Origin: Rhodoferax ferrireducens
GTDB taxonomy: Bacteria > Pseudomonadota > Gammaproteobacteria > Burkholderiales > Burkholderiaceae_C
Length of the DNA: 64,000 nucleotides
Assembly: GCA_002083775.1 (NCBI GenBank)
Contig: MTEI01000001.1
Span: forward strand, 1 to 64,000
Reading direction: 5' to 3'
Shown: positions 1-64,000 of the stretch, one piece after another
Position numbering within the stretch: position 1 is the stretch's first letter
How the letters are laid out: each line of letters opens with the position of its first letter
Notes under the pieces: generated by a model
What the model was told of the DNA's origin: nothing
Seen by the model: only the letters and a program-made list of their open reading frames with translations
Database searches by the model: none
Program-made: the position numbers and the translations under genes

Positions 1-51
1 GCGCCAATGATAGTGCGGATTCCCGTGTGAAAGTAGGTCATCGTCAGGCTC
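1..51 (+). rRNA. rrf: 5S ribosomal RNA, 3' end (partial)
   Basis: The first 51 bases match the conserved 3' third of betaproteobacterial 5S rRNA: a GCGCC..GATAGTG segment, CCCGTGTGAAAGTAGG, and the closing CATCGTCAGGCTC. The rest of the gene, and presumably the whole rRNA operon, lies upstream of the window. A strong intrinsic terminator follows directly, consistent with the end of an rrn operon. Confidence 0.9.
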
Positions 52-802
52 CCAACGCCCTAAACGCCCAGTCTGATGATTGGGCGTTTTTTGCTTTGTG
101 GGTTGCACTATTCACGGCGAATAGCTCGATGATCCAATTGTTTTCCCGTTCACGAATTCTTTCGAGGAATTCATCAACTAGTTTGGTGTTCTGTGCAAGC
201 TGTTTAAACTGGTCAAATCCTGTTTCCAAAAAGACTTGTAGGTCGCCGAGACCTGCCAGTTCTGCCGGGCGCCGCATCATTTTCAGCAAAAGCCGCAATC
301 CCCGTTTCCTGGTCAATTCCGCTAGCTCTTTTCCGATGTGCAAAACTGTTGCCAGCTGCCATTCGCGTTGTGATTTTTGACCAACCATTAGCCAGGCTTC
401 TGAATAACGAAGCACGGGTGACTCAGCAGGTAAGTTTGCCCACTCGGCGGCCATTTGAAGGTCAAGCTCTTCGGTTGCCTCGTGAAGTTCTGCCAACGTC
501 ACAGCCAGTTCTATCACGGGTGCAGGAAACGTCAACTCGATCGCGCCAGCTACCTTGGCAAATTGGGCGTCGCGATGGCTGTAGTCGCGCTCGCTGTACA
601 ACTCTTCGAGGAAAAATCGGGCACATCCGCTAAAGGCGGGCGAGGCGAGCATGTCGCTATAAGTTTTGGCGAAACGCCTGGACTGAAAGTCTTTGATTTC
701 GGACAAGGCACGTCCCAGAGTTTCACTCTGCCCAGCGATTTGCCGTAGCTCAGCCACGCGTGCAATGGCTTGTCGAATTCGTTTTGACGCTTCCATTACC
801 AC
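44..802 (-). CDS. FFLEELY motif protein (conserved, unknown function)
   Basis: A protein of about 250 residues carrying the sequence RFFLEELYSERDY near residues 62-74, the signature of a conserved proteobacterial family of unknown function. It is mostly helical and acidic, with no signal peptide or membrane segment. The longest frame opens at a GTG; an ATG two codons later (796) is an equally plausible start, and neither has a clear ribosome binding site. The last 15 or so codons run through the rrn terminator and into the 5S 3' end, so the C-terminal tail (NAQSSDWAFRALGA) is encoded by terminator DNA and probably is not conserved in the family. It is divergent from the next gene. Confidence 0.75.
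   Translation of the reverse strand: MVMEASKRIRQAIARVAELRQIAGQSETLGRALSEIKDFQSRRFAKTYSDMLASPAFSGCARFFLEELYSERDYSHRDAQFAKVAGAIELTFPAPVIELAVTLAELHEATEELDLQMAAEWANLPAESPVLRYSEAWLMVGQKSQREWQLATVLHIGKELAELTRKRGLRLLLKMMRRPAELAGLGDLQVFLETGFDQFKQLAQNTKLVDEFLERIRERENNWIIELFAVNSATHKAKNAQSSDWAFRALGA
62..92 (+). terminator. rrn operon intrinsic terminator
   Basis: An 8-bp GC-rich stem (AACGCCCA / TGGGCGTT) around a ten-base loop is followed by a run of T. It sits about 10 bases after the 5S 3' end. The convergent gene on the minus strand reads through this hairpin for its last codons. Confidence 0.9.
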
Positions 803-910
803 TGAGTTTAGGACCCAAACAGCAGATTCGCTGTGACAAACACCACAGCTGGATCAACTCTGCCGCAGTTTAGGGCCAATGCACTAGGGAAAACCCGTAT
901 CATTCCGGCC

Positions 911-1630
911 ATGTTTGAAACCCTGTCCCCGTACCGCATTTCTGGCAAGCCCATCTTGGCCGATACCAGAACATCTGCCGAACCTTTTTTGGAAGCAATG
1001 CGGCAACCTGACTTGATGGTGCCGATCCGTTCGCTGGGTGAAAACCATCGTTCCCGTATTGAAGAGCATTTATTGACCTTGAGTGCCCAGGACCGCTACT
1101 TCAGATTCGGCTTTTCTGCCAAGGATGAGCAAGTCAAAGCCTACGTTGCCGGGCTGAATTTTGAACGCGACGAAATTTTTGGCATTTATAACAGTCGCTT
1201 GAAGTTAATTGCGATGGCGCACTTGGCGTATTCCAGTGAAACCCGCGCTTGTGCGTCATCTGAGTTTGGCGTGTCGGTACTGGAGCCCGTGCGCGGGCGC
1301 GGCTACGGCCGGCGTTTGTTTGAGCGCGCGGTGATGCACGCGCGTAACGAAGGTGTGACGGCAATGTATGTTCACGTGCTCAGCGAAAACACGGCCATGC
1401 TCAAGATTGCCAGGCGTGCGGGTGCGACGGTGGTGCGGGACGGTGCGGAGTCTGAGGCGCACCTGAGCTTGACGCCACCCACCTTTCATACCCAGATGAG
1501 TGAAATCATGGAAGAACATTTGGCCTTGGCCAATTACCATTTCAAAGCGCAGGCCAAGCAATTTTGGGACACCTTCAGCCGGATGCAGCAGGCCTGGATA
1601 CCCGTCAAACAAGAAGCTGAAATCGATTGA
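911..1630 (+). CDS. GNAT family N-acetyltransferase
   Basis: The protein has about 239 residues if it starts at the ATG chosen here; a GTG 26 codons upstream (833) is an alternative but would leave only 30 bases for two divergent promoters. The acetyl-CoA binding motif A is clear: VLEPVRGRGYGRRLFERAV, the Q/R-x-x-G-x-G/A loop of GNAT enzymes, followed by the usual strand/helix HVLSENTAMLKIARRAGA. The substrate cannot be deduced. A C-terminal extension of about 50 residues after the GNAT fold is helical. No operon partner is evident. Confidence 0.8.
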   Translation: MFETLSPYRISGKPILADTRTSAEPFLEAMRQPDLMVPIRSLGENHRSRIEEHLLTLSAQDRYFRFGFSAKDEQVKAYVAGLNFERDEIFGIYNSRLKLIAMAHLAYSSETRACASSEFGVSVLEPVRGRGYGRRLFERAVMHARNEGVTAMYVHVLSENTAMLKIARRAGATVVRDGAESEAHLSLTPPTFHTQMSEIMEEHLALANYHFKAQAKQFWDTFSRMQQAWIPVKQEAEID

Positions 1631-1713
1631 TCCAGTCGCATGGTTGTAGGGGCGTAGCGTAATCCGCTATCCTTGGGGCCTGTTTAACAACTGCATGTCC
1701 TGCGTCTCCGGCT

Positions 1714-2580
1714 GTGTCTGACCCCAATCCTGCCCGTATCGAACGGGAAGATACCCGCACTTTCCTCCAGAAAGTTGCTGAATTCATCCATCCTGGCCCG
1801 GACTCCACCGATGAGCTCATTGAGACGCTGGCGGAGGCTGAACATAACCAGCTGATTGGACCTGATTCCCGAAAGATGCTCGAAGGCGTCATCCGCATGG
1901 CGGAGATGACTGCCGGTGATGTGATGGTGCCAACCACCCGGATGGAGATGGTCAACATTGAAGACCCTTACGACGTGATGATGCACGGAGTGATCGACAC
2001 AGCGCATTCACGTTTTCCGGTGTTCGAGGGTGAACGTGAAAACATCATTGGCATCCTGATGGCCAAGGACCTGCTGAAACTGCAGCGTGCGCCAGAGTTC
2101 AACATCCGTGCCTTGCTGCGCCCAGCAGTATTTGTGCCCGAAAGCAAAGGTTTGAACCATTTGCTGCGGGATTTTCAGAGCAACCACAACCATCTGGCCA
2201 TCGTGATCGACGAATTCGGTCGCGTGGCGGGTCTGATCACGATCGAAGATGTGTTGGAACAGATCGTCGGCGAGATAGAAGACGAATTTGACATTGATGA
2301 TGACGAAGGCGATATTTTCGGCTTGGCTGACCGCACCTACCGCGTGAGCGGAGACACGCTGATTGAGCGGGTCGAGAACACCTTTGGGGTGACGTTGGAG
2401 AGCACCGACCCCGATGACGAATTTGAAACCATCGGCGGCCTGATCGCCCATGAAATGGGCCACGTGCCTAAACGTGGCGAACACCATATTCTGGCCGACT
2501 TGGACTTTGCCGTGCTTCATACCAAGGGCGGTGCCGTGAAGTGGTTCAAGGTATCGCCGATCGATCAAGTGTCTGCTTGA
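1714..2580 (+). CDS. corC: HlyC/CorC family CBS-domain protein
   Basis: A soluble protein of 288 residues. A CBS-domain pair occupies roughly residues 60-190 (VMVPTTRMEMV and VIDEFGRVAGLITIEDVLEQIVGEIEDEFD), followed by a C-terminal CorC_HlyC domain. The family associates with Mg2+/Co2+ transport or efflux. The start is GTG; no in-frame ATG lies upstream. It sits 16 bases before lnt. The corC (ybeX)-lnt pairing is widely conserved in proteobacteria and supports both calls. Confidence 0.9.
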   Translation: MSDPNPARIEREDTRTFLQKVAEFIHPGPDSTDELIETLAEAEHNQLIGPDSRKMLEGVIRMAEMTAGDVMVPTTRMEMVNIEDPYDVMMHGVIDTAHSRFPVFEGERENIIGILMAKDLLKLQRAPEFNIRALLRPAVFVPESKGLNHLLRDFQSNHNHLAIVIDEFGRVAGLITIEDVLEQIVGEIEDEFDIDDDEGDIFGLADRTYRVSGDTLIERVENTFGVTLESTDPDDEFETIGGLIAHEMGHVPKRGEHHILADLDFAVLHTKGGAVKWFKVSPIDQVSA

Positions 2581-2596
2581 GCTGACAAGGCAACGC

Positions 2597-4177
2597 TTGT
2601 TTGAACCTGCCCACTCGCGCCCTGCGGCGCTGATGCCGCTGTTGCTGGCTCTTGCCGCCGGCGGGTGCCAGGCCGCCAGCACGGCTTGGCCGTTTGCCAC
2701 GTTGCCCGCGCTGGCCGTTTTGGGCATTGCCCGAGGGCAGCCCGTTTGGTGGCTGCAGTCGCTGTCCATGGCGGTTTTGGTCCTGCTGCTGGTGCGCGCA
2801 ACGTCTGCCCGTCAGGCAGCTTGGCGGGGGTGGCTGTTTGGCTGGGCATGGTTGTCAATGACGTTTGCCTGGCTGTTTACCTCCATGCATACCTATGGCG
2901 GATTGCACGCGGTGTTGGCCGGGTTGGCGGTGCTGTTGCTGGCGGGTGCCTTGGCAGTTTATTACGCCGCAGCTTGTTGGTCTTTTTGGCCTCTAGCCCC
3001 TATGCATAAAGGACTAGCAGCTATTGTTTTCGGTTCCTTGTGGTTGCTCGCCGAGTTAGCCAGGGGCCAGTGGCTGACCGGGTTTGGTTGGGGTGCTGTG
3101 GGGTATGCGCATCTGGATGGCCCTTTGCAGGCACTGCTGGGCTGGGTGGGCATGTACGGCGTCACTTTTGCAGCGGCCTTGCTGGCGGCACTGTTGGCCA
3201 CCGTATTGACTGCGCCGGCTCGGGCCGACAAAGTGATCTCGCTGGGGTTGCTGCTGGCCTTGTTGGGGCTGCCAATGGCTTTGCCTGCGACCGGTGGCAC
3301 GACCCAGGGTGAACTCAGCGTGACCCTGTTGCAGGGCAATATCGCCCAGGAAGAAAAATTTGAGCCCGCCACCGGCGTGCTCAACGCCTTGCAGTGGTAT
3401 GGCGCGCAGTTGCAGGCCAATGACAGTGCCCTCATCATCACCCCTGAGACCGCGATGCCGGTGCTGCCCGAGCAACTGCCCGCGGGCTACTGGCAGGCGC
3501 TGCAAACGCGGTTTGCGCAGGGTGACCAGGCGGCGCTGATCGGCATACCGCTGGGCAGCTTTGCCAGCGGCTACACCAACTCGGTGGTGGGTTTCAAGCC
3601 CGGTCAGGCGGACTTCTGGCGCTATGACAAACACCACCTGGTGCCTTTCGGCGAATTTATTCCACCCATGTTTCGCTGGTTCACCGACCTGATGCACATT
3701 CCGCTGGGCGATTTCAGCCGCGGCGCGCTGCCGCAGCCGACGTTTGACTGGCAAGGCCAGCGTCTGGCGGCCACGGTTTGTTATGAAAACCTGTACAGCA
3801 ACGAATTGGCCACCCAGTTTGTCGATGCCGCCAAGGCCCCCACCATGCTGGTCAACATCAGCAACCTGGGCTGGTTTGGCGAGCACCTGGCCATGGACCA
3901 GCATCTGCAGATTGCCCGCACCCGGTCGCTGGAATTTGACCGGCCCTTCCTGCTGGCCACCAATACCGGGCAAACGGCCATCGTTGATCACCGCGGGCGC
4001 ATCACCCACATCGCCCCGGCGCATACCGCGGTGGCTCTGCATGGCACGGTGCAGGGGCGCACCGGGCTGACGCCTTATGCTGCATGGGTGGCCAGGTTCG
4101 GGCTGTGGCCACTGTGGGGTACGGCGCTGGCGATCGTCTTGGGTGCCGTGCTGATGCGCCGCAAGCGCGTGCGTTGA
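2597..4177 (+). CDS. lnt: apolipoprotein N-acyltransferase
   Basis: Lnt transfers the third acyl chain to the N-terminal cysteine of lipoproteins in the inner membrane. The 526-residue protein has several N-terminal membrane helices (about residues 10-230) and a C-terminal nitrilase-like domain. The expected catalytic triad is visible: Glu284 (ITPETAMP), Lys345 ([12 protein letters not shown]) and Cys395 (ATVCYEN). The start is TTG. Between two membrane segments, residues of about 131-144 ([14 protein letters not shown]) are encoded by a copy of the dispersed palindromic repeat described elsewhere in this annotation, inserted in frame without breaking the gene. Confidence 0.93.
2989..3026 (-). 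repeat. dispersed palindromic element, copy 1, inside lnt
   Basis: The sequence runs GCCTCTAGCCCC..TATGCATAAAGGACTAGCAGCTATTG. It has the family pattern: a GCCTCTAG end, an inverted CCCTTA/AAGGG core and an AGCTATT end. Orientation is defined as plus when the AGCTA end comes first; this copy is reversed. It is translated in frame as [12 protein letters not shown]. Confidence 0.85.
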
Positions 4178-4350
4178 TAGCGGGTGGCTCACACGGTTTT
4201 TGTGTGGTTTCTTTCCATCAGGGGTTTGGCTTGGCGCCCGGCAACAGCTGCTGCAGCCTGTCACGAGCCCGTAAAATCCGCCGATGGCGTGTGAACCGTG
4301 GTGCGCCCTTTACCAACTTCAGGCGCCTGTCAGACCGGCGCCACTCACTT

Positions 4351-5373
4351 ATGTTGACCTTCCAGCAAATCATTTTGAAACTGCAGTCGTATTGGGACGC
4401 CCAAGGCTGTGCATTGTTGCAGCCGTATGACATGGAAGTTGGCGCGGGTACATCGCATACAGCTACATTTTTAAGAGCGCTTGGGCCGGAGCCATGGAAG
4501 GCCGCCTACGTACAACCCAGCCGCCGCCCGAAGGATGGGCGTTACGGCGAGAACCCGAACCGCCTGCAGCACTACTACCAATACCAGGTGGTGTTGAAGC
4601 CCGCCCCCAGCAATATCCTGGAGCTGTACCTGGGCTCGCTCGAAGCGTTGGGCTTTGATTTAAAGAAAAACGACATCCGTTTTGTCGAAGACGATTGGGA
4701 AAACCCCACGCTCGGTGCCTGGGGCCTGGGGTGGGAAGTCTGGCTCAACGGCATGGAAGTGACCCAGTTCACTTATTTCCAGCAGGTCGGCGGCATCGAT
4801 TGCAAACCCATCACCGGCGAGATCACCTACGGGCTGGAGCGCCTGGCCATGTATTTGCAGGGGGTGGACAACGTCTACAACCTGACCTGGACCACCGCTG
4901 CCGACGGCAAGACGCTCAGCTATGGCGACGTGTACAAACAAAACGAGGTGGAGCAGTCCACCTACAACTTTGAGCACAGCGACGCTGAGTTTTTGTTCAC
5001 CGCCTTCACCGCGCATGAAAAGCAGGCCAAACACCTGATGGACGTGCAACTGGCGCTGCCTGCCTACGAGCAGGTCTTGAAGTGCGCCCACAGCTTCAAC
5101 CTGCTGGACGCGCGTGGCGCCATCAGCGTGACCGAGCGCGCCGCTTACATTGGCCGCATCCGCAACCTGGCCCGTGGGGTAGCGCAAAGTTACCGCGACA
5201 GCCGTGCCCGCCTGGGCTACCCGATGGCCAGCAGCCAGATTGCCGCGTTGGTACTCGGCAACGAAGGCATCGACGCAGTGGTGGACGCGGCACGCCAAGC
5301 CGAGCTTCGGCGCGACGCGCTGAGCAGCGCCTTGCCCGTGAACCCTCAAGAGAGTAAGAAGGTGAAAGTGTGA
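4351..5373 (+). CDS. glyQ: glycine--tRNA ligase alpha subunit
   Basis: This is the catalytic alpha subunit of the tetrameric (alpha2beta2) bacterial glycyl-tRNA synthetase. The reading frame is open further upstream, but the family start [20 protein letters not shown] fixes the ATG used here. Family hallmarks include the [11 protein letters not shown] and [20 protein letters not shown] class II segments and [18 protein letters not shown]. At 340 residues it is a little longer than E. coli GlyQ because of a C-terminal tail. It overlaps glyS by four bases (GTGA), implying translational coupling. The 173 bases before it hold no recognised site. Confidence 0.95.
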
Positions 5374-7526
5374 GAAACCTCCTCGTTGAATTGTTTGTGG
5401 AAGAACTGCCGCCCAAGGCGCTCAAGAAGCTCGGTGAAGCCTTTGCCAGCCAGCTGACCGAGCAACTGCGCGGCCTGGGCCTGGCCAGTGCCGACTCGGT
5501 GACCACCGCATTCGCCTCGCCGCGTCGTCTGGGCGCACACGTCACCCATGTGGCAGCCAAAGCGGCTGACAAGGCGCTGCAGCAAAAGCTGATGCCGGTG
5601 AGTGTGGGTCTCGATGTCAACGGCCTGGCCACGCCTGCGCTGCTCAAAAAGTTGCAGGCACTCGGCGCCGATGTGTCCGACCCGGTGTTTGCCGTGGCGG
5701 CGCTGCGCAAAGCGCCGGACGGCAAGGCTGAGGCGCTGTTTTATGACAGCCTGGTCAGCGGTGCCACGCTGGATGTGGGCCTGCAGCAGGCGCTGGACGT
5801 GGCGCTGGCCAAGCTGCCCATCCCCAAGGTGATGAGTTACCAGCTGGAGGCAGATTGCGAACTGCCCGGTTGGAGCAGCGTGAATTTTGTACGCCCGGCG
5901 CATGGCCTGGTGGCTTTGCATGGCGACACCGTGGTGCCGGTCAAGGTGCTGGGCCTCACGGCAGGCAACACCACACAGGGCCACCGGTTTGAAGCCGCCA
6001 AATCGCCGGTGGTGCTGGCCAATGCCGACAGTTACGCCCAGACCTTGCTCGATGACGGTGCCGTGATGGCCAGTTTTGCAGACCGCCGCGCCGACATCGT
6101 TCAACAGCTCAATCAGGCTGCAGCCCTTATAGGACATGGGGTAAGCGCTATTGAAGATGAAGAATTGTTGGATGAGGTGACGGCTCTGGTCGAGCGCCCG
6201 AATGTGCTGGTGTGTGAGTTTGAGCCGCAGTTTCTGGCGGTACCGCAAGAGTGCCTGATCCTGACCATGAAGGCCAACCAGAAGTACTTTCCGCTGCTCG
6301 ATGCGCAGGGAAAACTCACCAACCAGTTTTTGGTGGTCAGCAACATCAGCCCGGCGGACGCCAGCGCGGTGGTGGGGGGCAACGAGCGGGTGGTGCGCCC
6401 GCGCCTGGCGGATGCCAAGTTTTTCTATGACCAGGACCGCAAGAAATCGCTGGCCGCACGCGTGGCCGGGCTCGACAAAGTGGTGTATCACAACAAACTC
6501 GGCACCCAGGGCGAGCGCATGGGCCGTGTGTGTGACACAGCGCGCGCCGTTGCCGAACTGCTGGAGCCCGCCAGCCCGGCAGCCGAGGCAGGCGCGTTGG
6601 TGCGCCAGGCCGACATGGCCGCGCGCCTGGCCAAAACCGATTTGCTGACCGACATGGTCGGCGAGTTCCCTGAGCTGCAAGGCATCATGGGTGGTTATTA
6701 CGCGCTCAACGACGGCTTGAGCCTGGAGGTGGCGCAAGCCATTGAAGACCACTACAAGCCGCGTTTTGCGGGTGATGCGTTGCCGCGCAACCTGACCGGG
6801 GTGGTGGTGGCGCTGGCCGACAAGCTGGAAACGCTGGTGGGCCTGTTTGGCATCGGCAACCTGCCCACGGGCGACAAAGACCCGTTTGCGCTGCGCCGCC
6901 ATGCGCTGGGCGTGATCCGCATGCTGGTCGAGAAAGACCTGCCGCTGAGCCTGAAGGATCTGCTGGCCGCTGCCACCCCGGTGTTTGGCGACAAGATCGT
7001 GGACGCCAGCGCGGCGTTGACGGACTTCATTTTTGAGCGCCTGGCCGGTTCGCTGCGTGAGCAGGGTTACAGCGCGCTGGAGGTGGACGCGGTGCTGGCT
7101 CTCAAGCCGCAGCGCCTGGGTGATGTGCCCAAACGCCTGGCAGCGGTGCGTGCCTTTACCGCCCTGCCAGAAGCCCCGGCGCTGGCTGCCGCCAACAAAC
7201 GTATCAGCAACATCTTGAAAAAAGCTGACGCCGCCGCAGTGGCTGATGCCCATGTGAGTGAACTGCTGTTGCAGGAACCCGCCGAAATCGCGCTTTACGC
7301 TGCCATGCAAGACATCACCCCACGCGCCCAGGCGCAGTTTGTGGCCGGTGACTACGCCGCATCCTTGCAAACCCTGGCCGCTTTGCGTCTGCCGGTGGAC
7401 GCGTTTTTTGAAGATGTGATGGTCAACGCCGAGGCGCTGGACCTGCGCCTGAACCGCCTGGGCTTGCTGAAAACGCTGCACCTGGCGATGAACCAGGTGG
7501 CTGATCTGTCGCGCCTGGCGGCCTGA
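5370..7526 (+). CDS. glyS: glycine--tRNA ligase beta subunit
   Basis: The beta subunit carries the tRNA-binding part of tetrameric glycyl-tRNA synthetase. At 718 residues it spans the full family length, from the N-terminal [14 protein letters not shown] signature to the C-terminal DALR-type anticodon domain ([21 protein letters not shown]). The start is a GTG overlapping the glyQ stop. A degenerate copy of the dispersed palindromic repeat is read in frame near residues 249-262 ([14 protein letters not shown]), in the middle part of the protein. Confidence 0.95.
6114..6153 (-). repeat. dispersed palindromic element, copy 2, inside glyS
   Basis: The most diverged intragenic copy: CAGGCTGCAGCCCTTATAGG..CATGGGGTAAGCGCTATTG. 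The GCCCTTAT half and the GCTATT end are intact but the inner stem has mismatches. It is in reverse orientation and is translated in the same frame as the other reversed intragenic copies ([12 protein letters not shown]). Confidence 0.6.
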
Positions 7527-7549
7527 CCCCAACCCGACGAGCACACGAC

Positions 7550-8119
7550 ATGGCCCCCTTGAAACTGGTGATTCTGGACCGCGATGGCACCATCAACGTC
7601 GACAGCCTGGACTACATCAAGTCCGCCGACGAATGGCAGGCGCTGCCTGGCGCGCTGGAAGCCATTGCCCGGCTCAACCACGCGGGCTGGCATGTGGTGG
7701 TGGCCAGCAACCAGTCGGGCCTGGGGCGCGGGCTGTTCGAGGTGTCGGAACTCAACGACATCCACGCCAAGATGTACCAGCAGCTGGCGGATGTGGGTGG
7801 GCGCATTGATGCGGTGTTTTACTGCCCACACGCGCCAGGGGACGCCTGCCAATGCCGCAAACCGGCCTCGGGCTTGTTTGAGCAGATTGGCGAGCGCTAC
7901 GGCATTCACCTGAAAGGCGTGCCTGCCGTTGGCGACTCGGCGCGCGACCTGGTGGCTGCGGCGGCGGTGGGCTGCGAGCCGCACCTGGTGCTCACTGGCA
8001 AAGGCGAGGCTTACCGCGGCTGCAGCCTGCCCGACACCTTTCCGCCACAAACCCAGGTGCATGCCGATCTGGCCGCGTTTGTCGAAGACCTGTTGGCCCG
8101 TGAGACCGAGGTCAACTGA
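7550..8119 (+). CDS. gmhB: D-glycero-beta-D-manno-heptose 1,7-bisphosphate 7-phosphatase
   Basis: A HAD-superfamily phosphatase of the ADP-heptose (LPS core) pathway. The nucleophile motif is VILDRDGTIN, with Asp10 and Asp12; SNQSGLGRGLF is motif II, and the zinc-binding loop CPHAPGDACQCRKP typical of GmhB is present. Length (189 residues) fits the family. It lies 23 bases after glyS and before plsC; the glyQ-glyS-gmhB-plsC order is common in betaproteobacteria. Confidence 0.92.
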   Translation: MAPLKLVILDRDGTINVDSLDYIKSADEWQALPGALEAIARLNHAGWHVVVASNQSGLGRGLFEVSELNDIHAKMYQQLADVGGRIDAVFYCPHAPGDACQCRKPASGLFEQIGERYGIHLKGVPAVGDSARDLVAAAAVGCEPHLVLTGKGEAYRGCSLPDTFPPQTQVHADLAAFVEDLLARETEVN

Positions 8120-8165
8120 TGCGGCTTCCAGGCGCTATGGGTCAGGCGCGCATTTTTATTAAATC

Positions 8166-8203
8166 AATAGCTAGGAGCCCTTTCTACATAAGGGCTAGAG
8201 GCC
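8166..8203 (+). repeat. dispersed palindromic element, copy 3, gmhB-plsC gap
   Basis: AATAGCTAGGAGCCCTTTCT..ACATAAGGGCTAGAGGCC. It is an almost perfect hairpin (AGCCCTT / AAGGGCT). It fills most of the gap before plsC, and its AGAGG end lies about 15 bases upstream of the plsC ATG, so it may influence translation initiation. Confidence 0.9.
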
Positions 8204-8213
8204 TAAAAGGCAT

Positions 8214-8951
8214 ATGACAACCTGGCTGCGTTCGGTGCTGCACTTGCTGTGGATGGCGGTCACCGTCATCCCCTGGACGCTGGCGGTGCTGCTGGTGTCG
8301 GTGTTTGCCTCGCGCACCACCACCTGGTGGGTGGCGGTGAACTGGTTTCGGGTGGTGATGTGGGGCACGCGGCATATTCTGGGCGTGCGCATGGAAGTGC
8401 AGGGCCAAGACAACCTGCCACTGGGCAAGAGCAGCGCGGCGGTGCTGCTGGCCAAACACCAGTCGACGCTGGAAACGCTCTGGCTGCCCACCCTCATGTC
8501 GCACCCGCTGGCCTTTGTGTTCAAACGTGAGCTGCTCAGCATTCCGTTTTTTGGCTGGTCGATGGCGCGCCTCGACATGATCCGCATCGACCGCGAGTCG
8601 CGCACGGTGGCCATGAAACACGTCATCGACCAGGGCAAGCGCCTGCTGGCCCAGGGCAACTGGGTCATCATGTTCCCGGAAGGCACGCGTATCCCGCGCG
8701 GCGAGGCGGGCACCTACCAGACGGCCGGCACGCGTCTGGCGGTGGAAAGTGGTGCGCCAGTGGTGCCGATCGCGGTGGCCACCGCGCGCTGCTGGCCCAA
8801 GGAAGGTTTTGTCAAGCACGCGGGTGTGGTGCGCGTGTCGATTGGCCCGCTGATGGAAAGTACCGGGCGCGACCCCAAAGCGTTGATGCGCGAAGCCCAG
8901 GCCTGGATCGAGGCCGAGATGCGCCGCATCGACCCTGAAGCCTACCGTTGA
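8214..8951 (+). CDS. plsC: 1-acyl-sn-glycerol-3-phosphate acyltransferase
   Basis: Converts lysophosphatidate to phosphatidate at the inner membrane. The 245-residue protein has an N-terminal membrane segment (about residues 10-30). The PlsC motifs are present: His82 with KHQSTLETLW (the H-x4-D/E type acyltransferase motif), then FPEGTRIPRGE as the phosphate-binding block III and VPIAVATARCWP. Its start follows a copy of the dispersed repeat. It is probably co-transcribed with gmhB and the gene downstream. Confidence 0.92.
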   Translation: MTTWLRSVLHLLWMAVTVIPWTLAVLLVSVFASRTTTWWVAVNWFRVVMWGTRHILGVRMEVQGQDNLPLGKSSAAVLLAKHQSTLETLWLPTLMSHPLAFVFKRELLSIPFFGWSMARLDMIRIDRESRTVAMKHVIDQGKRLLAQGNWVIMFPEGTRIPRGEAGTYQTAGTRLAVESGAPVVPIAVATARCWPKEGFVKHAGVVRVSIGPLMESTGRDPKALMREAQAWIEAEMRRIDPEAYR

Positions 8952-8972
8952 CGCCGGGGCAGGTTGACAGAC

Positions 8973-9878
8973 ATGTTTCCATTGTTGCGCTTCACGCGCG
9001 ATCTTTTTGAGCCAAATCGGCCTCTAGCCCTTATTGATCATGGGCAAGTAGCTCCTGAAAAAGAAGCGGACTTTGCCCATCCACAAGCCAGCCGCGAGGT
9101 GCTGCTGGGCCAGACGCGGGTGGCGTATCTCTTCAATCGGGGGCAGCGGCGCAGCATCGGTTTCAGCGTCGGACCAGATGGCCTGGCGGTGCGCGCGCCC
9201 AAGTGGGTCACGCTACGCGATGTGGATGCCGCGCTGCAAACCAAGGCCGACTGGATTTTGCGCAAGTTGCAGGAAAGCCGCGAGCGCCACGCCAAGCTGG
9301 CTGCCCAGGTGATCGTCTGGCAAGACGGTGCCACCATGCCCTTTTTGGGGCAGATCCTGACCGTGCGGCTGGACCCCGAGCACCGCTTTGGCGCAGGCGG
9401 TGCCGCCCTTTTCTGTGTGGGGGAGGGCGCTGGGGCAAGCGAGGTCAATGTCAGCAGCGTGGCTGGCTTGTCAGCGCCTGGGTTGGCGTTGGAACTGCGC
9501 GTCAGCCTGCCGCACCATGCCAGCGCCCAGCAGATTCGTGACAGCGTGCAGGCTTGGCTGATGCGTCAGGCCAAATCGCTATTCCAGCAGCGGCTGGACC
9601 ACTATGCCCCGCTGGTGGGTGTGCAGTGGAAAAAACTCAGCCTGAGCAATGCCGGCACACGCTGGGGCAGTGCCAAGAACGATGGCAGCATCCGGCTGAA
9701 CTGGCGGCTGGTGTTTTTCAGGTTGTCGGTGCTGGACTACGTGGTGGCGCATGAGCTCAGCCACCTGCGGGTGATGGACCACAGCCCGCGCTTCTGGGAC
9801 ACGGTGCGCGCCGTGGTGCCAGACTATGCCGTGCAGCGCGCGCAACTCAAAAGCGAGCTGGTGCCCAAGTGGGATTGA
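8973..9878 (+). CDS. YgjP-family putative zinc metalloprotease/hydrolase
   Basis: A DUF45/YgjP-like protein related to SprT/M48 metallopeptidases. The zinc motif is YVVAHELSHLRVMDHSPRFW near the C-terminus, preceded by the family signature TRWGSAKNDGSIRLNWRL. The ATG used here has GGCAGG upstream at reasonable spacing; a TTG three codons earlier is possible. Residues of about 15-30 (NRPLALIDHGQVAPE) come from an in-frame copy of the dispersed repeat, so the N-terminal segment is atypical. A proteolytic substrate is not known for the family. Confidence 0.85.
   Translation: MFPLLRFTRDLFEPNRPLALIDHGQVAPEKEADFAHPQASREVLLGQTRVAYLFNRGQRRSIGFSVGPDGLAVRAPKWVTLRDVDAALQTKADWILRKLQESRERHAKLAAQVIVWQDGATMPFLGQILTVRLDPEHRFGAGGAALFCVGEGAGASEVNVSSVAGLSAPGLALELRVSLPHHASAQQIRDSVQAWLMRQAKSLFQQRLDHYAPLVGVQWKKLSLSNAGTRWGSAKNDGSIRLNWRLVFFRLSVLDYVVAHELSHLRVMDHSPRFWDTVRAVVPDYAVQRAQLKSELVPKWD
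9016..9056 (-). repeat. dispersed palindromic element, copy 4, inside the YgjP-family gene
   Basis: AATCGGCCTCTAGCCCTTAT..TGATCATGGGCAAGTAGCTCC. It is in reverse orientation and is read in the common frame as RPLALIDHGQVAPE. It lies within the first 30 codons, upstream of the conserved domain. Confidence 0.9.
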
Positions 9879-9896
9879 CGCGCCGCTGAGAGAGGT

Positions 9897-9930
9897 GCCC
9901 GCATGCCGCCGGTTAAGACGGCACGCGGGC
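9897..9930. other. stem-loop between convergent genes
   Basis: GCCCGCATGCCG and CGGCACGCGGGC form a 12-bp stem with one internal mismatch around a ten-base loop, between the convergent YgjP-family and porin genes. It lacks a T tract on either strand, so it may act as a transcript-stabilising or Rho-associated hairpin rather than a classical intrinsic terminator. Confidence 0.6.
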
Positions 9931-9943
9931 AGGTGTGACAGCC

Positions 9944-10984
9944 TCAGAACCGGTGACGCACGCCCACGCCAAAGCTGGTACCCGAACTGTAGGACGTGAT
10001 CTTGTCGTGCATCAACATGGCATAAGCGTCGGTGCGTTTGGACAGCGTGTGGTCGTAGCCGACGGTGGTGGTGGTGCGGCTGGCGTCGTTCACATCGTTT
10101 TTAGTGCGGGCCACAGCGGCCAGCAATTTGCCGGCCCCCAGAGGCGCGGAAACGCCCAGCGAGGTGGTTTGTTTGTCGAACGCGTTGTCGTCTGAGGAGG
10201 CTTTTCCGTAAGTCGCAAAAGCCTTGACGAATCCCGCGTCATACGTTCCGCCAATCATCCAGTCTGTGTGGGCGTAAGCCTTCGTTGTCACGATGGCCGT
10301 GGTACCGCCCGGGTTCAGAATCTCCACTTTTTCCCAGTAAGCCGTCAAGCCAACAGGCCCGGCACTGTAAAACGCATTCAAACCCAGGTTGTTTTTGCCC
10401 TCATTGACCCCGGCATTTTGCTCGCCGAACTGGTAGTGGATGTTGCCTTTGACGCCGCCGAAGGTGGGTGTGCTGTAGGTGATCTGGTTGGACCAGCCGG
10501 TATCTGCCGGGACCGTACGTTTCCAGCCGGAGGGGTTGAAGAGATCGATATCGGAATGTAAGACCAAGGGCGAGAAAGTGAACGAGTCACCCATGGGGTT
10601 GAACATGATGGTGGGCAAAAAGTTGGGTGCTTTGCCACGGCCCAAAGTCATGGTGCCATACCCGCCAGACAAACTGACATTGGCATCTCTCGAAAACTGG
10701 GTATCCCCGTTAAAACGACCATAGTCACCGCTGTCAGCGCGAAAAAACGACGTCAGCATGAAGCTGGCCTTCATGCCGCCACCCAGGTCTTCAGAACCGC
10801 TCATGCCCCACCAGGAGGTGGTCATGCCGCCGCTGTTGACGACCGATTTTCGGGTAGGGTCGCCCGCCATTTTCATGGCGCCGGCGTAAACATCGACCAG
10901 GCCCATCAGTTGGACCGTGCTTTGTGCCTGTGCGCCAACGCTTGCTGCCGCCAAGCAGGCAGCCAGGAGTGCTGTTTTTTTCAT
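9944..10984 (-). CDS. Gram-negative trimeric porin (Omp32-like)
   Basis: An outer-membrane general diffusion porin of 346 residues. It begins with a clear signal peptide (MKKTALLAACLAAASVGAQA, cleavage after AQA) and ends with the C-terminal Phe (GVGVRHRF) needed for Bam-dependent insertion. Features of the 16-strand betaproteobacterial porin family include VQLMGLVDVYAG at the mature N-terminus, WGMSGSEDLGGGMKASF and alternating aromatic beta strands. It appears monocistronic. Specificity for a solute cannot be inferred. Confidence 0.92.
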   Translation of the reverse strand: MKKTALLAACLAAASVGAQAQSTVQLMGLVDVYAGAMKMAGDPTRKSVVNSGGMTTSWWGMSGSEDLGGGMKASFMLTSFFRADSGDYGRFNGDTQFSRDANVSLSGGYGTMTLGRGKAPNFLPTIMFNPMGDSFTFSPLVLHSDIDLFNPSGWKRTVPADTGWSNQITYSTPTFGGVKGNIHYQFGEQNAGVNEGKNNLGLNAFYSAGPVGLTAYWEKVEILNPGGTTAIVTTKAYAHTDWMIGGTYDAGFVKAFATYGKASSDDNAFDKQTTSLGVSAPLGAGKLLAAVARTKNDVNDASRTTTTVGYDHTLSKRTDAYAMLMHDKITSYSSGTSFGVGVRHRF

Positions 10985-11136
10985 GTGTTTCCCAGGAGGT
11001 TAATAAAACGTCAGTCAGGATTGGCCACGGCGTCACGGCGACCAACATGCAAAGCGTAAGCAACAAACGTGCCTGGGAAAAGTACGAGTTTTTGCGGAAA
11101 TGGAGCGCGCAGTCGCCCGAAAAGCCGGCAGCCCGG

Positions 11137-11451
11137 TCAGATCTCGCGCATCTGGCGCTGTCGCAAATCGGCCGGCATGTCGAGGGTGGTGCGGTCCCAC
11201 TGCTCAATTGCCAGCACCTGCTCCATGCAGTCTTCCATCAGGGCGTGTGCGGTCTGTACTGTGGCGGCAATCGCTTGGTGAACCCGGTGGTCAGTGCCTG
11301 GCGCGAGAAGGCAACTTTGCTGATAGTCGTACAACTGGCGCAGTTGGCGAATGCTCTGTGCCACCTGCGATGGGCAGGCACACAAGTAAATCAGGCCTTG
11401 TTCAATGACGTGTTCAAGTTGTTCATCGGTAAAGCGTTTGATCTCTGGCAT
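11137..11451 (-). CDS. conserved hypothetical protein
   Basis: A 104-residue acidic, helical protein with no recognised domain. The ATG chosen (MPEIKRFTDEQLEHVIEQG) has GGAGAAA about 12 bases upstream; a TTG six codons earlier is less likely. It is divergent from the MerR-family regulator gene and precedes the porin gene on the same strand. Three Cys residues (CACPSQ, DCMEQ) are spaced irregularly, so no metal site is claimed. Frame and codon use look genuine. Confidence 0.55.
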   Translation of the reverse strand: MPEIKRFTDEQLEHVIEQGLIYLCACPSQVAQSIRQLRQLYDYQQSCLLAPGTDHRVHQAIAATVQTAHALMEDCMEQVLAIEQWDRTTLDMPADLRQRQMREI

Positions 11452-11556
11452 GGTGGCAATTTTCTCCAAATCAACCAGTCATATTAGCGCACAGGATCAG
11501 GTTGATGTTGATGTTGGTCAGCCCCGCACCGGGTGCCTGACCACATTTACGCCATA

Positions 11557-11580
11557 ATTGACGTTTACGTTAACGTCAAT
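11557..11580 (+). promoter_or_regulatory. candidate LiuR-type operator
   Basis: A perfect inverted repeat with 9-bp arms (ATTGACGTT / AACGTCAAT) separated by six bases ends 30 bases before the MerR-family gene. Such symmetric sites are typical MerR operators, and the ACGTTTACGTTAACGT-like core resembles what I recall of LiuR sites. Autoregulation and control of the downstream ivd gene are inferred. Confidence 0.7.
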
Positions 11581-11609
11581 CACCTTGCCCCCCCAGCACC
11601 CCGTCCTCC

Positions 11610-12017
11610 ATGCCTCAAACCTACAGCATCAGCGATCTGGCCAAAGAGTTTGACCTGACCACCCGGGCCATGCGTTTCTATGAAGACATGGGCCTGCTGC
11701 AGCCCGAGCGCAGCGGCCCTGGCGGGCGTAGCCGGGTGTACAGCGGGCGTGACCGTGCCCGCCTGAAGCTGACCCTGCGCGCCAAACGTCTCGGCCTGAG
11801 CCTGACCGAGGCCAAAGACATCATCGACATGTACGACAGCCCGCGCGACACCGCCGCCCAGCTGGAGAAATTTTTGCAGGTGCTCAGCAGCCACCAGCAG
11901 CAGCTTGAAGCGCAGATGACCGACCTGCAGGCCAACATGGACGAGCTCAAAGTGCACCAGCGCGAAGCCAAATCCTTGCTGGCCAAAGCGCAGCGCAAAG
12001 CCGGAACCCCCGCATGA
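11610..12017 (+). CDS. liuR: MerR-family regulator, LiuR-like
   Basis: A 135-residue MerR regulator. The winged helix-turn-helix is at residues 5-75 (YSISDLAKEFDLTTRAMRFYEDMGLLQPER), followed by a dimerisation coiled coil. There is no metal-binding Cys set, which fits the LiuR group controlling leucine/isovalerate catabolism rather than CueR/MerR. The downstream isovaleryl-CoA dehydrogenase gene supports this. Its stop overlaps the thioesterase start (ATGA). A symmetric operator lies in front of it. Confidence 0.8.
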   Translation: MPQTYSISDLAKEFDLTTRAMRFYEDMGLLQPERSGPGGRSRVYSGRDRARLKLTLRAKRLGLSLTEAKDIIDMYDSPRDTAAQLEKFLQVLSSHQQQLEAQMTDLQANMDELKVHQREAKSLLAKAQRKAGTPA

Positions 12018-12469
12018 CGCTGGTCCCCACATCGCACCACGCCGAGACCCCGCTGGAGCGGGTTCAACGCAGTTTCGAGCGCCAGGGGCTGATGCAGCAC
12101 TGGGGTGCCCGCCTTCAGCAGGCGGTGGCGGGCCACTGCGTGATCACGCTGCCGTATTCCGACAAGGTGACGCAGCAGCAGGGCGCTTTTCATGGCGGTG
12201 CCATGGGTGCGCTGGCCGATATTGCCGCCGGTTATGCGGCGCTGACCCAAGCCCCGGCCGGCTCTGAAGTGGTCACGGTGGAATACAAGATCAATTTTCT
12301 GGCCAGTTGCCAGGGTGGCGAATTGCGCGCCACGGGGCGGGTGGTGAAGGCGGGCAAACGCATCATCGTCACCAGCGCCGAAGTCACACACATCGCCGAG
12401 GACGGCCGCGAGACCGCCTGCGCCGTGTTGCAGCAAACCATCATGCCGGTTCACAAAACGTATTCATAA
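12014..12469 (+). CDS. PaaI-family hotdog thioesterase
   Basis: A 151-residue hotdog-fold protein. Family motifs are [20 protein letters not shown], with the HGG/D region forming the active site, and [28 protein letters not shown]. Enzymes of this type hydrolyse acyl-CoA thioesters, releasing CoA. Translational coupling to liuR and proximity to isovaleryl-CoA dehydrogenase suggest relief of branched acyl-CoA accumulation; the exact substrate is unknown. Confidence 0.85.
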
Positions 12470-12492
12470 CTTTCAATCAGGAGACAACACCC

Positions 12493-13674
12493 ATGACCAA
12501 CTTACCCGGACTCAACTTTCAACTTGGCGAAGACATTGACGCGCTGCGCGATGCGGTGCGCGACTTTGCCCAAGCCGAGATCGCCCCACGCGCCGCCGAG
12601 ATCGACCGCAGCGACCAGTTCCCGATGGACCTGTGGGAAAAAATGGGCAGCTTGGGGGTGCTCGGCATCACCGTGGGCGAAGAATATGGCGGCGCGGGCA
12701 TGGGCTACCTGGCGCACATGATTGCCATGGAAGAAATCTCGCGTGCCAGCGCCTCGGTGGGCCTGAGCTATGGCGCGCACAGCAACCTGTGCGTGAACCA
12801 GATCAAACGCAACGGCACCGAGGCGCAGCGCGTCAAATACCTGCCCAAACTGATCAGCGGTGAACACGTTGGTGCGCTGGCCATGAGCGAGCCCGGCGCA
12901 GGGTCAGACGTGATCAGCATGAAACTCAAGGCGCAGGACAAAGGCGGCTACTACCTGCTCAACGGCTCCAAGATGTGGATCACCAACGGCCCGGATGCGC
13001 ACACGCTGGTGGTCTATGCAAAAACCGAGCCTGAGCTGGGCGCGCGTGGTGTCACCGCTTTTTTGATCGAAAAAGGCATGCCCGGTTTCAGCATTGCGCA
13101 AAAGCTCGACAAACTCGGCATGCGCGGCAGCCACACCGGTGAGTTGGTGTTCAACAACGTCGAAGTACCCGAGTCGCACATCCTGGGCGGCCTGAACATG
13201 GGAGCGAAGGTTTTAATGAGCGGCCTGGACTATGAGCGTGCCGTGCTCACTGGCGGCCCGCTGGGCATCATGCAAAGCGTGATGGACAACGTGGTGCCCT
13301 ACATCCACGACCGCAAGCAGTTTGGCCAGAGCATTGGCGAATTCCAGCTGATCCAGGGCAAGGTGGCCGACATGTACACCGTGTTGCAGGCCGGGCGCAG
13401 TTTTGCCTACACCGTGGCGAAGAACCTCGACATGCTCGGCACCGACCATGTGCGCCAGGTGCGCAAGGACTGTGCCTCGGTGATTTTGTGGTGCGCCGAA
13501 AAAGCCACCTGGATGGCCGGCGAGGGCGTGCAGATTTTTGGTGGCAATGGCTACATCAACGAGTACCCGCTGGGGCGACTGTGGCGTGATGCCAAGCTGT
13601 ATGAGATTGGTGCGGGCACCAGCGAAATCCGCCGCATGCTGATTGGCCGAGAGCTGTTTGCCGAAACTTGCTAG
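12493..13674 (+). CDS. liuA: isovaleryl-CoA dehydrogenase
   Basis: An FAD-dependent acyl-CoA dehydrogenase of leucine breakdown (isovaleryl-CoA to 3-methylcrotonyl-CoA), 393 residues. The longer open frame starts upstream, but [20 protein letters not shown] with AGGAGA in front marks the true ATG. The IVD-specific catalytic base is in the helix-G motif [16 protein letters not shown], Glu248, rather than at the C-terminal position used by short-chain enzymes. FAD/substrate motifs [10 protein letters not shown] and [13 protein letters not shown] are intact. The usual liuB-C-D partners are not adjacent here. Confidence 0.93.
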
Positions 13675-13720
13675 CCGCTGACACCCCGGCAAACGCCGGG
13701 TCGCAAGGCAAAATGCTGGC

Positions 13721-14392
13721 ATGACTTCATCACTTCAAAACCTTCTTGACAACAATCGCACCTGGGCGGCGCGCATGGAGCAGCAGCGCCCGGGTTTTTT
13801 TGCCAAACTGGCACAACAGCAGGCCCCCAAATACCTGTGGATCGGCTGCGCCGACAGCCGCGTGCCCGCCAATGAGATCACCGGGCTCGACCCCGGTGAG
13901 GTGTTTGTGCACCGCAACATTGCCAATGTGGTGGTGCACTCGGACCTGAATGCGCTCTCGGTCATCCAGTTCGCGGTGGACCACCTGAAGGTGGAGCACA
14001 TCATGGTGGTGGGCCACTACAGCTGCGGCGGCGTCACTGCGGCGCTGCACGGCACGCGCGTCGGCCTGGCCGACAACTGGCTGCGCCATGTGCATGACGT
14101 CAAGCTGCGCCACCGCCAGCGGCTGGAGCATTTGCCGCTGGAGCAGCAGCGCGACACCTTGTGCGAGATGAATGTGATCGAGCAAGTGGGCAACGTGGCG
14201 TTGACCAATGTGCTGCAAGACGCCTGGGCACGCGGCCAGAAGGTGGCCGTGCACGGCTGGTGCTACGGTCTGGCCGACGGCTTGGTGAAAGACCTGGGCG
14301 TGACCATGCAAGGCAGCCACGAGGTGGTGGAAGTCTTCGGCAACGCCTTCAAACGCTACCCGCGCGGTCTGGGCGGCGCGGCCCCGGTTTGA
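13721..14392 (+). CDS. can: beta-class carbonic anhydrase
   Basis: A 223-residue zinc enzyme interconverting CO2 and bicarbonate. Zinc ligands Cys43, His99 and Cys102 and the Asp45-Arg47 dyad are seen in IGCADSRVP and VGHYSCGGV. Bicarbonate may feed carboxylases. It follows liuA by 46 bases and precedes aceK by 25, so the cluster may be transcribed together. Confidence 0.95.
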   Translation: MTSSLQNLLDNNRTWAARMEQQRPGFFAKLAQQQAPKYLWIGCADSRVPANEITGLDPGEVFVHRNIANVVVHSDLNALSVIQFAVDHLKVEHIMVVGHYSCGGVTAALHGTRVGLADNWLRHVHDVKLRHRQRLEHLPLEQQRDTLCEMNVIEQVGNVALTNVLQDAWARGQKVAVHGWCYGLADGLVKDLGVTMQGSHEVVEVFGNAFKRYPRGLGGAAPV

Positions 14393-14417
14393 CCACGCCC
14401 TGAACTGAAAGCATCGC

Positions 14418-16268
14418 ATGTTCCCTACCCGCCTGGACTCCCGTGTGGCCTACGACATTGCCAAGGCCATGATGGACGGCTTCAACCGCCATTACCGCCT
14501 GTTTCGCACCGAATCAGCCCGCGCCAAACAGCGCTTTGAGCAGGCAGACTGGCAAGCTCAGCAGTTCGCCCAGCGTGAACGCATCGAGTTTTATGACCTG
14601 CGGGTGCGCGAATGTTTCAACCGTCTGGACAACGAGTTTGAAGCGGGCCAGCAGCCCATGGAGATCTGGCAGCAAGTCAAGCTGCACTACATCGGCCTGC
14701 TGGTCGACCACCACCAGCCGGAACTGGCCGAGACGTTTTTCAACTCGGTCACCACCAAAATCCTGCACCGCAGCTACTTTCAGAACAGTTTCATTTTTTT
14801 CCGCCCGGCAGTCAGCACCGAGTACATCGAAAACAGCGAGGCCGATTCGCTGCCAACTTACCGCGCTTATTACCCCCAGCCCGGCAACATGCGCGAGGTG
14901 CTGCAGCGCATGATTGAAGACTTTGGCCTGCGACGCGAGTTTGAAGACCTGCCGCGCGACACGGCACTGGTCATGGGCGTGATCCAGCCGACGCTGGAGC
15001 ATGTGAAAGTGCATGCCAACTTCCAGATTCAGGTGCTGACCAGCTTGTTTTACCGCAACAAGGGCGCCTACGTGGTGGGTAAGTTGATCAACGGGTTCAA
15101 CGAGCACCCGTTTGCCCTGCCGATTCTGTACAACAAAGACGAGTCCTTGCTGCGCATTGACGCGGTGCTACAAGGCGAGGATGACATGCACGTGTTGTTC
15201 AGCTTTGCCCGCGCCTATTTCATGGTCGACATGGACATTCCCAGCGCCTACGTGCAGTTTTTGCGCAGCATGATGCCGCGCAAGCCGCGCAATGAGTTGT
15301 ACAACGCGCTGGGCCTGGGCAAGCAGGGCAAAACCATGTTTTACCGTGACTTTCTGGAGCACCTGCGCCACTCTACGGACCGTTTTCGCATTGCGCCAGG
15401 TATCAAGGGCATGGTCATGCTGGTGTTTGACTTGCCCAGCTTTCCCTATGTGTTCAAGGTCATCAAAGACTATTACCCGCCGCCCAAGGAAACCAGCCGC
15501 GAGCAGATCATGGGCAAATACCTGCTGGTCAAGCAGCATGACCGGGTCGGGCGCATGGCCGACACGCTGGAGTACAGCGGCGTGGCCTTTCCGCGTAACC
15601 GTTTTACCGACGAGCTGATCGCCGAGATCCAGAAATTTGCCCCCAGCCAGCTGGAGATCAGCGACCGCGACGGCGACGGCCAGCTCGAAGTGATCCTGAA
15701 GCACGTCTACATCGAGCGGCGCATGATCCCGCTCAACATCTACCTGCAAGACGCCTTTGACGCCGGGGGTGCTGATCCCGCCAACACCAGCCCCACGGCG
15801 CTGCGTGCCCGCGAGCAACTGGAGCGCGGCGTCATCGAGTATGGCAACGCGCTCAAAGACCTGATCGCTGCCAACATCTTCCCCGGCGACATGCTGTGGA
15901 AAAACTTTGGCATCACCCGCCACGGCAAGGTGGTGTTTTACGACTACGACGAGATCGAATACATCACCGACTGCATCTTTCGCAAGGTGCCCAAAGCCCG
16001 CTGTGAGGAAGACGAGATGTCGGGCGAGGTTTGGTACACCGTGGGCCCGCACGATGTTTTTCCCGAGACGTTTGGCCCGTTTCTGCTGGGCAACCCTGCC
16101 GTGCGTGACGTGTTCATGAAACACCATGCCAACCTGCTGGACGCCGCGTTTTGGCAAAAAAACAAGGACCGCATCCAGCAAGGCCACATGTTTGACGTAT
16201 TTCCGTACGACCAGAGCAAGCGCTTCCGCCCGGAAAGCGCCCCGTCTGATTTGCCGGAATCGATTTGA
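14418..16268 (+). CDS. aceK: isocitrate dehydrogenase kinase/phosphatase
   Basis: A bifunctional cytosolic enzyme that phosphorylates and dephosphorylates isocitrate dehydrogenase, setting flux between the TCA cycle and the glyoxylate shunt. Its 616 residues match the family's full length. Recognisable segments include [43 protein letters not shown], the nucleotide-site region [16 protein letters not shown] and [15 protein letters not shown]. No aceA/aceB gene is adjacent, unlike enterobacteria, which is normal for this group. Confidence 0.95.
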
Positions 16269-16282
16269 TTGACTTAACTATG

Positions 16283-16319
16283 AATAGCTACTCACCCTTT
16301 ATCCATAAGGGCTAGAGGC
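16283..16319 (+). repeat. dispersed palindromic element, copy 5, aceK-thiolase gap
   Basis: AATAGCTACTCACCCTTTAT..CCATAAGGGCTAGAGGC in plus orientation. It occupies the gap before the thiolase gene, which has its own ribosome binding site (AGAAGGA) further downstream. Confidence 0.9.
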
Positions 16320-16347
16320 ATATTTGTTATATAAGAAGGACTGAGAT

Positions 16348-17529
16348 ATGACAGACGCGATTGTGATCGTAAGCGCCGCCCGCACCCCCATGGGCAGCTT
16401 TCAGGGCGACTTCTCGGCGCTGGCCGCGCATGACCTGGGCGCCGCCGCCATCCGCGCGGCGGTCGAGCGCGCCGGCATCGCGCCCGACTCGGTGAACGAG
16501 GTGCTGTTTGGCAACGTGCTCTCAGCCGGCCAGGGCCAGGCCCCGGCGCGCCAGGCTGCGCTCAAGGCTGGGTTGCCGATCAGCACCGGGGCGGTGACGC
16601 TGTCCAAAATCTGTGGCTCGGGCATGCGCAGCGCCATGTTTGGCCACGACATGCTGCTGGCTGGCTCGGCGGATGTGCTGGTCACCGGCGGCATGGAAAG
16701 CATGACCAACGCACCCTACTTGCTGCAAAAAGGGCGCGCTGGCTATCGCATTGGCCACGACCGCATTTTTGACCACATGATGCTCGACGGCCTGGAAGAC
16801 GCCTACGACGTGGGCCGCTCCATGGGCACGTTTGGTGAAGACTGCGCCGCCAAATTCGGCTTCACTCGCGAGCAGCAAGACGCCTATGCGATTGCCAGCG
16901 TGACCCGCGCGCAAAACGCCATCAGCTCGGGCGCGTTTGCCCCCGAGATCACGCCGGTCACCGTCAAGGGCCGTGCGGGTGACAAGGTGATCTGCATCGA
17001 CGAGGGCCCGGGCCGCATCAAGCTCGACAAGATCACCAGCCTGAAACCCGCCTTCAAGAAGGACGGCACCATCACCGCCGCCAGCAGCTCCAGCATCAAC
17101 GACGGCGCAGCGGCCATGGTGCTGATGCGCGAATCGACGGCACGCAAGCTGGGCTGCAAGCCGCTGGCGCGCTTGGTGGCGCACGCCGTGCACGCGCAGG
17201 AGCCTGCCTGGTTTTCCACCGCGCCGGTCGGCTCGGTGCGCAAGGTGCTGGCCAAGGCGGGCTGGGCGGTGGGCGATGTGGATTTGTGGGAGGTGAACGA
17301 AGCTTTTGCGGTGGTGGCGATGGCGCTGATGCACGACCTGGGCCTGAGCCATGAGGTGGTGAATGTCAACGGTGGTGCCTGTGCGCTGGGGCATCCGATT
17401 GGTGCGTCAGGTGCGCGCATCATGGTCACGCTGATGTACGCGCTGCAGGCGCGTGGGCTCAAAAAAGGCGTGGCGACGCTGTGTATTGGGGGCGGGGAGG
17501 CGACGGCTGTGGCGCTTGAGATGATTTAA
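16348..17529 (+). CDS. acetyl-CoA C-acetyltransferase (thiolase)
   Basis: A 393-residue type II (biosynthetic-type) thiolase that condenses two acetyl-CoA to acetoacetyl-CoA, or cleaves it in catabolism. The nucleophile Cys89 lies in KICGSGMR, His349 in ACALGHPIGASGARI and the acid/base Cys379 in TLCIGGGEA. The product of leucine or ketone-body breakdown is a plausible substrate given the neighbouring acyl-CoA dehydrogenases. It has AGAAGGA upstream of the ATG. Confidence 0.93.
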   Translation: MTDAIVIVSAARTPMGSFQGDFSALAAHDLGAAAIRAAVERAGIAPDSVNEVLFGNVLSAGQGQAPARQAALKAGLPISTGAVTLSKICGSGMRSAMFGHDMLLAGSADVLVTGGMESMTNAPYLLQKGRAGYRIGHDRIFDHMMLDGLEDAYDVGRSMGTFGEDCAAKFGFTREQQDAYAIASVTRAQNAISSGAFAPEITPVTVKGRAGDKVICIDEGPGRIKLDKITSLKPAFKKDGTITAASSSSINDGAAAMVLMRESTARKLGCKPLARLVAHAVHAQEPAWFSTAPVGSVRKVLAKAGWAVGDVDLWEVNEAFAVVAMALMHDLGLSHEVVNVNGGACALGHPIGASGARIMVTLMYALQARGLKKGVATLCIGGGEATAVALEMI

Positions 17530-17532
17530 TTG

Positions 17533-17570
17533 TTATAGCATTCAGCCCTTTATATATAAGGGCTAGAGCC
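17533..17570 (+). repeat. dispersed palindromic element, copy 6, thiolase-acyl-CoA dehydrogenase gap
   Basis: TTATAGCATTCAGCCCTTTA..TATATAAGGGCTAGAGCC in plus orientation, with a long AGCCCTTTAT / ATAAGGGCT-type stem. It starts just after the thiolase stop and precedes the larger hairpin in the same gap. Confidence 0.88.
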
Positions 17571-17600
17571 GTTTTTGATGCGCATTTTGTAGCCTGGCGA

Positions 17601-17667
17601 GATGGGGAACACCGGGGGGCCTCATACTGTCAAAGGCCCAGAAATCGGCCCCCCGGTATTCCCCATC
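17601..17667. repeat. long inverted repeat (21-bp arms)
   Basis: Two 21-base arms (GATGGGGAACACCGGGGGG.. and ..CCCCCCGGTATTCCCCATC) differ at a single position and enclose a 25-base spacer. In RNA this would be one very stable hairpin about 100 bases upstream of the acyl-CoA dehydrogenase start. The T tract needed for an intrinsic terminator is missing. Confidence 0.85.
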
Positions 17668-17766
17668 CCGCCGAACTGGTGTCTGTGGTTTGCTGACAAA
17701 AAACCAGGGCTAAAACCAAAGCCAAATATCAACGACAACGACAACGATGACAACGAGGACCACGAC

Positions 17767-18897
17767 ATGCTGTTGACCCAAGATCAGGAAATGGTGCGCG
17801 ATGCGGTTCGCGCTTTTGCACAGGCTGAACTTTGGCCTCATGCCGCACGCTGGGACAAGGCGCACACCTTTCCCAAAGAGGCGCACCAAGGCCTGGCCGC
17901 ATTAGGGGCTTACGGCATTTGTGTGCCTGAGGAGTTGGGCGGTGCCGGTATGGATTACTTGACGCTGGCCCTCGTTCTGGAGGAAATCGCCGCCGGTGAC
18001 GGTGGTACCAGCACGGTGATTTCTGTCACCAACTGCCCGGTCAACGCCATTCTGATGAAATTTGGCAATGCCGCGCAAAAGGTTCAGTGGCTGGAGCCGC
18101 TGGCGCAGGGGCAGATGCTGGGTGCGTTTTGCCTGACCGAGCCTCATGTGGGCAGTGATGCCTCGGGCCTGCGCACCACGGCGGTGAAAGACGGCGACAG
18201 TTATGTCATCAACGGGGTCAAACAGTTCATCACCAGCGGCAAACACGGCGACGTGGCCATCGTCATTGCTGTGACCGACAAGGGCGCTGGCAAAAAAGGC
18301 ATGAGCGCCTTTTTGGTGCCCACCAACGCACCGGGTTATGTGGTGGCCAGGCTGGAGGACAAACTGGGCCAGCATTCCAGCGACACCGCGCAAATCAACT
18401 TTGACAACTGTCGCATCCCGGCTGAGAACCTGATCGGCAAAGAGGGCGAGGGCTACGGCATTGCCTTGGGCGGGCTGGAGGGCGGACGCATCGGCATCGC
18501 GGCGCAAAGTGTCGGCATGGCGCGCAGTGCGCTCGACGTCGCTATTGCCTACGCCAAAGACCGCACCAGCTTCGGTCAACCCATCTTCAACCATCAGGCG
18601 GTGGGCTTTCGGCTTGCGGATTGTGCTACTCAATTGGAAGCAGCCCGGCAACTTATCTGGCACGCTGCCAGCTTGCGTGACGCCGGCCGCCCGTGCCTGA
18701 AAGAGGCGGCCATGGCCAAATTGTTTGCCAGCGAAATGGCCGAGCAAGTTTGCAGCGCCGCCATCCAGACGCTGGGGGGTTACGGTTATGTGAGCGACTT
18801 CCCGGTAGAGCGCATTTACCGCGATGTGCGGGTCTGCCAGATTTATGAGGGCACCAGTGACGTGCAAAAAATCATCATCCAGCGGGCGCTGGGGTAG
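17767..18897 (+). CDS. acyl-CoA dehydrogenase (short/medium-chain type)
   Basis: A 376-residue FAD-dependent acyl-CoA dehydrogenase. The frame is open for 55 codons upstream, but the conserved N-terminus MLLTQDQEMVRDAVRAFAQ marks this ATG. The catalytic Glu361 sits in CQIYEGTSDVQ, the classical position for short-chain or butyryl-CoA dehydrogenases, unlike the upstream liuA. Also seen are FCLTEPHVGSDASG and QTLGGYGYVSDFPVERIYRD. It likely acts with the thiolase in beta-oxidation. A short AACGAC repeat and a strong hairpin lie in its leader. Confidence 0.92.
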   Translation: MLLTQDQEMVRDAVRAFAQAELWPHAARWDKAHTFPKEAHQGLAALGAYGICVPEELGGAGMDYLTLALVLEEIAAGDGGTSTVISVTNCPVNAILMKFGNAAQKVQWLEPLAQGQMLGAFCLTEPHVGSDASGLRTTAVKDGDSYVINGVKQFITSGKHGDVAIVIAVTDKGAGKKGMSAFLVPTNAPGYVVARLEDKLGQHSSDTAQINFDNCRIPAENLIGKEGEGYGIALGGLEGGRIGIAAQSVGMARSALDVAIAYAKDRTSFGQPIFNHQAVGFRLADCATQLEAARQLIWHAASLRDAGRPCLKEAAMAKLFASEMAEQVCSAAIQTLGGYGYVSDFPVERIYRDVRVCQIYEGTSDVQKIIIQRALG

Positions 18898-19266
18898 ATT
18901 CAGCAGGCGTTGGGGTAGTGGTCGCAAAAGATGCACAGCGGCCATGCAGCGTTGAGAGCCGTTCGCCGCAGGCGGCTTGCGGGTAGCACAATTCAGTTTT
19001 CATGTCAGAACCTACGCTTGCTGCCATGTGGCCATGTGCCCATCGGCCGTTTGGCCCCGCACTTTGTTGGCCAAAGGGATTGACTGTGGCTGCCTTGACC
19101 GATGGGGTGGGTTCACGCAAACTGACAGCCTGGGCCATATCGGTGCCAACGTCCAGACAAAAATGCTTGCAGGGTGGGTCCATCTTTTTTTGGACGAAAA
19201 TCACTCCTCGCGAAAGCTGCACAGCCTGATTGTTGTGCCTTAAGTTGAAGTTCGTGGAGTGCTTAA
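18898..19266. other. gap without a recognisable gene
   Basis: No supported gene. Right after the acyl-CoA dehydrogenase stop, GGCGCTGGGGTAGA is followed by the near-copy GGCGTTGGGGTAGT. The remainder must carry the promoter of the sensor kinase; short open frames here have no ribosome binding site or recognisable content. Confidence 0.5.
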
Positions 19267-21222
19267 ATGCCCGACCCTGTTGCCACCATCGATACCACTT
19301 CCAAGCTGCCGAATGCAGAACGCAAACTCGCGCTTCTTCAGGCGGTTTTTGACGAAATCCCCGATGTCATTGTTCTGAAAGATGCTCAGGGCAATTTTCT
19401 GATGTGCAATGAGACAGTGGCTCGCCTGTACGGAACCACGCCAGATGCCATGGTCGGAAAGCACGACGATGACTTTGGGGTGCCCCAGGAAATTGCTGAG
19501 GGATTCAGGAAAAACGTGTTGGAGATCATGGCGCGTGGTCAAACTGAGGTTGTCTTTGAGGACAGCATGGATGCGGTAAACGGCGAGCAGCGGCACTTCA
19601 AATCGATCAAACGCCCATTCAAGGACGCAGAAGGTAAAAATCAGATCTTGGTCATTGCCCACGACATCACGGATGTTGTCAAAGCTCAACAAAAAGTGGC
19701 CAGAAGCGAAAAGCGCTTGAACGATGTCATGGCTGCCACCCAGGAAGGCATTTGGGATTGGGACATCAGCACAGGGGAAGTTGCCCACAACGAACAGTGG
19801 TACCGCCTGCTGGGATTTTCTGAAGGTGAAATAGCAGACAGCGTCGAGGCTTTTTCAAAACATGTTTTTGAGCAAGATCGGCCTTTGGTGTGGAACCGCA
19901 TTCAGGCGCTGTTGACCGGTGCTGAAGAAATTTACCATTCTGAACACCGCATGGTGAAAAAGGATGGCAGCATCATTTGGGTTCAGGATCGCGGCCGAAT
20001 CTCAGAACGCGACGAGCAAGGTCATCCTATGCGAGTGGTTGGCGCCTATGCCAACATCACGGATCGCAAGCAACATCAAGTCGAACTGGAACAAGCACTG
20101 AGTGCGGCGCAGGAAGCTACCCGAGCGAAAAGTGAGTTTTTGGCCAACATGTCGCACGAAATTCGCACACCCATGAATGGCGTGATCGGCATGACCGGAT
20201 TGCTCTTGGATACAGCGCTCACCCCAGAGCAAAAGGGCTATGCACGCGACATTGCCAATTCAGGCGAATCTCTGCTGGGCATCATCAATGACATTCTCGA
20301 TGTGTCCAAAATCGAAGCCGGACATATGGAGTACGAGCAGCACGCGTTTTCTGTCAGTGTGTTGACTGACGCCGTTTTCTCAGTCTTGAAAGGTCGGGCG
20401 CGCGAGAAAGGCATCGGCCTGGACGTTGACATCAAGCCAGATGCTGAGGGTGACTTTCTGGGTGACAGCCTGCGTATTCGCCAGATTCTGCTCAATCTGG
20501 CAGGCAATGCGGTCAAATTCACCGAACAGGGGGAGGTTCGCATCAGTGTCTCCCGGCTGGCAACAGGACTGCGCTTTGAAGTCAGTGACACTGGCATTGG
20601 CATTGCGCCAGAGTCTCGCAGCAAACTCTTCACCAATTTCAGCCAGGTCGATGCTTCCACCTCACGCAAATATGGAGGCACTGGTTTGGGTCTGGTGATC
20701 TGTAAACGGCTGGTAGAGGGTATGCATGGGCGCATCGGCATGGCCGATGGAAGACCAACTGGTAGCCTGTTTTGGTTTGAACTTCCACTGTCGGCAACGT
20801 CTCAGAAGCCTGAGCAGGACGTCCTGCCAACGGTTGAACCTGCCGCCCCTCGAACAGGCACCATCTTGTTGGTGGAAGATAACAAAATCAACCAGAAGCT
20901 CGCGTCCGTACTGCTACAACGCATGGGCTACAGCGTTGACGTCGCCGAAAATGGTCTTGAAGGCGTCGCCGCGGCAAGCAAGCAACGCTATGCGCTGATT
21001 TTGATGGATGTGCAAATGCCCGAAATGGGTGGCTTGGAGGCCACACGTCATATTCGACTTGGCGGCGGTGTCAACCAGCACAGCCCTATCGTGGCATTGA
21101 CCGCCAACGCCATGCAGTCCGACCAAGACCAGTGCATGCAAGCTGGAATGAGTGATTTCCTCACCAAACCCTTCAATCGCGAGAGCCTTGCTGCCTGCCT
21201 GCGAAACTGGATCAAAGATTAA
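19267..21222 (+). CDS. PAS-domain hybrid sensor histidine kinase
   Basis: A 651-residue cytosolic hybrid kinase without membrane segments. Order of domains: PAS (about 22-135; LLQAVFDEIPDVIVLKDAQG), PAS with PAC (about 148-270; ISERDEQGHPMRVVGAYANITDRK), HisKA with His297 in NMSHEIRTPMNGVIG, HATPase (NAVKFTEQGEVRISV, DTGIGIAPE, GGTGLGLVICKRLV) and a receiver with phospho-acceptor Asp581 (LILMDVQMPEMGG). GTGGAG sits seven bases before the ATG. No Hpt domain or partner regulator gene is adjacent, so its output is unknown. Confidence 0.93.
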   Translation: MPDPVATIDTTSKLPNAERKLALLQAVFDEIPDVIVLKDAQGNFLMCNETVARLYGTTPDAMVGKHDDDFGVPQEIAEGFRKNVLEIMARGQTEVVFEDSMDAVNGEQRHFKSIKRPFKDAEGKNQILVIAHDITDVVKAQQKVARSEKRLNDVMAATQEGIWDWDISTGEVAHNEQWYRLLGFSEGEIADSVEAFSKHVFEQDRPLVWNRIQALLTGAEEIYHSEHRMVKKDGSIIWVQDRGRISERDEQGHPMRVVGAYANITDRKQHQVELEQALSAAQEATRAKSEFLANMSHEIRTPMNGVIGMTGLLLDTALTPEQKGYARDIANSGESLLGIINDILDVSKIEAGHMEYEQHAFSVSVLTDAVFSVLKGRAREKGIGLDVDIKPDAEGDFLGDSLRIRQILLNLAGNAVKFTEQGEVRISVSRLATGLRFEVSDTGIGIAPESRSKLFTNFSQVDASTSRKYGGTGLGLVICKRLVEGMHGRIGMADGRPTGSLFWFELPLSATSQKPEQDVLPTVEPAAPRTGTILLVEDNKINQKLASVLLQRMGYSVDVAENGLEGVAAASKQRYALILMDVQMPEMGGLEATRHIRLGGGVNQHSPIVALTANAMQSDQDQCMQAGMSDFLTKPFNRESLAACLRNWIKD

Positions 21223-21394
21223 CCCAATGGGTCACTCAGGGCGGTGAAAATTTCGCTACTTGGCTGCCAATTCCTGGGTATGGCCGAACGGCTCTGGGGC
21301 GGGAAGATCGGCAAGCTGGTTGACCGCATTCCGCCTTGTAGAGCCACAGGCCTGGATCTTGGCCAATTTTCCGGGCGGCGGACTGTTCAAGGCT
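21223..21394. other. flank of the mobile remnant, no gene recognised
   Basis: No supported gene between the sensor kinase stop and the hairpin cluster. Short open frames here (for example one from 21244) have no family signature. On the minus strand the hairpin cluster is followed by CTTGAAC (21385-21391); IS91-type elements are known to insert beside GAAC/CTTG, so an element end near here is conceivable. Confidence 0.4.
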
Positions 21395-21518
21395 GTTATG
21401 TTGAGCTCTACATAACGGATAGCGTTTATCTGTCGCCGCTGAGATGCCGGTTAAAAAGCAGCGGCGGACGGCGGCAGATAAACCGGGTTGGACTGAACCG
21501 CCACCACAGACGGTGGCG
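21395..21518. repeat. cluster of three inverted repeats
   Basis: Three hairpins lie within 125 bases. First, a 22-base near-palindrome (GTTATGT-TGAGCTCT-ACATAAC, 21395-21416). Second, a long imperfect pair, GTTTATCTG..CGCCGCTG at 21424-21441 against CAGCGGCG..CAGATAAAC at 21459-21483. Third, CGCCACC/GGTGGCG at 21499-21518. They lie downstream of the 3' end of the transposase remnant, where IS91-type elements carry their subterminal palindromes. Assignment to that element is inferred. Confidence 0.6.
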
Positions 21519-21623
21519 ATAGGGGATTGCAAGCTTTGTTGCGTCCCAAGGATTAGATTTTGAGCGGGCCTGAGTTTGCAAGCGTCTGCAGCAAACGCCC
21601 AAAGCCCGTCAAGAGAGCCGCAG

Positions 21624-22624
21624 TCATGGCTTGCGCTGGACCATTTGTGTGACCTGCGAAGGTCGGTGACAGGGTAACGCCCAGCATTGAGCCCGACGTT
21701 GCAAAACGCCGGACAGACCTGTGCCGAGGAAGCAGACGCAACGACACGGGGGCCCCCGGTTGTGCTGGGACCCTGTAGCGCCAGGCGCTGGCAACGGTCC
21801 CTGGCTTTGCAGCGTCGCAGTGACATGGAGCCTGCCAATCCTGCGGCACGGGCACAGCAATATGTCCATCTTGGTCACCCGCGCCATGAAGGCTTGCGCC
21901 GACTCTATGGCCTGTGCGTTGATGATCGGCGTCTGCAATGCAAACGCGCCGCATCGAGTTTGAGCCTTTTGCAGCTTGAGGCTAACACCCCGTAGTGGCG
22001 GATGCGTTTGATTCCCGTGGGTAGCACGTGCAGCATGAAGCGACGTATGAACTCCTCACCCTGCAGTCGTACGAGGCGCTTGGCGCGCTTGGCGCCCTTG
22101 CCATCACCACGCACATTGAACGCCACTTCGCTCTCACTGACCAAGCGAATACGTTCATTGCTGATAGCCGTTCGGTGTGTGTAGCGGCTCAAGTACTCCA
22201 GCACCTGGGCTGGGCCGCCCAGTGGGGTCTTGGCATACACCACCCAGCTGTGTTTATAGAGTTGCTTTTGCCGTTCGGACCAAGCGGCCCCTTGGCCTTG
22301 CGGGTCATGTTCAATTTGGCAGCTCTCGTGTGCCAGTGCCAGCGCGGCCATGAACTTGCCCCGAAACACCTTGGACAACGCCTGCACCGGAAACAGGTAG
22401 TCGGGTTTGCGTGTGGGAGTGGCCCAACGCCCCTCTCTATCGAGCGCGCCACAAGACATCACGGCGTGCAGATGGATATGGCGTTGCAAATCCTGCGTCC
22501 ATGTGTGCAACACCAAGCTGAAAGCGGGGGTGGCGTCGGTGGCGCCCATCCATTTGGGATTGGCGGCAAACGCCGCAAAGGTTTGCGCCGTGCAGGCAAA
22601 CAAGGTGTCAATCACCCAGCGTGG
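21624..22624 (-). pseudogene. IS91-family transposase remnant (Y2 HUH type)
   Basis: The minus strand encodes the core of an IS91-like rolling-circle transposase: the HUH motif in LQRHIHLHAVMSCGALD, the paired tyrosines in VLEYLSRYTHRTAIS and the segment RFMLHVLPTGIKRIRHYGVLA. The N-terminal third, including the zinc finger, is missing; the frame begins at PRWVIDTLFACTAQT, abutting the YqaJ remnant. Near 21940 the reading frame shifts: the continuation FMARVTKMDILLCPC appears in another frame. The gene is therefore truncated and frameshifted, and cannot be functional. The exact 3' boundary is uncertain. Confidence 0.82.
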
Positions 22625-23371
22625 GTGGGCACCATCGTTCAATTGACCCAGGGTAGCCCCGAGTGGCTGGACTATCGGCGCACCATGCGCAATGCCAGTG
22701 AAACGGCTGCGGTGCTGGGGGTCAGCCCATGGTGCACGCCGTACCAGCTCTGGCTACAAAAGACTGGCAGGGCCGACACCAAGGCCAATGCTGCGATGCA
22801 GCGTGGTACCGATCTGGAGCCTGCAGCCAGGGCAGCTTATGAGACTGAGACCGGCACCATCATGCAGCCGCTGGTGTTGCAGGACGGGCTGTATTCGGCC
22901 AGTCTGGACGGCATGACGCTGGAAGGCGATTTGATCGTCGAGATCAAGTGCCCATTCAAAGGCCAGGATTCAGAGCTGTGGAAATAGGTCAAGGCGGGTC
23001 ACGTTCCTGACCACTACGCTGCACAGATTCAGCATCAGCTGATGGTGTCTGGTGCCCAGCTGGCGCATCTGTATGTGTTCGACGGCACACAAGGGCTGCT
23101 GCGGCCCATCGAGCCGATTGACCATGCGTTCCAACGCATTCGTGACGGCTGGGAGTGGTTCCAGGTGTTTCTGGATACCGACACGCCGCCACCACTCACC
23201 GATGCCGACACGGTCATGCGGGAGGATGCTGACTGGGTGGCTGCAGCCGGTGCGTTTGCCCAAGCCAAGCAGGCGGCTGATCTGGCGGATGCTGCTGTCA
23301 CCCAGGCCCGTGAGGCGCTGCTGGCGCTGGCCAGGCATCCCAAGGAGCAAGGGGCTGGTGTGGCTGTGTGA
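22625..23371 (+). pseudogene. YqaJ-type viral recombinase/exonuclease, broken by an amber codon
   Basis: The frame encodes a phage YqaJ-like alkaline exonuclease: QGSPEWLDYRRTMRNASETA at the N-terminus, GTDLEPAARAAYE, and the nuclease core SLDGMTLEGDLIVEIKCP, with the D..ExK residues of the PD-(D/E)xK fold. A TAG at 22985-22987 interrupts it; the same frame continues cleanly with VKAGHVPDHYAAQIQHQLMV to the true stop. TAG for CAG (Gln) is the simplest explanation. The native start may be lost; a GTG at 22625 is the first usable codon. It is probably a prophage relic next to a tRNA gene. Confidence 0.85.
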
Positions 23372-23557
23372 AGTTGAAGTTGGAGTGAACCTGGAGGCTT
23401 ACCGAGGGAAACTGAGGGAGGAAGTCAGGGTGACTGTGGCGTAAAGAGCAGTGCTCGACGCTTCATACCTGTCGATCTCTCGTTGAGCGAAGTAGTCGCG
23501 TTGGGCTTGAGATCATCAACGGTGTGGCTAAATTCAATCGCAGCAGTCACAAAGCAA

Positions 23558-23590
23558 AACGGGTTAGCAGTGAAAAACCGCTAACCCGTT
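23558..23590 (-). terminator. terminator of tRNA-Pro
   Basis: An 11-bp perfect stem (AACGGGTTAGC / GCTAACCCGTT) around an eleven-base loop is followed on the minus strand by TTTGCTTT. It begins about eight bases after the tRNA 3' end. Confidence 0.85.
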
Positions 23591-23598
23591 GATTTTAT

Positions 23599-23675
<77 letters not shown>

Positions 23676-23697
23676 AAATTTTTAGCTGATTGGATGA

Positions 23698-24681
23698 CTA
23701 GGCTTGCCGGTCCAGTAGCTGAGCCGCTAATTGTATCAAACAGGTTTTGTGCGGGCTGTCGGGCAGTTGACCGGCGGCAGCGATGGCACGCGCGGCTTCG
23801 TCGCTGGCGGCTTGGCGGGCGACTTCGAGCGCGCCAGTGGCCCGGACGATGGCCACCACCGCGTCGATGGCGGTGACGTCGCCATTCTCAATGGCCACCT
23901 TGACCAGTTCGCGCTGCTCGGCGTTGCCGCGTTGCATGGCGGCGATCAGCGGCAGTGTGGCTTTTCCTTCGCGCAGGTCGTCACCCAGGTTCTTGCCCAT
24001 CACGGCCGCGTCGCCGGTGTAGTCCAGCACGTCGTCAATGACCTGGAAGGCGGTGCCCAGCGCTTGCCCGTAATGTGCGCAGGCAGTTTCAATGTCGGGG
24101 GAGGCGCCGGCCAGGATGGCGCCAACGCGGGCGCTGGCTTCAAACAATTTAGCCGTTTTGGAGCGGATGACCTGCAGGTAACCCTCTTCGTCCAACTCGG
24201 CGTTGTGCATGTTCATCAGTTGCAGCACTTCGCCTTCGGAGATGACATTGGTCGCCTCGGACAGTACGCTCATAACGCGCATGCTGCCCACATCCACCAT
24301 CATCTGGAATGCGCGTGAATACAAAAAATCTCCCACCAGCACGCTGGCCGGGTTACCGAAGGTGACATTGGCTGTGGCGTTGCCACGGCGCAGGGAAGAT
24401 TCGTCCACTACATCGTCGTGAAGCAGGGTGGCCGTATGGATGAACTCCACCACAGCCGCCAGGCTGTACTGCTCTGGCCCCTTGAAACCCAGTGCGCCAC
24501 ACATCAGCAGCAGCAGGGCGGGGCGCAACCGCTTGCCACCGGCAGAGATGATGTAGTGGGACACCTGCCCCACCAGCGGCACGCCCGAGTCCAGACGTTG
24601 CTTGATGACCAGGTCGACCTCACGCATGTCAGGCGCGATGACCGATAACAAAGATGAGGAGGGGGTGTTGGAAGCTTGCAA
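23698..24681 (-). CDS. ispB: polyprenyl (octaprenyl) diphosphate synthase
   Basis: A trans-prenyltransferase of 327 residues that makes the ubiquinone side chain. Both Asp-rich motifs are present: LLHDDVVDESSLRRG (DDxxD at 89-93) and FQVIDDVLDYTGD. GGKRLRPALLLL near residue 50 is the allylic substrate loop. It is divergent from rplU, an arrangement widely conserved in proteobacteria (ispB next to rplU-rpmA-obg). Confidence 0.94.
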   Translation of the reverse strand: MQASNTPSSSLLSVIAPDMREVDLVIKQRLDSGVPLVGQVSHYIISAGGKRLRPALLLLMCGALGFKGPEQYSLAAVVEFIHTATLLHDDVVDESSLRRGNATANVTFGNPASVLVGDFLYSRAFQMMVDVGSMRVMSVLSEATNVISEGEVLQLMNMHNAELDEEGYLQVIRSKTAKLFEASARVGAILAGASPDIETACAHYGQALGTAFQVIDDVLDYTGDAAVMGKNLGDDLREGKATLPLIAAMQRGNAEQRELVKVAIENGDVTAIDAVVAIVRATGALEVARQAASDEAARAIAAAGQLPDSPHKTCLIQLAAQLLDRQA

Positions 24682-24869
24682 GACGGTTGGCTCAGTTGTG
24701 TGCGCAGATTATAGAAAGCTCGTCGATCCAAACCGGTGCGTTATGTCACGCATAGGCTGATGCGCTGGCCGCATGGTGCAAAAACGTCACAAGCTGAAAT
24801 CGTTGGTCTGTGACATAATACTGGGCTTCGCGAAAATCCGTTCGTGAAGATCTATACAAAGAGGTTCCT

Positions 24870-25181
24870 ATGTACGCGGTCATAAAAACCGGTGGCAAAC
24901 AATACAGAGTTGCTGCTGGCGAAAAAATTAAAGTAGAACAGATTGCTGCGGACGTTGGCCAAGAGATTGTGTTTGACCAGGTTCTGGCAGTCGGTAGCGG
25001 CGCAGAGTTGAAGGTTGGCACGCCCTTGGTGTCCGGCGCAACGGTCAGTGTCACGGTGTTGGCACATGGCAAACACGACAAGGTCAGCATTTTCAAGATG
25101 CGCCGTCGCAAGCACTATCAAAAACGTCAAGGGCATCGTCAACAGTTCACCGAACTGCTGATTGGCGCTATTTCTGCATAA
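24870..25181 (+). CDS. rplU: 50S ribosomal protein L21
   Basis: A 103-residue ribosomal protein with the family start [20 protein letters not shown] and the C-terminal block [17 protein letters not shown] that contacts 23S rRNA. It is the first gene of rplU-rpmA-obg. The gap to the divergent ispB (188 bases) must contain both promoters; I cannot place a convincing -35/-10 pair. Confidence 0.98.
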
Positions 25182-25192
25182 GGAGTTGAGTC

Positions 25193-25453
25193 ATGGCACA
25201 TAAAAAAGGCGGCGGCTCGACGCGCAACGGGCGCGATTCCAAGCCCAAGATGCTCGGTGTGAAGATGTACGGCGGCCAACTGGTCAGCGCTGGCGCGATC
25301 ATCGTTCGCCAACGCGGTACACAATTTCACCCTGGCGTGAATGTCGGTATCGGCAAAGATCACACCCTGTTTGCCAAAGCGGAAGGTCACGTGTGTTTTG
25401 AAGTCAAAGGCGCCATGAACCGCCGCACCGTGAGCGTGACTGCAGCCGCTTAA
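25193..25453 (+). CDS. rpmA: 50S ribosomal protein L27
   Basis: An 86-residue protein starting [19 protein letters not shown], the flexible N-terminal tail that reaches toward the peptidyl transferase centre. A good ribosome binding site (AAGGAG) precedes the ATG, 11 bases after rplU. A hairpin with a T tract follows, separating most of its transcription from obg. Confidence 0.98.
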
Positions 25454-25474
25454 TTGGCAGCAATCCCCCACAAG

Positions 25475-25500
25475 ACCCTGCGCGCGGCGCGGGGTTTTTT
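25475..25500 (+). terminator. intrinsic terminator after rpmA
   Basis: CCCTGCGC and GCGCGGGG pair around a three-base loop and are followed by TTTTTT. It is probably the end, or partial attenuation, of the rplU-rpmA transcript before obg. Confidence 0.85.
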
Positions 25501-25566
25501 GTTTCTGAGGCAAGGTGTGCCAAGTCACCCCGGACGGGTTCTGAACCTGGATCGGTCCCCAACTAA

Positions 25567-26709
<1,143 letters not shown>

Positions 26710-26721
26710 ATACTATTGACT

Positions 26722-26760
26722 AAATAGCTACTCGCCCTTATTGGGTAAGGGCTGGAGCCT
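26722..26760 (+). repeat. dispersed palindromic element, copy 7, obg-proB gap
   Basis: AAATAGCTACTCGCCCTTATTGGG..TAAGGGCTGGAGCCT in plus orientation. Its right end, GGGCTGGAGCC, places a GGAG seven to nine bases upstream of the proB ATG, where a ribosome binding site is expected. Confidence 0.92.
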
Positions 26761-26764
26761 GAAA

Positions 26765-27901
26765 ATGCTTAAAGATTTTGATTCGGCCATTTTGCGTGAT
26801 GCGCGCCGTGTGGTGGTCAAGGTGGGCTCCAGCCTGGTCACCAACGAAGGCCGGGGTCTGGACGAGGCGGCCATTGGTGAATGGTGCCGCCAGATGTCGC
26901 TGCTGGTGCGCGAGGGGCGCGAAGTCATCATGGTGTCCAGCGGCGCCATTGCCGAGGGCATGAAACGCCTGGGCTGGACCACCCGCCCGCATCAAGTGCA
27001 CGAGCTGCAGGCCGCCGCCGCCGTTGGCCAGATGGGCCTGGCGCAGATGTACGAGACCAAGTTGCGCGAAAACGGCCTGGGCAGCGCCCAGGTGCTGCTG
27101 ACGCATGCCGATCTGGCCGACCGCGAGCGCTACCTGAACGCGCGCTCGACGCTGCTGACCTTGCTCAAGCTCGGGGTGCTGCCCGTCATTAACGAAAACG
27201 ACACGGTGGTCAACGACGAAATCAAGTTTGGGGACAACGACACCTTGGGTGCGCTGGTCGCCAATCTCGTGGAAGCCGATGCGCTGGTGATCCTGACCGA
27301 CCAGAAAGGGCTCTACACCGCCGACCCGCGCAAAGACACTTCCGCACAGTTTGTGCATGTGGCGCAAGCTGGTGATGCGGCGCTGGAAGCCATGGCAGGC
27401 GGCGCAGGCTCCAGCTTGGGTCGTGGCGGCATGATCACCAAGATTCTGGCGGCCAAGCGGGCGGCGGGTTCCGGCGCTTCCACCGTGATCGCCTGGGGCC
27501 GTGAGCCGGATGCGCTGTTACGCCTGTGCGAGGGCGAGTCGATTGGTACGTTGTTGATCGCACCAACGCAAAAAACGCAGGCGCGCAAGCAATGGATCGC
27601 TGACCACCTGCAGATGCGGGGCTCGGTGACGGTGGATGCCGGTGCGGTGAAAAAACTGCGCAGCGACGGCTCCAGCCTGCTGCCGATTGGCATGACCGGT
27701 GTGGACGGCGAGTTTTCACGCGGCGATGTGATTGCCATCCGCTCCGACGACGGTCTGGAGGTGGCGCGTGGCCTGGCCAATTACGCCAGCGCCGAGGCGC
27801 GCCTGATCTGCCGCAAACCGTCAAGCCAGTTCGAGCAACTGCTGGGTTATTCAGCCGAGCCCGAGATGGTGCACCGCGACAACATGGTGCTGAGTAGATA
27901 G
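26765..27901 (+). CDS. proB: glutamate 5-kinase
   Basis: The first enzyme of proline synthesis, 378 residues. The amino-acid kinase domain ([40 protein letters not shown]) is followed by a C-terminal PUA domain (about 280-370). The ATG after the palindromic element is preferred; an upstream GTG within the element is unlikely. The element's GGAG appears to serve as the ribosome binding site. It converges on the CNP1-like gene with five bases between stops. Confidence 0.95.
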
Positions 27902-27906
27902 GGGAG

Positions 27907-28416
27907 CTACTTCTTCAGCGCCTTGACGATGTCTGCGGTGGTGCTTGCGGCTGCCGCGCGGCCGTCACATGCCGCCTGGCGCGCAAATACCCAGGCATGT
28001 TTGGATGGCAGGTTGTCAGTCAGACCGCGCCATTGCGGCTCGGCCACCACTGACCAGACCCCACTGTTGCCAGCGCGCGCATAGGTCTTGACCTCGCCGG
28101 TGGAGCAGCGGATACCCTCGTACATGGCGTTGATTGAGCCACCGGCGTTGCGTGCCACCACCACGTAGCGCACGATGCCATCGGCTGCAATCGTCAGTGT
28201 GGCGGGGTCAATGCCAAAGGTCAGGCTGACATACGGCGGCATGGCCAGCGGCAGCAGTTTGTCGACGCTGAAAGCGGGTGGTGTCGGCGCCTCGGACTCT
28301 TTCCAGTCCGGGTCCTCCGGTGCCAGCTGCGCCTGAAGGCTGGTGGCCAGCGTCATGGCCAATATGCCCAGCAGGGCCTGCGCACGTATTGACGCGGCCC
28401 GATTTTTATTAAACAT
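27907..28416 (-). CDS. CNP1-like family secreted protein
   Basis: About 169 residues with an N-terminal signal peptide ([19 protein letters not shown], cleavage before QLAPEDPDW). The rest matches the CNP1-like family of betaproteobacterial periplasmic proteins of unknown function ([26 protein letters not shown]). An ATG two codons upstream (28422) is possible; GGAA is better spaced for the one chosen. The start lies inside the end of rppH, so the two are probably coupled. Confidence 0.8.
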
Positions 28417-29026
28417 GCTCATTTCCGTGTTGTGAGTCAGGTGCCAGAGGGGCGTCAGGCGCCAAGTCACCTGACTCATCTGTCGCAGCGTCGCCGCCTG
28501 ATTCGGCGTTGGCTGGGCGCACACCCTGCCGCAAAAAGCGGTTGCGGTGCTCGTGGCGAGGCAGGTAGCGGGCCAACTCGGTCAGAGCGGTCACATACAC
28601 CTCGCGCTTGAACTCGACCACCGCGTCCAGCGGCACCCAGTAGTCGTTCCAGCGCCAGGCATCAAACTCCGGGTGATCGGTGGCGCGCAGGTTCAAATCC
28701 CAGTCATGGCCTACCAGCTGCAGCAGAAACCAGATCTGTTTCTGGCCCTTGTAAAAGCCGCGCGAATCGCGGCGGATAAAACGGTCCGGCACCTCATAGC
28801 GCAACCAGTCACGGGTGCGGGCCACAATGCGCACATGCTCGCGCTGCAGTCCGACTTCTTCATGCAGTTCCCGGATCATGGCCTGCTCCGGGGTTTCCCC
28901 CCGATCAATACCACCCTGCGGGAACTGCCAGGAGTGCGTACGGATACGCTTACCCCAAAACACCTGATTTTTCTGGTTGAGCAGGACGATGCCGACGTTC
29001 GGCCTAAAGCCGTCTCGGTCAAGCAT
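28409..29026 (-). CDS. rppH: RNA pyrophosphohydrolase
   Basis: A Nudix hydrolase that removes pyrophosphate from mRNA 5' ends and so starts RNase E-dependent decay. The Nudix box is [23 protein letters not shown]; the N-terminus [17 protein letters not shown] is typical. The 205-residue protein has a low-complexity acidic C-terminal tail after residue 170. The ATG here is preferred over a TTG two codons upstream. It is divergent from proS, a conserved arrangement in this group. Confidence 0.94.
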
Positions 29027-29033
29027 AATCAAA

Positions 29034-29053
29034 CCCCAATTTTTAAATTGGGG
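29034..29053. other. perfect hairpin between rppH and proS
   Basis: CCCCAATTT-TT-AAATTGGGG lies in the 91-base divergent gap, eight bases upstream of rppH. The position suggests a shared operator or a 5'-end structure on the rppH transcript. Confidence 0.6.
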
Positions 29054-29117
29054 CCATTATGCACAGCGTTTGCTTTGCATCAAGAGTGCCAACCCTGACT
29101 ACCTGCGAATCGCCCCC

Positions 29118-30860
29118 ATGAAAGCCTCCCAATTCTTTATTTCCACCCTCAAAGAGGCCCCCGCCGATGCCGAAGTGGTCAGCCACAAGCTGATGATGCG
29201 CGCCGGCATGATCAAAAAGCTCGGTGCCGGCATCTACACGCTGATGCCCATGGGCCTGCGGGTGGTGCAAAAAGTGGAAGCCATCGTGCGCGAGGAAATG
29301 AACCGCGCCGGGGCCGTGGAGTTGTCCATGCCGGTCGTGCAACCCGCTGAGCTGTGGCAGGAAACCGGTCGTTTCGAGAAGATGGGCCCCGAGTTGCTGC
29401 GTATTGCTGACCGCCACGGCAACAACTTTGTGGTGCAACCGACCAGTGAAGAGGTGGTGACCGACATCGCCCGCCAGGAAATCCGCAGCTACAAACAGTT
29501 GCCGAAGAACTTTTACCAGATCCAGACCAAGTTCCGCGACGAGCGCCGCCCGCGTTTTGGCTTGATGCGCGGGCGTGAGTTCATCATGAAAGATGCCTAC
29601 AGCTTTGACCGCGACCAGGCCAGCGCCAAAGCCAGCTACCAGGTTATGGCCAAGGCTTACCGGCGTATTTTTGACCGCTTTGGCCTGACTTACCGTGCGG
29701 TGGCCGCTGACAGCGGGGCCATTGGCGGTGATTTGAGCGAAGAATTCCAAGTGATTGCCGCCACCGGCGAAGATGCCATCGTTTACTGCCCGGGCAGCGA
29801 TTACGCCGCCAACATGGAAAAGGCCGAGGCACTGGCACCTGCCGGCCCGCGCGCTTCTTCCAGCCAGCCCATGACGAAAACCCCGACACCGGGCAAAAGC
29901 ACCTGTGCCGATGTGGCCGAACTGTTGGGCGTGCCGCTGCAAATCACCGTCAAATCGCTGGTGCTGGCCACCGACACCCTCAGCGACAAGGGTGAAGTGC
30001 TCAAAACCCAGGTCTGGCTGCTGCTGCTGCGCGGCGACCACGACATGAACGAGGTCAAGGTCGGCAAATTGCCGGGCCTGAGCGCCTTCCGCTTCGCCAC
30101 GGTGCCTGAGATTGAAGACCACTTTGGCTGCAAGCCGGGCTACCTCGGGCCTTTGAGCCTGCAAAAACCCGTCAAACTGGTGGTCGACCGCGAAGTGGCG
30201 GTCATGAGCGACTGGATTTGTGGTGCCAATGCGCCAGACTTTCACATCACTGGCGTGAACTGGGGCCGCGATTTGCCCGAGCCCGACATGGTGGCTGACC
30301 TGCGCAACGTGGTCGCCGGTGACGCGTCACCTGACGGACAAGGCGAATTGGTCATTGAGCGCGGCATTGAGGTCGGCCATGTGTTTTATCTCGGCACCAA
30401 ATACAGCCAGGCCATGAAAGCCACTTTTCTGGACCAGAACGGCAAGCCGCAGTTCATGGAAATGGGCTGTTACGGCATCGGCATCACGCGCCTGCCCGCT
30501 GCCGCCATCGAGCAAAACCATGACGAGCGCGGCATCATCTGGCCCGACGCGCTGGCGCCGTTCACGGTGGTGATCTGCCCGATCAACGCCGAGCGTTCAC
30601 CCGAAGTCAAGGCGGCGTCCGAGTCGCTGTATGCCGAGTTGCTGGCCGCTGGTGTCGATGTGATGCTGGACGACCGCGGTGAGCGCCCAGGCGCCATGTT
30701 TGCCGACTGGGAGTTGATTGGTGTGCCGCACCGCGTCAACATTGGCGACCGCGCCCTGAAAGAGGGCCATGTGGAATACCAGCACCGGCGTGATGCTGCG
30801 GCCACGGCCGTGCCGCTGGCTGACATCGGGGCACTGCTGCTGGCCAAGCTTGCCGCCTAA
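29118..30860 (+). CDS. proS: proline--tRNA ligase (bacterial type, with editing domain)
   Basis: A class II synthetase of 580 residues. The start [20 protein letters not shown] is the family N-terminus, although the frame is open further upstream. Motif 2 lies in [19 protein letters not shown]; the INS editing domain lies between motifs 2 and 3 (about residues 235-390), and motif 3 is in the GCYGIGITR region. The domain layout is that of the long prokaryotic ProS form, which can clear mischarged Ala-tRNA-Pro. Confidence 0.96.
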
Positions 30861-30914
30861 TCGGATGGTGACTGGTCTTGCGTGCCAGGGGTGGACCTTG
30901 GTAGAGTTCGCAGC

Positions 30915-31565
30915 ATGAAGACTGATCACTTGAAGATGCCCGGCAGGCGCCAAGTGTTCAAGACCCTTATGGGCGTCTTGCCCTCGTCAGCCGGACTTGG
31001 CGTGCTCTTGTTCCAGGAGCACGCGTGGGCCGGTCGCCAAGCCGAAGAACCGCTGATCGACTCGGTGCGCACGGCGCTGAGCTCGGCCATTGCCAACCAT
31101 GCGCCGCCAATCCCTGAATTTTCTGATACCGAGGCACGGCTGACCTATTTGCGCTGGTTGGGCGCCACAAGCGAGCGGTTGAAGAAAAAAAAGGCTGACT
31201 TCGACACCCGCAAGGAGTTTTTGCAAAGCGTCTGGTACGAAAGCAGGCGTGCCGGGCTGGATGTGTCGCTGGTGCTGGGGTTGATCCAGGTCGAGAGCAA
31301 TTTCCGCAAATATGCCGTGAGCAGCGCCGGAGCCCGCGGTTACATGCAGGTGATGCCGTTCTGGACCCGGGTGATTGGTGATGGTGATGCAGGCAAACTG
31401 TTTCACATGCAGACCAATTTGCGCTTTGGCTGCGTCATCTTGCGCCACTATCTGGAGCGTGAAAACGGTAACCTGTTTTTGGCGCTGGGCCGCTACAACG
31501 GCTCACGCGGGCAGGCGCCGTACCCGAACGCCGTCCTGGGAGCCCGGCGCGTCTGGGAAGTTTGA
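30915..31565 (+). CDS. lytic transglycosylase (SLT domain)
   Basis: About 216 residues starting MKTDHLKMPGRR, with an N-terminal hydrophobic segment (VFKTLMGVLPSSAGLGVLLF) that may be a signal sequence or anchor. The C-terminal SLT fold contains the catalytic Glu in LIQVESNFRKYAVSSAGARGYMQVMP, typical of MltE/Slt-type enzymes that cleave the MurNAc-GlcNAc bond of peptidoglycan. It is monocistronic and converges on grxD. Confidence 0.88.
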   Translation: MKTDHLKMPGRRQVFKTLMGVLPSSAGLGVLLFQEHAWAGRQAEEPLIDSVRTALSSAIANHAPPIPEFSDTEARLTYLRWLGATSERLKKKKADFDTRKEFLQSVWYESRRAGLDVSLVLGLIQVESNFRKYAVSSAGARGYMQVMPFWTRVIGDGDAGKLFHMQTNLRFGCVILRHYLERENGNLFLALGRYNGSRGQAPYPNAVLGARRVWEV

Positions 31566-31578
31566 AGACGGTGTTGGC

Positions 31579-31902
31579 TCAGGCTTGGGTGCCGAGCATG
31601 CCCTGTAGTTCACCGCTCTCATACATCTCCATCATGATGTCGGACCCACCAATGAATTCACCCTTGACGTAGAGCTGCGGAATCGTCGGCCAGTTGCTGT
31701 AGCCCTTGATGCCTTCGCGTATCTCGGCATCTTCCAGCACATTGACGGTGGTGATGGCCTTGGGCTCCACACCGCAGGCCTTGAGGATTTGCACCGCGCG
31801 CCCGGAAAACCCGCATTGCGGAAAACTGGCGGTGCCTTTCATGAACAGCAGAATGTCGTTGGCCTTGACCAGATCGTCGATGCGTTGTTGGGTGTCGCTC
31901 AT
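31579..31902 (-). CDS. grxD: monothiol glutaredoxin Grx4
   Basis: A 107-residue monothiol glutaredoxin with the CGFS active site (FPQCGFSGRA, Cys30). Such proteins carry and deliver [2Fe-2S] clusters with glutathione. The true start is MSDTQQRIDDLVKAND. The C-terminal block NWPTIPQLYVKGEFIGGSDI contains the glutathione-binding TVP-like loop (TIP). Confidence 0.96.
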   Translation of the reverse strand: MSDTQQRIDDLVKANDILLFMKGTASFPQCGFSGRAVQILKACGVEPKAITTVNVLEDAEIREGIKGYSNWPTIPQLYVKGEFIGGSDIMMEMYESGELQGMLGTQA

Positions 31903-32019
31903 GGGGTGTCCTGAAAAGAGAGTGGGCGCGATTATTTCACTTTCAGCTGCGCTGCTTGCCCGGATAACCCTGATGCAAAAGGGGTTGCCATGGCTTGGCG
32001 TGGCCAGTGGCAAGAGGTG

Positions 32020-32238
32020 TCAGTAATGCGGCGGCAGCTCGTCGCGCAGGTGACGTGGCGCGGCTGTGCCCTCGGCGGGTACCTGCTGGCGCAACCAGCG
32101 CAACTCTTGCGTCAGCCGGTCGATCTGGTCTTGCTGGCGGATGATGATCTGGTCAAGGCGGTCCAACAGGTCCTCGTTGAAACTGGTCTTGATTTCCAGG
32201 TTGGTGAGGCGATCTTCCGTTGTGTTGGGCGTGGTCAT
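32020..32238 (-). CDS. slyX: SlyX family protein
   Basis: A 72-residue coiled-coil protein. TTEDRLTNLEIKTSFNEDLLDRLDQII and the C-terminal RDELPPHY motif are diagnostic of SlyX. Function is unknown. Its start overlaps the prmC stop by four bases. Confidence 0.88.
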   Translation of the reverse strand: MTTPNTTEDRLTNLEIKTSFNEDLLDRLDQIIIRQQDQIDRLTQELRWLRQQVPAEGTAAPRHLRDELPPHY

Positions 32239-33197
32239 GGGCTGGCGGATGGTGAAGGGGTGGAGAGGGTCAGGGCGGCTTTTTGGCCGCCGGTACAGCG
32301 CGTCTGGCCCGCCAGATCGAGGCGCGATTGCACGGAGATAAAGCCCTGCTGCGTCAACAGCTGTTGCACTGCTGCAGCCTGGTCGTAGCCATGCTCCAGC
32401 AGCAGCCAGCCACCAGGCAGCAGGTGCGCGGGTGCCTGGCAGATGATCTGGCGCAGGTCGTCCAGGCCGTCGGCGCCACTGGTCAGCGCTTGCGCTGGCT
32501 CAAAACGCAGGGCGGGCAAATGGGTATCGCCAGTGGCAATGTAGGGCGGGTTGGCGACGATGCAGTCAAACAGCGGTGCATCCGGGGGAAGGGCGGCCAG
32601 CCATGCGCCTTGGGCAAATTGCACCTGCAGACCCAGCCGTTGGGCGTTGGCTTGGGCCACGGTCAGGGCGGCAGAGCTCATGTCGCTGGCCCACACCTGC
32701 AGATCAGGCCGGTTGGCTTTGAGTGCCAGCGCAATGGCGCCGCTGCCGGTGCCCAGGTCCAGCACGCAGCACGGAGCTGATCCGCCACCCACCGATGGCG
32801 GGGCTGCGCTGGCTGGCAAGACGGCGCTTGTGGCCGCCTGATGGGGTGCTGGGCGTTGACAGTGCAGCACCTCCAGCGCCCAGTCGACCAGGGTTTCGGT
32901 GTCGGGGCGCGGTACCAGCACATCGGCGCTGACCTGCAGGTTCAAACCATAAAACGCTTTGCTGCCGGTCAGGTAGGCCAGCGGTTCGCCTTGGGTGCGG
33001 CGCTCAGCCAGCGCTTGCAGGCGGGGGAGGCTGGCCGCAGGCAGCAAGTCGGTGTCGTGCGCCAGCAGCCAACCGCGCTGGGTGGGGGCAACGTCCAGCA
33101 CATGCAGCAGCAGCAGTTGGGCATCCAGCCGGTCCAGGCCCTGGCTTTGCAGTGCCATCAGGGCTTGGCCGACGCTGGGGTGGTCTGGTAGCTGCAT
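32235..33197 (-). CDS. prmC: release factor glutamine methyltransferase
   Basis: PrmC (HemK) methylates the Gln of the GGQ motif in release factors 1 and 2. The catalytic NPPY is in CIVANPPYIATGD, and the SAM-binding loop is VLDLGTGSGAIALALKA. At 320 residues it is longer than E. coli PrmC (277): an Ala/Pro/Ser-rich insert of about 30 residues precedes the SAM loop (AATSAVLPASAAPPSVGGG). It is downstream of prfA on the same strand, its substrate gene, with a palindromic element between. Confidence 0.94.
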   Translation of the reverse strand: MQLPDHPSVGQALMALQSQGLDRLDAQLLLLHVLDVAPTQRGWLLAHDTDLLPAASLPRLQALAERRTQGEPLAYLTGSKAFYGLNLQVSADVLVPRPDTETLVDWALEVLHCQRPAPHQAATSAVLPASAAPPSVGGGSAPCCVLDLGTGSGAIALALKANRPDLQVWASDMSSAALTVAQANAQRLGLQVQFAQGAWLAALPPDAPLFDCIVANPPYIATGDTHLPALRFEPAQALTSGADGLDDLRQIICQAPAHLLPGGWLLLEHGYDQAAAVQQLLTQQGFISVQSRLDLAGQTRCTGGQKAALTLSTPSPSASP

Positions 33198-33213
33198 CTG
33201 ATTTACTATGTTA

Positions 33214-33252
33214 AAAATAGCTGCTAGCCCTTATTGAATAAGGGCTAGAGCA
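33214..33252 (+). repeat. dispersed palindromic element, copy 8, prfA-prmC gap
   Basis: AAAAATAGCTGCTAGCCCTTATTG..AATAAGGGCTAGAGCAT, the best-formed copy in the window: a 12-base stem GCTAGCCCTTAT / ATAAGGGCTAG around a short loop. It lies between prfA and prmC, both on the minus strand. Confidence 0.95.
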
Positions 33253-33271
33253 TGATTTGGCTTATAAAGTG

Positions 33272-34390
33272 TCAGGCGTTGAGTTCCAGCGCCGCCAACT
33301 GCTGCGCGGCCTCATGGGCTTGTAGGGCGTGCACCACGTCGTCCAGATCACCTTCCATGATGCTCAGCAGTTTGTACAGCGTCAGGTTGATGCGGTGGTC
33401 GGTCAGGCGGCCCTGCGGAAAGTTGTAGGTGCGGATGCGGTCGCTGCGGTCGCCGCTGCCGACCAGGCTTTTGCGCTCGGCAGATTCCTTTGCGGCGCGC
33501 TCAGAGCGGTCTTTTTCCTGAATACGCGCGGTCAGCACTTTGAGCGCTTGGGCCTTGTTGCTGTGCTGGCTGCGCCCGTCCTGGCATTCGGCGACGATGC
33601 CGGTGGGCAGGTGGGTGATACGCACCGCCGAGTCGGTCTTGTTGATGTGCTGACCACCGGCGCCGCTGGCGCGGTAGGTGTCGATGCGCAAATCTGACGG
33701 GTTGATTTTGATGGCTTCGGCCTCGTCCGGCTCGGCCATCACCGCCACGGTGGCGGCGCTGGTGTGGATGCGGCCCTGGGTTTCGGTGACCGGCACGCGC
33801 TGCACACGGTGGCCGCCGGACTCGAACTTGAGCGCGCCGTAAACTCCGCTACCGGAGGGGCCTCCACCAGCCGGACCCTCAATACGCAACACCAGTTCCT
33901 TGTAGCCGCCGAGTTCGCTGGCCGACTCACTCATCACCTCGTGTTTCCAGCCCTTGCGGTCGCAATAACGCAGGTACATGCGCGCCAGGTCGGCCGCAAA
34001 CAGGGCGGATTCGTCGCCGCCCGTGCCCGCGCGGATTTCCACAAACGCCGGGCGCGCGTCGTCGGGGTCTTTGGGCAGCAACATGCGTTGCAGTTCGGCC
34101 TCCAGCTGCCCGATCTCGGCGCTGGCCGCATCGATTTCTTCTTGGGCCATTTGCAGCATGTCGGCATCGTCAGAGGCGTCTTTGAGCATCTCCTGGGCGG
34201 CCGCCAGGTCAGCCTCACGCTGCTGGTAACGCGCCCAGCGGCCAGCCACGGCGGCGACCTCGGTGTGCTCACGCGAGAGCACCAAAAACTGCGCCATGTC
34301 GCTCATGATGTCCTGGCGCGAGAGCAAAAATTCAAGTTCACCCAACCGGTCGGCGTAGCGGGCAAGTTGTTGGCGGAGAAAGAGTTTCAT
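33272..34390 (-). CDS. prfA: peptide chain release factor 1
   Basis: RF1 reads UAA and UAG stop codons. The GGQ peptidyl-hydrolysis motif is in [19 protein letters not shown]. The true start is [20 protein letters not shown], although the frame is open upstream. At 372 residues it is slightly longer than E. coli RF1. The neighbourhood hemA-prfA-prmC is the standard bacterial arrangement. Confidence 0.96.
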
Positions 34391-34446
34391 AAGTGGCGAC
34401 TTAAAAAGCGGAGCCTGTAGGTAAGTTGTGCATCGGTGACTGGGGG

Positions 34447-34517
34447 TGTCATCCCGGACCCCGATCCGGCATCCATGTCTTCGGAGCCATGGATGGCGGG
34501 TCAAGCCCGCAATGACA
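34447..34517. repeat. imperfect palindromic repeat between hemA and prfA
   Basis: A 71-base inverted repeat: TGTCATCCCGGACCCCGATCC..GGCATCCATG pairs with CATGGATGGCGGGTCAAGCC..CGCAATGACA. The TGTCAT..ATGACA ends and CATCCATG/CATGGATG inner arms are intact. The sequence resembles interspersed palindromes of this TGTCATNCCGG type that I recall from other proteobacterial genomes. It differs from the short palindromic family in this window. Confidence 0.75.
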
Positions 34518-34596
34518 TCAACTGACAGCGATATGGATCAGTGGCTAGCGCGGAAATGGCCAGTTGCAGGCCATGAGGATGCAATGTGCAGCGCAG

Positions 34597-35856
34597 CTAA
34601 CGCTCTTTGCGCAGGAAGAAGTGTTGCACTGCGGCGCTGGCGCGGTCACGGGCGACCGAGTCGCCGGCGCGCAGTTCAGCCAGTGCGCCGTGCAGCATTT
34701 TCTGGGTTATGCCTTTGGACAGGGCTTCCAGCACAGTGTCGATGTTTTCACCCTTGAGTAGCAGCTTGCGGGCCCGCGCCATCTCGGCAAAGCGCCATTC
34801 GTCCGCCTGGGCATTGAGCGCCTGGATCAGCGGCACGGTGCTGCGCTGGTCCACCCAGTGCAAAAAGCTCTGCACACCGGCATCCACAATGGCCTCGGCC
34901 TGCGCCACGGCGGCTTGCCGGTTGGCCTGGGCGGTTTGCACCACGCCCGCCAGATCGTCCACCGTGTACAGGTACACGTCTTCCAGTTCTTTGACCTCGA
35001 TCTCGATGTCGCGCGGCACTGCCAGGTCGACCATGAACATCGGGCGGCGGCGACGCTTCTTCAACGCCCGCTCGACCGAGCCCAGGCCAATCAGCGGCAA
35101 GGTGCTGGCGGTGCAGCTCACCACCGCGTCAAATTCGTGCAGCCGGTCTGGCAGGTCGGCCAGGCACATCACCTCGGCGCCAAACTTGCTGGCCAGCTCT
35201 TCGCCGCGCGACAGCGTGCGGTTGGCAATGACCATGCTTTTGGGGTTTTTGGCGGCAAAGTGGGTGGCGCACAGGTCGATCATCTCGCCCGCGCCGACAA
35301 ACAGCACCTTGACTTCGTTCAAATTCTCAAACAGCTGTCCGGCCAGCCGCACCGCCGCAGCGGCCATGCTGATGGAATGTGCACCAATTTCGGTCGAGGT
35401 GCGCACCTCTTTGGCCACCGCAAATGAGCGCTGAAACAATTGGCTGAGGGTGGTGCCCAGCGAGCCCGCGGCTTCGGCAGCCCGCACGGCGTCTTTGATC
35501 TGGCCCAGAATTTGCGGCTCACCCAATACCATCGAATCCAGCCCGCTGGCCACCCGAAAGGCGTGGCGTGCGGCCAAACCGTCGGTCAGGGTGTAGGAAT
35601 GGGCGCGCAGTACGTCAGTAGAAACGCCGCCGCTGTGGGCCAGCCAGTCCAGCGTGTGCTGCAACTGGGGGTGTTCGCAGGCGCAATAAATTTCGGTGCG
35701 GTTGCAAGTGGAGATCAGCGCCGCCTCGGGTTGGCGGGCCAGCGCGCCGCGCAGGGCGTGCAATGTGGGTGCGACCTGGTCGATAGCGAACGCAAACCGA
35801 CCGCGCAGATCGAGCGGTGCGGTCGTGTGATTGATGCCTAAAGCCCAGACTGCCAT
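34597..35856 (-). CDS. hemA: glutamyl-tRNA reductase
   Basis: The first enzyme of C5-pathway tetrapyrrole synthesis, reducing glutamyl-tRNA to glutamate-1-semialdehyde. It has 419 residues. The catalytic Cys51 is in [10 protein letters not shown]; the NADPH domain carries [15 protein letters not shown]; the C-terminal dimerisation helix is present. Upstream of prfA and prmC it forms the classical hemA-prfA-prmC group. Confidence 0.96.
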
Positions 35857-35926
35857 CGTGGAATTATAAAATCAACGCCATGCGGTTTTGTCACATTCCA
35901 TTTTTCTTGTTCAGGGACTTTCCCTG

Positions 35927-36196
35927 ATGGGTTTTCTGGCAGGGTTTGATCATGTCATCAATTTTCTGGCGCCTGCCATCTGGCTGGCTTTGCTGCTGCC
36001 GGTGTTGGCCAGATTCTTGATAAGAAATAAGCCTCCAGCCCTTACGCTGAAAAGGCTGATAGCTCTGCATTTCATAGTAGGTAGTGGGGTGCTGGTGGCG
36101 GGCTTGGTGGTGTTTGGGCGCGACGGAAAAATGCTCACCTACCTCGCCCTGGTGCTGGTCTTGGCCAGCAACCAGTGGTTTTGGTCACGCCGGTGA
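35927..36196 (+). CDS. small integral membrane protein, unknown function
   Basis: About 89 residues with three predicted membrane helices (VINFLAPAIWLALLLPVLARFL; FIVGSGVLVAGLVVF; YLALVLVLASNQWF). The ATG after a possible CAGGGA site is chosen; a TTG 13 codons earlier is possible. The loop NKPPALTLKRLIALH between helices one and two comes from an in-frame palindromic element. Its last 12 bases overlap the convergent ugpQ. No function can be assigned. Confidence 0.65.
   Translation: MGFLAGFDHVINFLAPAIWLALLLPVLARFLIRNKPPALTLKRLIALHFIVGSGVLVAGLVVFGRDGKMLTYLALVLVLASNQWFWSRR
36030..36067 (-). repeat. dispersed palindromic element, copy 9, inside the small membrane protein gene
   Basis: AAGCCTCCAGCCCTTACGCT..GAAAAGGCTGATAGCTCTG. 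It is in reverse orientation and in the common reading frame (KPPALTLKRLIAL). It forms the cytoplasmic or periplasmic loop between the first two helices. Confidence 0.85.
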
Positions 36197-36961
36197 GAAC
36201 ACATCCACCCGGTCCGTGATGATGCCGTCGGTGCCCAAATCGATGAGCCGCTGCGCAGCCGCCTCGTCGTTGACGGTGTAGCTCAACGCCCGCAGCCCGG
36301 CGGTTTTGGCCTGCGCCACGGTCACCACATCCCACAAGCTGTGGTCACACACCACCGCCACGCAGCCCAGCCGCAGCGCGGTTTCCAGCCAGCCGTCCCA
36401 CAGGTTTTCCAGCAGCAGGCCGCGCGGCAGTTCGGGCTGTGCCTGCAGCGCACCCTCCAGCGCCGGCACTTCAAACGAGGTGAGCAGGGGCGGCACCACC
36501 GCACCATGCCACAGCCGCGCCGCGTGTTGGGCCACCACCTGGCCAGTGTGGTGCTCCGTGCCGGGGGTGGGTTTGATTTCGATGTTCAGGTCAAAACCGT
36601 TGTTCCGACAGTAGCGGGCAATGGCTTCAAAAGTGGGCAGCGGCTCGCCTGCAAAGGCGTTGGAGTGCCAACTACCTGCATCCAACAGCGACAAGGTGCC
36701 CCAGGGATGGTCGCCAGCCACAGCGCTCAGACCGGCGCCCAGCGCTTCTTCGGCATTGGTGGTGCGGGTCAAGGTGTCGTCATGCAGCAAAAACGGCACG
36801 CCATCGACACTCAGCTTCACGTCGCACTCAAACATCTGGTAGCCGTGGCTGGCACCCAGGCGAAAAGCCGCCAGGGTGTTTTCGGGGGCGAGCTTGCCCG
36901 CACCCCGGTGTGCCACCCAGCGCGGGTAAGGCCAGGGCTGGTCGAGCGGAGTGTTTTTCAT
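36185..36961 (-). CDS. ugpQ: glycerophosphodiester phosphodiesterase
   Basis: A 258-residue cytosolic GDPD that releases glycerol-3-phosphate from imported glycerophosphodiesters. Active-site features are [25 protein letters not shown] and [11 protein letters not shown]. It overlaps ugpC by four bases and is the last gene of the ugpBAECQ operon, in the same order as in E. coli. Confidence 0.93.
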
Positions 36962-37986
36962 GCGCCAATCTCCTTGCGTTTGCCGGTCGCGGCATCAAAG
37001 TGGTGAATCTTGCCCAGCCGGGGCGTGACAAACAGGGTCTGCCCCAAGCGGGGTGCGGCGGTGGCCTCTTCGGTGCGGACGATCACCAGTTCATCGGCAC
37101 TGCCATGCAACCAGCGGCCATAGGTCAGACGCTCGGCGCCCAGCATTTCCACCGCCTCGACGCGCAGGCCCCAACCGTCCGGGGTGATGTCCAGGTGCTC
37201 GGGCCGCACGCCGACGATGGTGCCCGTTGGTGCGTCTGGGGCGTCTTTCAGCAAATTCATCGGTGGCGAACCCATGAAACCCGCCACAAAGGTGCTGGCC
37301 GGTCGGTTGTACACCTCTTCGGGTGTGCCAAATTGCTCCATCACGCCGGCGTTCATCACCATCATGCGTTGCGCCAGCGTCATGGCTTCAACTTGGTCGT
37401 GGGTGACGAACAGGCTGGTGATGCCCAGTTCACGGTGCAATTTCTGGATTTCCAGCCGGGTCTGGGCGCGCAACTTGGCGTCGAGGTTGCTCAAAGGTTC
37501 GTCAAACAAAAACACCTGCGGCTGGCGCACGATGGCCCGGCCCATAGCCACGCGCTGGCGCTGCCCGCCCGAGAGTTCGCGCGGCTTACGGTTCAAAAAG
37601 GGGCCAATTTCGAGGATTTTGGCGGCCTTGTCCACGCGCGCCTTGATTTCATCCTTGGGCACTTTGGCAATCTTCAGGCCATAAGCCATGTTGTCGAACA
37701 CACTCATGTGCGGGTACAACGCGTAGTTCTGGAACACCATGGCGATGTCGCGCTCGGAGGGTTCCAGGTTGTTCACCACGCGGTTGCCAATCGAAATGTC
37801 ACCGCCGCTGATCTCTTCCAGGCCCGCCACCATGCGCAGCAAGGTGGATTTGCCGCAACCCGATGGCCCGACGATGACGACAAACTCGCCATCGGTAATC
37901 TCCGCGCTGACGCCGTGGATGACCTGATTGGCGGCTTTGCCCACGCCGTAGCGTTTGAGGACGTTTTTAAGTGTGATGGAAGCCAT
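36958..37986 (-). CDS. ugpC: sn-glycerol-3-phosphate ABC transporter ATP-binding protein
   Basis: A 342-residue ABC ATPase of the MalK type. Walker A is GPSGCGKST, signature LSGGQRQRV, Walker [13 protein letters not shown], and the C-terminal TOBE domain (about 240-342) is present. It energises the UgpAE channel. It is separated from ugpE by about 150 bases that hold a large inverted repeat. Confidence 0.95.
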
Positions 37987-38034
37987 GAAACTGAATCAAA
38001 CGTGAGCTGGCTGCTCATTGAAAAGAGTGTTGAG

Positions 38035-38111
38035 CCGGGAGCGGCCACAGGCTGGCGCGCGATTTCTGCGCATTTGGCAGTATGAGCGCGCCGGCCTGTG
38101 GCCGCTCCCGG
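38035..38111. repeat. long inverted repeat (26-bp arms) between ugpE and ugpC
   Basis: Arms of 26 bases (CCGGGAGCGGCCACAGGC.. and ..GCCTGTGGCCGCTCCCGG) differ at one position and enclose a 25-base spacer. In the ugp mRNA this would fold into a very stable hairpin between the permease and ATPase genes. This could stabilise or attenuate the transcript. There is no T tract. Confidence 0.88.
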
Positions 38112-38138
38112 CGGTGCTGGCGCAGATCAGGGTGGACT

Positions 38139-38990
38139 TCATTTTTCAGTATCCACCAGCCCTTTGACGAACCACTTCTGCATCAGCATCACCACCAGCG
38201 CGGGCGGCAGCATGGCCAGAATGGCGGTCGCCATGACGATGTTCCACTGCATTTCGGAGTCGCCGCCGGAAATCATGCGTTTGATGCCGATCACCACCGG
38301 GTACATGTCTTCGCTGGTGGTCACCAGCAGCGGCCACAGGTACTGGTTCCAGCCGTAAATGAACTGGATGACAAACAGCGCCGCAATCGACGTTTTGGAC
38401 AGCGGCACCAGCACATCCCAGAAGAATCGCATGGGCCCGGCGCCGTCCATACGCGCCGCCTCCACCAGTTCTTCGGGCACGGTCAGGAAGAACTGCCGGA
38501 ACAGGAAGGTGGCAGTGGCCGAGGCAATCAGCGGAATGGTCAAGCCCGCGTAGCTGTTGAGCATGCCCAAGTCTGACACCACCTTGTAAGTGGGCCCGAT
38601 GCGCACCTCTACTGGCAGCATCAGCGTGATGAAAATCGCCCAGAAGAAAAACATGCGAAACGGAAAGCGGAAATACACAATGGCAAACGCTGACAGCAGC
38701 GAGATGGCGATCTTGCCAATGGAGATGATCAGCGCCGAAATCAGGCTCACCGTCATCATTCGCGCCACCGGTGCTTTGGAGCCCGAACCACCGCCGGTGC
38801 CTTGCAGCGCTGCGGTGTAGTTGTCGATCAGATGCCCGCCGGGCAGCAGCGGCATGGGGGTTTGAACAATCGCCTGAGAGGTCTGGGTGGACGCCACAAA
38901 CGTCAAATACAGCGGAAACGCCACCACCAGCACGCCCAGCACCAGCACGGCGTGTGACAGAAAGGTCAAAAACGGGCGGCGCTCAACCAT
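38139..38990 (-). CDS. ugpE: sn-glycerol-3-phosphate ABC transporter permease UgpE
   Basis: A 283-residue inner-membrane permease with six predicted helices. The EAA loop that docks the ATPase is [25 protein letters not shown]. Its ATG shares one base with the ugpA stop (TGATG), indicating tight coupling. Confidence 0.94.
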
Positions 38991-39871
38991 CAGTAGTTCA
39001 CTTTCTTCTCGACAAAGCGGAATTGCACCACGGTGAGCGCGACCACTATCACCATCAGCACCACCGACTGCGCCGCCGAGCCGCCCAGGTCCATGGCCTT
39101 GAAGCCGTCAAAGTACACCTTGTAGACCAGAATCGCTGTCTCCTTGCCCGGGCCGCCTTGCGTGGCGGCGTCGATGATGGCGAAGGTGTCAAAAAACGCG
39201 TAGACGATGTTGATCACCAGCAAGAAAAACGTGGTGGGTGAGAGTAGCGGGAAAACAATCGTCCAGAAGCGCCGCCAGGGCCGGGCACCATCAATGGCCG
39301 CCGCCTCGATCAGCGATTTGGGGATGCTCTGCAGCCCCGCCAGAAAGAACAAAAAGTTGTAAGAGATCTGCTTCCACACCGCCGCCATCACCACCAGCGT
39401 CATGGCGTGCTGGCTGTTGAGCAGGTGGTTCCAGTCGACGCCCAGCACGCGCAGCCAGTACGACACCACGCCCACACTCGGGGCAAACATGAACAGCCAT
39501 AACACCCCGGCCACGGCTGGCGCCACGGCGTAGGGCCAGATCAACAGGGTTTTGTAGGCTAGGGCACCTTTGACGATGCGGTCGGCAAACACCGCCAGCA
39601 GCAGGGACACGCTGATGCCCAGCACCGCCACCAGGCTGGAAAAAATGGCCGTGGTGTAAAACGAGGCCAGGTAGGTTTCGTCGTTCCACAGGTTGCGGAA
39701 GTTCTCCAGCCCGACAAATTCGACCGAGGTGCCAAAGGCATCCGACTGCTGTACCGATTGCAGCAGCGCCTGCGCCGCAGGCCAGAAGAAAAACAGCGTG
39801 ATCACCACCACCTGGGGTGCAACCAGCACCCAGGGCAGCCACTTGGAGCGAAAAAAGACGCGCTTTTCCAT
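38990..39871 (-). CDS. ugpA: sn-glycerol-3-phosphate ABC transporter permease UgpA
   Basis: A 293-residue inner-membrane permease, pairing with UgpE. Six helices are predicted; the EAA loop is [27 protein letters not shown]. The start [20 protein letters not shown] fits the family. It follows ugpB by 79 bases. Confidence 0.94.
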
Positions 39872-39950
39872 AAGGCGAAATTCAAAGAGACGGAAAAGGC
39901 GTCAGTATCGTCGTCAAACCAGTCAGCTAGCAGCCATCACGCGGCAGGCA

Positions 39951-41258
39951 TCATTTGCCCTTGTTGGCTTTCTCAAACCGCTCCAGCAACACATTGCCAC
40001 GGGTGACGATGGAGTCCAGTGCTTCTTTGGCGGTCTTTTTTCCGCCCCAGACCTGCTCCAACTCTTCGTCCTCAATGGTGCGGATCTGCACATAGTTGCC
40101 CAAGCGGATGCCGCGCGATTTGTTGGTCACCTTGCGGATCATCTGGTTCACTGCCACATCGGTGCCGGGGTTTTGCTGGTAGAAGCCGGACTTTTCGGTC
40201 AACTCAAACGCAGCAGTGGTGATGGGCAGGTAGCCGGTGCGTTTGTGGCTCTCGGACTGCACTTCGGGGCTGGAGATGTAGTTGAAAAACTGGGCCACGC
40301 CCTTGTAATCATCCGCTTTCTTGCCCGACATCACCCACAGGCTGGCACCGCCAATCACCGTGTTTTGCGGTGCGCCGGGTACATCCGGGTAGTACGGCAG
40401 AGGCGCCAGCGCCCAGGCAAACTTGGCGTTTTTCTTCACGTTGCCGTAAAAGCCCGCCGAGGTGGTGATCATGGCGCATTCGCCCGAGATAAAGGTGGCT
40501 TCAGGCACGTTTGCGCGGCCTTTGTAGACAAACAGGCCTTGTTTGGCCATGTTGGACAGGTTCTCGATGTGGCGCACATGCAGCGGTGAATTGATCTTCA
40601 TGCGCGCATCCAGCCCGGCCAGGCCGTTGGACTTGGTGGCGAACTCTACGTTGTGCCAGGCCGAGAAGCTCTCCAGCTGGGTCCAGCCTTGCCAGGCGAT
40701 GGTCAGCGGGCATTTGTGGCCGCTGGCCTTGAGTTTGGCGGCCGCCAGCGCCACTTCGGGCCAGCTGCTGGGCGCTTTGTTGGTGTCCAGCCCGGCGGCT
40801 TTGAAGGCATCCTTGTTGATGTAGAACACGGTGGTGGAGCTGTTGAACGGCATGCTCAGCATCTCGCCGTTGGGGGCGGTGTAGTAGCCACCCACGGCCG
40901 AGATGTAGGCCTTGGGATCAAACTTCTGCCCGGCGTCTTTCATCACCTTGGCCACCGGCACGATGGCACCCTTGCTGGCCATCATGGTGGCGGTGCCTAC
41001 TTCAAACACCTGCAGGATGTGCGGGGCGTTGCCGGCGCGGAACGCGGCCACCGCTGCGGTCATCGATTCGTCGTACGAGCCTTTGTAGGTTGGCACAATT
41101 TTGTAGTTGGTCTGGCTGGCGTTGAAACCCTTGGCCAGATCGTTGACCCATTCGCCGTTCACAGCGGTCATCGAGTGCCACCACTGGACTTCGGTCACGG
41201 CGTGGGCTGACAGGGCCGACATGGCAGCCAGGGCCATGGTTACAAGTTTTAATTTCAT
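39951..41258 (-). CDS. ugpB: sn-glycerol-3-phosphate periplasmic binding protein
   Basis: A 435-residue solute-binding protein with signal peptide MKLKLVTMALAAMSALSAHA. The mature part starts VTEVQWWHSMTAVNGEW, the family signature that forms part of the ligand pocket. AGGAGA lies eight bases before the ATG. It is first in ugpBAECQ, with a PHO-box-like sequence upstream. Confidence 0.95.
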   Translation of the reverse strand: MKLKLVTMALAAMSALSAHAVTEVQWWHSMTAVNGEWVNDLAKGFNASQTNYKIVPTYKGSYDESMTAAVAAFRAGNAPHILQVFEVGTATMMASKGAIVPVAKVMKDAGQKFDPKAYISAVGGYYTAPNGEMLSMPFNSSTTVFYINKDAFKAAGLDTNKAPSSWPEVALAAAKLKASGHKCPLTIAWQGWTQLESFSAWHNVEFATKSNGLAGLDARMKINSPLHVRHIENLSNMAKQGLFVYKGRANVPEATFISGECAMITTSAGFYGNVKKNAKFAWALAPLPYYPDVPGAPQNTVIGGASLWVMSGKKADDYKGVAQFFNYISSPEVQSESHKRTGYLPITTAAFELTEKSGFYQQNPGTDVAVNQMIRKVTNKSRGIRLGNYVQIRTIEDEELEQVWGGKKTAKEALDSIVTRGNVLLERFEKANKGK

Positions 41259-41301
41259 GCAATTCTCCTGGAGGTTAAAGCGCGCAGCATATGTACGCAG
41301 T

Positions 41302-41319
41302 GTGAAAGTCTCGTGACGG
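41302..41319 (-). promoter_or_regulatory. candidate PHO box upstream of ugpB
   Basis: On the minus strand, CCGTCAC-GAGA-CTTTCAC gives two 7-base direct repeats with a four-base spacer, the geometry of the PhoB box (CTGTCAT-N4-CTGTCAT); each half matches at five of seven positions. It lies 43 bases upstream of the ugpB ATG, with an ACATAT-like -10 after it. Phosphate-starvation control of ugp is established in E. coli; here it is inferred. Confidence 0.55.
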
Positions 41320-41535
41320 AAATATGGCGTTCTGCGTTTGTATGGATTAGACGCAGATTTGGCTCAGGCGGGCATCAGGGTTTCCATCAGGGGCGCGAAC
41401 ACTTGTCCTGAAGCCCTGCCAGAGGTACCACGCCCGCAGTAGGGCAATGCTGCGCTGCGGTAACATCGCCTGCCCAGCCGGAATGCACCTTCGACAGGCC
41501 GTTGAACTGCCGTTCTGGCGGCCATCACATCACCC

Positions 41536-44500
41536 ATGAACGCTCCCACCCCGCTCCAGTCCTTGTTGCCTGCAGGCGTTTTTGCGCCGCAAGAGCCGCA
41601 ACGCATCCGCGAGATTCCGTACAACTACACCTCTTTTTCTGACCGCGAAATCGTCATCCGGCTGCTGGGCGCACCCGCCTGGGACTGGTTGAACCGTTTG
41701 CGGGAAGAGCGCCGCACGGGTCGCTCGGCGCGCATGTTGTATGAGGTGCTGGGCGACATCTGGGTGGTGCAGCGCAACCCGTATTTGCAGGACGACCTGC
41801 TGGACAACCCGAAACGCCGCGTGCTGCTGGTGCAGGCCTTGCAACACCGCCTGTCTGAAATTGAAAAGCGCCGCAGCCCTGAATCCGACCCCGAGCGCGA
41901 CGCGCTGGTGGGGCGGCTGCTGGATGCGGCCACCAAGGCCGTGCGGGCGTTTGACGACAACTTTGTGGAAACCGCCACACTGCGGCGCAAGGCGCAGCGG
42001 CTGCTGGTCAAACTCACCGCCAAGGACAACATCAAGTTTGACGGCTTGAGCCGCGTTAGCCATGTTACGGATGCCACCGATTGGCGCGTGGAATACCCTT
42101 TTGTGGTGCTCACCCCGGACACCGAGGCCGAGATGGCCGCGCTGGTTGCGGGCTGCATTGAGCTGGGCCTGACCATCATTCCGCGTGGCGGCGGCACCGG
42201 CTACACCGGCGGTGCGATTCCGCTGACCTGGAAAAGTGTGGTCATCAACACCGAAAAGTTGGAGGCCATGACCGAGGTCGAGATGGTCCGGCTGCCCGGC
42301 TTGGATCACGAAGTGGCCACCGTCTGGAGCGAAGCCGGTGTGGTGACCAACCGTGTAGCCCACGCGGCAGAGCGCGCCGGTTATGTGTTTGCGGTCGACC
42401 CGACCTCGTCCGAGGCGTCGTGCATCGGCGGCAACATCGCCATGAACGCCGGCGGCAAAAAAGCCGTGTTGTGGGGCACGGCGCTGGACAACCTGGCCAG
42501 CTGGCGCATGGTCACACCGCAGGCCGAGTGGCTGGAAGTTACCCGCATCAACCACAACATGGGCAAGATCCATGACGTGGAAGTGGCCAGTTTCGAACTG
42601 CAGTATTTCAAAGCCGATGGCAAAACCAAGCTGCGTAAAGAGCGGCTCGACATTCCCGGCAAAACTTTCCGCAAGGAAGGCCTGGGCAAGGACGTCACCG
42701 ACAAATTCCTGAGCGGGCTGCCGGGTATTCAAAAAGAAGGTTGCGACGGCCTGATCACCAGCGCACGCTGGGTGGTGCACAAAATGCCTGCGCATACGCG
42801 CACCGTGTGCCTGGAGTTTTTTGGCAACGCCAAAGACGCCGTGCCGAGCATTGTCGAGATCAAGGACTTCATGTTCGCCGAGCAAAAGCGCAGTGGCGTG
42901 TTGCTGGCGGGCTTGGAGCATCTGGATGATCGCTATTTGAAGGCGGTGGGTTACGCCACCAAGTCCAAAAAAGGAGCCCAAGCCAACGGATCGAGCAGCA
43001 GCGTGCCCAAAATGGTGTTGTTTGGTGACATCGCCGGTGACAACGCCGATGACGTGGCGCGCGTCACCTCGGAAGTGGTGCGTATCGCCAACTCCCGCAG
43101 TGGTGAAGGTTTTATTGCTATCAGTCCGGAAGCGCGCAAAAAGTTCTGGCTGGACCGCAAACGCACCGCTGCCATCAGCAAACACACCAACGCCTTCAAG
43201 ATCAACGAAGACGTGGTGATTCCGCTGCCGCGTATGGCCGAGTACACCGACGGCATTGAGCGCATCAACATCGAACTCAGCCTGCAAAACAAACTGGCGC
43301 TACTTGATGCGCTGGACGAGTTTTTCAACCAGGGCAACCTGCCGCTGGGCCGCCAGGATGACGCGGGCGATATTTCTGCCGCCGAGTTGCTGGAAGACCG
43401 CGTGGCCCAGGCCCAAACCCTGTTGGCCGAGGTGCGCGCGTTGTGGTCGGGCTGGCTGCGCGATGTGGCGCCGCTGTTTGGCCAGCTGCAAGACCATTCC
43501 CTGCGGGCCAGTTGGAAGACGCAGATTCGCCAGCCGCTGCAGCAGATCTTCAGCGGGCTGGCGTTTGAGCCGATCCTGGCCGAGTGCAATGCCATCCACC
43601 AGCGTGTACTCAAGGGGCGCGTCTGGGTCGCGCTGCATATGCACGCCGGTGACGGCAACGTGCACACCAACATTCCGGTCAACAGCGACGACTACGCCAT
43701 GCTGCAAGCCGCGCACGGCGCGGTCAAACGCATCATGCTGCTGGCGCGCAGCCTGGACGGCGTGATCTCGGGTGAACACGGCATTGGCATCACCAAGCTG
43801 GAGTTTTTGACCGACGCCGAACTGCAGCCGTTCATCGACTACAAAGCCAAGGTTGACCCGGAAGGCCGCTTCAACAAAGGCAAGTTGCTCCGAAATACAG
43901 AGCTATCAGCCCATACAGATAAAGGGCTGGAGGCCGATTTCTTATATGCCGACCTGACCAATGCCTACACCCCCAGTTTTGGCCTGATGGGGCACGAGTC
44001 GCTGATCATGCAGCAGAGCGACATCGGCGCGATTGCCGACAGCGTGAAAGACTGCCTGCGTTGCGGCAAGTGCAAACCGGTGTGCGCCACCCATGTGCCG
44101 CGCGCCAATTTGCTCTACAGCCCGCGCAACAAGATTCTGGCCACCTCGCTCTTGGTGGAAGCCTTTTTGTACGAAGAGCAAACGCGCCGTGGCGTCAGCA
44201 TCAAACACTGGCAAGAGTTTGAAGACGTGGCCGACCACTGCACCGTGTGCCACAAGTGTCTTCAGCCCTGCCCGGTGAACATCGACTTTGGCGACGTGTC
44301 CATGAACATGCGCAACCTGTTGCGCAAGATGGGCAAAAAGAGCTTCAGGCCAGCCGGTGCGGCGGCCATGTTCATGCTCAACGCCTCCAGCCCGGAAACC
44401 ATCAAATTTGCGCGCGCCATGATGACCAAACTGGCGATTCCGGCGCAGCGGCTGGCGGCCGATGTGCTCAAGCTGGTGGCGCGCAAACAGACCAAGGCGC

Positions 44501-45465
44501 CACCCGCCACGCTGGGTGTGGCGCCGATCAAAGAGCAGATCATCCACTTTGTGAACAAAAAGCTGCCAGGTGGCCTGCCCAAAAAGACCGCGCGTGCCCT
44601 GCTGGACATCGAAGACAAAGACTACGTGCCCATCATCCGCGACCCGGGCACCACCACGGCCGAGACAGAAGCGGTGTTTTACTTCCCCGGCTGCGGTTCC
44701 GAGCGATTGTTCAGCCAGGTGGGCCTGGCCACGCAAGCCATGTTGTGGCACGCCGGGGTGCAAACGGTGCTGCCGCCGGGCTACCTGTGTTGCGGTTACC
44801 CGCAGCGCGGTGGCGGTGACTTTGACAAAGCCGAGAAGATGATCACCGACAACCGGGTACTGTTCCACCGCGTGGCCAACACGCTGAACTATCTGGACAT
44901 CAAAACCGTGGTGGTGAGCTGCGGCACGTGTTACGACCAGCTGCAGGGCTATGAGTTTGACAAGATCTTCCCCGGCAGCCGCATCATCGACATCCACGAG
45001 TATTTGCTGGAAAAACGCATCACCCTGGCCAATGCCGGCGGGTTTTTGTTCCATGACCCGTGCCACAGCCCGATGAAGCTGCAAGAACCGCTCAAAACCG
45101 TCAAGGCACTGCTGGGCGACAACGTGATCCAGTCGGACCGCTGCTGCGGTGAATCCGGCACGCTGGCGCTGAACCGGCCTGACATCTCGACCCAGGTGCG
45201 TTTTCGCAAGGAAGAAGAGATTCTGCAGGGTGAGGCGCAGCTGCGCGCCAGCGGCGCGGTGGGTGCCAAAGACAACCTGAAGATCTTGACCAGCTGCCCA
45301 GCCTGCCTGCAAGGCTTGAGCCGCTTTGGTGAAGACCTGCAAAACGGCCTGCTGGAGGCCGACTACATCGTCGTCGAGATGGCGCGCCAGATTTTGGGCG
45401 AGAACTGGATGCCCGAATACGTGCAACGTGCCAACGCCGGCGGCATTGAGCGTGTGCTGGTCTGA
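41536..45465 (+). CDS. giant FAD-linked / Fe-S oxidoreductase (DUF3683 type)
   Basis: A 1309-residue cytosolic or membrane-associated protein fused from several modules: an N-terminal DUF3683 region (about 1-180), an FAD_binding_4 (PCMH-type) domain ([39 protein letters not shown]), an FAD-oxidase C-terminal domain with [15 protein letters not shown], a double [4Fe-4S] ferredoxin segment ([38 protein letters not shown]), and two CCG (GlpC/HdrB-like) domains ([37 protein letters not shown]). It resembles D-lactate or glycolate-type dehydrogenases fused to their Fe-S subunit. The substrate is unknown. A palindromic element is read through near residue 790. Confidence 0.88.
43898..43935 (+). repeat. 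dispersed palindromic element, copy 10, inside the DUF3683 oxidoreductase gene
   Basis: CAGAGCTATCAGCCCATACA..GATAAAGGGCTGGAGGCC. It is the only intragenic copy in plus orientation. It is translated as [12 protein letters not shown] in the linker between the FAD-oxidase and ferredoxin parts. Its core GCCCATACAGATAAAGGG is identical to copy 14. Confidence 0.88.
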
Positions 45466-45498
45466 GCGCCAACCCAACCGAACACAAGGAGATTTCAG

Positions 45499-45912
45499 AT
45501 GGCAGGCCTGCAAAAAGACACCCCCAACCCGGAAAACATCACCGTCCATAGCGCTTCCAAAATGCTGGAAGTCAGCTTTTCGGACGGCGCCACCTTTCGC
45601 ATCCCGTTCGAGTTGCTTCGCGTGTGCTCTCCGTCGGCCGAGGTGCAAGGCCACGGCCCGGGCCAGGAAACGGTGCAGACCGGCAAGCGCGGCGTGGACC
45701 TGATCGCCCTGGAGCCGGTGGGCAATTACGCGGTGCAGCCCACGTTTTCTGACGGCCACAACACCGGCCTGTACACCTGGGAATACCTGTATTTTCTGGG
45801 CTCGCAGCAGGACAAGCTGTGGGAAGACTACGCGGCGCAACTCGCCGCCGCCGGTGTCGACCGCGACGCGCCGATGCCCGGCAAAGCCGCCAGCAGTTGC
45901 GCCACACACTGA
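45499..45912 (+). CDS. DUF971 family protein
   Basis: A 137-residue protein of the DUF971 family (gamma-butyrobetaine hydroxylase N-terminal-like fold): ITVHSASKMLEVSFSDG, IPFELLRVCSPSAEVQG, GNYAVQPTFSDGHNTGLYTWEYLY. This fold often binds zinc or assists Fe-S/Moco proteins; no role is proven. It follows the oxidoreductase by 33 bases with AAGGAGA upstream. In related genomes it tends to precede ubiE; here a convergent hemerythrin gene follows instead. Confidence 0.9.
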   Translation: MAGLQKDTPNPENITVHSASKMLEVSFSDGATFRIPFELLRVCSPSAEVQGHGPGQETVQTGKRGVDLIALEPVGNYAVQPTFSDGHNTGLYTWEYLYFLGSQQDKLWEDYAAQLAAAGVDRDAPMPGKAASSCATH

Positions 45913-45944
45913 TGCGAACGCTGGCCAGCGGCTGCGGGCCAGGC

Positions 45945-46346
45945 CTACATCACATGCGAGAGATAAGCGCCCAAACGGCCATCTGCAGTGAGGATGTGCT
46001 CGGTCAGCCAGCGCTCCAGAAACTGAATGTGTTCTTCTGAAAAGGCTTTGTTCGACGCCATGATTTCCTGCTGAAGCTCCAGGGCGCTTTGAATGAGTTC
46101 TTGGTGCTCGGTCTTGTGCTCGGTCAGTTCCGGGTAACGGTGCTTGAGCATCAAGCGCTCCTCGTGGCTGAAATGCCAGACCGTGCAGTTGACCAACTCT
46201 GTCAAGGTGGCCGCCAGGTATTCTTTCGACTCCCCTTGCGTGAGAGCATGGTTGAGAATGTTGAAAATGTGGATCAGCTTGCGATGATCGTCATCGATCT
46301 CGTCGACGCCCACACTCAGTACGTTGTCCCACACCAGATCTTTCAT
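45945..46346 (-). CDS. bacteriohemerythrin
   Basis: A 133-residue single-domain hemerythrin. Di-iron ligands are apparent in DEIDDDHRKLIHIFN, WHFSHEERLM, HKTEHQELI and WLTEHILTAD. Such proteins bind O2 reversibly and may supply respiratory enzymes or sense O2. The true start is MKDLVWDNVLSVGVDEID. A candidate class II FNR-type promoter lies upstream, fitting expression at low oxygen. Confidence 0.92.
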   Translation of the reverse strand: MKDLVWDNVLSVGVDEIDDDHRKLIHIFNILNHALTQGESKEYLAATLTELVNCTVWHFSHEERLMLKHRYPELTEHKTEHQELIQSALELQQEIMASNKAFSEEHIQFLERWLTEHILTADGRLGAYLSHVM

Positions 46347-46421
46347 AAGCCTTCTCCTGCAGCAAACGCCAAAGCCCGACATGGGGTTTGGCTGACATGT
46401 GTCACCCTTGATTCCAAAGTG

Positions 46422-46462
46422 ACTATACGCGCCAGATTCACCGTTCTTTCGACATAGATCAA
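46422..46462 (-). promoter_or_regulatory. candidate class II FNR/ANR-dependent promoter of the hemerythrin gene
   Basis: On the minus strand TTGAT-CTAT-GTCGA (46449-46462) matches the FNR box TTGAT-N4-ATCAA at eight of ten positions. Twenty-one bases later lies TATAGT (46422-46427), a good -10 hexamer. That distance places the box near -41.5, the geometry of an FNR-activated promoter. The regulator itself is not in the window. Confidence 0.6.
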
Positions 46463-46539
46463 GGAATGCCAGTGGCACGGCACAGAAACCCACGCACCGC
46501 CGACCCACTGAGGTCGAGCCAAGGTTCGTATGTCTAATT

Positions 46540-46577
46540 GCCCTCCAGCCCTTTAAGAGTATGGGCAAGAAGCTACG
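46540..46577 (-). repeat. dispersed palindromic element, copy 11
   Basis: GCCCTCCAGCCCTTTAAGAG..TATGGGCAAGAAGCTACG, reverse orientation. Read on the other strand its core is GCCCATACTCTTAAAGGGC, close to the core of copies 10 and 14. Confidence 0.85.
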
Positions 46578-46737
46578 ATTTTTGAATACTCTGGCAAGCG
46601 GGTGCGTCAGGTCTCAACCATTGTGATGCGGTGGGGCACGGGTGCGGAATCAGGTCAAGTCAGGTGCCTGTTTGATGTCTCGTTATGATCTGGTCGCACC
46701 CACAGGCCATCGATTTCAACGCCCCATCGTGCCCTGT

Positions 46738-47466
46738 TCACTCACATTGCAGGCTAACCGCTTGCATGGATGCGCCAGTTTGAACCTCGGAGACGATGAG
46801 GTTGATTTGCCGTGGATGGTCAGTTTGACCGGCAATTGCATGGAATTTTAAAGACTGGGCGCCCACATAGCGACCCACTGGGACATACTGCCTGACGACA
46901 AAATCGTGTTTCAAGAATTCACCCGTGTTCTCACCGGCTTTCACACGCGAGCTATGGTTGTGCTCGGTCACTGTCCAGTACGCCTTCCATTCTCCATTAG
47001 TAACCACGGGAGTCACCTTCGCCTCGAACGCATCGGCGCTTTCACTTTGCCGCAGTGTGATTGCGGCCCGCGCCGGTGCCTTCAAGTCGATGACTTGACC
47101 AGGAAATCGCCAATTGCGCCAGTCGCGCCCATTGCGCACCAGTTGGGGGGTGTAAATACCGCTCAAGCCGTTAGCCGCGGCTATTTCCTTCTGCCGAACC
47201 GTGAACGCAGGGTTGGCAAAACGGTCTTTCCATCCAATGTAGTCCCAATAGGCCACATGAAATGCTTGCGCCACGACGGGTTTGCCCTTGAGGGTTGACA
47301 GCCACTGATCTGCTGGTGGGCAGGAACTGCAGCCCTCCGATGTGTAGAGTTCAATCACCGGTATCAATCGATCCCCGGACGCGACTTCACACGCCGCAGG
47401 TGCCGCCAAGGCTGCGCAAGGAATCATCCACACGACGACGGATTTGACCAAGGGGCTGCTGCGCAT
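46738..47466 (-). CDS. DUF1223 family secreted thioredoxin-like protein
   Basis: About 242 residues. The start MRSSPLVKSVVVWMIPCAALAAPAAC gives a signal peptide; a longer frame upstream is less likely. The core shows ELYTSEGCSSCPPADQWLS, a CxxC-like motif within the thioredoxin-like DUF1223 fold, and GIYTPQLVRNGRDWR. Role unknown; redox or folding functions in the periplasm are possible. Confidence 0.85.
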   Translation of the reverse strand: MRSSPLVKSVVVWMIPCAALAAPAACEVASGDRLIPVIELYTSEGCSSCPPADQWLSTLKGKPVVAQAFHVAYWDYIGWKDRFANPAFTVRQKEIAAANGLSGIYTPQLVRNGRDWRNWRFPGQVIDLKAPARAAITLRQSESADAFEAKVTPVVTNGEWKAYWTVTEHNHSSRVKAGENTGEFLKHDFVVRQYVPVGRYVGAQSLKFHAIAGQTDHPRQINLIVSEVQTGASMQAVSLQCE

Positions 47467-47714
47467 ATAAAAAACCTCATACGAGTGGTACTGACGATTA
47501 GTCGCAGGACCGCAGGATTCCTTACCAGCCTGTGGGGCCAATCACTTTGCACCTAACTGGCGTTCAAAGTTGAAGGTCAAGAACAGAGCGGAACGTAGAC
47601 CCGCAAGGCAGCGCTAGCCGCCAATGGCAGCGACCAACCGTTCAGAAGTGGGTCAATCAAGGAAGGCCACCACTGTGTGCGTAAGTGCTAAATCAAACGT
47701 AGAAGGCAGCATCC

Positions 47715-48212
47715 ATGATCAACGTTCTTCCTTACACCCCTGAATACGCCGCAGGCGTCGTGTCAGTCATTCTGCCAATCCAGCAATTGGAGTTCGGTGT
47801 GCCAATCACGCTGGACGCCCAACCTGACCTGTTGGACATTCCTGGCTTCTATCAAAGCAAGGAAGGCAACTTCTGGGTTGCTACCGCTGGGACGGACGTC
47901 GTCGGAACCATCGGCCTGCTTGACATCGGAAACCGACAAGCAGCACTTCGCAAGATGTTCGTCGCCGCCTCTCATAGAGGCTCTGAACACGGGGTCGCAA
48001 AGCGACTACTTGACGAACTCCTAGCGTGGTCCTCAAAGAAGGGCATCGTGGAAGTCCTTCTTGGAACCACGGACCGGTTCCTGGCCGCGCACAGGTTCTA
48101 CGAAAAAAATGGCTTCTATGAGGTAACCAAGTCAAGTCTTCCAGAGACGTTCCCGGTCATGGCCGTAGATTCGAAGTTCTATCGGCGCGCCTTAAGCCAA
48201 AATGCCGTCTAA
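47715..48212 (+). CDS. GNAT acetyltransferase in a putative gene cassette
   Basis: A 165-residue GNAT protein. Motif A: ALRKMFVAASHRGSEHGVAKRLLDELLAWS, in which the glycine-rich Q/R-x-x-G-x-G/A loop is degenerate (RGSEHG); motif B: LGTTDRFLAAHRFYEKNGFYEV. The stop codon TAA lies within the first core site of an attC-like sequence, as is usual for mobile integron cassettes, and codon use is less GC-biased than in neighbours. Cassette GNATs include drug-modifying enzymes, but no substrate can be named. Confidence 0.85.
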   Translation: MINVLPYTPEYAAGVVSVILPIQQLEFGVPITLDAQPDLLDIPGFYQSKEGNFWVATAGTDVVGTIGLLDIGNRQAALRKMFVAASHRGSEHGVAKRLLDELLAWSSKKGIVEVLLGTTDRFLAAHRFYEKNGFYEVTKSSLPETFPVMAVDSKFYRRALSQNAV

Positions 48213-48263
48213 CCCTTCGCTGCAGCGGACAGCTTCGCCGCCCGCTGAGCTTAATCGTTGAGC
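48207..48263 (+). other. attC: attC-like recombination site (integron cassette)
   Basis: GTCTAAC (48207-48213) fits the R'' core RYYYAAC and GTTGAGC (48257-48263) fits the R' core GTTRRRY. Inside, GCT-G-CAGCGG (48219-48228) and CCGCTGAGC (48242-48250) pair with one unpaired G, the layout of the L''/L' arms with an extrahelical base. Length is 57 bases, the minimum size range for attC. No integron integrase gene is in the window. Confidence 0.78.
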
Positions 48264-48622
48264 GCGAAACCATAGTATCTAGATGACTGCTGTCTGGAAA
48301 TTCGACAGTCGGCTTTCAGCCTGAACCTGACCCCCAACACTGCATCCAAATATGTTGAAGGAGGGTGGTGGCGTTTGCGGGCGCGGGCACCATTCGCGTG
48401 GGGTGGTGGGTGGCAAGCCATTCGTGCTGGCGAAACAATGGTAAGTCGCTCACCCAATCACTCGCCCGCGAGCGTGGGCCGGAGAACGCGAGCCACGCCG
48501 CCCGCTTGGCGTCACCTGAAGAATATATGCATTTTATGCCTCTAGCCCTTACTGGATAAGGGCTGAAAGCTATGAGTTTTATATATTCCAGCAGCCATCC
48601 GACAGACTGACCAGCCAAAAAA
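48264..48622. other. intergenic region after the cassette
   Basis: No gene is supported between the attC site and ppc. It contains palindromic copy 12. An open frame of 167 codons on the minus strand (48316-48819) runs into ppc out of frame and has no family signature. Confidence 0.5.
48538..48573 (-). repeat. dispersed palindromic element, copy 12
   Basis: GCCTCTAGCCCTTACTGG..ATAAGGGCTGAAAGCTATG in reverse orientation, with a clean AGCCCTTA / TAAGGGCT stem. It is 50 bases beyond the ppc stop. Confidence 0.92.
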
Positions 48623-51490
48623 TCACCCCGTGTTGCGCAACCCAGCCGCAATCCCGTTGATCGAGATGTGAATGCCGCGTTTGATGCGCTCGTCGGTTTG
48701 CCCGGCACGGTAGCGGCGCACCATCTCCACCTGCAGGTGGTGCAGCGGGTCAATGTACGGAAACCGGTGGCTGATCGAGCGCCGCAGCGCTTCGTTATGC
48801 GCCAGGCGCTGCTTGTCACCGGTGATCAACTCCAGCGCATGGGTGGTGCGGTGCCATTCCTGCTCGATGGCGGTAAAGATCTTCTGGCGCAGCTTTTTGT
48901 CGGTGACCAATTCGGCGTAACGCGTGGCCAGGGCCAGATCGCTTTTGGCCAGCACCATGTCCATGTTGGACAGCAGGGTTTTGAAAAACGGCCACTGCTG
49001 CTCCATGTGTTGCAGCAGTGCCAGGCGTTGCTTTTGCACCTTGGCTGGCGTTTTCTCCTGCTGCGGGTTCAAAAAGTGCTCCACCGCCGAGCCAAAACCA
49101 AACCAGCCCGGCAAAGTGAGGCGGCACTGGCCCCAGCTGAAGCCCCAGGGAATGGCGCGCAGGTCTTCGATCTTTTGCGTGGCTTTGCGCGAGGCCGGGC
49201 GTGAGCCGATGTTGAGTTCGGCAATTTCGCGAATCGGCGTGGCGCCAAAGAAATAGTCGGTAAAGCCGGGGGTCTCGTACACCAGCGTGCGGTAGGCGGC
49301 CATGCTGGCCAGCGAGAGCTCATCGGCAGCTTCCAGGTAGTCGCACGGGGCGGCCTGGGTCGGGTGCAGCAGGGTGGCTTCCAGGGTGGCGGCTACCAGG
49401 GTTTCCAGGTTGCGCCGACCAATGTCGGGGTTGGCGTACTTGGAGCCGATCACTTCGCCCTGCTCGGTCAGGCGGATCTGGCCGCGCACCGTGCCGGGCG
49501 GCTGCGCCAGAATCGCCTCGAAGCTGGGGCCGCCACCGCGCCCCACTGTGCCGCCCCGGCCATGGAACATGCGCAGCTGGACGAAGTGGCTGTTGCCCGC
49601 AGCAGGGTGGTCCCGGTTGATGCCGTCAAACACCTCCACCAGCGCCAGTTCGGCGCGGTACAGCTCCCAGTTGCTGGTGAAAATGCCGCCGTCCTTGTTG
49701 CTGTCGGAGTAGCCCAGCATGATGTCCTGCTCGCCATATTGGTCGGGGCTGCCGCGCTGCACCAGCGCCAGCACGCCGGGCAGGGCGTAAAACGCCTGCA
49801 TGATGCCGGAGGCATGGCGCAGGTCGTCAATGGTCTCAAACAGCGGCACCACAATCAGGTCGGCGGTAGCGCCCTGGCTCAGCGTGCCGCGCATCAGGCC
49901 GACTTCTTTTTGCAGCAGCAGCACCTCCAGCAGGTCGCTCACGGTTTCGGTGTGGCTGATGATGTAGTGGCGGATGGCTTGCGCGCCATAACGCTCGCGC
50001 ATCGACTTGGCGGCCTCAAAAATGCCGATCTCGCTCAGGGTGTGGGCCGAATACTCCGCGCCCATCACGCGCAGGGGGCGGGCGTCGTTGAGCAGGCGCA
50101 TCAGCAGGGCGCATTTGGCCGGTTCATCCAGCTGGGCGTAGTCAGGCGCAACTTGGGCGGTGGCCAGCAGTTCCACCAACACGGCTTCGTGCTGGTCCGA
50201 GCTTTGCCGCAAATCGACCGTGGCCAGGTGAAAACCAAACACCTGGACGGCGCGCATCAGCGGTTGCAGGCGTTGCGCTACCAGCGCCTGGGCGTGGTGT
50301 GCCAGCAAGGACGCTTCAATGACCTGCAGGTCGGCCAGGAACTCTTGCGCGCTCGGGTAAGGGTTTTGCGGTGCCACGGCGTGGCGTGCCGCCTCGCCGC
50401 CGGTGAGCTCTTTCAGCGTAGCTGCCAGCCGGGCGTAGACGCCAATCAGGGCACGGCGGTAGGGCTCGTCTTTGCGGTGGGCGTTGGTGTCGGGCGAGCG
50501 CTCGGCCAGCGCCTGCATCTCGGGCCCAAAAGGCACCAGCAGGGCCGAGAGCGACAACTCACTGCCAAGCTGATGGATTTCGGTCAGGTAATGGCGCAAG
50601 GCCACGTCCGCCTGGCGGCGCAGCGCGTGGGTGAGGGTGGTGGCGTTGACATTCGGGTTGCCGTCGCGGTCGCCGCCAATCCACTGGCCCATGCGCAAGA
50701 AGTTGGCCACCGGCAGGCTGCCCAAAGCGCGCTCCAAATGGGCGTAAATGCGCGGAATTTCGCGCAAAAAAGTGGATTCGTAATAACTCAGCGCGTTTTC
50801 CACCTCGTCAGCTACAGTGAGTTTGGTGAAGCGCAGCAACCGGGTTTGCCACAGCTGCAGCACGCGGGCGCGCAACTGTTCTTCGTTGCTGGCCAATTGG
50901 CGCGGTGTCAGGGCGTCGTTGGCCACCTGGTAAGCGGCGGCTTGCGCCAAGATGTCGTCGCGGGCTGCCAACAAGCGGCCAATGGCGCGCTCGGCATCCA
51001 GAATGCTTTTGCGCTGCACTTCGGTCGGGTGGGCGGTGAGCACTGGCGAGACAAAGCTGTGCGCCAGCATCTGGCTAATGGCCTCGGGCGTGATGCCACC
51101 GCCGGTCAGGCGCTGCAGCGTCAGCTCAATATCACCTTCATGCAGGTCGCCCTGGCGCTCGTGGATGGCGCGGCGGCGGATGTGGTGGCGGTCTTCAGCC
51201 AGGTTGGCCAGGTGGCTGAAATAGGTGAAGGCGCGCACCACACTCACGGTTTTGTCACCGCTGAGGGCTTTGAGAAGTTTGCTCAGCGCCTTGTCGGCTT
51301 CGTGGTCGGCGTCGCGGCGAAACGCCACCGAGAGCTGGCGGATCTGTTCAATCAGCGCAAAAGCCGCTTCGCCTTCCTGCTGGCGGATCACGTCGCCGAG
51401 GATGCGGCCCAGCAGGCGGATGTCTTCAATCAGCGGTTGCTCGGTGTTTTTCGGGCTGGATTTGGCGCGGGGGGTGCTGATTTTGGTCAT
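48623..51490 (-). CDS. ppc: phosphoenolpyruvate carboxylase
   Basis: An anaplerotic enzyme making oxaloacetate from PEP and bicarbonate. The 955-residue protein shows the catalytic [34 protein letters not shown] and [14 protein letters not shown] motifs and the C-terminal RNTG needed for activity. The ATG chosen ([12 protein letters not shown]) is preferred to an upstream TTG. It is divergent from hemC with 102 bases between. The carbonic anhydrase elsewhere in the window could supply its bicarbonate. Confidence 0.96.
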
Positions 51491-51592
51491 GTTGGATCTG
51501 GAAATGGGCGTGCTTTTGTCAAGCAAGACTCATGCTAGCATCCCCGTTTCCATTGAAATAACGAAGAGGTTACGGCTGCGCGCCACACGTCT

Positions 51593-52543
51593 ATGAGTAA
51601 ATTCACGATCGCCACCAGAGAGAGTCGCTTGGCCATGTGGCAGGCTGAGCATGTGCAGGCCATTTTGACCAACATGGGCCATTCGGTCGCCATTTTGGGC
51701 ATGACCACCCTGGGTGACCAGATTCTGGACCGTGCGCTGAGCCAGGTGGGTGGCAAAGGCCTGTTCACCAAAGAGCTGGAAGTGGCGCTGGAAGACGGCA
51801 GCGCCGACCTGGCGGTGCATTCCCTCAAAGACGTGCCCATGGAGTTGCCCGAGGGCTTCAACCTGGCCTGCGTGATGGAACGCGAAGACCCGCGCGATGC
51901 GTTTGTCTCGCCGCATTACGCCAACTTGGCGGCGCTGCCGCTGGGCGCTGTGGTGGGCACCTCCAGCCTGCGCCGCATGGCCTTGCTGCGCGCGCTGCGC
52001 CCCGATTTGAAGATTGAACCCCTGCGCGGCAACCTCGACACCCGCCTGCGCAAGCTCGACGAAGGTCAGTACGACGCCATTGTGCTGGCCGCCGCTGGCC
52101 TGAAACGCCTGAAACTTGAAGCCCGCATTCGCGACATTTTTGAGCCTGAAGTGCTGCTGCCCGCCGCCGGGCAAGGTGCTTTGGGCATCGAGGTGCGCAA
52201 TGACGGTGCCGAGATCACCGCGGCGGTGACGCACCTGATCCACCAGCCCACCTGGCTGGCAGTGGCCGCTGAGCGCGCGGTGAGCCGGGCCATGGGTGGC
52301 AGTTGCTCCATGCCGCTGGCGGCCTACGCCACGCTGCAGGGTGATGTGTTGACCATCAACGCTGCCTGGGGCGACACGCAAAACAAGCTGCCCTTGGTGC
52401 GCGCTTGCGAAACCGGGCCGGTCACCGACCAGGCCAGTGCCGCAGCGTTGGGTCAGCGTGTGGCCGAGGCGCTGATGGCCGGTGTGCTGGCACAAGGCGG
52501 CAGCCTGGAGCACCTGGACAAGGCCGAGGTGCTCAGGGCCTAA
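51593..52543 (+). CDS. hemC: hydroxymethylbilane synthase
   Basis: Polymerises four porphobilinogens. The 316-residue protein starts [20 protein letters not shown]. The dipyrromethane cofactor is attached to Cys238 in [12 protein letters not shown]. Other motifs: [35 protein letters not shown]. First of hemC-D-X-Y, all tightly spaced or overlapping, so one operon. Confidence 0.96.
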
Positions 52544-52545
52544 AC

Positions 52546-53376
52546 ATGCGTGTGATCGTGACCCGGGTGCAGCCGCAAGCTGCGCGCTGGGTGCAACTGC
52601 TGTCGCCCCGGTTTGATGCCGTGGCTCTGCCGCTGCTGCAAACCAGTGCCCTGCCAGACCCCTCGGCGCTGAAAACCGTGGCTGAACACTGGGCGGACTA
52701 CGCCGCGGTGATGTTCGTCAGCAGCCATGCGGTGGATTTCTTTTTTAAGGAAAATCAGGCTCTAGCCCTTATGTACAAAGGGCGAGTAGCTCCTGAAACC
52801 AGAGTATGGGTGACCGGGCCAGGAACACGCGCCACGGTTCTGGCGCAGGGTGTGCCTGCTTTGCGGGTCGATTCGCCGCCCGAGACGAGCGGTCAATTTG
52901 ATTCAGAGGCGCTGTGGCAGCAGGTTCAGGGCCAGATCTCTCCCGGTGCCCGGGTGCTGATCGTGCGCGGTGACCTGCGCGATGACGGCACGCCGGATGA
53001 ACGGCTCGCAACCGATGCCCTCCCCGTGTCGGGCACGCCCGGTGCCGGGCGCGACTGGCTGGCGCAGAGCTTGCAGCAGGCGGGCGCGGTGGTGGACTTT
53101 GTGGTGGCGTACCAGCGTGGCGCGCCGGTTTGGGAACAGGCCGAGCAAGACCTGGCCAGGCAAGCCGCAGCCGATGGCTCGGTCTGGTTGTTCAGCAGCG
53201 CGCAAGCCGTGATGCACCTGCCCACGGTGTTGCCTGGTCAGAGCTGGGCCCGTGCCCGTGCGGTGGCCACCCATGCGCGGATAGCGCAGGCAGCGCGCTC
53301 GCTCGGCTTTGCGATGGTGGCTGAGTCACGCGCCACTCTGAGCGACGTGGTGGCCTCTATAGAATCGTTGGCATGA
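52546..53376 (+). CDS. hemD: uroporphyrinogen-III synthase
   Basis: Cyclises hydroxymethylbilane to uroporphyrinogen III. A 276-residue two-lobed HemD protein: VIVTRVQPQAARW at the start, VMFVSSHAVDFFF, VWVTGPGTRATVLAQGV. Two bases separate it from hemC; it overlaps hemX by four. Residues of about 70-84 (NQALALMYKGRVAPE) are encoded by an in-frame palindromic element placed at the end of a helix just before the VWVTGPGT strand. HemD sequences tolerate length change here, so activity is probably kept. Confidence 0.93.
   Translation: MRVIVTRVQPQAARWVQLLSPRFDAVALPLLQTSALPDPSALKTVAEHWADYAAVMFVSSHAVDFFFKENQALALMYKGRVAPETRVWVTGPGTRATVLAQGVPALRVDSPPETSGQFDSEALWQQVQGQISPGARVLIVRGDLRDDGTPDERLATDALPVSGTPGAGRDWLAQSLQQAGAVVDFVVAYQRGAPVWEQAEQDLARQAAADGSVWLFSSAQAVMHLPTVLPGQSWARARAVATHARIAQAARSLGFAMVAESRATLSDVVASIESLA
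52753..52795 (-). repeat. dispersed palindromic element, copy 13, inside hemD
   Basis: AATCAGGCTCTAGCCCTTAT..GTACAAAGGGCGAGTAGCTCC in reverse orientation. It is translated in the common frame as QALALMYKGRVAP. Its flanks AATCAGGCTC and GAGTAGCT match copy 14 inside the S49 peptidase gene. Confidence 0.93.
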
Positions 53377-54458
53377 CCGATGTCAAATCTACCAACCCTG
53401 AGCACCTGAGCGAGACGCCGGGGCAGCCTGCCAACGCTGTGGGCCCCCAGCCTGCCGCCAGCCAGCCATCCGCTGCAGCGCCCGCTGTGAACAGCGCGCT
53501 GCTCTGGCTGGGCGCCGTGGGCGCTGTTGCCTTGCTGGCGACCATTCTGCTGTGGCAAAAGGTCAACAACATGCAGGAGCAATTGGCCCAGCAAAGCGCC
53601 GAGGCCCAAGGCAAATCGCAAGAGGCACAAACGCTTTCGCGCCAAGCCCTGGCGCTGGCGCAGGAAACCGTGGCGCGGGTGGCGGTGCTCGACGCCCGTT
53701 TGAGCGAAGTCGCCCTGCAGCGCGGCCAGCTTGATGAGCTGATGCAAAGCCTGTCGCGCTCGCGCGATGAAAACCTGGTGGTGGACATTGAAGCGGCGCT
53801 GCGTCTGGCGCAGCAGCAGGCCGAACTCACCGGCACGGTGGAGCCGCTGCTGGCGGCCCTGAAAAGTGCCGACCAGCGGGTGGCACGTGCGGCCCAGCCG
53901 CGCCTGGCGCTGCTGCAGCGTGCCCTGGCGCGTGACATCGAGCGGGTCAAGTCGGCCGCTGTGAGCGACACCCCCAGCATGTTGGTCAAGCTGGATGAAT
54001 TGGTGCGCCTGGCCGATGAGCTGGTGCTGGCCAACGCCGTCGGTCCGGCGCCAAAGAAGGCTGACAAGCCTCAGGCGGCCGCCTCCAGGCCGCTTGACCA
54101 GTGGCAAAAAGCCTTGCAGCAGGTGCTGGGTGAGGCCAGCAACCTGGTGCGGGTGAGCCGTGTGGAGGCGCCAGACGCAGCCTTGCTGTCACCCGAGCAA
54201 TCGTTTTTTGTCCGCGAAAACTACAAGCTCAAATTGCTCAACGCCCGCCTGGGGCTGTTGTCGCGGCAAATTGACTCCGCCCGGGCAGACCTCATCGTCG
54301 CCCAGGATGTGCTGGGCAAGTATTTCAACAGCTCGGCCCGGAGCACCCGCACGGCGGCGGCCCTGTTGCAGCAGTTGCAGCTGCAAATGCGCCAGCTGCA
54401 GATTCCCAGGGTGGATGACACGCTGGCGGTATTGGTCACTGCGGCGGCGGGGCGCTAG
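53373..54458 (+). CDS. hemX: HemX family protein (uroporphyrinogen-III C-methyltransferase-like annotation)
   Basis: A 361-residue protein with a Pro/Ala-rich N-terminus, one membrane helix (SALLWLGAVGAVALLATILLW, trimmed: about residues 43-62) and a long coiled-coil periplasmic domain (KVNNMQEQLAQQSAEAQGK). It is the HemX of hemCDXY operons. The name as methyltransferase is historical; no SAM-binding motif is seen. It overlaps hemD by ATGA. Confidence 0.88.
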   Translation: MTDVKSTNPEHLSETPGQPANAVGPQPAASQPSAAAPAVNSALLWLGAVGAVALLATILLWQKVNNMQEQLAQQSAEAQGKSQEAQTLSRQALALAQETVARVAVLDARLSEVALQRGQLDELMQSLSRSRDENLVVDIEAALRLAQQQAELTGTVEPLLAALKSADQRVARAAQPRLALLQRALARDIERVKSAAVSDTPSMLVKLDELVRLADELVLANAVGPAPKKADKPQAAASRPLDQWQKALQQVLGEASNLVRVSRVEAPDAALLSPEQSFFVRENYKLKLLNARLGLLSRQIDSARADLIVAQDVLGKYFNSSARSTRTAAALLQQLQLQMRQLQIPRVDDTLAVLVTAAAGR

Positions 54459-54461
54459 GCC

Positions 54462-55757
54462 ATGCGTTTGACGCTCTGGTTCCTGGGCTTGTTCGGCATC
54501 GCGGTGGCGCTGGCGCTGTTTGCCAGCACCAACCCCGGCACCGTGACCGTGTTCTGGCCGCCGTACCGGGTGGATGTGTCGCTGAATCTGGTGATTCTGG
54601 CCCTGATGCTGGTGTTTGGGCTGGTGCACATGGCGCTCAAAGGTCTGTCGGCGCTGTTTGCCATGCCGGGTCAGGCGCGCTCTTGGCGGCTGCGCTACCA
54701 GGAGCGCCTGATGCATTCGGCGTTGCTGGACGCCTTGTCGCACATGGTGGCCGGGCGCTTTATTCGTGCCCGCAAAGGGGCTGAGCTGGTGTTGGCGCGC
54801 GAGGCTGCCATCACGCGGGGTGGCGAGGTCTGGCCTGACGCGGCCCGTCTGCGGGTGCTGGCACATTTGCTGGCAGCTGAAAGCGCCCAGGCGCTGCAGG
54901 ACAAAAAAGGCCGTGAAGTTCATTTTCAGCAGGCACTGGCCGAGTCGGCCAGTGCCGAGGCCAGCGGCACCCGCGATGGTGTGCAGCTGCGTGCGGTGCG
55001 CTGGTCACTGGAAGACCGGGACCCAGGCGCGGCGCTGAACTGGCTGGCACAGTTGCCCTCCGGCGTGGCACGCCGCACCGTGGCACTGCGGTTGCGCCTG
55101 AAGGTGGCGCGCTTGGCAGGCCAGAACGACCTGGCCCTGGAGACCGCGCGCCTGCTGGCCAAGCACAAGGCGTTTTCTGAAGGCGCGGCGCAAAGCCTGG
55201 TGCGCGCCCTGGCGCTGGAGTACATCCAGACGGCCCAGGAGCCCGATCGGCTGATCCAGATCTGGACGCGTCTGGAGGCGGCAGAAAGAGCGGTGCCCGA
55301 AGTGGCCACCTCTGCCGCTGGCCGCTTGCTGCGCCTGGGGGGTGATGTGCGCCAGGCGTTTGACTGGCTGTTGCCGGTGTGGGAGCGCCTGGTGAATCCG
55401 GCGCAGGGCGTGAGCCAGGAGCAGAAGATTGTGCTGATCCGGATTCTGGAAAACGGCTTCTCTGCGGCCGGTGCGGGCGTCGATACGCTGTGGCTGTCCC
55501 GCATCGAACGGGCCCAGCAGGCGGCGCCGGGCGACGCGTCGCTGCAATACCTGGCCGGGGTGGCATGCCTGCACCTGCAACTCTGGGGCAAAGCCCAGCA
55601 GCTGATTCGCCAGGCCCTGCCGCGGCTGGAAGACACGGGCTTGTTGACGCGTGCCTGGCAGGTGCTGGCTGAACTGGCGCAGCGCCAAGGGGACGAGCCC
55701 CAAGCCATGGCCGCCTGGAAAAGTGCCGCCCAAGTCAGCGCGCGGCGAAAAATCTGA
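54462..55757 (+). CDS. hemY: HemY-type TPR membrane protein
   Basis: A 431-residue protein with two N-terminal membrane helices (LWFLGLFGIAVALALFAS; LNLVILALMLVFGLVHMAL) followed by a HemY_N domain and TPR-like helical repeats. This is the protein of enterobacterial hemCDXY operons, distinct from protoporphyrinogen oxidase HemY of Bacillus. It starts three bases after hemX. Confidence 0.9.
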   Translation: MRLTLWFLGLFGIAVALALFASTNPGTVTVFWPPYRVDVSLNLVILALMLVFGLVHMALKGLSALFAMPGQARSWRLRYQERLMHSALLDALSHMVAGRFIRARKGAELVLAREAAITRGGEVWPDAARLRVLAHLLAAESAQALQDKKGREVHFQQALAESASAEASGTRDGVQLRAVRWSLEDRDPGAALNWLAQLPSGVARRTVALRLRLKVARLAGQNDLALETARLLAKHKAFSEGAAQSLVRALALEYIQTAQEPDRLIQIWTRLEAAERAVPEVATSAAGRLLRLGGDVRQAFDWLLPVWERLVNPAQGVSQEQKIVLIRILENGFSAAGAGVDTLWLSRIERAQQAAPGDASLQYLAGVACLHLQLWGKAQQLIRQALPRLEDTGLLTRAWQVLAELAQRQGDEPQAMAAWKSAAQVSARRKI

Positions 55758-55847
55758 TAGCCAGGCCGGGCGGCCAGATCTGGATTGGGCGGTCGGTGGT
55801 GGTGACATTTGCGTGACTTGGCCGCTTTTCAGGTCTATGATTTGCCC

Positions 55848-56909
55848 ATGAGTACATTCATTGAACACATCGTCAAGCTGACGAACCACCGAGACCGCGA
55901 CCTGCTGGAACTCACACTCTCCAAAGCGTTGATCGACCTGCTGCCGCTGGAGCGCATTGTGATTGCGCGCGTGATGCGCGAAGACGGCGTCAGCCGCTGG
56001 CTGGAAGTGGCTCGGCTCGATGCCAAGGGTGGTGGCCGGGTGATTGACCCGCAGCGTGTTGATTTTCAGTCTCTGGTGAAGCTCCAAGATGCCTCTGACC
56101 GCTTCAAGTGCCTGCAAAGCCGCAGTCTGGTGGAAGTGGCCTGGGCCGGGCCCGAGGGTCCACGCATCACCTTGTTGCCCTTGTTTTCGGACTCTCGGCT
56201 GGAAGACTCTGGCGTGCTGGAGCTGCATTCCGAAGCACCGCTGAATCCCGACGATCTGGCTCTGGTGGAAGCTTTGCGCCAGGTTTATCGCAACATGTAT
56301 TCGCTGCTGGAATACAGCGACCGCGATCCGCTGACCGGGTTGCTCAACCGCAAGTCACTCGATGACGCTTTTTACAGCGCCGTTCTCGAAGATCTGGACG
56401 GCACCGCACCGGCCATGGACAGCGCGCCAGACCAGGAGCGTCGGCACCGGGTGCCAGCCAATTATTGGCTGGGTTCCGCGTCCATTGACAACTATGACCT
56501 GATCAGCGACAAGCATGGCCCCGGCGCGGGGGAAGAAGTCTTGTTGCGTGTTGCCCGCATCATGGGCAGCACTTTCAGAACCTATGACCGGCTTTACCAC
56601 TTTGGGGTGGAGAAGTTTGGTGTGCTGATGCATTGCCCGGATGAGGCGCTGGTGCTGTCGGCGTTTGAGCGTTTTCGTGCCGGTGTCGAGAAGACCCACT
56701 TTCCCCAGGTGGGGCGTGTCACGGTCAGCTGCGGGTTCACCACCGTCAGAGCCGATGATTCGCCCGCCAGCGCGCTGGACAATACGGAACGTGCGGTGGA
56801 CTTTGCCCGTCGTGGCGGTGGCAACAAAGCCTGCAGCCACCCTGGCCTGGTGCGTCGCGGGTTTTTTGGCCCGGTGCCGGTGCTCGACGAGGATGCCGTG
56901 GTCGCTTGA
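55848..56909 (+). CDS. degenerate GGDEF-domain protein
   Basis: A soluble 353-residue protein. The C-terminal half has the GGDEF fold: RDPLTGLLNRKSLDDAFY, SASIDNYDLISDKHGPGAGEEVLLRVA, and the downstream VTVSCGFTTVRADDSPASALDNTERAVDFA. However, the active-site GGDEF/GGEEF is replaced by GVEKF (residues 253-257), so it should not make cyclic di-GMP. The N-terminal 160 residues form an unidentified, possibly GAF-like, sensor domain. It lies 90 bases downstream of hemY; a bidirectional terminator follows. It might be a c-di-GMP or nucleotide receptor. Confidence 0.88.
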   Translation: MSTFIEHIVKLTNHRDRDLLELTLSKALIDLLPLERIVIARVMREDGVSRWLEVARLDAKGGGRVIDPQRVDFQSLVKLQDASDRFKCLQSRSLVEVAWAGPEGPRITLLPLFSDSRLEDSGVLELHSEAPLNPDDLALVEALRQVYRNMYSLLEYSDRDPLTGLLNRKSLDDAFYSAVLEDLDGTAPAMDSAPDQERRHRVPANYWLGSASIDNYDLISDKHGPGAGEEVLLRVARIMGSTFRTYDRLYHFGVEKFGVLMHCPDEALVLSAFERFRAGVEKTHFPQVGRVTVSCGFTTVRADDSPASALDNTERAVDFARRGGGNKACSHPGLVRRGFFGPVPVLDEDAVVA

Positions 56910-56926
56910 GGCTGGTCGTGGCCATG

Positions 56927-56953
56927 AAAAAGGGCACCTGAGGTGCCCTTTTT
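56927..56953. terminator. bidirectional intrinsic terminator between the GGDEF gene and rne
   Basis: AAAAAGGGCACC-TGA-GGTGCCCTTTTT, a 12-bp perfect stem with A and T runs on both sides. It serves both convergent transcripts. Confidence 0.93.
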
Positions 56954-56984
56954 TGATAGCAAACGTCCCTTTCGGGATAGGGGT

Positions 56985-59900
56985 CTACTGAGTTTCTGTC
57001 TGCTCAAACGGTAGTGTCATGTTGCGCAAGTCGCGGCGGGTTTCCACCAGCACCAGCGGCCGGTCATCGGTGGTTACCAGGGGTGGGCGCTCACGCGGAA
57101 CATGCACCAGTTCTGGCTGCGCTGCGATGGCCGCTTGTGCGGCTGCGACCTTCTCGGCGTCGGACAGCACCCAGCTCAAGCCGCTGCTTTGCGCCAGTTG
57201 CGCCAAGTCCGCCAGCGGCAGGTGGTAAGCCTGGACCTTGGGCATGCCGCTGGGGGCAGCCGCCGGGGCGACAGCGACTGCGGGCGCCTGGAGAGCTGGC
57301 GTCGCAACAGGCTTGGCCGGCACAGGTTCTGGCACGGTAGGAGCGGCTACCGCGGCAGGGGTGGTGACAACCGCTTCGGCAACGGCTGGCGCTGGCGCGG
57401 GTTCAGCGGCTACCGGCGCGGGCACTGGCTCGGCGGCCACGGGTGCCCGAACTGTTGCTGCTGGCATTGGCGCGCTGGCAGCCGGGGTGCTGAAGTACGA
57501 CTTGCGGGGAGCCGCATTGTCCTCGGCAGCGTCTGGTGCAGTGCCCAAAGGCAGGTCAGCCTGTGCATCGCTCAGTGCTGCGCCTTCGCCAGTGGGGCGA
57601 TCGGTGCGTTCACCGCGGGGTTTACGCTCGCGGCCATAACGGTCACGGGAGCGTTTCTCACGCGGGGCGGCGTCATTGCGCTCACCAGCGTCACCCGCAG
57701 GCTGTTCGCCTTCTGCGGCTGTGCTGGCGTCAGTGGCTTGGGGGGTAGGGGCCGCGTTGTTGGCCGCAGCTTGGTCAGCGCCTTCCAACGGGCGGCCTTC
57801 GGCATCCAGACGGGGACCGCGCGGTGGACGGCGTTCACCACGGGAGGGCCGACCATTGCGCTCCTGGCGCGGCTCGTTACGGCCCGCTTCGTTGCTGCTG
57901 GCGGGCACCTGTGCTTCACCTTCCAGCGCGACAGTCTCGGTGCCCAGCGGGTTGGCCTGGCTGTCAGAGCGCTCGCGCGGGCCGCGGTCGTTGCGCTCGC
58001 CGCGCTCAGTGCGTTCACCGCGTTCGGGGCGGTTGCCACCCCTTTCGCCGCGATCACCGCGATTGGCGCGGCCGTCCGGACGCCCATCGGTGCGGCCTTC
58101 AGGGCGCCCGTCACGGCCATTGCGATTTTCACCACGTGGGCTGCGGCCGCCTTCGGGGCGATCACCGCGGGGTTCATTGCGGCGGCTGGCGTCACGGCCC
58201 TGGGTGCGTCCGCCCGGCTGGGCGGCACGTGGTTCGGGGGCGGGTGGGGCGACAGGCGCGGGCGCTTTGGCCACAGGTGCTGCTACGGGGGCTGGCGCCA
58301 ACAGGTTTTTCAGCCAGCCGAAAAAGCCTTTTTCAATCACCACAGGTGCTGCCACCGGGGGCTTGGGCTGCTGCGTTACCGGGGGTGTATGGGGCACCTG
58401 GGCGACGGGTTCGGGTTTGGGTGGAGCCACCGGCGCGGGTGCATCGGGCAGCACACCCTTGATCACCGGGGTTTGCCGGTTGGTGGGTTCCTGGGCGCGG
58501 CGGGTCACGGCGGTGACGTCTTCCACCTCTTCGGCCATCTTGTAGCTGGCGGTGATGTTGTCCAGCCGTGGGTCGTCGTGTTTCAGTCGTTCGAGCTTGT
58601 AGTTGGGTGTTTCCAGCGATTTGTTGGGCACCATCAGCACGTTGATGCGCTGCTTGAGTTCGATCTTGGCGATCTCAGTCCGCTTTTCGTTGAGCAGGAA
58701 CGAGGCCACCTCCACTGGCACCTGGCACAACACCGACGCCGTGTTGTCCTTGAGCGATTCTTCCTGGATGATGCGCAAGATTTGCAGCGCGCTGGACTCG
58801 GTGTCACGGATGTGGCCAGAGCCACCGCAGCGCGGGCAGGGGATGGAGGCACCTTCGCTCAGAGCCGGGCGCAGGCGCTGGCGGCTCATCTCCATCAGGC
58901 CAAATTTGCTGATGGAGGCAAACTGCACCCGCGCGCGGTCTTGCCGCAGCGCGTCGCGCAGGCGGTTTTCCACTTCGCGGCGGTTTTTGCTTTCTTCCAT
59001 GTCAATGAAGTCGATGACGATCAGGCCACCCAAGTCACGCAAACGGGCCTGGCGCGCCACTTCGTCAGCGGCTTCCAGGTTGGTGCGGGTGGCGGTTTCC
59101 TCGATGTCGCCGCCTTTGATGGCGCGCGCCGAGTTCACGTCCACCGACACCAGCGCTTCGGTGTGGTCGATCACGATGGCGCCGCCGGACGGCAACGTCA
59201 CCGTGCGGGCATAGGCGGTTTCGATCTGGTGTTCGATCTGGAAACGGCTGAACAGCGGGGCGTCGTCACGGTAACGTTTGACGCGGGCGGCGTGCTCCGG
59301 CATGACGTGGGCCATGAACTGCTGGGCCTGGTCATACACGTCGTCGGTGTCGATCAGGATGTCGCCAATGTCGTTGTTGAAGTAGTCGCGTATGGCGCGG
59401 ATCACCAGGCTCGATTCCTGATAGATCAGGAAAGCGCCTTTGCCACCTTTGGCGGCACCGTCAATCGCGGTCCAGAGTTTCAGCAGGTAGTTCAAGTCCC
59501 ACTGCAACTCAGGCGCGCTGCGGCCAATGCCGGCGGTGCGGGCGATGATGCTCATGCCGTTGGGGTATTCGAGCTGGTCCAGCGCTTCTTTGAGTTCGGC
59601 GCGGTCTTCACCCTCAATGCGGCGGCTGACACCACCGCCCCGCGGGTTGTTGGGCATCAACACCACATAACGGCCAGCGAGTGACACAAAGGTGGTGAGC
59701 GCTGCGCCCTTGTTGCCGCGTTCTTCTTTCTCGACCTGGATCAGCAGTTCCTGGCCTTCACGGATCACATCCTGGATGCGCGCCTGGCTGACCGAGACAT
59801 TTTGCTGAAAGTAGGTTTTGGAGATTTCCTTGAACGGCAGGAAGCCGTGGCGTTCTTCGCCGTAGTCCACAAAGCAGGCTTCCAGCGACGGCTCGACGCG

Positions 59901-60041
59901 GGTCACGACGGCCTTGTAAATGTTGCCCTTGCGCTGTTCGCGCCCTTCAATTTCGATTTCGTAGTCGAGCAGTTTCTGCCCGTCCACCACCGCCAGGCGG
60001 CGTTCTTCCGCTTGGGTGGCGTTGATCAGCATCCGTTTCAT
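56985..60041 (-). CDS. rne: ribonuclease E
   Basis: The 1018-residue endoribonuclease and degradosome scaffold. The S1 domain is at about 36-120, catalytic Asp301 lies in VSVDVNSAR and Asp344 in VIDFIDMEE, and the Zn-link Cys402/Cys405 in CPRCGGSGH. The C-terminal half is disordered: an Arg/Gly/Asp/Glu-rich tract (about 600-830, with RG-, RGD- and RGE-type repeats), then an Ala/Pro/Val-rich stretch and a conserved C-terminal tail. It probably initiates decay with RppH from this window. The 5' leader before it is long. Confidence 0.96.
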   Translation of the reverse strand: MKRMLINATQAEERRLAVVDGQKLLDYEIEIEGREQRKGNIYKAVVTRVEPSLEACFVDYGEERHGFLPFKEISKTYFQQNVSVSQARIQDVIREGQELLIQVEKEERGNKGAALTTFVSLAGRYVVLMPNNPRGGGVSRRIEGEDRAELKEALDQLEYPNGMSIIARTAGIGRSAPELQWDLNYLLKLWTAIDGAAKGGKGAFLIYQESSLVIRAIRDYFNNDIGDILIDTDDVYDQAQQFMAHVMPEHAARVKRYRDDAPLFSRFQIEHQIETAYARTVTLPSGGAIVIDHTEALVSVDVNSARAIKGGDIEETATRTNLEAADEVARQARLRDLGGLIVIDFIDMEESKNRREVENRLRDALRQDRARVQFASISKFGLMEMSRQRLRPALSEGASIPCPRCGGSGHIRDTESSALQILRIIQEESLKDNTASVLCQVPVEVASFLLNEKRTEIAKIELKQRINVLMVPNKSLETPNYKLERLKHDDPRLDNITASYKMAEEVEDVTAVTRRAQEPTNRQTPVIKGVLPDAPAPVAPPKPEPVAQVPHTPPVTQQPKPPVAAPVVIEKGFFGWLKNLLAPAPVAAPVAKAPAPVAPPAPEPRAAQPGGRTQGRDASRRNEPRGDRPEGGRSPRGENRNGRDGRPEGRTDGRPDGRANRGDRGERGGNRPERGERTERGERNDRGPRERSDSQANPLGTETVALEGEAQVPASSNEAGRNEPRQERNGRPSRGERRPPRGPRLDAEGRPLEGADQAAANNAAPTPQATDASTAAEGEQPAGDAGERNDAAPREKRSRDRYGRERKPRGERTDRPTGEGAALSDAQADLPLGTAPDAAEDNAAPRKSYFSTPAASAPMPAATVRAPVAAEPVPAPVAAEPAPAPAVAEAVVTTPAAVAAPTVPEPVPAKPVATPALQAPAVAVAPAAAPSGMPKVQAYHLPLADLAQLAQSSGLSWVLSDAEKVAAAQAAIAAQPELVHVPRERPPLVTTDDRPLVLVETRRDLRNMTLPFEQTETQ

Positions 60042-60559
60042 GGGTAGCGTTCCTTCAATTCAAATATCAAACAACAAGCTCATGCCGAGCTTTTGATACA
60101 CAAACTGACGCTTTGAAATGCGGAGGAAACTGCCGTAGACCCTCAGCTCACACAGTGAGCGGGGGGTGGTGGCGCGTGGAGGGGAGTCATCGGGTCTGTG
60201 GGGATTTTTGCTATTGATCTAATAGCTATACGCGCCGGTTTGACGGGCGCTGATGGCCGACGTGCGCCAACAAACAGCACGTGTACGCGCTGCAGGCAAA
60301 AACACATCAGGGACATCAACACAAACATATCACTTCATTCCGCTCACAGTCCAGGACTGCAAGTTTTGGTTATTCCGTATCAGGATTTCAAGGCATCGTT
60401 TTAACCCTTCACCTTCACTGCCACGGGCGACATGCGCTCACCTGTTTGCAGCCTGGATGTCAGGCGGTACCGACTTTTCTGGCAGTGCAGGCGGCGTGTG
60501 AATTAAACTTCACCCAACCAACGAATTAACTTTCTGTTAAATCAACCACTTACAGCACA
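60042..60559. other. divergent rne-rluC intergenic region
   Basis: About 520 bases with no supported gene. It must contain the rne promoter and long 5' leader; in E. coli such a leader mediates rne autoregulation, and the same is inferred here. A weak palindromic copy lies at 60221-60258. I cannot place promoter hexamers with confidence. Confidence 0.55.
60221..60258 (+). repeat. possible decayed palindromic element, copy 15
   Basis: AATAGCTATACGCGCCGGTT..TGACGGGCGCTGATGGCC keeps the AATAGCTA end and a GGC..GGCC-like end, but the CCCTTA/AAGGG core is replaced by CGCGCC/GGGCGC. This may be a decayed relative or coincidence. Confidence 0.35.
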
Positions 60560-61612
60560 TTGCCAGTGAAAGTCATTATAGGGGGCAAACCCGTTTTATC
60601 AGCTCCCAAAGTGGAAACCGTTTGCGTGGACGAGGACATGGCAGGCCAACGTGTGGACAACTTCCTCATCCGCCACCTCAAGGGTGTTCCCAAAACCCAC
60701 ATCTACCGCATGATCCGCAGTGGTGAGGTGCGCGTCAACAAGGGCCGGGTGGGTGCCGACACGCGCCTGCAGGCGGGTGACCTGTTGCGTGTGCCACCGG
60801 TGCGCATCTCGGAACGGGTGGCTGAAAAAGAACAGGCGATGGCGGCCCACGTGGCGCAGGGTGCCCCGGCCCGGGACTTCCCGGTGCTGCTCGAAGACGA
60901 CAGCCTGATCGCCATCAACAAGCCCGCCGGCGTGGCGGTGCACGGTGGCTCCGGCGTGAGTTTTGGCGTGATTGAACAGCTGCGCATGGCGCGACCTGGC
61001 GCGAAATTCCTCGAACTGGTGCACCGGCTGGACCGCGAAACCAGCGGGATTTTGCTGGTGGCCAAAAAACGCAGCGCGCTCACCAACCTGCAGGACCAGT
61101 TTCGCGCGCGTCAGACTGGCAAGACCTATCTGGCGATGGTGAAGGGCGCCTGGCCCGCCAAACTCAAGGTGCTGGACAAGCCGCTGCACAAGTATTTGCT
61201 GGATAGCCAGGACGCTCAGGCGGGTGAACGCCGCGTCAAAGTGGTCTCGCGTGACGACCCGGACGGCATGCCTTCGGTGACCTTGGTGAAGGTGCGTGCA
61301 GCCAGCGCAGACTACTCCCTGCTCGAAGTCACCATCAAGACCGGGCGCACCCACCAGATTCGCGTGCATCTGGCCAGCGAGGGCCACCCGATTCTGGGCG
61401 ACGACAAATACGGCGACTTTGAACTCAACAAAACTCTGGCCCGGGCGAACGCACAACCGGGTCTCAAACGCATGTTTCTGCACGCCTGGCGGCTGCAGTT
61501 GCACCACCCTGCCACAGGTGAGCCGCTGGCCTTGCTGGCCGACCTGGCACCTGAGCTGGCCCGGTTTTGCGCGGCCGCCTTGCCACCACCACCCCAACCC
61601 AATACCTTATGA
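60560..61612 (+). CDS. rluC: 23S rRNA pseudouridine synthase RluC-type
   Basis: A RluA-family pseudouridine synthase of about 350 residues. An N-terminal S4 RNA-binding domain (about 27-85) precedes the catalytic domain with Asp158 in LVHRLDRETSGILLVAK. TTG here and GTG two codons later are the candidate starts; no strong ribosome binding site is seen. It is divergent from rne, as in many proteobacteria, where RluC modifies 23S positions 955, 2504 and 2580. Confidence 0.92.
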   Translation: MPVKVIIGGKPVLSAPKVETVCVDEDMAGQRVDNFLIRHLKGVPKTHIYRMIRSGEVRVNKGRVGADTRLQAGDLLRVPPVRISERVAEKEQAMAAHVAQGAPARDFPVLLEDDSLIAINKPAGVAVHGGSGVSFGVIEQLRMARPGAKFLELVHRLDRETSGILLVAKKRSALTNLQDQFRARQTGKTYLAMVKGAWPAKLKVLDKPLHKYLLDSQDAQAGERRVKVVSRDDPDGMPSVTLVKVRAASADYSLLEVTIKTGRTHQIRVHLASEGHPILGDDKYGDFELNKTLARANAQPGLKRMFLHAWRLQLHHPATGEPLALLADLAPELARFCAAALPPPPQPNTL

Positions 61613-62268
61613 CCCCACGTCGTTATGACCTGATCGCCTTCGACTGGGATGGCACCCTGTTCGACTCCACCGCCATCATTGCCCGCTGCATCCAGGCCGC
61701 GGTGCGTGATGTGGGTGGCAAGGAGCCCACTTTTGAAGCCGCCTCGTATGTGATCGGCATGGGGCTGATGCAGGCCCTGGCGCATGCCGCCCCGGACGTG
61801 CCCACAGCGCTTTACCCGACCCTGGGTGACCGGTATCGGCATCATTACTTTGCCATCCAGCACGACATCAGCCTGTTTGAAGGTGTGCTGCCGCTGCTGG
61901 ACGACTTGAAGGCGCGCGGTCATCTGTTGGTGGTGGCCACCGGCAAAAGCCGGCGCGGGCTGGATGAGGCGCTGAGCACCTCGGCGCTGGCGGGTGTGTT
62001 TGATGCCTCGCGCACCGCGGACCAGACCGCCGGCAAGCCCGACCCGCTGATGCTGCGTGAGCTGATGGCGGAGTTTGACGTACCGCCCGAGCGAACTCTG
62101 ATGGTTGGTGACACTACCCACGACCTGCAGATGGCGCTCAACGCCGGCTGCTCCAGCGTGGGGGTCAGTTACGGTGCCCATGACCACGCCGTCTTTGATG
62201 CGTTGGCACCGCTGTATGTGGCGCACAGTGTGCGCCAGTTGCACGACTGGATGCTGGCGCATGCCTGA
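61609..62268 (+). CDS. HAD-family hydrolase (Gph/PGP-like)
   Basis: A 219-residue HAD phosphatase: nucleophile motif IAFDWDGTLFDS (Asp12, Asp14), motif II VVATGKSRRG, motif III GKPDPLM and motif IV MVGDTTHDLQMAL. It resembles phosphoglycolate phosphatases. The start ATG overlaps the rluC stop (ATGA). It is in an operon with rluC, the Rieske protein and the S49 peptidase. Confidence 0.9.
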   Translation: MTPRRYDLIAFDWDGTLFDSTAIIARCIQAAVRDVGGKEPTFEAASYVIGMGLMQALAHAAPDVPTALYPTLGDRYRHHYFAIQHDISLFEGVLPLLDDLKARGHLLVVATGKSRRGLDEALSTSALAGVFDASRTADQTAGKPDPLMLRELMAEFDVPPERTLMVGDTTHDLQMALNAGCSSVGVSYGAHDHAVFDALAPLYVAHSVRQLHDWMLAHA

Positions 62269-62677
62269 CACCCTCAAGACGATGGAGCCGATGCACGCCA
62301 TGATCCGGTCCGGCGAGCCTGTTCTGCTGTGTGATTCCGGCGACTTGGCTGACGGCGGGGCTGGCGTGCCGTTTGAAGTGGTGTACCTGACCGAGTCCTG
62401 CCACGCTTTCGCGGTGCGTTACCAGGGCACGGTCTATGCTTATCTGAACCGATGCACCCACGTGCCGATGGAACTGGACTACCAGCCCAACCAGTTTTTT
62501 GACCTGACTGGTCACTGGTTGATCTGTGCCACCCACGGTGCCCTGTATGCGCCGCAAACCGGCCAGTGTCGCCTGGGGCCGTGCCGGGGTGGTCTGGTCA
62601 AGATCGAGGTCAGCGAGGCCGATGGCCAAGTGCACTGGCATACTTCCGACAAACTTCAACCCGAAAAACCACTATGA
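62261..62677 (+). CDS. Rieske [2Fe-2S] domain protein
   Basis: A 138-residue single-domain Rieske protein. Cluster ligands are Cys65/His67 in NRCTHVPME and Cys89/His92 in ICATHGALY. There is no membrane anchor, so it is a soluble ferredoxin-like electron carrier. It overlaps both neighbours by several bases, implying translational coupling. Its partner oxidoreductase is not evident. Confidence 0.9.
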   Translation: MPDTLKTMEPMHAMIRSGEPVLLCDSGDLADGGAGVPFEVVYLTESCHAFAVRYQGTVYAYLNRCTHVPMELDYQPNQFFDLTGHWLICATHGALYAPQTGQCRLGPCRGGLVKIEVSEADGQVHWHTSDKLQPEKPL

Positions 62678-63726
62678 CCGAACCTGTTGACGACGACAAA
62701 GCTGGCCCGAAGCCCTCGTCAGAATATATGCCAAATCAGGCTCAAGCCCATACAGATAAAGGGCGAGTAGCTTCCGATAGCGTAGCAAATTCTGCAGGTG
62801 CGGGCAGCTGGGAGCGTGCCACTTTGGAGAAACTGGCGTTTGCCACGCTGCACGAGCAGCGCCTGGCGCGGCGCTGGCGCATCTTCATCCGCTTGTCGTG
62901 GCTGGTCTTCCTGGTCGCACTGGCTTGGTTCGGGTTCCAACAGACGGAGGGCCAGGCCGACGTGAGCAGCCCGCACACGGCAGTGGTCGAGATCAAGGGT
63001 GAAATCGCCTCGGGCATGGAGGCCAGTGCCGAACTGATCCTCTCCTCGGTGCGCACGGCATTTGAAGACACCGGCGCGCAAGCGGTGGTGTTGCTGATCA
63101 ACTCGCCGGGCGGCAGCCCGGTGCAGGCGGGCATCATCAACGACGAAATCCGCCGCCTCAAGGCCTTGCATCAGAAACCGGTGTATGCCGTGGTGGAAGA
63201 GTCGTGTGCCTCAGCGGCGTATTACATCGCCGTTTCAGCCGACAAAATCTATGTCGACAAGGCCAGCATTGTTGGCAGCATTGGTGTGCTGATGGACGGT
63301 TTTGGCTTCACCGGGCTGATGGAGAAGCTGGGCGTAGAGCGGCGCCTGATGACCGCCGGCGAGAACAAGGGCTTTCTGGACCCGTTCAGCCCGCAGACCG
63401 AGCCGCAGCGCGAATATGCCCAGGCCTTGCTCAACCAGATTCACCAGCAGTTCATTGACGCGGTCAAAGCTGGTCGCGGTGGGCGCCTGAAAGAGACACC
63501 TGAAACCTTCAGCGGCTTGTTCTGGAGCGGCCAGCAAGCCATTGCGCTGGGCCTGGCCGACGAACTGGGCAGTGTTGACTATGTGGCGCGTGAGGTGGTC
63601 AAAGCCGAGGAAATCATCGACTACACCCGTCGCGACAACGTGGCCGAGCGCCTGGTCAAGCGTTTTGGTGCGGCGGTGGGCTCGGCGGCGGTGCAGGCGG
63701 CCAAGTCACCTGCAGCGGTGCGCTGA
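62674..63726 (+). CDS. S49 family peptidase (SppA-like)
   Basis: A 350-residue inner-membrane serine peptidase. A cytosolic N-terminus is followed by one membrane helix (about 68-88, FIRLSWLVFLVALAWFGF). The Ser180 nucleophile is in ESCASAAYYIA, with Lys232 (AGENKG) 52 residues later, the Ser/Lys spacing known for bacterial SppA. LINSPGGSPVQAG completes the fold. Residues 20-35 (PNQAQAHTDKGRVASD) come from an in-frame palindromic element in the cytosolic tail. It likely degrades cleaved signal peptides. Confidence 0.92.
   Translation: MTEPVDDDKAGPKPSSEYMPNQAQAHTDKGRVASDSVANSAGAGSWERATLEKLAFATLHEQRLARRWRIFIRLSWLVFLVALAWFGFQQTEGQADVSSPHTAVVEIKGEIASGMEASAELILSSVRTAFEDTGAQAVVLLINSPGGSPVQAGIINDEIRRLKALHQKPVYAVVEESCASAAYYIAVSADKIYVDKASIVGSIGVLMDGFGFTGLMEKLGVERRLMTAGENKGFLDPFSPQTEPQREYAQALLNQIHQQFIDAVKAGRGGRLKETPETFSGLFWSGQQAIALGLADELGSVDYVAREVVKAEEIIDYTRRDNVAERLVKRFGAAVGSAAVQAAKSPAAVR
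62733..62775 (-). repeat. dispersed palindromic element, copy 14, inside the S49 peptidase gene
   Basis: AATCAGGCTCAAGCCCATACAG..ATAAAGGGCGAGTAGCTTCC in reverse orientation, in the common frame (QAQAHTDKGRVAS). Flanks match copy 13; core matches copy 10. Confidence 0.93.
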
Positions 63727-63730
63727 CCGC

Positions 63731-64000
63731 TCAGCGTCCGATGGCAAACACGGCCGGGGTCGCATTGTTCAGTGGGCCGGTTTTTTTCTTCCAGTTTTTC
63801 ACGCTGTCACTCACCAGTTGCGCACGCACCAAAGTCAGCCCTGACCCAATGGCCAGGCGGGTATTATGCTGCAATGTCTGTAGCAAGGCTTGCAGCATGG
63901 CCAGATTGCGGTAGGGCGTTTCGATGAACAACTGGGTTTGCCCGCTGCGTAGCGCCAGCGCTTCAAGTTCGCGAATGCGTCCGGCGCGATCAGCCGGGTC
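63731..64000 (-). CDS. tetrapyrrole-methylase-type SAM-dependent methyltransferase (partial)
   Basis: The C-terminal 89 residues of a protein whose start lies beyond the window. QTQLFIETPYRNLAMLQALLQTL and TRLAIGSGLTLVRAQLVSDS match the C-terminal half of RsmI-like (TP_methylase) SAM-dependent methyltransferases. It converges on the S49 peptidase gene with four bases between stops. The specific substrate is not evident from this fragment. Confidence 0.75.
   Translation of the reverse strand, partial: DPADRAGRIRELEALALRSGQTQLFIETPYRNLAMLQALLQTLQHNTRLAIGSGLTLVRAQLVSDSVKNWKKKTGPLNNATPAVFAIGR

Follow-up and report, generated by a model that had tools for sequence, protein, structure and literature searches.

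DNA uptake sequences, namely the DUS of the Neisseriaceae and the USS of the Pasteurellaceae, are described as occurring in hundreds to thousands of copies, both within and between genes, with an orientation bias in genes, distinct dialects and a core-genome location, and as missing from recently acquired genes (PMC2346458, PMC2397512, PMC3630211). The Rickettsia palindromic elements are reported as insertions of ~150 bp that form in-frame palindromic repeats inside unrelated genes (PMC10969869). REP sequences and the GTAG- and CGTC-tagged repeats are portrayed as short palindromes that often lie downstream of genes and in some cases within ORFs (PMC3733652), and the BRE of the Comamonadaceae as repeats of ~90 bp, some of them in coding sequence, which number 4 in Rhodoferax ferrireducens and no more than 29 (PMC3110155). 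Finally, a genome survey that found the most motif pairs in R. ferrireducens T118 lists GCTTAT(N)5AAGCG of Acidovorax ebreus among its potential novel motifs, with 44 of the 114 copies in convergent, 59 in co-oriented and 4 in divergent intergenic regions and 5 in genes (PMC5217627).

The DNA studied here, called the window, is the whole 64-kb stretch that was analysed and comes from a Rhodoferax-like member of the Comamonadaceae (six of the nine loci found with HemD carry the name Rhodoferax). A profile search of the window yields 14 copies of an imperfect palindrome of ~61 nt:

2977..3037, + strand: copy in lnt (apolipoprotein N-acyltransferase), sense frame 1; congeners without length change
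6104..6164, + strand: copy in glyS, sense frame 1
8154..8214, - strand: intergenic copy
9008..9068, + strand: copy near the N-terminus of the YgjP gene, sense frame 1; in the part omitted by the gene caller
16271..16331, - strand: intergenic copy
17522..17582, - strand: intergenic copy
26711..26771, - strand: intergenic copy
33204..33264, - strand: intergenic copy; the orthologous copy in congener G069 has GCGC/GCGC arms
36019..36079, + strand: copy in a small conserved membrane-protein ORF (35888-36196, +), sense frame 1
43886..43946, - strand: copy in a FAD/FMN dehydrogenase gene (41536-45465, +), antisense, class A0
46529..46589, + strand: copy outside called genes, with a stop within its sense frame 1
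48526..48586, + strand: intergenic copy
52746..52806, + strand: copy in hemD, sense frame 1; in relatives present, partial or eroded in place
62727..62787, + strand: copy in the N-terminal part of an S49 peptidase gene, sense frame 1; in the part omitted by the gene caller

Gene calls stem from a home-made caller that omitted the ORF at 35888-36196 as well as the N-terminal portions of both ygjP and the S49 gene. The membrane-protein ORF has homologues in two congeners and overlaps an opposite-strand neighbour, so that a simple caller misses it. The product of the gene at 41536-45465 matches FAD-dependent dehydrogenases. At the gathering score, Rfam matches in the window were confined to one tRNA, with none for the element.

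The element has the profile TT.TA.G..AAAT.GGCCTCTAGCCCTTAT..A.AAAGGGCTAGTAGCTAT..ATT..GTAG, a motif of dyad symmetry whose GC core is flanked by A-tracts, and carries 52-56 bits of information. In an 864-kb sample of the host genome (the window plus 800 kb more), 211 places pass the profile and 178 of them score at least 25, a cut-off that leaves out the remaining 33. Of these 178 copies, 87 lie within called genes and 69 in intergenic regions, while 14 fall into possible N-terminal extensions and 8 are at the edges of genes, with densities of 0.13 per kb in genic DNA (including extensions), 0.81 per kb between genes (including edges) and 0.2 per kb overall. Chance similarity is ruled out as their source, because the best score in a control of 170,872 bases from 29 loci in other families of the same order, all around one gene, was -1. 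The widest gap between copies in the sampled contig C1 (298178-344922; 46.7 kb, 32 called genes, loci L051-L054) contains none of the 178 copies; it looks like a photosynthesis gene cluster, with a GC content of 0.555 vs 0.605 and with CobN/Mg-chelatase, protochlorophyllide-reductase-type and polyprenyl synthetase domains among the ten proteins scanned.

Among the known systems, DNA uptake sequences appear to share the most features with this element, which likewise is present in many copies within and between genes and exists in species dialects. Uptake sequences differ in being more numerous and only 10-12 nt long, whereas the element spans ~61 nt, is dyad-symmetric and occurs at 0.2 per kb. 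With the Rickettsia palindromic elements it shares an in-frame position within unrelated genes (87 of the 178 copies lie in called genes); unlike them, it adds only 0-2 residues in several genic copies and uses both strands. It is longer than REP repeats, seems to overlay sequence without insertion in some genes and lacks a constant GTAG or CGTC tag, no tetranucleotide at the profile ends being invariant. From BRE, as described, it is set apart by having hundreds of copies. The A. ebreus motif, as it appears in the available part of the survey, corresponds letter by letter to the GCGC-type core of the element and has a similar intergenic pattern, but it is mostly intergenic (5 of 114 copies in genes), and that part of the survey gives no account of mechanism, dialects or overlay. 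Nor do the available portions of the other literature searched contain an account of the element's mechanism or its coding copies.

Only some Comamonadaceae carry the motif in abundance. Counting core matches with one mismatch allowed and both strands summed, such that palindromic sites may count twice, we found 12 of 120 family genomes, including that of the host, above the top control count (9), as opposed to 0 of 58 genomes from other families above the top control count there (7). One genome from another family of the same order (G136) has six core matches vs one for its own control, several of them of the TAGCCCTTAT...ATAAGGGT type; these sites may be distantly related to the motif.

The first-pass annotation had placed a copy in hemD, a position that we confirm, and had noted that the copies in six unrelated genes share one strand and one reading frame, which it took to suggest selection for the one stop-free frame or a function of the encoded peptide. 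Within the window, this rule holds for lnt, glyS, the YgjP gene, the membrane-protein ORF, hemD and the S49 gene, whereas a seventh genic copy (43886-43946) is antisense. The common peptide pattern proposed for the six genes fits strictly in four of them; a single position deviates in glyS (GHGVSA), and the N is missing in lnt (FWPLAPMHKGLAA). Beyond the window, the rule breaks down, with the 87 genic copies comprising 45 in sense and 42 in antisense orientation and covering all six classes (S1 37, A1 28, A0 8, A2 6, S2 5, S0 3); the 14 extension copies fall into S1 (6), A1 (6), S0 (1) and S2 (1). The bias of the genic copies towards S1 and A1 is nevertheless significant when compared with a uniform distribution (chi-square p ~7e-14), though it is not restricted to one frame. 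The six frames are indeed not equally open, as the stop-free fraction among the 69 intergenic copies is 0.45 for A1, 0.28 for S1, 0.28 for S2, 0.12 for A2, 0.03 for A0 and 0.01 for S0. Selection for open frames is thus borne out in part by the dominance of S1 and A1, with stops explaining why A0 and S0 are seldom used. However, stop avoidance alone does not account for the preference for S1 over S2 (p ~1e-8), as it predicts 20.7 copies for each, compared with 37 and 5 observed. Residue acceptability must therefore matter as well.

The commonest S1 peptide (~N-x-P-L-A-L-M-x-K-G-L-V-A) is unrelated to its A1 counterpart (~I-A-x-S-P-x-x-I-R-A-x-G-Q), which is nearly as common. The tolerance of two unrelated peptides does not support a peptide function, and we discarded such a function as the main cause, since antisense frames yield unrelated peptides and the encoded residue, Gly or Ala, tracks the DNA arm of the species. 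The common peptide and the common frame are probably by-products of the frames that proteins tolerate.

Comparison with two congeners shows that the copies are inherited vertically. With both flanks mapped (~80% identical), 18 of 20 copies are common to the host and G063 at a score of at least 20, and 12 of 15 to the host and G069, including its locus L186; mapping against G069 alone placed 5 of the 98 C1 copies. For pairs in which the relative scores at least 30 and the host copy at least 40, identity is higher between orthologous than between paralogous copies, with 0.757 vs 0.568 for G063 (13 pairs, permutation p 0.0002) and 0.660 vs 0.532 for G069 (11 pairs). Wholesale gene conversion among copies is ruled out, because orthologues are closer than paralogues. 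Within the G063 pairs, identity reaches 0.92 in the core and 0.90 in the A-tract, as compared to 0.58 in the loop, and amounts to 0.757 for the whole element vs 0.817 for the flanks.

The arms differ between these species, with GCGC/GCGC in G069 vs GCCC/GGGC in the host. The central arm positions are C/G in 128 of 152 copies of the host and 48 of 58 copies of G063, and G/C in 55 of 73 copies of G069. Among the 11 orthologous host-G069 pairs, the G069 copy has G/C at both positions in eight cases and at one position in three; the full difference between C/G and G/C is seen in six pairs, and in the remaining pairs one of the two genomes shows it incompletely. The arm dialect has switched in this congener, and the encoded residue follows: for copies in long open frames, the S1 codon that covers the right arm specifies Gly in 31 of 37 host copies and 15 of 15 G063 copies, and Ala in 11 of 11 G069 copies. 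The DNA sequence of the motif seems to dictate the protein residues at its sites.

Whether the codons came with the element differs from gene to gene. In lnt, there is no indel in the segment among 17 sequences (that of the host and 16 of the 20 congeners fetched), with profile scores ranging from 67 (G069) to -28 (G088), and the host Lnt has no extra residues relative to the solved proteins 5n6m and 6nwr, which we take to be those of Pseudomonas and E. coli. The glyS site scores 37 in the host, 25 in G063, 26 in G064 and 23 in G091, vs less than -25 in 17 other congeners; 13 of these 17 motif-less congeners have the same length at the site, and the remaining relatives differ by +9, +9, +12 and -9 nt. 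GlyS is two residues longer than the solved structure 7yse, and its motif-less orthologues already have similar residues, contrary to the suggestion that the element adds a peptide there. An MsbA-like ABC transporter gains 0-1 residues at the motif. For hemD, nine mapped pairs, some of which represent the same genome twice, lie within 1 nt of the host length, among them relative L031, in which the motif is lost (score -27). Of 29 loci belonging to other genera, 26 have a readable segment, seven scoring at least 25, four between 12 and 24, and 15 below zero. Among these 15, six have the same length, six are shorter (by 3, 4, 4, 5, 5 and 6 residues) and three are longer (by 1, 3 and 7). The motif is present at the hemD site in seven other genera (score 28-59; loci L081, L087, L088, L093, L095, L096 and L105), indicating that this copy is old and family-wide.

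Other genes are longer at the motif, five of them by 7-17 residues, compared to the ~20 encoded by the element: PurL by 7 (at the first of its two copies), Tex by 10, TrmJ by 14, an enoyl-CoA hydratase by 16 in the best alignment and the FAD dehydrogenase by 17 relative to 27 of 29 other-family loci (13 and 19 relative to the remaining two). PurL, with its two motif copies (L069:3207-7373, 1389 aa), is 86 residues longer overall than the solved chain 1t3t_A (1303). For KdtA, two relatives whose peptide does not show the pattern are shorter by 7 and 13 residues, as judged by eye among 32 fetched of 120 listed sequences; the KdtA homologue P0216 has a far longer, different insert in the loop before VQWLIVPRH, where the host has the motif, and this insert looks like another repeat (HCERSEAIH...). 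In-frame insertion, as expected from the Rickettsia precedent invoked in the first-pass annotation, suits the FAD dehydrogenase, the hydratase and TrmJ; it does not suit lnt, glyS, the ABC transporter, HemD, which shows no consistent gain and has the same length in 6 of 15 motif-less genera, or PurL and Tex with their smaller gains. In some genes, the motif seems to overlie existing codons rather than being inserted, and both routes may have occurred.

The element also bears a signature at the DNA level. In the 148 of 178 copies that reach a score of 40, positions 6-9 read AAAT, TTTT, AAAA or ATTT in 133, and the TpA step occurs there in 3 of the 138 copies consisting only of A and T, vs 60.8 expected; avoidance is weaker in the right A/T tract (27 of 116 vs 48.6 expected). 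Positional information content in intergenic copies correlates with that in genic ones (r 0.83 for S1, 0.79 for A1), and orientation between codirectional genes is random (20 same, 24 opposite). A dialect switch with the residue following, together with A-tracts nearly devoid of TpA, therefore points to a DNA-level recognition site that is more DUS-like than Rickettsia-like. We consider it rather likely that the element is such a site, kept by a putative trans-acting factor, and that its coding effects are by-products; its presence in both orientations within genes (45 sense, 42 antisense), the inheritance of orthologous copies and the lack of net insertion in some genes are consistent with this reading. 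It would represent a dispersed recognition site of ~61 bp, each copy of which stays close to the consensus of its species, with a putative sequence-specific DNA-binding factor as the likely agent, although our search found no binding factor for the element. Both the factor and the drive are what we infer: in an uptake-like process, matching DNA would be preferentially taken up and recombined, with sites accumulating in the core genome. By analogy, the element would most likely work like a DNA uptake sequence, with a chromosome-organising binding site being nearly as likely.

Several observations stand against the recognition-site reading. With 52-56 bits, the element is far longer and sparser than known uptake sequences, and as a whole it is less conserved than its flanks (0.76 vs 0.82). 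The insertion-like gains in the FAD dehydrogenase (+17), the enoyl-CoA hydratase (+16) and TrmJ (+14), a difference of ~59 nt between the host and G069 at one intergenic site, and motif-like sequence by the 3' end of a Y1-transposase-like gene in 8 of 13 genomes also speak against it. The HemD result and the insertion-like FAD dehydrogenase pull in opposite directions.

Some of these points would suit a miniature mobile palindromic element of the Rickettsia or MITE type, which inserted in-frame long ago and then eroded, with the frames used today representing the surviving stop-free insertions. Such an origin is unlikely. The gains of 14-17 residues in TrmJ, the hydratase and the FAD dehydrogenase (17 relative to 27 of 29 loci) agree with it, as do the sporadic spread (12 of the 120 family genomes exceed the control), the 27 viral-contig stretches that contain the core pattern, and the single intergenic presence/absence locus of ~59 nt, which by eye has no clear target-site duplication. 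However, it does not predict gains of only 0-2 residues for the ABC transporter, lnt and glyS, or of 7 (first copy) and 10 in PurL and Tex, nor equal HemD length in 6 of 15 motif-less genera or different arm dialects at orthologous copies. Furthermore, a search with one GCGC-type copy gave no match among 50,697 phage records and three among 72,556 plasmid records, these three being from Comamonadaceae.

Spread by a domesticated Y1 (RAYT-like) transposase, as in REP/REPIN-like systems, is more doubtful still. A PF01797 match is found in 10 of 11 tested motif-rich genomes, including that of the host, the exception being G174, but also in 10 of 14 tested zero-count genomes. Motif-like sequence (scores 13-58) lies at the same place by the 3' end of the Y1-transposase-like gene (L249-L261) in 8 of 13 genomes, yet it looks like a single orthologous site; moreover, the profile lacks a constant GTAG-tagged end, and overlays without insertion would be unexpected. 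A RAYT link is thus possible, though non-specific.

An RNA hairpin acting in transcripts as a terminator or stabiliser, with genic copies as tolerated spill-over, is very improbable: it would fit the excess of intergenic copies in convergent regions (21 of 69, where such regions make up 41 of 401), their scarcity in divergent ones (4 of 69 vs 85 of 401) and a perfect intergenic hairpin with a z of -4.2, but orientation is random relative to transcription, AAAT and TTTT tracts swap without a matching change in the other arm, antisense genic copies are as common as sense ones, and the four genic copies among the six window copies folded (4 genic, 2 intergenic, of 14) reach z values of only -0.8 to -2.9. 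Hairpin covariation was likewise set aside, since no arm-to-arm pairing stands out among the 148 copies and the strongest covarying pairs are local.

As for the recognition-site reading, we tentatively entertain the more specific idea, which we regard as possible at best, that the Comamonadaceae harbour a third, hitherto unrecognised lineage of self-recognition DNA: a long, 61-bp dyad motif of an uptake-like or architectural kind that exists in dialects and was built by point changes over housekeeping codons, with residues in many proteins shifting along with the dialect. More generally, a peptide that is common to unrelated proteins need not imply a common protein function. If the recognition-site reading is true, a DNA recognition motif would steer which amino acids core enzymes use, and close relatives whose dialects differ would provide a natural experiment on the origin and switching of uptake or architectural motifs.
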